A DNA stretch of 14,985 nucleotides from an uncultured Candidatus Altimarinota bacterium. GTDB lineage: Bacteria; Patescibacteriota; Gracilibacteria; CAIRYL01. The stretch covers positions 1 through 14,985 of the forward strand of contig CAMZLA010000063.1 of the NCBI GenBank assembly GCA_947311665.1. Reading direction: 5' to 3'. Of this stretch, positions 1 to 14,985 are shown one piece after another (the first letter of the stretch is position 1; the number at the start of each line of letters is the position of its first letter). The position numbers were made by a program, and so were the translations under genes. Under the pieces are notes generated by a model, which saw only the letters and a program-made list of their open reading frames with translations, did no database searches and was not told where the DNA came from.

Positions 1-1
1 A

Positions 2-2365
2 TTTGATCCAGAAAAAGAAAGTGTTTGGGACAAAAATTGGGGATATGGAGATATAAAAAAAACTAATTTTTATAATAGATCAGTAAATCTTTTAACAGAA
101 AAAAATTTTATACAATGGCTTCCTACCAAAGAAAATTTCAAATTTTTTGGAAAGGAATTTAATAATGAAGCAAAAAATAAATTTGAAAAATGGACACGAG
201 ATTTTCATGCTATATGGGTAAAAATTCTGCAAACAAAATATAAAGAACAAGATCTGCAAACAAAATTATCAGAAACAAATAATGATAAAAAATCAAAAAT
301 TTCTGTAGAACTCTGGAAAACACTTGAAACAGACCTTAAAAATAAAATAGAAAATTTTGTATATATTTCTTCTTCTCATAAAAAAGGGAAACAAATAAAA
401 ATTAATCTTTTTCATCAGGAATTTCTGAATATTCCAGATATAACACAAATTTTTAGAGCCATTGAATTACTCGAAGCATATTTAGCACTTGTTCTTGAAA
501 ATACGGATAGTGATTTAAAAAAATTTCGTGAAGCAAAAAATAGCTTTGAATCACTGAAAAAACGAAAACAAAAAAACACTTCTATCTTTTTTGAAAAATT
601 TAATATTTCTCCAAAATCGATAGAATTAGATGAAAAAGAAAATCAAGAATTTAAGCAACGAAATCAATCACTTATAATAAAAACATCAGAAAATAAATTG
701 ATGCTTATCTTTGATTTTTCTGGCGATGCTATTAGTTTTGAAATAGATGAAGAAAATATAAAACAAATACATCTTATTTCTTCTGAAAAAACAGCATTAA
801 AAAACTCAGAAATTTCTAAATCTTTTTTAGAGAATTATAAATGCATAGGGAAAACCGTATTGGTAGAAAATCAAAAAAAAGATAAAGAAAAAAAAATGGG
901 AAAAGAAAATTTTTGCCTTAAAACACTTCATCATTTTAAAGTCTATATTTTAAAAGAACTTCCAAAAACAACGGTTCTTTTAGATATTATTTTAGCAGAT
1001 AATAGACTTAAAAATATTGGAGAAGTAAAGAAATCAGCAAAAACTATTTTTCAAGGAGAAACTGCATATCATCAAAAACTTAAAAGAGAACTTATAAAAA
1101 ACTTTTTTGAAAGTAGTTGGGAAGAAAACCTTGCAGAATTAGAAAAAACTGAACCATATCTCATTTCATCAGCACAACTTTTTTGGCGACGAAAAGAAGA
1201 AAAACTCAAACATCTTTCTAAACCTTCACTTAAAAAAAACAAAGACAGGTATAGTCATGTAGAATTTCATATCATTACAGAAAAAGCAATATTAAAAAAT
1301 CAACAATATAAACAACGCCATCCAGAAAATTTAAATGAGTTACAAAAAGATGCTCGCTATATTTTAGCATTTGACCCAGGACTAAATAACCCGTGTACTG
1401 CTGCATTATGGGATATAAAAGAGAAAAAATTTGATATAAAATTTTCTAAAAAGATAACAGATTTAGGACATAAACTAGCGGAAAAACTAGAAAAAGAAAA
1501 CTCAAAAAATTTACAAAAAATAAAAACTTCTCGTGTTTTTGGAAAAGGAAAGAAAAATATAAATGAAATCCGAAAAAAAGGGTTACAAAATATTGTAGCA
1601 GAAATTGTTTCATATATATCAGATAAAAATGAGATAGATGTAAAATCTGAAAAAGTAATGATTATAATGGGAGATGGAAAAGAGAGCATAGATAAGCATG
1701 TCAAAAATAATTTTAAACGAGCAGAGCAAGCCTTTTTTGATAAACTTGCACAAAAACTTTCAGAAATGGGTGTTCTAGAAGGTGTATTTGAAACAAAATA
1801 TGCAACCAAAAAAGAAAAAGAAAAAAACTTTTCTGGATTATTAAAAATAGTAAATGAAGAAAATTCTTCTCATATTTGCTATGAATGTAACCATAAACAA
1901 AGCCCAAAATATGGAGAAGAATTTATAAAAGAATTAGAAGATTCTAAGTTTTTTGAACAAGAATTTAAAAAAAATGAAATGATTATTCCTATAAAAAATT
2001 GGGAAAAAAAAGAAGAAGTAAAACCAGAAAAAATATTTTCATCAGAAAGTCTCAAAAAAATTCACCCAAAACCAGAGTGGAAAAATGGAAAAAATAAAGA
2101 AATAACACTTCGAGAAAAATGGGAAGAATGTTTTATTGATGAGAATGATAAAATACGAGAAATATCTGAACAGCAACGAATGCTAAAAAACTTTTATTTC
2201 TGGTTTTTTGGTGGAACAGAAATAACTAAAAAAGGGAAAAAAGGAAAAACTTGGGATATGCATACCAGTTTAGAAGAGTTTGTATGTGCCAATTGTGAAA
2301 TGATTCAAAATAATGATATGAATGCAGCCAAAAATATTGTTAAGTTTTATATTAAGGAAAAGTAA
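2..2365 (+). CDS. Cas12-like (type V) RNA-guided nuclease, C-terminal 787 residues; 5' end outside window
   Basis: The reading frame is open from base 2 to the TAA at 2363-2365, so the gene starts left of the window. Residue numbers here count from base 2. Around residues 416-424 a stretch RYSHVEFHI resembles the end of the Cas12a WED domain, 35 residues before the RuvC-I aspartate, a spacing like Cas12a. RuvC-I is ILAFDPG with D458. The RuvC-II strand is VMIIMGDGKES (552-562), where the expected Glu is Met/Gly. A candidate replacement is E597 in VFETKYATK. Zinc ligands are C626/C629 and C762/C765, and RuvC-III is NNDMNAAKNI with D772. No HNH motif is seen. Family knowledge: such proteins cleave DNA with one RuvC site under a guide RNA. 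The size is far above a normal TnpB (about 400 residues). The Cas12 class call is firm, the subtype unknown. Base composition matches the neighbours. An ORF finder would wrongly start it at TTG 698. Confidence 0.82.
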   Translation, partial: FDPEKESVWDKNWGYGDIKKTNFYNRSVNLLTEKNFIQWLPTKENFKFFGKEFNNEAKNKFEKWTRDFHAIWVKILQTKYKEQDLQTKLSETNNDKKSKISVELWKTLETDLKNKIENFVYISSSHKKGKQIKINLFHQEFLNIPDITQIFRAIELLEAYLALVLENTDSDLKKFREAKNSFESLKKRKQKNTSIFFEKFNISPKSIELDEKENQEFKQRNQSLIIKTSENKLMLIFDFSGDAISFEIDEENIKQIHLISSEKTALKNSEISKSFLENYKCIGKTVLVENQKKDKEKKMGKENFCLKTLHHFKVYILKELPKTTVLLDIILADNRLKNIGEVKKSAKTIFQGETAYHQKLKRELIKNFFESSWEENLAELEKTEPYLISSAQLFWRRKEEKLKHLSKPSLKKNKDRYSHVEFHIITEKAILKNQQYKQRHPENLNELQKDARYILAFDPGLNNPCTAALWDIKEKKFDIKFSKKITDLGHKLAEKLEKENSKNLQKIKTSRVFGKGKKNINEIRKKGLQNIVAEIVSYISDKNEIDVKSEKVMIIMGDGKESIDKHVKNNFKRAEQAFFDKLAQKLSEMGVLEGVFETKYATKKEKEKNFSGLLKIVNEENSSHICYECNHKQSPKYGEEFIKELEDSKFFEQEFKKNEMIIPIKNWEKKEEVKPEKIFSSESLKKIHPKPEWKNGKNKEITLREKWEECFIDENDKIREISEQQRMLKNFYFWFFGGTEITKKGKKGKTWDMHTSLEEFVCANCEMIQNNDMNAAKNIVKFYIKEK

Positions 2366-2373
2366 AAACAATC

Positions 2374-2407
2374 CAATATTTATATTTTTATTTCACTCTA
2401 AATATTG
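2374..2407. repeat. AT-rich inverted repeat between the nuclease gene and the mazG-like gene
   Basis: CAATATTTA at 2374-2382 is the exact reverse complement of TAAATATTG at 2399-2407, with a 16-nt loop. It lies 8 nt after the nuclease stop, so it could be a weak transcription end. It has only one G/C pair per arm and no clean T-tract right after it, so it may be chance in such AT-rich DNA. Confidence 0.25.
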
Positions 2408-2447
2408 TTACACTTTATATAAGAAAAAAATATTCTCTTTCATTCTC

Positions 2448-2876
2448 ATGACAAAAAAACAATTATTATTACAAGAAGTTATTGCTGCTGTAGAAAAATT
2501 TCATGATGCTTTTGGAATTGAAAATGCATATGAACCTACATTACTCGATAAATCGGACTCAATTCTTCGATATAAATTAATGCGAGAAGAAAATGAAGAA
2601 TATCTGGAAGCATGCGAAAATAATGATATGGTTGAAATAGCCGATGCTCTGGGAGATATGTTATATATTTTATCTGGAACAATTTTAAAACACGGATTAC
2701 AAAATAAAATTGAACCAGTTTTTGAAGAAATTCAAAGAAGTAATATGTCTAAATTGGATGAAAATGGAAATGCAATTATTAACGATGGAATTATTGACCC
2801 AACAAGACCAGCAGGAAAAGTTTTAAAAGGAGAAAATTATACTCCTCCAGAATTAAAAACAATTTTAGAAATGTAA
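2448..2876 (+). CDS. MazG-like nucleotide pyrophosphohydrolase
   Basis: A 142-residue protein of the all-alpha NTP pyrophosphatase superfamily (MazG / phosphoribosyl-ATP pyrophosphohydrolase-like). The metal-binding pattern is visible: EENEE at residues 47-51 and EIADALGD at 63-70, with E63, D66 and D70 as the second ligand set. The tail, with QRSNMSKLDENG and later KVLKGENYTPPEL, is typical of the small stand-alone enzymes that hydrolyse nucleoside triphosphates to monophosphate plus PPi. The substrate cannot be read from sequence; house-cleaning of modified nucleotides or dNTP pool control is the family's usual role. ATG 2448 is chosen because the protein similarity begins there. The frame stays open upstream to 2322, but that would overlap the nuclease gene and add a non-conserved leader. 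The next gene follows after 28 nt, so the two may be cotranscribed. Confidence 0.8.
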   Translation: MTKKQLLLQEVIAAVEKFHDAFGIENAYEPTLLDKSDSILRYKLMREENEEYLEACENNDMVEIADALGDMLYILSGTILKHGLQNKIEPVFEEIQRSNMSKLDENGNAIINDGIIDPTRPAGKVLKGENYTPPELKTILEM

Positions 2877-2904
2877 TTTTATAAAATATTTAATATATTT
2901 TTTT

Positions 2905-4077
2905 TTGAAAAATAACGAATCTTCTCATTGGATACAATTATTTCGATATATTGTAGCAGGAACTCTTACAACTCTGCTCGATTTATTAATATTTCAAGTT
3001 AGCTATTATCAATTTGGATTTTCTCGAAATGAATCAGTTTTTTATGCGTTTATTACTGCTTTGCTTTTTAGTTTTGTGGTAAATAGATTTTGGACTTTTA
3101 AAGGAAATTATACAAATGATGAATGGAGGATTTCTCAGTTTTTAAAATTTGTTTTTGTTGCCAGCATTGGGCTGATGATAACATTATTTTCTATGAAAAT
3201 ATTAACAGAATATTTTTCTATTGAAGCGTTATTTTCTAAAATAATAACATCGGCTATTGTTTTTGGTTGGAATTTTATTGTGAATTCTTTTTGGACTTTT
3301 TCATCAAAAGACGAAGAAATAATTTTAAAACCTCTTTTGCCAGAAAAAAAAGATTTCTCTTTCGAGCTTTCTCTCATTATTCCTGCTTATAATGAAGAAA
3401 AACGACTTTCAAAAACACTAAAAGATTGCATTTCATATTTCTCATCACTAGATATTGAATATGAAATTATTGTTGTTGATGATGGAAGTATTGATAATAC
3501 CTCAGAAATTGCAAAAGAATATTTATCAGCTCCTCATAAAATAATCCAATTATCAAAAAATAAAGGAAAAGGGTTTGCAGTAAAAACAGGTGTTTTAGAA
3601 GCAAAAGGAAGATATATTCTTTTTTGTGATGCAGATGGAGCAACTCCTTTTCATCAGTATAAAAAACTGAGAGAAGCCATGCTTTTTTCTGAAATAGCTA
3701 TTGGTTCTCGATATAAAAATAGAGAAACTGTTGAAATAGCACAGCCATTTTATAGAACTCTTCTTTCTCGAATTGGGAATATTATTGCTCAAATATTTTT
3801 AATAGAAGGAATTTCTGATACTCAATGTGGTTTTAAACTTTTTAGAAATGATGTAGGAAAGAAAATATTTCAATATCAAAAAATAGAACGATTTGCATTC
3901 GATATTGAATTTTTGATGCTTGCAAAAAAAGAAAATTATAAAATAATAGAAATTCCTGTTATATGGTTCGATCAGCCAGGAACAACAGTTGAAGGAATGA
4001 AAGATTGGCTAAAAGCAATGACAGATGTTCTTCGCATTAAATTTTATATGATGTTTGGATTTTATGGGAAAAAATAA
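2905..4077 (+). CDS. GtrA-domain / GT2 fusion glycosyltransferase, dolichyl-phosphate beta-glucosyltransferase (ALG5)-like
   Basis: A 390-residue fusion. Residues 9-132 form a four-helix GtrA-type membrane domain with the repeated motifs NRFWTF (60-65) and NSFWTF (127-132). Residues 155-385 form a GT-A glycosyltransferase of family 2: IIPAYNEEKRL, VVDDGSIDNT (190-199), the metal-binding DADGATPF (242-249), GSRY and CGFKLF (308-313). This set matches ALG5-type enzymes, which move glucose from UDP-glucose to a polyprenyl phosphate on the cytoplasmic face. GtrA domains are thought to flip or carry the lipid-linked sugar. In many bacterial fusions the GtrA part is C-terminal; here it comes first. 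No ATG precedes the first helix, so TTG 2905 is the likely start, without a Shine-Dalgarno sequence. Donor sugar and end product are inferred only. The gene ends before a strong terminator. Confidence 0.82.
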   Translation: MKNNESSHWIQLFRYIVAGTLTTLLDLLIFQVSYYQFGFSRNESVFYAFITALLFSFVVNRFWTFKGNYTNDEWRISQFLKFVFVASIGLMITLFSMKILTEYFSIEALFSKIITSAIVFGWNFIVNSFWTFSSKDEEIILKPLLPEKKDFSFELSLIIPAYNEEKRLSKTLKDCISYFSSLDIEYEIIVVDDGSIDNTSEIAKEYLSAPHKIIQLSKNKGKGFAVKTGVLEAKGRYILFCDADGATPFHQYKKLREAMLFSEIAIGSRYKNRETVEIAQPFYRTLLSRIGNIIAQIFLIEGISDTQCGFKLFRNDVGKKIFQYQKIERFAFDIEFLMLAKKENYKIIEIPVIWFDQPGTTVEGMKDWLKAMTDVLRIKFYMMFGFYGKK

Positions 4078-4109
4078 ATATTTTTTTCATCAGTTCAGAG
4101 CAGTATATA

Positions 4110-4146
4110 AAAAGAAGTATATTGAATTTTCAATATACTTCTTTTG
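4110..4146. terminator. Bidirectional hairpin terminator between the glycosyltransferase and the tRNA genes
   Basis: A long perfect inverted repeat: the arm at 4111-4126 (AAAGAAGTATATTGAA) is the exact reverse complement of 4129-4144, leaving a very short loop. The plus strand continues into T-rich sequence (4142-4150) and the minus strand also runs into U-rich sequence. It sits between the convergent glycosyltransferase gene (ends 4077) and tRNA-Leu (3' end 4160), so it can end transcription from both sides. Confidence 0.75.
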
Positions 4147-4159
4147 TTTTATCTTCCAA

Positions 4160-4246
4160 TGGTGCGAAAAAGAGGACTTGAACCTCCACGACCAAAAGGT
4201 CACTAGACCCTCAATCTAGCGCGTCTACCAATTCCGCCATTTTCGC
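4160..4246 (-). tRNA. tRNA-Leu (anticodon GAG)
   Basis: The reverse complement folds as an 87-nt class II tRNA. Acceptor GCGAAAA pairs with TTTTCGC, followed by discriminator A and an encoded CCA. The anticodon arm is CTAGA-TTGAGGG-TCTAG with GAG at positions 34-36, which reads CUC/CUU leucine codons. A long variable arm (TGACCTTTTGGTCG) and the T arm GGAGGTTCAAGTCCTC are present. It lies 18 nt downstream of the tRNA-fMet gene on the same strand, so they are probably one transcript ending at the 4110-4146 hairpin. Confidence 0.95.
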
Positions 4247-4264
4247 ATGACATAACAATTTTAG

Positions 4265-4339
4265 TGGTTGCGGGGATAGGAATCGAACCTATGATCTACG
4301 GGTTATGAGCCCGTCGAGATACCACTTCTCCACCCCGCG
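4265..4339 (-). tRNA. Initiator tRNA-fMet (anticodon CAT)
   Basis: The reverse complement is a 75-nt tRNA with encoded CCA. It shows the bacterial initiator marks: 5' C1 facing A72 (CGCGGGG versus CCCCGCA), three G-C pairs in the anticodon stem (ACGGG-CTCATAA-CCCGT) and an A-T pair at 11-24 in the D stem. The T arm is ATAGGTTCGATTCCTAT. These mark it as the formyl-methionyl initiator rather than elongator Met or lysidine-Ile tRNA. First of the two-tRNA unit on the minus strand. Confidence 0.95.
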
Positions 4340-4395
4340 ACACTTCACAATTTTTTTAAAATTGCGAAAAATACTCTATCACAATCTTTTTCTCT

Positions 4396-4424
4396 TTGTC
4401 TAGTCTAATTATTTTTGATAGAAT
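4396..4424 (+). promoter_or_regulatory. Candidate sigma-70-type promoter of the superoxide reductase gene
   Basis: TTGTCT (4396-4401) and TAGAAT (4419-4424) are separated by exactly 17 nt, with the downstream ATG at 4452. Both boxes are close to the TTGACA/TATAAT consensus. The surrounding DNA is AT-rich, so chance matches are possible, but the spacing and position suit the gene. Confidence 0.5.
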
Positions 4425-4451
4425 AAAAGTAATAATTTTTAATTTTTAATT

Positions 4452-4754
4452 ATGGCAATTACTCTAAAAACTCCTGTTGATGTAAATAATCTTACAGATA
4501 GTGAACGAAAACATATTCCTTATATTTCATATGATGGAAAAACAGTTACAGTTTCTTGTGGATATGGAATTATTCACCCAATGACAGAAGAACATTATAT
4601 TATTTATATTGAGCTTTTTCAAAATGGAAAATCTGTAGGAAAAAAAATGCTTACTCCAGCTGATGAAGCAAAAGCAATATTTACTCTCGATTCTATAGAA
4701 AATTTATCGGCTCATGCGTTTTGTAATGAACACGGTATTTGGGAAAGTTTATAA
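4452..4754 (+). CDS. Superoxide reductase (one-iron desulfoferrodoxin/neelaredoxin family)
   Basis: A 100-residue protein consisting of the catalytic iron domain alone, without the N-terminal desulforedoxin domain of two-iron enzymes. All five ligands of the square-pyramidal iron centre can be seen: H21 (in RKHIP), H42 (IHPM), H48 (EEHYI), C91 and H94 (CNEHGIW). K20 before H21 matches the conserved lysine of the flexible EKH loop, but the usual Glu next to it is Arg here (E18-R19-K20-H21). The enzyme reduces superoxide to hydrogen peroxide without making oxygen, usually in anaerobes or microaerophiles, with electrons from rubredoxin or a similar carrier; no such partner is visible here. It has its own likely promoter and ends 6 bp inside the convergent recN gene. 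Confidence 0.9.
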   Translation: MAITLKTPVDVNNLTDSERKHIPYISYDGKTVTVSCGYGIIHPMTEEHYIIYIELFQNGKSVGKKMLTPADEAKAIFTLDSIENLSAHAFCNEHGIWESL

Positions 4755-6290
4755 ACATAATTTTTTTGCTGTTTGTAATGCTTCTTCGCTTACAATTTCT
4801 CCAGAGATCATTTTTGCAATGGTCTCTATTTTTTCATCTCCTGTAACATATCGTAATTGTGTAACTGTTTTATTTTCATGATGTGTTTTTTCTACAATTA
4901 AATGATGATCGGCCATTGCTGCTATTTGAGGAAGATGAGTAATAGATATTATTTGTCTTTTTTCCGATAATTTTTTCATTTCTTTTGCCATTTTCTCTGC
5001 AATACTTCCAGATACTCCCGTATCAATTTCATCAAAAATCAATGTTGTTCCATGAGGAAAAAATTGTTTAAGAGCGAGTGTTATTCTTGCAATTTCTCCT
5101 CCAGAAGCAATTTCTGATATATTATGAAGTGTTTGTTCTTGATTGGCAGAGAAGAGGAATTGAACCTGTTCGTTTCCATATTTACATAAATCTGTTTCTG
5201 AAAATGCAACTTTAAACTGTGCTTTTTCCATTCCCATTTTTTTACATTTTTCTTCTATCTGTTCAGAAAATTTTTTCTGAATTTTTTTTCGTTCATCAGA
5301 TAAATTTTTAGCAAATCCCAATACTTTATCTTTCAATATTTCTACAGAATATTCTTGTTCTAAAACTTTTTGTTCATATTCTGCCAATAATTCAATATTT
5401 TTTTCTAATTTTTCTTTTTTTTCAAATAATTTTTGAGCATCAGCAACATTTTCTTCTTGAATCCATGTTTCAACCTGATGAATTAATTGTTTATATTCAT
5501 CTCGTTTTTCATCATTTTTTGGAAGTAATTTTTCTAAATCATCTATCAATTCAGGAATAATAGAAAATAATGGTTGCATTTTTTTTCTAATATTTTCATC
5601 AATATTTTTTATGTATTCTTCGGCTGTATCTATTTGAGAAAGAATACTTTCTCCTTCTCCTGCAAGAAGGTTTATGCAATAACTAATTTCTTGTGATTTT
5701 TCGAGAGAAATTTGAGATTTTTTCATAAATAATTTTGCTTTTTCAAATGTTTCTAAAGAAAAATTTATTTTTTCCATTCTTTGCAATTGAAATTCCCAAA
5801 ACTCTTTTTGAATATTTTTTTCTTTTATTTCTTCCTGTAATATTTCTAGTTTTTTTTTCTCTTCTTTATATTTGATGAATGTTTTTTGAAAAATATTTTT
5901 CACTTCTTTATTCTCCAAAGCAGAATCGAAAAGGGCAGTTGCTGCTTCTGGTTTTTTTAAAAACATATTATCATGCTGTGAATGCATATGAAATATTTCT
6001 GATGATATTTTAATTCCTTCTTTTAAGGATTCTGGAATATCATTAATAAAAAATCGTGATTTTTTATTTTCTAAAATTCGTCTAAAATTATATTCATTTA
6101 AATCTAAATCTATAACCGTTCGTCCATCAAAAAAATTTTTTGCTCGTTCTCCAATACCCAATTTAATAGCATTACAAAAAAAAGATTTTCCTGCTCCTGT
6201 TTCTCCTGTAATAACTGTAAATCCAGAAGAAAATGTTATTTCTTCATTTTCTACCAGTCCAAGATTTTTAATAGATATTTTTTTTAACAT
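4749..6290 (-). CDS. recN: DNA repair ATPase RecN
   Basis: A 513-residue SMC-like protein, slightly shorter than the usual 550 or so. The Walker A motif GETGAGKS is at residues 29-36. A long coiled-coil middle rich in Lys/Glu/Gln follows, then the ABC signature ASGGEIARI (395-403), the Walker B region TLIFDEIDTG (416-425) and the switch motif SITHLPQIAAMADHH (about 449-463). RecN gathers and tethers broken DNA ends during double-strand-break repair by recombination. The start ATG (6288-6290) lies directly before the conserved KISIKNLGLVENEEITF opening. It is downstream of the transporter gene on the same strand with a 189-bp gap, so cotranscription is possible but not required. Its stop overlaps that of the superoxide reductase gene. 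Confidence 0.95.
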   Translation of the reverse strand: MLKKISIKNLGLVENEEITFSSGFTVITGETGAGKSFFCNAIKLGIGERAKNFFDGRTVIDLDLNEYNFRRILENKKSRFFINDIPESLKEGIKISSEIFHMHSQHDNMFLKKPEAATALFDSALENKEVKNIFQKTFIKYKEEKKKLEILQEEIKEKNIQKEFWEFQLQRMEKINFSLETFEKAKLFMKKSQISLEKSQEISYCINLLAGEGESILSQIDTAEEYIKNIDENIRKKMQPLFSIIPELIDDLEKLLPKNDEKRDEYKQLIHQVETWIQEENVADAQKLFEKKEKLEKNIELLAEYEQKVLEQEYSVEILKDKVLGFAKNLSDERKKIQKKFSEQIEEKCKKMGMEKAQFKVAFSETDLCKYGNEQVQFLFSANQEQTLHNISEIASGGEIARITLALKQFFPHGTTLIFDEIDTGVSGSIAEKMAKEMKKLSEKRQIISITHLPQIAAMADHHLIVEKTHHENKTVTQLRYVTGDEKIETIAKMISGEIVSEEALQTAKKLCL

Positions 6291-6445
6291 TTTTAATGAT
6301 ATAAATTTTTTTAATATATTATTCTACAAAATAATTATATCATAAATTTTTTATATCATCTCATTATATTCTCTCGTCTCATTTCATTTGATATGTGTTA
6401 TATAAAATTTTCAAAATTGAAAAATTTATTTTAGAGCTTTCAATT

Positions 6446-6490
6446 TATCTCTTATTTTTTATTTTTTATTTTTTATTTTTTATCTCTTAT
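6446..6490. repeat. Heptamer (ATTTTTT) tandem array flanked by 10-bp direct repeats
   Basis: Four exact copies of ATTTTTT run from 6454 to 6481. They are flanked by TATCTCTTAT at 6446-6455 and 6481-6490, exactly 35 bp (5 x 7) apart. The right-hand copy contains the last codons and stop of the transporter gene, so the array looks like a slippage duplication of that gene's 3' end. The rest of the gap to recN (6291-6445) is AT-rich with no further recognisable gene. Confidence 0.8.
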
Positions 6491-8870
6491 CTATTTCACT
6501 TTTTATTTTCCAAATCATTTTTTCATTTTCAATTAAAACATAGAAAGAATGAAGAGATTCGAGCAATTCTTTGGGAAATGAATCTATAGTTTTGTGTTTA
6601 TATTGCAGAAGTAATGTATGAATTTTATTTATAACTTTTTTTCTAATAAAGCTTGAAATATGATTTTTCAATTGTTTTTCAATTGTTGGAGAAAATAATA
6701 ATTTTTTTGTACTACTCGAAATATCAATATCTTTATGAAAAATCATTTGAAATATTCTTGAAGTATATTCTTTATATCCCATCTTTATTAATGCAATAAT
6801 ACAATGTTTTTTTATATTAATATCTGTTTTTTTATCATTTAAGATCTCTTCTATTCGTGTTTTATAATATTTTGATTTAATTTCTCCTGCTGTATATATA
6901 CCACTCATTTGCATATGTATATCATCAGAAAAAATCATTTTATCTATATATTTTCTAACTTCTCTTTTATATCTTGGAAATGAAGACAAGGCAATAATGC
7001 TTGCCGAAATTATATATGGATTTTTATGTTCTAAAAGAGGAGAAATATATGGTGCTATTGAAATATCATTAAAGGTTTTACATCCTAATATAGAGCAAAA
7101 TGCTGTATCAATATTTTCTGAATGAATTGATTCTATTAAAAAAGATGCAATGGATAGATATTTTATATTTTTAAAAACTTGAATAACTGCCAATCTCAAT
7201 CGTTTTGAATCGGCATTTATAAAAACTTTTTTAAGTGAAGAAATTATTGCATGTCGAGAAAAAACTTGATTATCTAAATATTTCTGTAGTGTACTATATT
7301 TTCCCAATGCTTCTACACTTGCCAATTGTAATTCTTTATTTCCTCTTTCCAATGCCCATAAAATATCTGGTAATGCTTCATTTTTTTGCAATTCTCCAAA
7401 TGCATACAATATTTTTTTTTGAATATGAATATCTGTTTGTTTGTTTCGCAAAGTAAATGAAAGGATGGGGATTGTATTATAATGCCCTTTTTGTGAAAGA
7501 ATTTCTATAGCATCAAATTTGTCTTCAGAATTTATTTCTTCACTAATATTTTCTATTGCCAATTTTGTATATTCTTTTTGCAATTTTTTATATAAAAATA
7601 ATATTCCAAAAGAAACAATAGCAAGAAATAAAGAGGCAGAAATATATAATCCTATAAAATTAAAATGATAGATAAATGCAAGAGAAGAAATAAGAATAAG
7701 AATTAATGATGAGAAAATAATTCCTAACGGTTTTGCAATTCCTTCTAAAATTTCTTTAGCATTTTCTCGTATATCATTTTGAAATGAATAAAAAGATGAA
7801 TGATATGAGTTTTTTGACAAAGCACCACTCACTTCATATACTCCTTTCGTACTTAAACCGAACCAAAAAGATCCGGTAAAAATACCCAGAAGAGATGTTA
7901 AAAACAAAAATAATGGTTGAATAAATATTGTTTTTATCACTCCTAAAAAATGCTGAATTTTTGAAGCAAAAAATATTTGTAAAACAACAGAAAGTCCATA
8001 TGTTGTAATATGAAAAGCCCCAATTCCATGGGTTAATTCTTTTACTATTATTTCTTGTGTTTGTAATGTTTCATGGCTAAAAAGAACAATGAGCGACATT
8101 GAATATAATAACTCTGCTATAATGTATATTCCTACTTGTAAAAAAACAAAAATAAATAAAGTTTGGAGAAGGGGAGTATTTTGAACTTCTTTTATAATTT
8201 CTCTAAAAGAATGATTTGTTTTTTTTACATTTTCTTTTTTTTTTGTTTTACATAATATATTTGTAATATGTTCTTCTTCATATTCTTGGAAAAAAAGGAT
8301 TACAAAAGAAGAAAGAATAATAATAGCCCATGCAACAATAAGAGATTCTGGTGTAAAGTAGAGAGAAAATAAAAAGGCTAAAAACCCTGAAAAAATTCCT
8401 CCCATTGGTTCTGCTGATTCTATAAGTGGAAAGGCTTCTTCACTTTCGAGTGGTGAAAATTTTTTTTCTATATTCATAGAAAGAAGAATATTTAATTGAA
8501 GCATTCCTATAGAAAAAAGACTTCCAATTGAAATAAAGAAATAAAAGAAGGAATATTCTTTTAAAAAATAAGTAAAAATAAGAAATATTGGAATTGTTCC
8601 AGAAAAAATTAATAATAATTTTTGATCAGAATATCTTTTTAAAAAAAACTGAGAAATAATAGTTCCAACAATAGTTCCAAAAGCAATACCTAAAAAAAGC
8701 AGTGGTAATTTTGGAGATTGGTAATATGCAATGAAATATGAAAGAAGAAGTGTCATTCCTATCACACTTCCAGCAGTAAAAAGAAATCGAACTCCCCAAA
8801 ACCAAAAAGATTTACGAAGAGACTCTTCTGGTAATTGTTTCCATAAAGAAAAAAAAGAAAATTTTTTCAT
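6480..8870 (-). CDS. NTT/MFS-like multi-helix transporter with C-terminal HEAT repeats
   Basis: A 796-residue two-part membrane protein. Residues about 22-427 hold roughly 11-12 hydrophobic helices (for example 23-45, 54-74, 85-129, 152-194, 234-262, 283-333, 382-427). Residues about 450-760 form helical repeats of the HEAT type, with recurring patterns such as ILYAFGELQ, SVEALGKY and IYTAGEI. The region before the last two helices (ENAKEILEGIAKPLG, 369-383) resembles ATP/ADP-translocase (Npt/NTT) and related MFS proteins, some of which carry C-terminal HEAT or cyclic-nucleotide domains. Nucleotide import would suit a host-dependent bacterium, but the substrate is inferred and a general MFS transporter is equally possible. 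The HEAT part probably faces the cytoplasm as a partner-binding or regulatory module. ATG 8868-8870 opens the protein; ruvA is divergent across 113 bp. Confidence 0.7.
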   Translation of the reverse strand: MKKFSFFSLWKQLPEESLRKSFWFWGVRFLFTAGSVIGMTLLLSYFIAYYQSPKLPLLFLGIAFGTIVGTIISQFFLKRYSDQKLLLIFSGTIPIFLIFTYFLKEYSFFYFFISIGSLFSIGMLQLNILLSMNIEKKFSPLESEEAFPLIESAEPMGGIFSGFLAFLFSLYFTPESLIVAWAIIILSSFVILFFQEYEEEHITNILCKTKKKENVKKTNHSFREIIKEVQNTPLLQTLFIFVFLQVGIYIIAELLYSMSLIVLFSHETLQTQEIIVKELTHGIGAFHITTYGLSVVLQIFFASKIQHFLGVIKTIFIQPLFLFLTSLLGIFTGSFWFGLSTKGVYEVSGALSKNSYHSSFYSFQNDIRENAKEILEGIAKPLGIIFSSLILILISSLAFIYHFNFIGLYISASLFLAIVSFGILFLYKKLQKEYTKLAIENISEEINSEDKFDAIEILSQKGHYNTIPILSFTLRNKQTDIHIQKKILYAFGELQKNEALPDILWALERGNKELQLASVEALGKYSTLQKYLDNQVFSRHAIISSLKKVFINADSKRLRLAVIQVFKNIKYLSIASFLIESIHSENIDTAFCSILGCKTFNDISIAPYISPLLEHKNPYIISASIIALSSFPRYKREVRKYIDKMIFSDDIHMQMSGIYTAGEIKSKYYKTRIEEILNDKKTDINIKKHCIIALIKMGYKEYTSRIFQMIFHKDIDISSSTKKLLFSPTIEKQLKNHISSFIRKKVINKIHTLLLQYKHKTIDSFPKELLESLHSFYVLIENEKMIWKIKSEIDKR

Positions 8871-8983
8871 GATAAATATTTATTTGTTATTAGTTTTTTT
8901 TGTTTCATAATATCATAAATCCTTCTTTATATCAAGAAAATATATTGATATGATAGAGATATATTTTTCTGTTTTTTTATATT

Positions 8984-9559
8984 ATGATTGCATTTATTCG
9001 AGGAAAACTTTTTGAAAAGAATAGAGATAGTTCTGTTTTTATAGATGTTAATAATATTGGATATAAAGTTTTTATTCCTCTAAGAATTTCTGGAAAATAT
9101 AAAAAAAACGATGAAATGTTTTTATATACTTTTCATCGGTTGGGCGATGGGATTGATGATTTATATGGAATGGAAACAAAAGAAGAGTTGGAATTTTTTC
9201 AATTGTTACTTTCTGTTTCTGGTATTGGGCCCAAAAGTGCATTAGCAATGAGTGAAATGGATTCTTCTCATATTCAAAAAGCAGTTGAAGAAGAAGATAT
9301 TGCATTCATTACAAAAACTCCTGGTGTTGGGAAAAAAACAGCATCTCGACTTATATTAGAGCTGAAAGGAAAGCTTCCAGATATTTCTCATACGGCTTCA
9401 TCGACAGAAAAAAATATATATGCCGATGTTTTTCTTGTGCTGGAAGGGCTAGGTTTTCTAAAACAGAATATTGAAAAAGTCTTTTCAAAAATTCCTAAAA
9501 AAATATCAACAGAAACTGATGAAAATATAATTAAATGGGCTTTGAATAGATTAACATAG
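8984..9559 (+). CDS. ruvA: Holliday junction branch migration protein RuvA
   Basis: A full-length 191-residue RuvA. The N-terminal OB fold begins MIAFIRGKL and runs to about residue 63 (with IGYKVFIP and LYGMETKEE nearby). Two helix-hairpin-helix motifs follow: SVSGIGPKSALAM (about 78-90) and TPGVGKKTASRLILELKGK (about 108-126). A flexible link leads to domain III (about 145-191), which contacts RuvB. RuvA tetramers bind four-way junctions and load the RuvB motor during recombination. ruvB and ruvC are not in this window. The ATG at 8984 has no Shine-Dalgarno sequence; a TATGAT at 8949-8954 could be a -10 box but lacks a clear -35. The gene ends with TAG, 36 bp from the stop of the convergent SLH/CAP gene. 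Confidence 0.97.
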   Translation: MIAFIRGKLFEKNRDSSVFIDVNNIGYKVFIPLRISGKYKKNDEMFLYTFHRLGDGIDDLYGMETKEELEFFQLLLSVSGIGPKSALAMSEMDSSHIQKAVEEEDIAFITKTPGVGKKTASRLILELKGKLPDISHTASSTEKNIYADVFLVLEGLGFLKQNIEKVFSKIPKKISTETDENIIKWALNRLT

Positions 9560-9564
9560 AATTG

Positions 9565-9583
9565 CACTTCGACAGGCTCAGTG
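9565..9583. repeat. GC-rich REP-like motif between two convergent genes
   Basis: CACTTCGACAGGCTCAGTG stands out from the AT-rich surroundings (over half G/C). It fills the 36-bp gap between the stops of ruvA and the SLH/CAP gene. Its ends CACT/AGTG are complementary but the interior is only partly so. From memory, the core TTCGACAGGCTCAG recurs in many unrelated bacterial genomes as a short dispersed repeat. Only one copy is seen in this window. Confidence 0.5.
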
Positions 9584-9595
9584 TCCAAAGTATTT

Positions 9596-11542
9596 CTATT
9601 TACTGGAAATAATGGTGAGATATACAATTCCTTCTTTTGAAACTTGTATAGAAAGTCCATATTGATATTTATTTTTAAATAATTCATCAAGATTATTTGA
9701 ATTATTTTTTAAATATTCAATTATTTTTTCTGGACTTTCATGAGAGAGAACAAAAATTCCGCTATTTTCAGAAATATTATATTCATCAAGAAGGTTTTTC
9801 CAATTTGTTTCTGATGAAAAATTTGTATTTGCTTCATTTTTCTCTGCCATTATTTTGCTCCATTTTTTACTAATATTTTCCAATGTAGAAGATTTGGCTG
9901 TAAATTTATAATTTTTTTCTATGTAATTATATATTTCTTGATTTCCTCGTTTTATATCATTTGAAGACAGTGGTGTTTTTTGAAATAATTCTACAAGAAT
10001 CGTTTCTCCACTCTCCATAACATCAGTCCCAATCCCAATAAAAGAAATATCATTGCTTAATAATGCATTTCTATGAGTAGGGGAATATTCCAGTCCAATA
10101 GCTGCTTTCATTATTCCGTCTGAATGTAATGCAATATTTTCTTTTATACCTGTTTCAATCGAATAATCAGATCGCATATCATTGGCAGATTTTCCTTCTG
10201 GACTATAATGAGAAAAATAGTTTCGCTCTTTCATATCTGTTGCTCGAACTTGTGCAAGTGATGTTACGCTTTCTGATGAAATGAGTTTTTTTCTATTATT
10301 TTTTTGTCGAAATTTATTTATTTCTTGAATAACATTTGAAATATTTGAAGAATTATTTGTAATGCTATCGTAATTATTGGGAAGAATTGGATAAAACCCT
10401 TTTGGAGTAATGGGGAGAATTGCTTTTGCAAGCCCTGCATCATCTACAATTTCAATGATATAAAAATCTTTTTGAAGAGGAGAAAAAGTAAGAGAAATAT
10501 TATTTCCATTTTGATATAATTCTTTTTTAAAAAGATTTTCATGAGTGTCTAAAACATATCCTTCTGCTGTAGAAATTTTCTTATCTGATGAAAATTTTAT
10601 TTGAATATTTTTATCATATTCCCACGAAATATTTTTTTCTGAAATTTCATCAGGTAAAAATTCTGTAAATCGTTCATATGCTGCAATTTTTATGGTTGCA
10701 ATATTTTCATAATTTCCATTTATTTTCCCTTCTAGAGAAAGATAAATATCTCCTTTTGTAAAATTTTTCCAAAAGCTAACAGGTATCAATATTGATTTTC
10801 CTTGAGTAAGAATTGAGTTTTGTCTATTTTTTTGTTTGGCAATAATTTTATATTGAGAATAATTGTTTTCATTTTCCCATTCTAAATATAATTTCCCTTG
10901 TTGATATTTTGCATTAAGTTTTTCAATAGATGAAATATTAGGAAGTGAAATATTTTTTTTATTCAAAGAGTATAAATACATTAATCCTACTAAATCTCCA
11001 CGATTGAGCGTATATTTTGCATTGTTTTTATCTTTTATAATTCCTAACTCTATTGCTTTTTCAAAATATGGCTCGAACCATTGCTCATTGCTTCGAGGAG
11101 AAGAAACAGAAATATTATTTATTTCTAAAATCATTTTTATAGCTTCTGCTTTGTTTACTGTTCGTGCAGGATAGAAAAGTCCAGTGTTCCCATCTCCTTT
11201 TATAATATTTTTTCTTTTTGCTGTTGCAACATATTTTGCAAACCATTCATCTTTTGGAACATCTGCAAAAGGATTAACTGATGTTTTTTTAGAATAGATA
11301 TGAGACCCTTCCATTAATATTTTTAGAGTTTCTGCTCGAGAAACACTTTTTTCAGGTTTAAAAGTTCCATCGCTATATCCATTAATTGTTCCATTATGTA
11401 AGAGTTCTGTAATAGCAGAAAATTTATAATGATCTGGTGCAACATCAGAAAAAAATGGAAATCGTTCTGTTATAGCAAAAGAACTATTGAAACTTGCAAA
11501 CAGTAGAAATGTGAAAATGCTTGAAAATATTGTTTTTTTCAT
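9596..11542 (-). CDS. Secreted S-layer-homology (SLH) and CAP/SCP-domain surface protein
   Basis: A 648-residue exported protein from the chosen ATG (11540-11542). Residues 1-23 are a signal peptide ending in SFA. Three SLH modules follow (about 30-190), with FSDVAPDHYKFSAI, GYSDGTFKPEKSVSRAE, FADVPKDEWF and LFYPARTVNKAEA visible. These normally bind cell-wall polymer. A beta-rich middle (about 205-380) looks like fibronectin-type or bacterial surface domains. A CAP/SCP (CysRich-PR1) domain spans about 402-525, with FSHYSPEG, KENIALH and SPTHRNALL. A further 120 residues of unknown fold end the protein. The role is probably cell-surface or host-contact, unproven. Two further in-frame ATGs at 11572 and 11599 would lengthen the signal peptide's charged region; 11542 gives the standard length. 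It is divergent from trxB and ends with TAG. Confidence 0.85.
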   Translation of the reverse strand: MKKTIFSSIFTFLLFASFNSSFAITERFPFFSDVAPDHYKFSAITELLHNGTINGYSDGTFKPEKSVSRAETLKILMEGSHIYSKKTSVNPFADVPKDEWFAKYVATAKRKNIIKGDGNTGLFYPARTVNKAEAIKMILEINNISVSSPRSNEQWFEPYFEKAIELGIIKDKNNAKYTLNRGDLVGLMYLYSLNKKNISLPNISSIEKLNAKYQQGKLYLEWENENNYSQYKIIAKQKNRQNSILTQGKSILIPVSFWKNFTKGDIYLSLEGKINGNYENIATIKIAAYERFTEFLPDEISEKNISWEYDKNIQIKFSSDKKISTAEGYVLDTHENLFKKELYQNGNNISLTFSPLQKDFYIIEIVDDAGLAKAILPITPKGFYPILPNNYDSITNNSSNISNVIQEINKFRQKNNRKKLISSESVTSLAQVRATDMKERNYFSHYSPEGKSANDMRSDYSIETGIKENIALHSDGIMKAAIGLEYSPTHRNALLSNDISFIGIGTDVMESGETILVELFQKTPLSSNDIKRGNQEIYNYIEKNYKFTAKSSTLENISKKWSKIMAEKNEANTNFSSETNWKNLLDEYNISENSGIFVLSHESPEKIIEYLKNNSNNLDELFKNKYQYGLSIQVSKEGIVYLTIISSK

Positions 11543-11651
11543 TGTTTTTTTAAAATAAAAAATTCTTTTCATTATACACAAAAAGAGTTTATAAAACAAG
11601 ATTCAAAAAAATAACTGTAAAATATTTTTTATAAATGATAAAATATAGATA

Positions 11652-11672
11652 TATAATAGATATTTAATCTAT
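11652..11672 (+). promoter_or_regulatory. Candidate -10 box and overlapping inverted repeat upstream of trxB
   Basis: A perfect TATAAT lies at 11652-11657, 44 nt before the trxB ATG, but the -35 region (TTATAA, 11629-11634) is poor. ATAGAT (11656-11661) and ATCTAT (11667-11672) form an inverted repeat around ATTTA that overlaps the box, as an operator would. In DNA this AT-rich both may be coincidental. Confidence 0.35.
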
Positions 11673-11701
11673 ATTTATTTTACTTTTTAAATAAAAAATT
11701 T

Positions 11702-12613
11702 ATGTACGATTTTGTAGTTATTGGATCTGGAGCGGCGGGATATACAGCGGCGTTATATGCAGTTCGGTATAAAATGAAAACATTGGTTATTGGAAACCAA
11801 GAAGGAGGGCAATCGGCTTTGGCTCATGATATAGAAAATTATCCAGGATTTGTAAGTATTAAAGGTCCAGATTTAATGAAAAAATTTAAAGAATGTGCTC
11901 TTGAATATGGAACAGAAACAAAAATGGATGAAGTAAAAGAAATTATTAAAAATGATGATGGAACATTTTCTTTGCCTTTGGCATATTCAGGAGAAACTAT
12001 TCAAGCAAAATCGGTTCTCTATGCAGCAGGAACAAAAAATAGGAAACTGAATGCAAAAGGAGAAGATGAATTTTATGGAAAAGGAGTAACATATTGTGCA
12101 ACATGTGATGGGTTTTTCTTTAAAGGAAAAACTGTTGGAATTGTTGGTGGAGGAGATAGTGCTGCAACTTCGGCATTATATATGGCAGATTTATGTCCAA
12201 AAGTATATTTATTTGTGAGAGGAGATAGCATGATAGCTGAACCTATTTGGCAAGAACAATTGGCAAAAAAAGAGAATATAGAAATTTTATATAATACATC
12301 TGTTGATGAATTTGCAGGAGAAAAATCTCTGGAAAAAGTTATTACAAAAGATGGAAAAGAAATAGAATTGCAAGGATGTTTCATTGAAATTGGAGCAAGT
12401 CCAAATACGGCATTACTCGACTCTTTCAATATTGAAAAAGATGGAGGAGGATATATTGTAGTAGAAAAAGATCAATCTATCCCAAATATTGCAGGATTAT
12501 TTTCTGCAGGAGATGTAACAACAAATTCTAATCATTTTCATCAAATTGCAACAGCTGTTGGAGAAGGAGCTGTTGCTTCAAATGGAGCATTTAATTATGT
12601 TTCAAAATTATAA
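11702..12613 (+). CDS. trxB: Thioredoxin reductase (low-molecular-weight, FAD-dependent)
   Basis: A 303-residue enzyme of normal length. The FAD-binding GSGAAG is at residues 8-13. The redox-active CATC (C132, C135) lies in the NAD(P)H domain, which has the nucleotide loop GGGDSAATSA. The second FAD motif is GLFSAGDVTT near the C-terminus. It passes electrons from a reduced nicotinamide, via FAD and the disulfide, to thioredoxin. The NADPH-phosphate loop, HRRxxxR in E. coli, reads VRGDSMI here (V172, R173, G174), so two of the three usual positive contacts are missing and NADH or another donor may be used. The product could also serve a glutaredoxin-like partner. The gene is convergent with ispDF and their stop codons overlap in TTATAA. 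Confidence 0.93.
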   Translation: MYDFVVIGSGAAGYTAALYAVRYKMKTLVIGNQEGGQSALAHDIENYPGFVSIKGPDLMKKFKECALEYGTETKMDEVKEIIKNDDGTFSLPLAYSGETIQAKSVLYAAGTKNRKLNAKGEDEFYGKGVTYCATCDGFFFKGKTVGIVGGGDSAATSALYMADLCPKVYLFVRGDSMIAEPIWQEQLAKKENIEILYNTSVDEFAGEKSLEKVITKDGKEIELQGCFIEIGASPNTALLDSFNIEKDGGGYIVVEKDQSIPNIAGLFSAGDVTTNSNHFHQIATAVGEGAVASNGAFNYVSKL

Positions 12614-13753
12614 AAGAGTTACCATGCAAGAAACTTTCATTCCTTCTCCTTTTCCATATCCATCAAGTTTTTCTCCTGTTGTTGCATTTAATCCAATAGA
12701 GTTTTCTGATATATGTAAAAGTTGAGAAAGTTTTGTTCTAAACAGTGGAAAATATTTTTCTATTTTAGGACGCAATCCTTCGAAAGAAAGCACACAATGA
12801 ATTATTTTTTTGTTGTGTGTTTTTAGCATAGATAATATTTTTTCAAGATATATAGCAGAGTTTGTAATTCCTTTTTTGCATAAAGGGTCGGCAATAACCG
12901 AAAAACTATTTTCGCCAATGCTAGAAAGTATCGCATTGCACAATGCATGCAATGCAACATCTGCATCGGAATTTCCTTTGAATGCTGGTGAATTTTCTAT
13001 TTCAATATTGCAAAGCATACATTTTTTGTTTGTTTCTTTTTTTTCAAATTGATGACTATCTATTCCAAATCCTGTAATTGGAAATTTTTCTATTTTTTGA
13101 GAAATATCTGATTCATATGTTATTTTAATATTTCTATCTGATGCTGGAATAATTTTTATTTTTCCGCCAGAAATTTCAGCAAGCATGAGTTCATCAGTTA
13201 TTTCTTGTGGAAATTTTTTTATTGTTTTATATTTTTCATAGAAGCAAATCCATTGCTTAAAATCTGATGCATATGCTCCTTGCGGGGTTTCCATAGCAAA
13301 AATATTTTCTCTGTTGAGTGTTTTGCATTCTTCTTTTTTTTCATCATATTGGCGTATTGTGTTTGTTGTTTTTCGTCCAACTCCCACCGCTGTGTTTTCA
13401 GAAATATTTTCTAAGACTTCAGAAATTTCATCTGATGAAACAAATGGATTGGCAGCATTGTGTATTAAAATTTTGTTATTTTCTGTTATATTTTCAATTC
13501 CTAAACAGAAACTTTCATATCGAGAATTTCCTCCAGAAATAATTTTTGTTATTTTAGAAAACTGATGAATAAATTTTTTATTTTCTTCATCGGTAAAACT
13601 TCCAACAATATATATTTTTGAAATTTTTTCATGATTTTGAAATTGTTCTATAGTTGTTTCTACAACAGTTTTATTATTTTCGATATATTTTTTCAATTTA
13701 TTTGAGCCAAATCTATGAGATTTTCCATTGGCAAGAATGATGACGAAAGACAT
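12608..13753 (-). CDS. ispDF: Bifunctional IspD/IspF of the MEP isoprenoid pathway
   Basis: A 381-residue fusion. Residues 1-225 or so are IspD, which makes CDP-methylerythritol: LANGKSHRFGSNKLKKY (a diverged form of the LAAGxGxRxGxxxPKQY loop, with R and K kept), IHNAANPFVS, GRKTTNTIR and METPQGAY. The rest is IspF, which makes the cyclic diphosphate: the metal ligands D and H in GFGIDSHQF and the H in DADVALHAL are kept, and the end has NATTGEKLDGYGKGEG. Several usually conserved IspF positions differ (GNSD for GHSD, CNAIL for TDALL, and no GDIG/FPDTD). Fused IspDF occurs in several bacterial groups; IspE (the intervening kinase) is not in the window. Neighbours uppS and dxs are in the same pathway. 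The start ATG (13751-13753) faces uppS across 94 bp. Confidence 0.9.
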   Translation of the reverse strand: MSFVIILANGKSHRFGSNKLKKYIENNKTVVETTIEQFQNHEKISKIYIVGSFTDEENKKFIHQFSKITKIISGGNSRYESFCLGIENITENNKILIHNAANPFVSSDEISEVLENISENTAVGVGRKTTNTIRQYDEKKEECKTLNRENIFAMETPQGAYASDFKQWICFYEKYKTIKKFPQEITDELMLAEISGGKIKIIPASDRNIKITYESDISQKIEKFPITGFGIDSHQFEKKETNKKCMLCNIEIENSPAFKGNSDADVALHALCNAILSSIGENSFSVIADPLCKKGITNSAIYLEKILSMLKTHNKKIIHCVLSFEGLRPKIEKYFPLFRTKLSQLLHISENSIGLNATTGEKLDGYGKGEGMKVSCMVTLL

Positions 13754-13762
13754 AAAAAGAGG

Positions 13763-13776
13763 AAAAGTATACTTTT
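13763..13776. promoter_or_regulatory. Perfect 14-bp palindrome between ispDF and uppS
   Basis: AAAAGTATACTTTT is its own reverse complement and lies 9 bp upstream of the ispDF start in the divergent ispDF-uppS gap. It contains TATACT on both strands, a passable -10 box for ispDF. It could be a promoter element or an operator for a dimeric regulator; no matching -35 is convincing. Confidence 0.3.
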
Positions 13777-13847
13777 ATTTATATGTAAAAAGTAGCAAAA
13801 AATATTATTTTTTAGTAGAGTTTATAAGAAAATTAAAAATATGTTTT

Positions 13848-14507
13848 ATGAATATTGGAATAATTGCAGATGGAAACAGAAGATGGGCAGAAAAAAATAA
13901 TCTTCCTGCTCATGAAGGGCATATGAAAGGGTTTACTGCTATTGCCGATGAAGTTATTCCTGCATGTTTCGATGATGATGAATGTACTGCGGTAACAATT
14001 TATGGATTTTCTACAGAAAACTGGAAACGCTCGCCATTTGAAATAAAAAAATTGATGGAGATTTACTCAGTGATGTGTGATAAATTTCAATCTCTTTTCA
14101 TAGACAAAAAAGTGAAATTGGTCTGGGCTGGACGAAGAGATAGGCTTCCAAAAATTTTAGTAAAAAAATTGGAACATTTAGAAGAACAAACAAAAAATAA
14201 TAATTTTTTTACTGTCTACCTTTGTCTCGATTATGGAAGCCATGATGAGCTGAGAAGAGCTGTAAAAAAAGCAGGAGAAAATAATGAACCAGAAAAATTT
14301 GAAAATTATTTAGAAGTTCCAACTCTCGATATCATTATTAGAACAGGTGGAGAACAACGACTTTCAAATTTTTGTATGTGGCAAGCGGCATATAGTGAGT
14401 TTTTTTTCATTCCACAATTTTTACCAGAACTTACCAATTCTGATGTAAAAAAAATTATTGAACAATTTTCTAAAAGAGACAGAAGAAAAGGAGGAAATAA
14501 AAAATAA
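13848..14507 (+). CDS. uppS: Undecaprenyl diphosphate synthase (cis-prenyltransferase)
   Basis: A 219-residue cis-prenyltransferase, a little shorter than the usual 240-250. Conserved regions in order: IADGNRRWAEKNNLPAHEGH (residues 5-24; D7 is the Mg/diphosphate-binding aspartate), TIYGFSTENWKRS, VKLVWAGRRDRLP, the basic IIRTGGEQRLSNF and the YSEFFF segment. It extends farnesyl-PP with isopentenyl-PP to the C55 carrier used for peptidoglycan and other surface polymers. The usual Met in xIMDGNGRW is Ala here and the following Gly is Arg. ATG 13848 is chosen because the conserved region begins at once; the frame is open back to 13728, but that would overlap ispDF. It supplies the lipid acceptor class used by the glycosyltransferase at 2905-4077 and is fed by the dxs and ispDF products. 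Confidence 0.94.
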   Translation: MNIGIIADGNRRWAEKNNLPAHEGHMKGFTAIADEVIPACFDDDECTAVTIYGFSTENWKRSPFEIKKLMEIYSVMCDKFQSLFIDKKVKLVWAGRRDRLPKILVKKLEHLEEQTKNNNFFTVYLCLDYGSHDELRRAVKKAGENNEPEKFENYLEVPTLDIIIRTGGEQRLSNFCMWQAAYSEFFFIPQFLPELTNSDVKKIIEQFSKRDRRKGGNKK

Positions 14508-14641
14508 ATAAAAAATAAAAATAATAAATAAAAATAAAAGACAAAAAAATATAAGAATAAGAAGAAATATAAGAACAAGAAGAAGTATAAGAAAATATAA
14601 GAGAAGTGAATAATATGAGATAATAAATAATAAAACTTATA
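14508..14641. repeat. A-rich uppS-dxs spacer with an 18-bp tandem repeat
   Basis: The spacer is almost wholly purine plus T on the plus strand. Two copies of ATATAAGAATAAGAAGAA (14549-14566 and 14567-14584) differ at one base. Shortened copies beginning GTATAAGAA and ATATAAGAGAAG follow to 14606. No gene, hairpin terminator or clear promoter is seen, and uppS and dxs may be read as one unit. Confidence 0.7.
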
Positions 14642-14985
14642 ATGCTTAATTCAATTCATTCTCCATCGGATATAAAAAAACTTTCAATTCATCAGTTGAA
14701 AGATTTATGCAAAGAAATTCGCCAATTTTTAATAGAACATGCAGCAAAAAATGGTGGACATTTTGCTTCTTCTTTGGGAGTTGTTGAACTCACCGTTGCT
14801 CTACATTATGTTTTTGAAATGCCAAACGATGATATTGTTTGGGATGTTGGACATCAGGCTTATGTGCATAAATTGCTTACAGGGCGAAAAAATCAATTTG
14901 ATACTATGCGAAAAAAAAATGGATTATTTCCTTTCCCCAAACCATCAGAAAGTAAATATGATAGTTCGGTTGCTGGACACGCATC
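14642..14985 (+). CDS. dxs: 1-deoxy-D-xylulose-5-phosphate synthase, N-terminal 114 residues; cut by right edge
   Basis: The frame is open from ATG 14642 to the window end. The translation has the DXS N-terminal landmarks in order: IKKLSIHQLKDLCKEIRQFL, GGHFASSLGVVELTVALHYVF, the DIVWDVGHQAYVHKLLTGR block (thiamine-PP domain histidine region), LFPFPKPSESKYDS and the start of VAGHAS. DXS condenses pyruvate and glyceraldehyde 3-phosphate to deoxyxylulose 5-phosphate, the first step of the MEP pathway. The usual GxSGFPKRSES reads GLFPFPKPSES here. The gene follows uppS by 134 bp on the same strand; with ispDF it forms a local isoprenoid cluster. Confidence 0.95.
   Translation, partial: MLNSIHSPSDIKKLSIHQLKDLCKEIRQFLIEHAAKNGGHFASSLGVVELTVALHYVFEMPNDDIVWDVGHQAYVHKLLTGRKNQFDTMRKKNGLFPFPKPSESKYDSSVAGHA

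Follow-up and report, generated by a model that had tools for sequence, protein, structure and literature searches.

A strongly diverged Cas12-like protein with a candidate catalytic glutamate at the position described for Fanzors

The Cas12-like gene and its genomic context

The DNA analysed here (the window) is 14,985 nt long and represents the entire contig C63 of the draft genome G000, which comprises 841,694 bases in 124 contigs with a completeness of 81.9. At its left edge lies a gene for a Cas12-like protein (2..2365, + strand), recognised by its open frame and by the Pfam TNB zinc ribbon. The 787 residues encoded here lack the N-terminus: the stop codon is located at 2365, and the frame is open on the 5' side. 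As the window covers the whole contig, the left edge of the gene corresponds to an assembly break. Comparison of the first bases of the contig with the other G000 contigs gave short matches only; the one closest to a contig end measures 20 bases and lies on C20. The gene has a GC content of 0.258 and a GC3 of 0.135, and its codon-use distance is 0.070, compared to 0.042–0.125 in the neighbouring genes. GC content and codon use thus fit the nine neighbouring genes tested. The genes of the window can be read without TGA as a residue, and glutamate makes up 11.7% of the residues of the Cas12-like protein.

On its 3' side, the gene is followed by a PRA-PH/MazG-like gene, a GtrA-glycosyltransferase, two tRNAs and a desulfoferrodoxin-like gene. 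Further downstream, a RecN-like gene (with SMC_N below its cut-off), a HEAT-repeat protein and RuvA are encoded, and the window also contains genes for an SLH/CAP protein, a pyridine-nucleotide oxidoreductase, IspD/IspF, a UPP synthase and a DXP synthase. No transposase was detected downstream of the Cas12-like gene in the window, and neither a CRISPR array nor cas4-cas1-cas2 was found beside it on the 3' side. The CRISPR repeat type of G000 gave no match in the window at up to three mismatches. Both gene content and repeat search agree with the original prediction that the downstream region is ordinary chromosome devoid of a CRISPR array. The MazG–GtrA pair is present in three of the four other genomes of the same genus. 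In these three genomes sufS-, gyrA- and mscS-like genes (named by eye) are located upstream of the pair, indicating that the Cas12-like gene is absent from that place.

Motifs and the RuvC active site

The motifs of the protein are all encoded on the + strand and follow the order of Cas12a. A WED-end F-H motif (F422-H423, 1265..1270) is located 35 residues before the RuvC-I aspartate. This aspartate belongs to a DPG motif (D458-P459-G460, 1373..1381). The RuvC-II site corresponds to M556-G557-D558-G559 (1667..1678), where glycine G557 occupies the position expected for the canonical glutamate. Two consecutive glutamates, E619 and E620 (1856..1861), precede the first cysteine pair of the zinc ribbon (C626xxC629, 1877..1888). 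The second pair (C762xxC765, 2285..2296), covered by Pfam TNB, is separated from the first by an insertion of 132 residues (1889..2284), located where large Cas12 proteins carry their Nuc/TSL domain. The RuvC-III aspartate D772 (2315..2317) aligns with that of the TnpB protein InsQ. Altogether, the protein reads as DPG x158 E x6 CxxC x132 CxxC x6 D.

The canonical RuvC-II position was assigned to G557 by both hhalign and hmmsearch (the latter with a negative domain score and a match that is not significant), and to E550 by MAFFT. Two alignments out of three thus put glycine there, and the protein seems to lack the canonical glutamate. E550 was judged less likely to be this glutamate, because it lies before the hydrophobic strand and because the two profile methods disagree with it. 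By its position six residues before C626, E619 is a candidate for a relocated catalytic glutamate, with the spacing ExxxxxxCxxC published for Fanzors. The apparent loss of the canonical glutamate and the presence of E619 at the Fanzor spacing both appear to go beyond what was originally predicted. Two structural models of the protein were obtained; both were poor and not decisive for the active site.

These features bear on whether the gene is functional. The contig ends inside it, and the genome G003 of the same genus harbours what is left of a Cas12a-like gene, short and interrupted by stops, together with three scattered repeats, so that a decaying, functionless remnant of a Cas12 gene has to be considered. 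Such a remnant seems very improbable in view of 787 codons free of stops, a codon use like that of the neighbours and motifs that are still in order.

Family assignment and search for relatives

The TNB zinc ribbon (PF07282) was the sole family scoring above its curated cut-off (28.3 vs 26.3 bits). PADLOC returned two matches only, neither of them longer than 29 residues and both with E-values near 0.003, and no family was assigned by NCBIfam or PHROGs. The Cas12a models of PADLOC, Pfam and NCBIfam did not match the protein. Searches of PDB sequences with the whole protein and with three pieces of it recovered no Cas12 subtype, the only match being LaTranC with an E-value of 1.7 over 27 residues. 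The TnpB protein InsQ of E. coli could be aligned to residues 755–781 (37%, score 30.1), above 61 shuffled or reversed copies (at most 22.7) and 44 other frames (at most 26.0). Judged by these sequence controls, the RuvC and zinc-ribbon motifs exceed chance. A RuvC-I aspartate within DxG, a RuvC-III aspartate and a TNB zinc ribbon, features of the TnpB/Cas12 RuvC superfamily, are all present. Hence, open frame, Pfam TNB and motifs above controls bear out the predicted Cas12-like nuclease frame of at least 787 residues. Its description as a type V-like effector that cannot be given a subtype is supported by PADLOC, NCBIfam, PHROGs and PDB: profile searches of the available 787 residues, Pfam included, pointed to no known Cas12 subtype.

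No relative of the protein was recovered from 5.8 billion proteins. The protein searches yielded 7,994, 529 and 1,042 candidates, and in the first of them only those sharing most words were scored. As a relative must share five-residue words with the query, a distant one could be missed. At the genome level, the gene was found in its own genome only among 192 relatives, 353 genomes of the class and 379 genomes of the phylum (overlapping sets). One match in the class genome G313 (E-value of 0.0057 over 91 residues) contained an internal stop and was rejected as a relative. Scans of genome contigs and viral contigs with the protein, and tblastn against phages and plasmids, did not reveal any relative either. 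Viral contigs were also scanned with a Fanzor-like motif and with Cas12a-like alignments, and nothing was found.

Comparison with Cas12a-like proteins of the class

The PADLOC Cas12a model matched 17 of the 353 class genomes, G000 not being among them. Many of the Cas12a-like genes of the class are open only when TGA is read as a residue. For comparison, 19 candidate proteins were considered; one of them (L061), whose longest frame is MutL-like, was left out of the column counts, giving 18 aligned proteins. A hhalign profile made of 14 near-full-length Cas12a-like proteins aligned to residues 520–631 of the Cas12-like protein with a score of 43.6 and a probability of 38%. Controls stayed below this score, with at most 26.8 for 61 shuffled or reversed copies and at most 28.3 for 44 further frames of G000 and its relatives. 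When the profile was split, six shorter Cas12a-like proteins gave 34.5 (reached by none of 61 controls), four other Cas12a-like proteins 25.9 (reached by one) and four V-A proteins 17.2 (reached by 32). The similarity thus points to the divergent Cas12a-like proteins, and is modest and local. Residues 1–440 scored 12.2, below many controls, which gives no support to a Cas12a-like REC/WED part.

The spacing of 35 residues between H423 and D458, predicted to be Cas12a-like, recurs in three of four V-A Cas12a proteins fetched from the class; in the fourth it is 41. The F-H motif was not found in seven other class proteins, in two of which the pattern also missed RuvC-I. The idea that Cas12a lacks the zinc-binding module had to be corrected with regard to Cas12a-like proteins, since CxxC occurs at that place in 13 of the 19 class candidates. 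Altogether, the Cas12-like protein shares with Cas12a (V-A) and the Cas12a-like proteins of the class the order of F-H, RuvC-I, RuvC-II, zinc site and RuvC-III, the spacing of 35 (three of four V-A proteins), the local profile match at residues 520–631 and, with some of them, a glutamate in the E619 column. It differs from them by an N-terminal half that cannot be aligned, by the apparent loss of the canonical glutamate and by the lack of a Cas12a profile match. It also displays DPG in place of DRG, DKG or DIG: DPG occurs in none of the 16 class Cas12a-like proteins covering the site. Within the family, the protein likely belongs on the Cas12a side.

At the canonical RuvC-II position, glutamate is present in 16 of the 18 class proteins and arginine in the other two (L035 and L047). 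The E619 column holds a glutamate in four of the 18 (L030, L031, L048 and L055), all of which have kept the canonical one. A two-glutamate intermediate is therefore on offer; by the same token, a glutamate in this column is on its own no evidence of function.

The two arginine-bearing proteins are encoded in genomes G151 (L047:1456-4569, + strand) and G252 (L035:1411-4566, + strand), with TGA read as glycine. They are 54% identical and break off at an identical position immediately ahead of the zinc ribbon. In both cases a NAGPA (phosphodiester-glycosidase) gene follows. Judging from their sequences, they look like Cas12a proteins that have been kept in a nuclease-dead, truncated form.

Comparison with Fanzors and proposed activity

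The available sections of PMC10711439, on the origins of Fanzors, describe an alternative glutamate, namely the E in ExxxxxxCxxC, for Fanzors and related TnpB proteins. Combined with DPG, it constitutes a Fanzor fingerprint found in less than 1% of TnpB-family homologs. In the pattern given there, ExxxxxxCxxC follows DPG by 120–160 residues, the cysteine pairs are 12–18 residues apart, and an aspartate lies 4–8 residues after the second CxxC. The Cas12-like protein shares the DPG of RuvC-I (D458-P459-G460), E619 at 158 residues after DPG and six before C626, and D772 at six residues after C765. Each published element is present with the exception of the zinc-finger loop length, which is 132 residues instead of 12–18. 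The protein further differs from Fanzors and pro-Fanzor TnpB by its size of at least 787 residues and by the lack of a visible transposase; it is set beside Fanzors by the published pattern and not by sequence. Of 280 distinct frames of at least 200 residues, taken from the window and the fetched loci, this gene alone contains a relaxed fingerprint (DPG, 100–200 residues, E x6 CxxC).

A TnpB- or Fanzor-like mobile-element protein that carries a large insertion and takes its guide from an omega RNA instead of a CRISPR array would account for the fingerprint and for the C-terminal similarity to TnpB and LaTranC. It would also fit a window without array or cas gene and the absence of the gene from this place in three genomes of the same genus. 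We consider this origin improbable. The protein has at least 787 residues, no transposase is located on the downstream side, and the profile similarity at residues 520–631 is to Cas12a-like proteins, in a comparison that held no Fanzor or alternative-glutamate TnpB sequences.

Our preferred reading, possible though somewhat short of an even chance, is that of a strongly diverged Cas12-like protein which would bind DNA under RNA guidance and likely cut it by means of a glutamate moved to the Fanzor position. It is favoured by the motifs and their spacing, by the local profile similarity to Cas12a-like proteins and by a Cas12a-type CRISPR array on another contig of G000. The catalytic glutamate would have been transferred from the RuvC-II strand, where G557 is now found, to E619; either E619 or E620 would complete the metal site with D458 and D772, so that cutting would probably proceed through D458, E619 and D772. 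A two-glutamate ancestor, as represented by the four class proteins mentioned above, could have led to this arrangement by losing the canonical glutamate. This interpretation rests on one N-terminally incomplete sequence without relatives, in which residues 1–440 match nothing. Given the glutamate content of the protein (11.7%) and the occurrence of a glutamate in the E619 column next to the canonical one elsewhere, E619 may also mean nothing.

The main rival is binding without cutting, for which type V offers strong precedent. The canonical glutamate being gone, the protein would be a nuclease-inactive Cas12 effector whose RNA-guided DNA binding blocks transcription, as Cas12m and Cas12c do. 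According to the available sections of PMC12669027, RuvC inactivation has repeatedly arisen in type V, and those of PMC11013384 report that Cas12m with H-D-D, N-D-D and D-E-D sites binds dsDNA without cutting it. RuvC-inactivated effectors such as Cas12m, Cas12c and others share with the Cas12-like protein an altered canonical D-E-D triad, and the truncated, arginine-bearing proteins of L035 and L047 point in the same direction within the class. However, neither of the two RuvC aspartates nor any of the four zinc-ribbon cysteines has been lost here, and the Fanzor position holds a glutamate. Cas12m also differs by its size of about 600 residues and its H-D-D, N-D-D or D-E-D site (same sections of PMC11013384), as opposed to D-(G)-D with a possible alternative glutamate here. 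An inactive effector is thus a serious candidate, to which we would give roughly one chance in three.

The available parts of the literature searched (PMC10711439, PMC10432273, PMC11423790, PMC12669027 and PMC11013384) contain no case of a Cas12 whose glutamate has been relocated; the main TnpB/Cas12 diversity survey (Altae-Tran et al., 2023) is known to us through citation only, so that such cases may be in print. If the glutamate has indeed moved, a Cas12-sized protein with the Fanzor arrangement would show how this shift can arise. It would also provide a second, separate case for testing whether the shift removes trans-cleavage; a possible reduction of ssDNA trans-cleavage is suggested in the available sections of PMC10711439.

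A CRISPR array as possible guide source

A repeat search in G000 was seeded with the three scattered repeats near the Cas12a-like remnant of G003. A 23-base repeat core was recovered in seven perfect copies, six on contig C115 and one on C40, and the reversed pattern gave none. The C115 repeat is 36 nt long and ends in ATTTCTACTTTTGTAGAT. Its end folds as a short hairpin of the Cas12a type with -4.8 kcal/mol, a stability also reached by 16 of 200 shuffles. The array comes after a formyltransferase-like gene (named by eye), and its leader aligns with the leader located beyond cas2 in G004, a genome of the same genus of which another contig carries Cas12a-like, cas4 and cas1 genes. Comparison of five C115 spacers with the fetched loci produced matches to C115 itself and to one 17-base stretch only.

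The position of an array to the left of the gene, considered necessary in the original prediction unless the protein works without one nearby, was not shown; the Cas12a-type array is on C115, with no link to the gene. In G000, at its completeness of 81.9, cas1 was not found, nor did the PADLOC model match a Cas12a there; a search with the Cas12a-like profile, run without a positive control, was empty. The C115 array may belong to a Cas12a encoded in the fifth of the genome that is missing. Under our preferred reading, crRNAs of this array would serve the Cas12-like protein in trans. Taken one step further, the protein could be the first representative of a new lineage within type V, namely a CRISPR-sized Cas12 effector with an independent move of the glutamate to the Fanzor position via a two-glutamate stage, as still seen in Cas12a-like proteins of the class, and using a Cas12a-type array in trans. 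This more specific proposal is rather unlikely.

Several observations were made around these repeats. On C115 (L077:3173-3553), two facing CRISPR arrays with the same repeat share a common palindromic terminal repeat, the 19-bp stem of which folds with -23.2 kcal/mol (none of 200 shuffles folds as well). A near-copy of this palindromic repeat (-22.4 kcal/mol) is located at the right end of C40 (L078:5111-5158). The remnant of G003 (contig C25, L061:3719-5479) is a Cas12a-like C-terminus that has decayed and contains stops; together with its three scattered CRISPR repeats, it is flanked by purE- and mutL-like genes (named by eye). In G004 (contig C76, L014:1242-2330), two PemK/MazF-like frames (by eye), one of which has a frame break, are located between the Cas12a-like gene and cas4, and a similar hairpin-like stretch precedes each of them.
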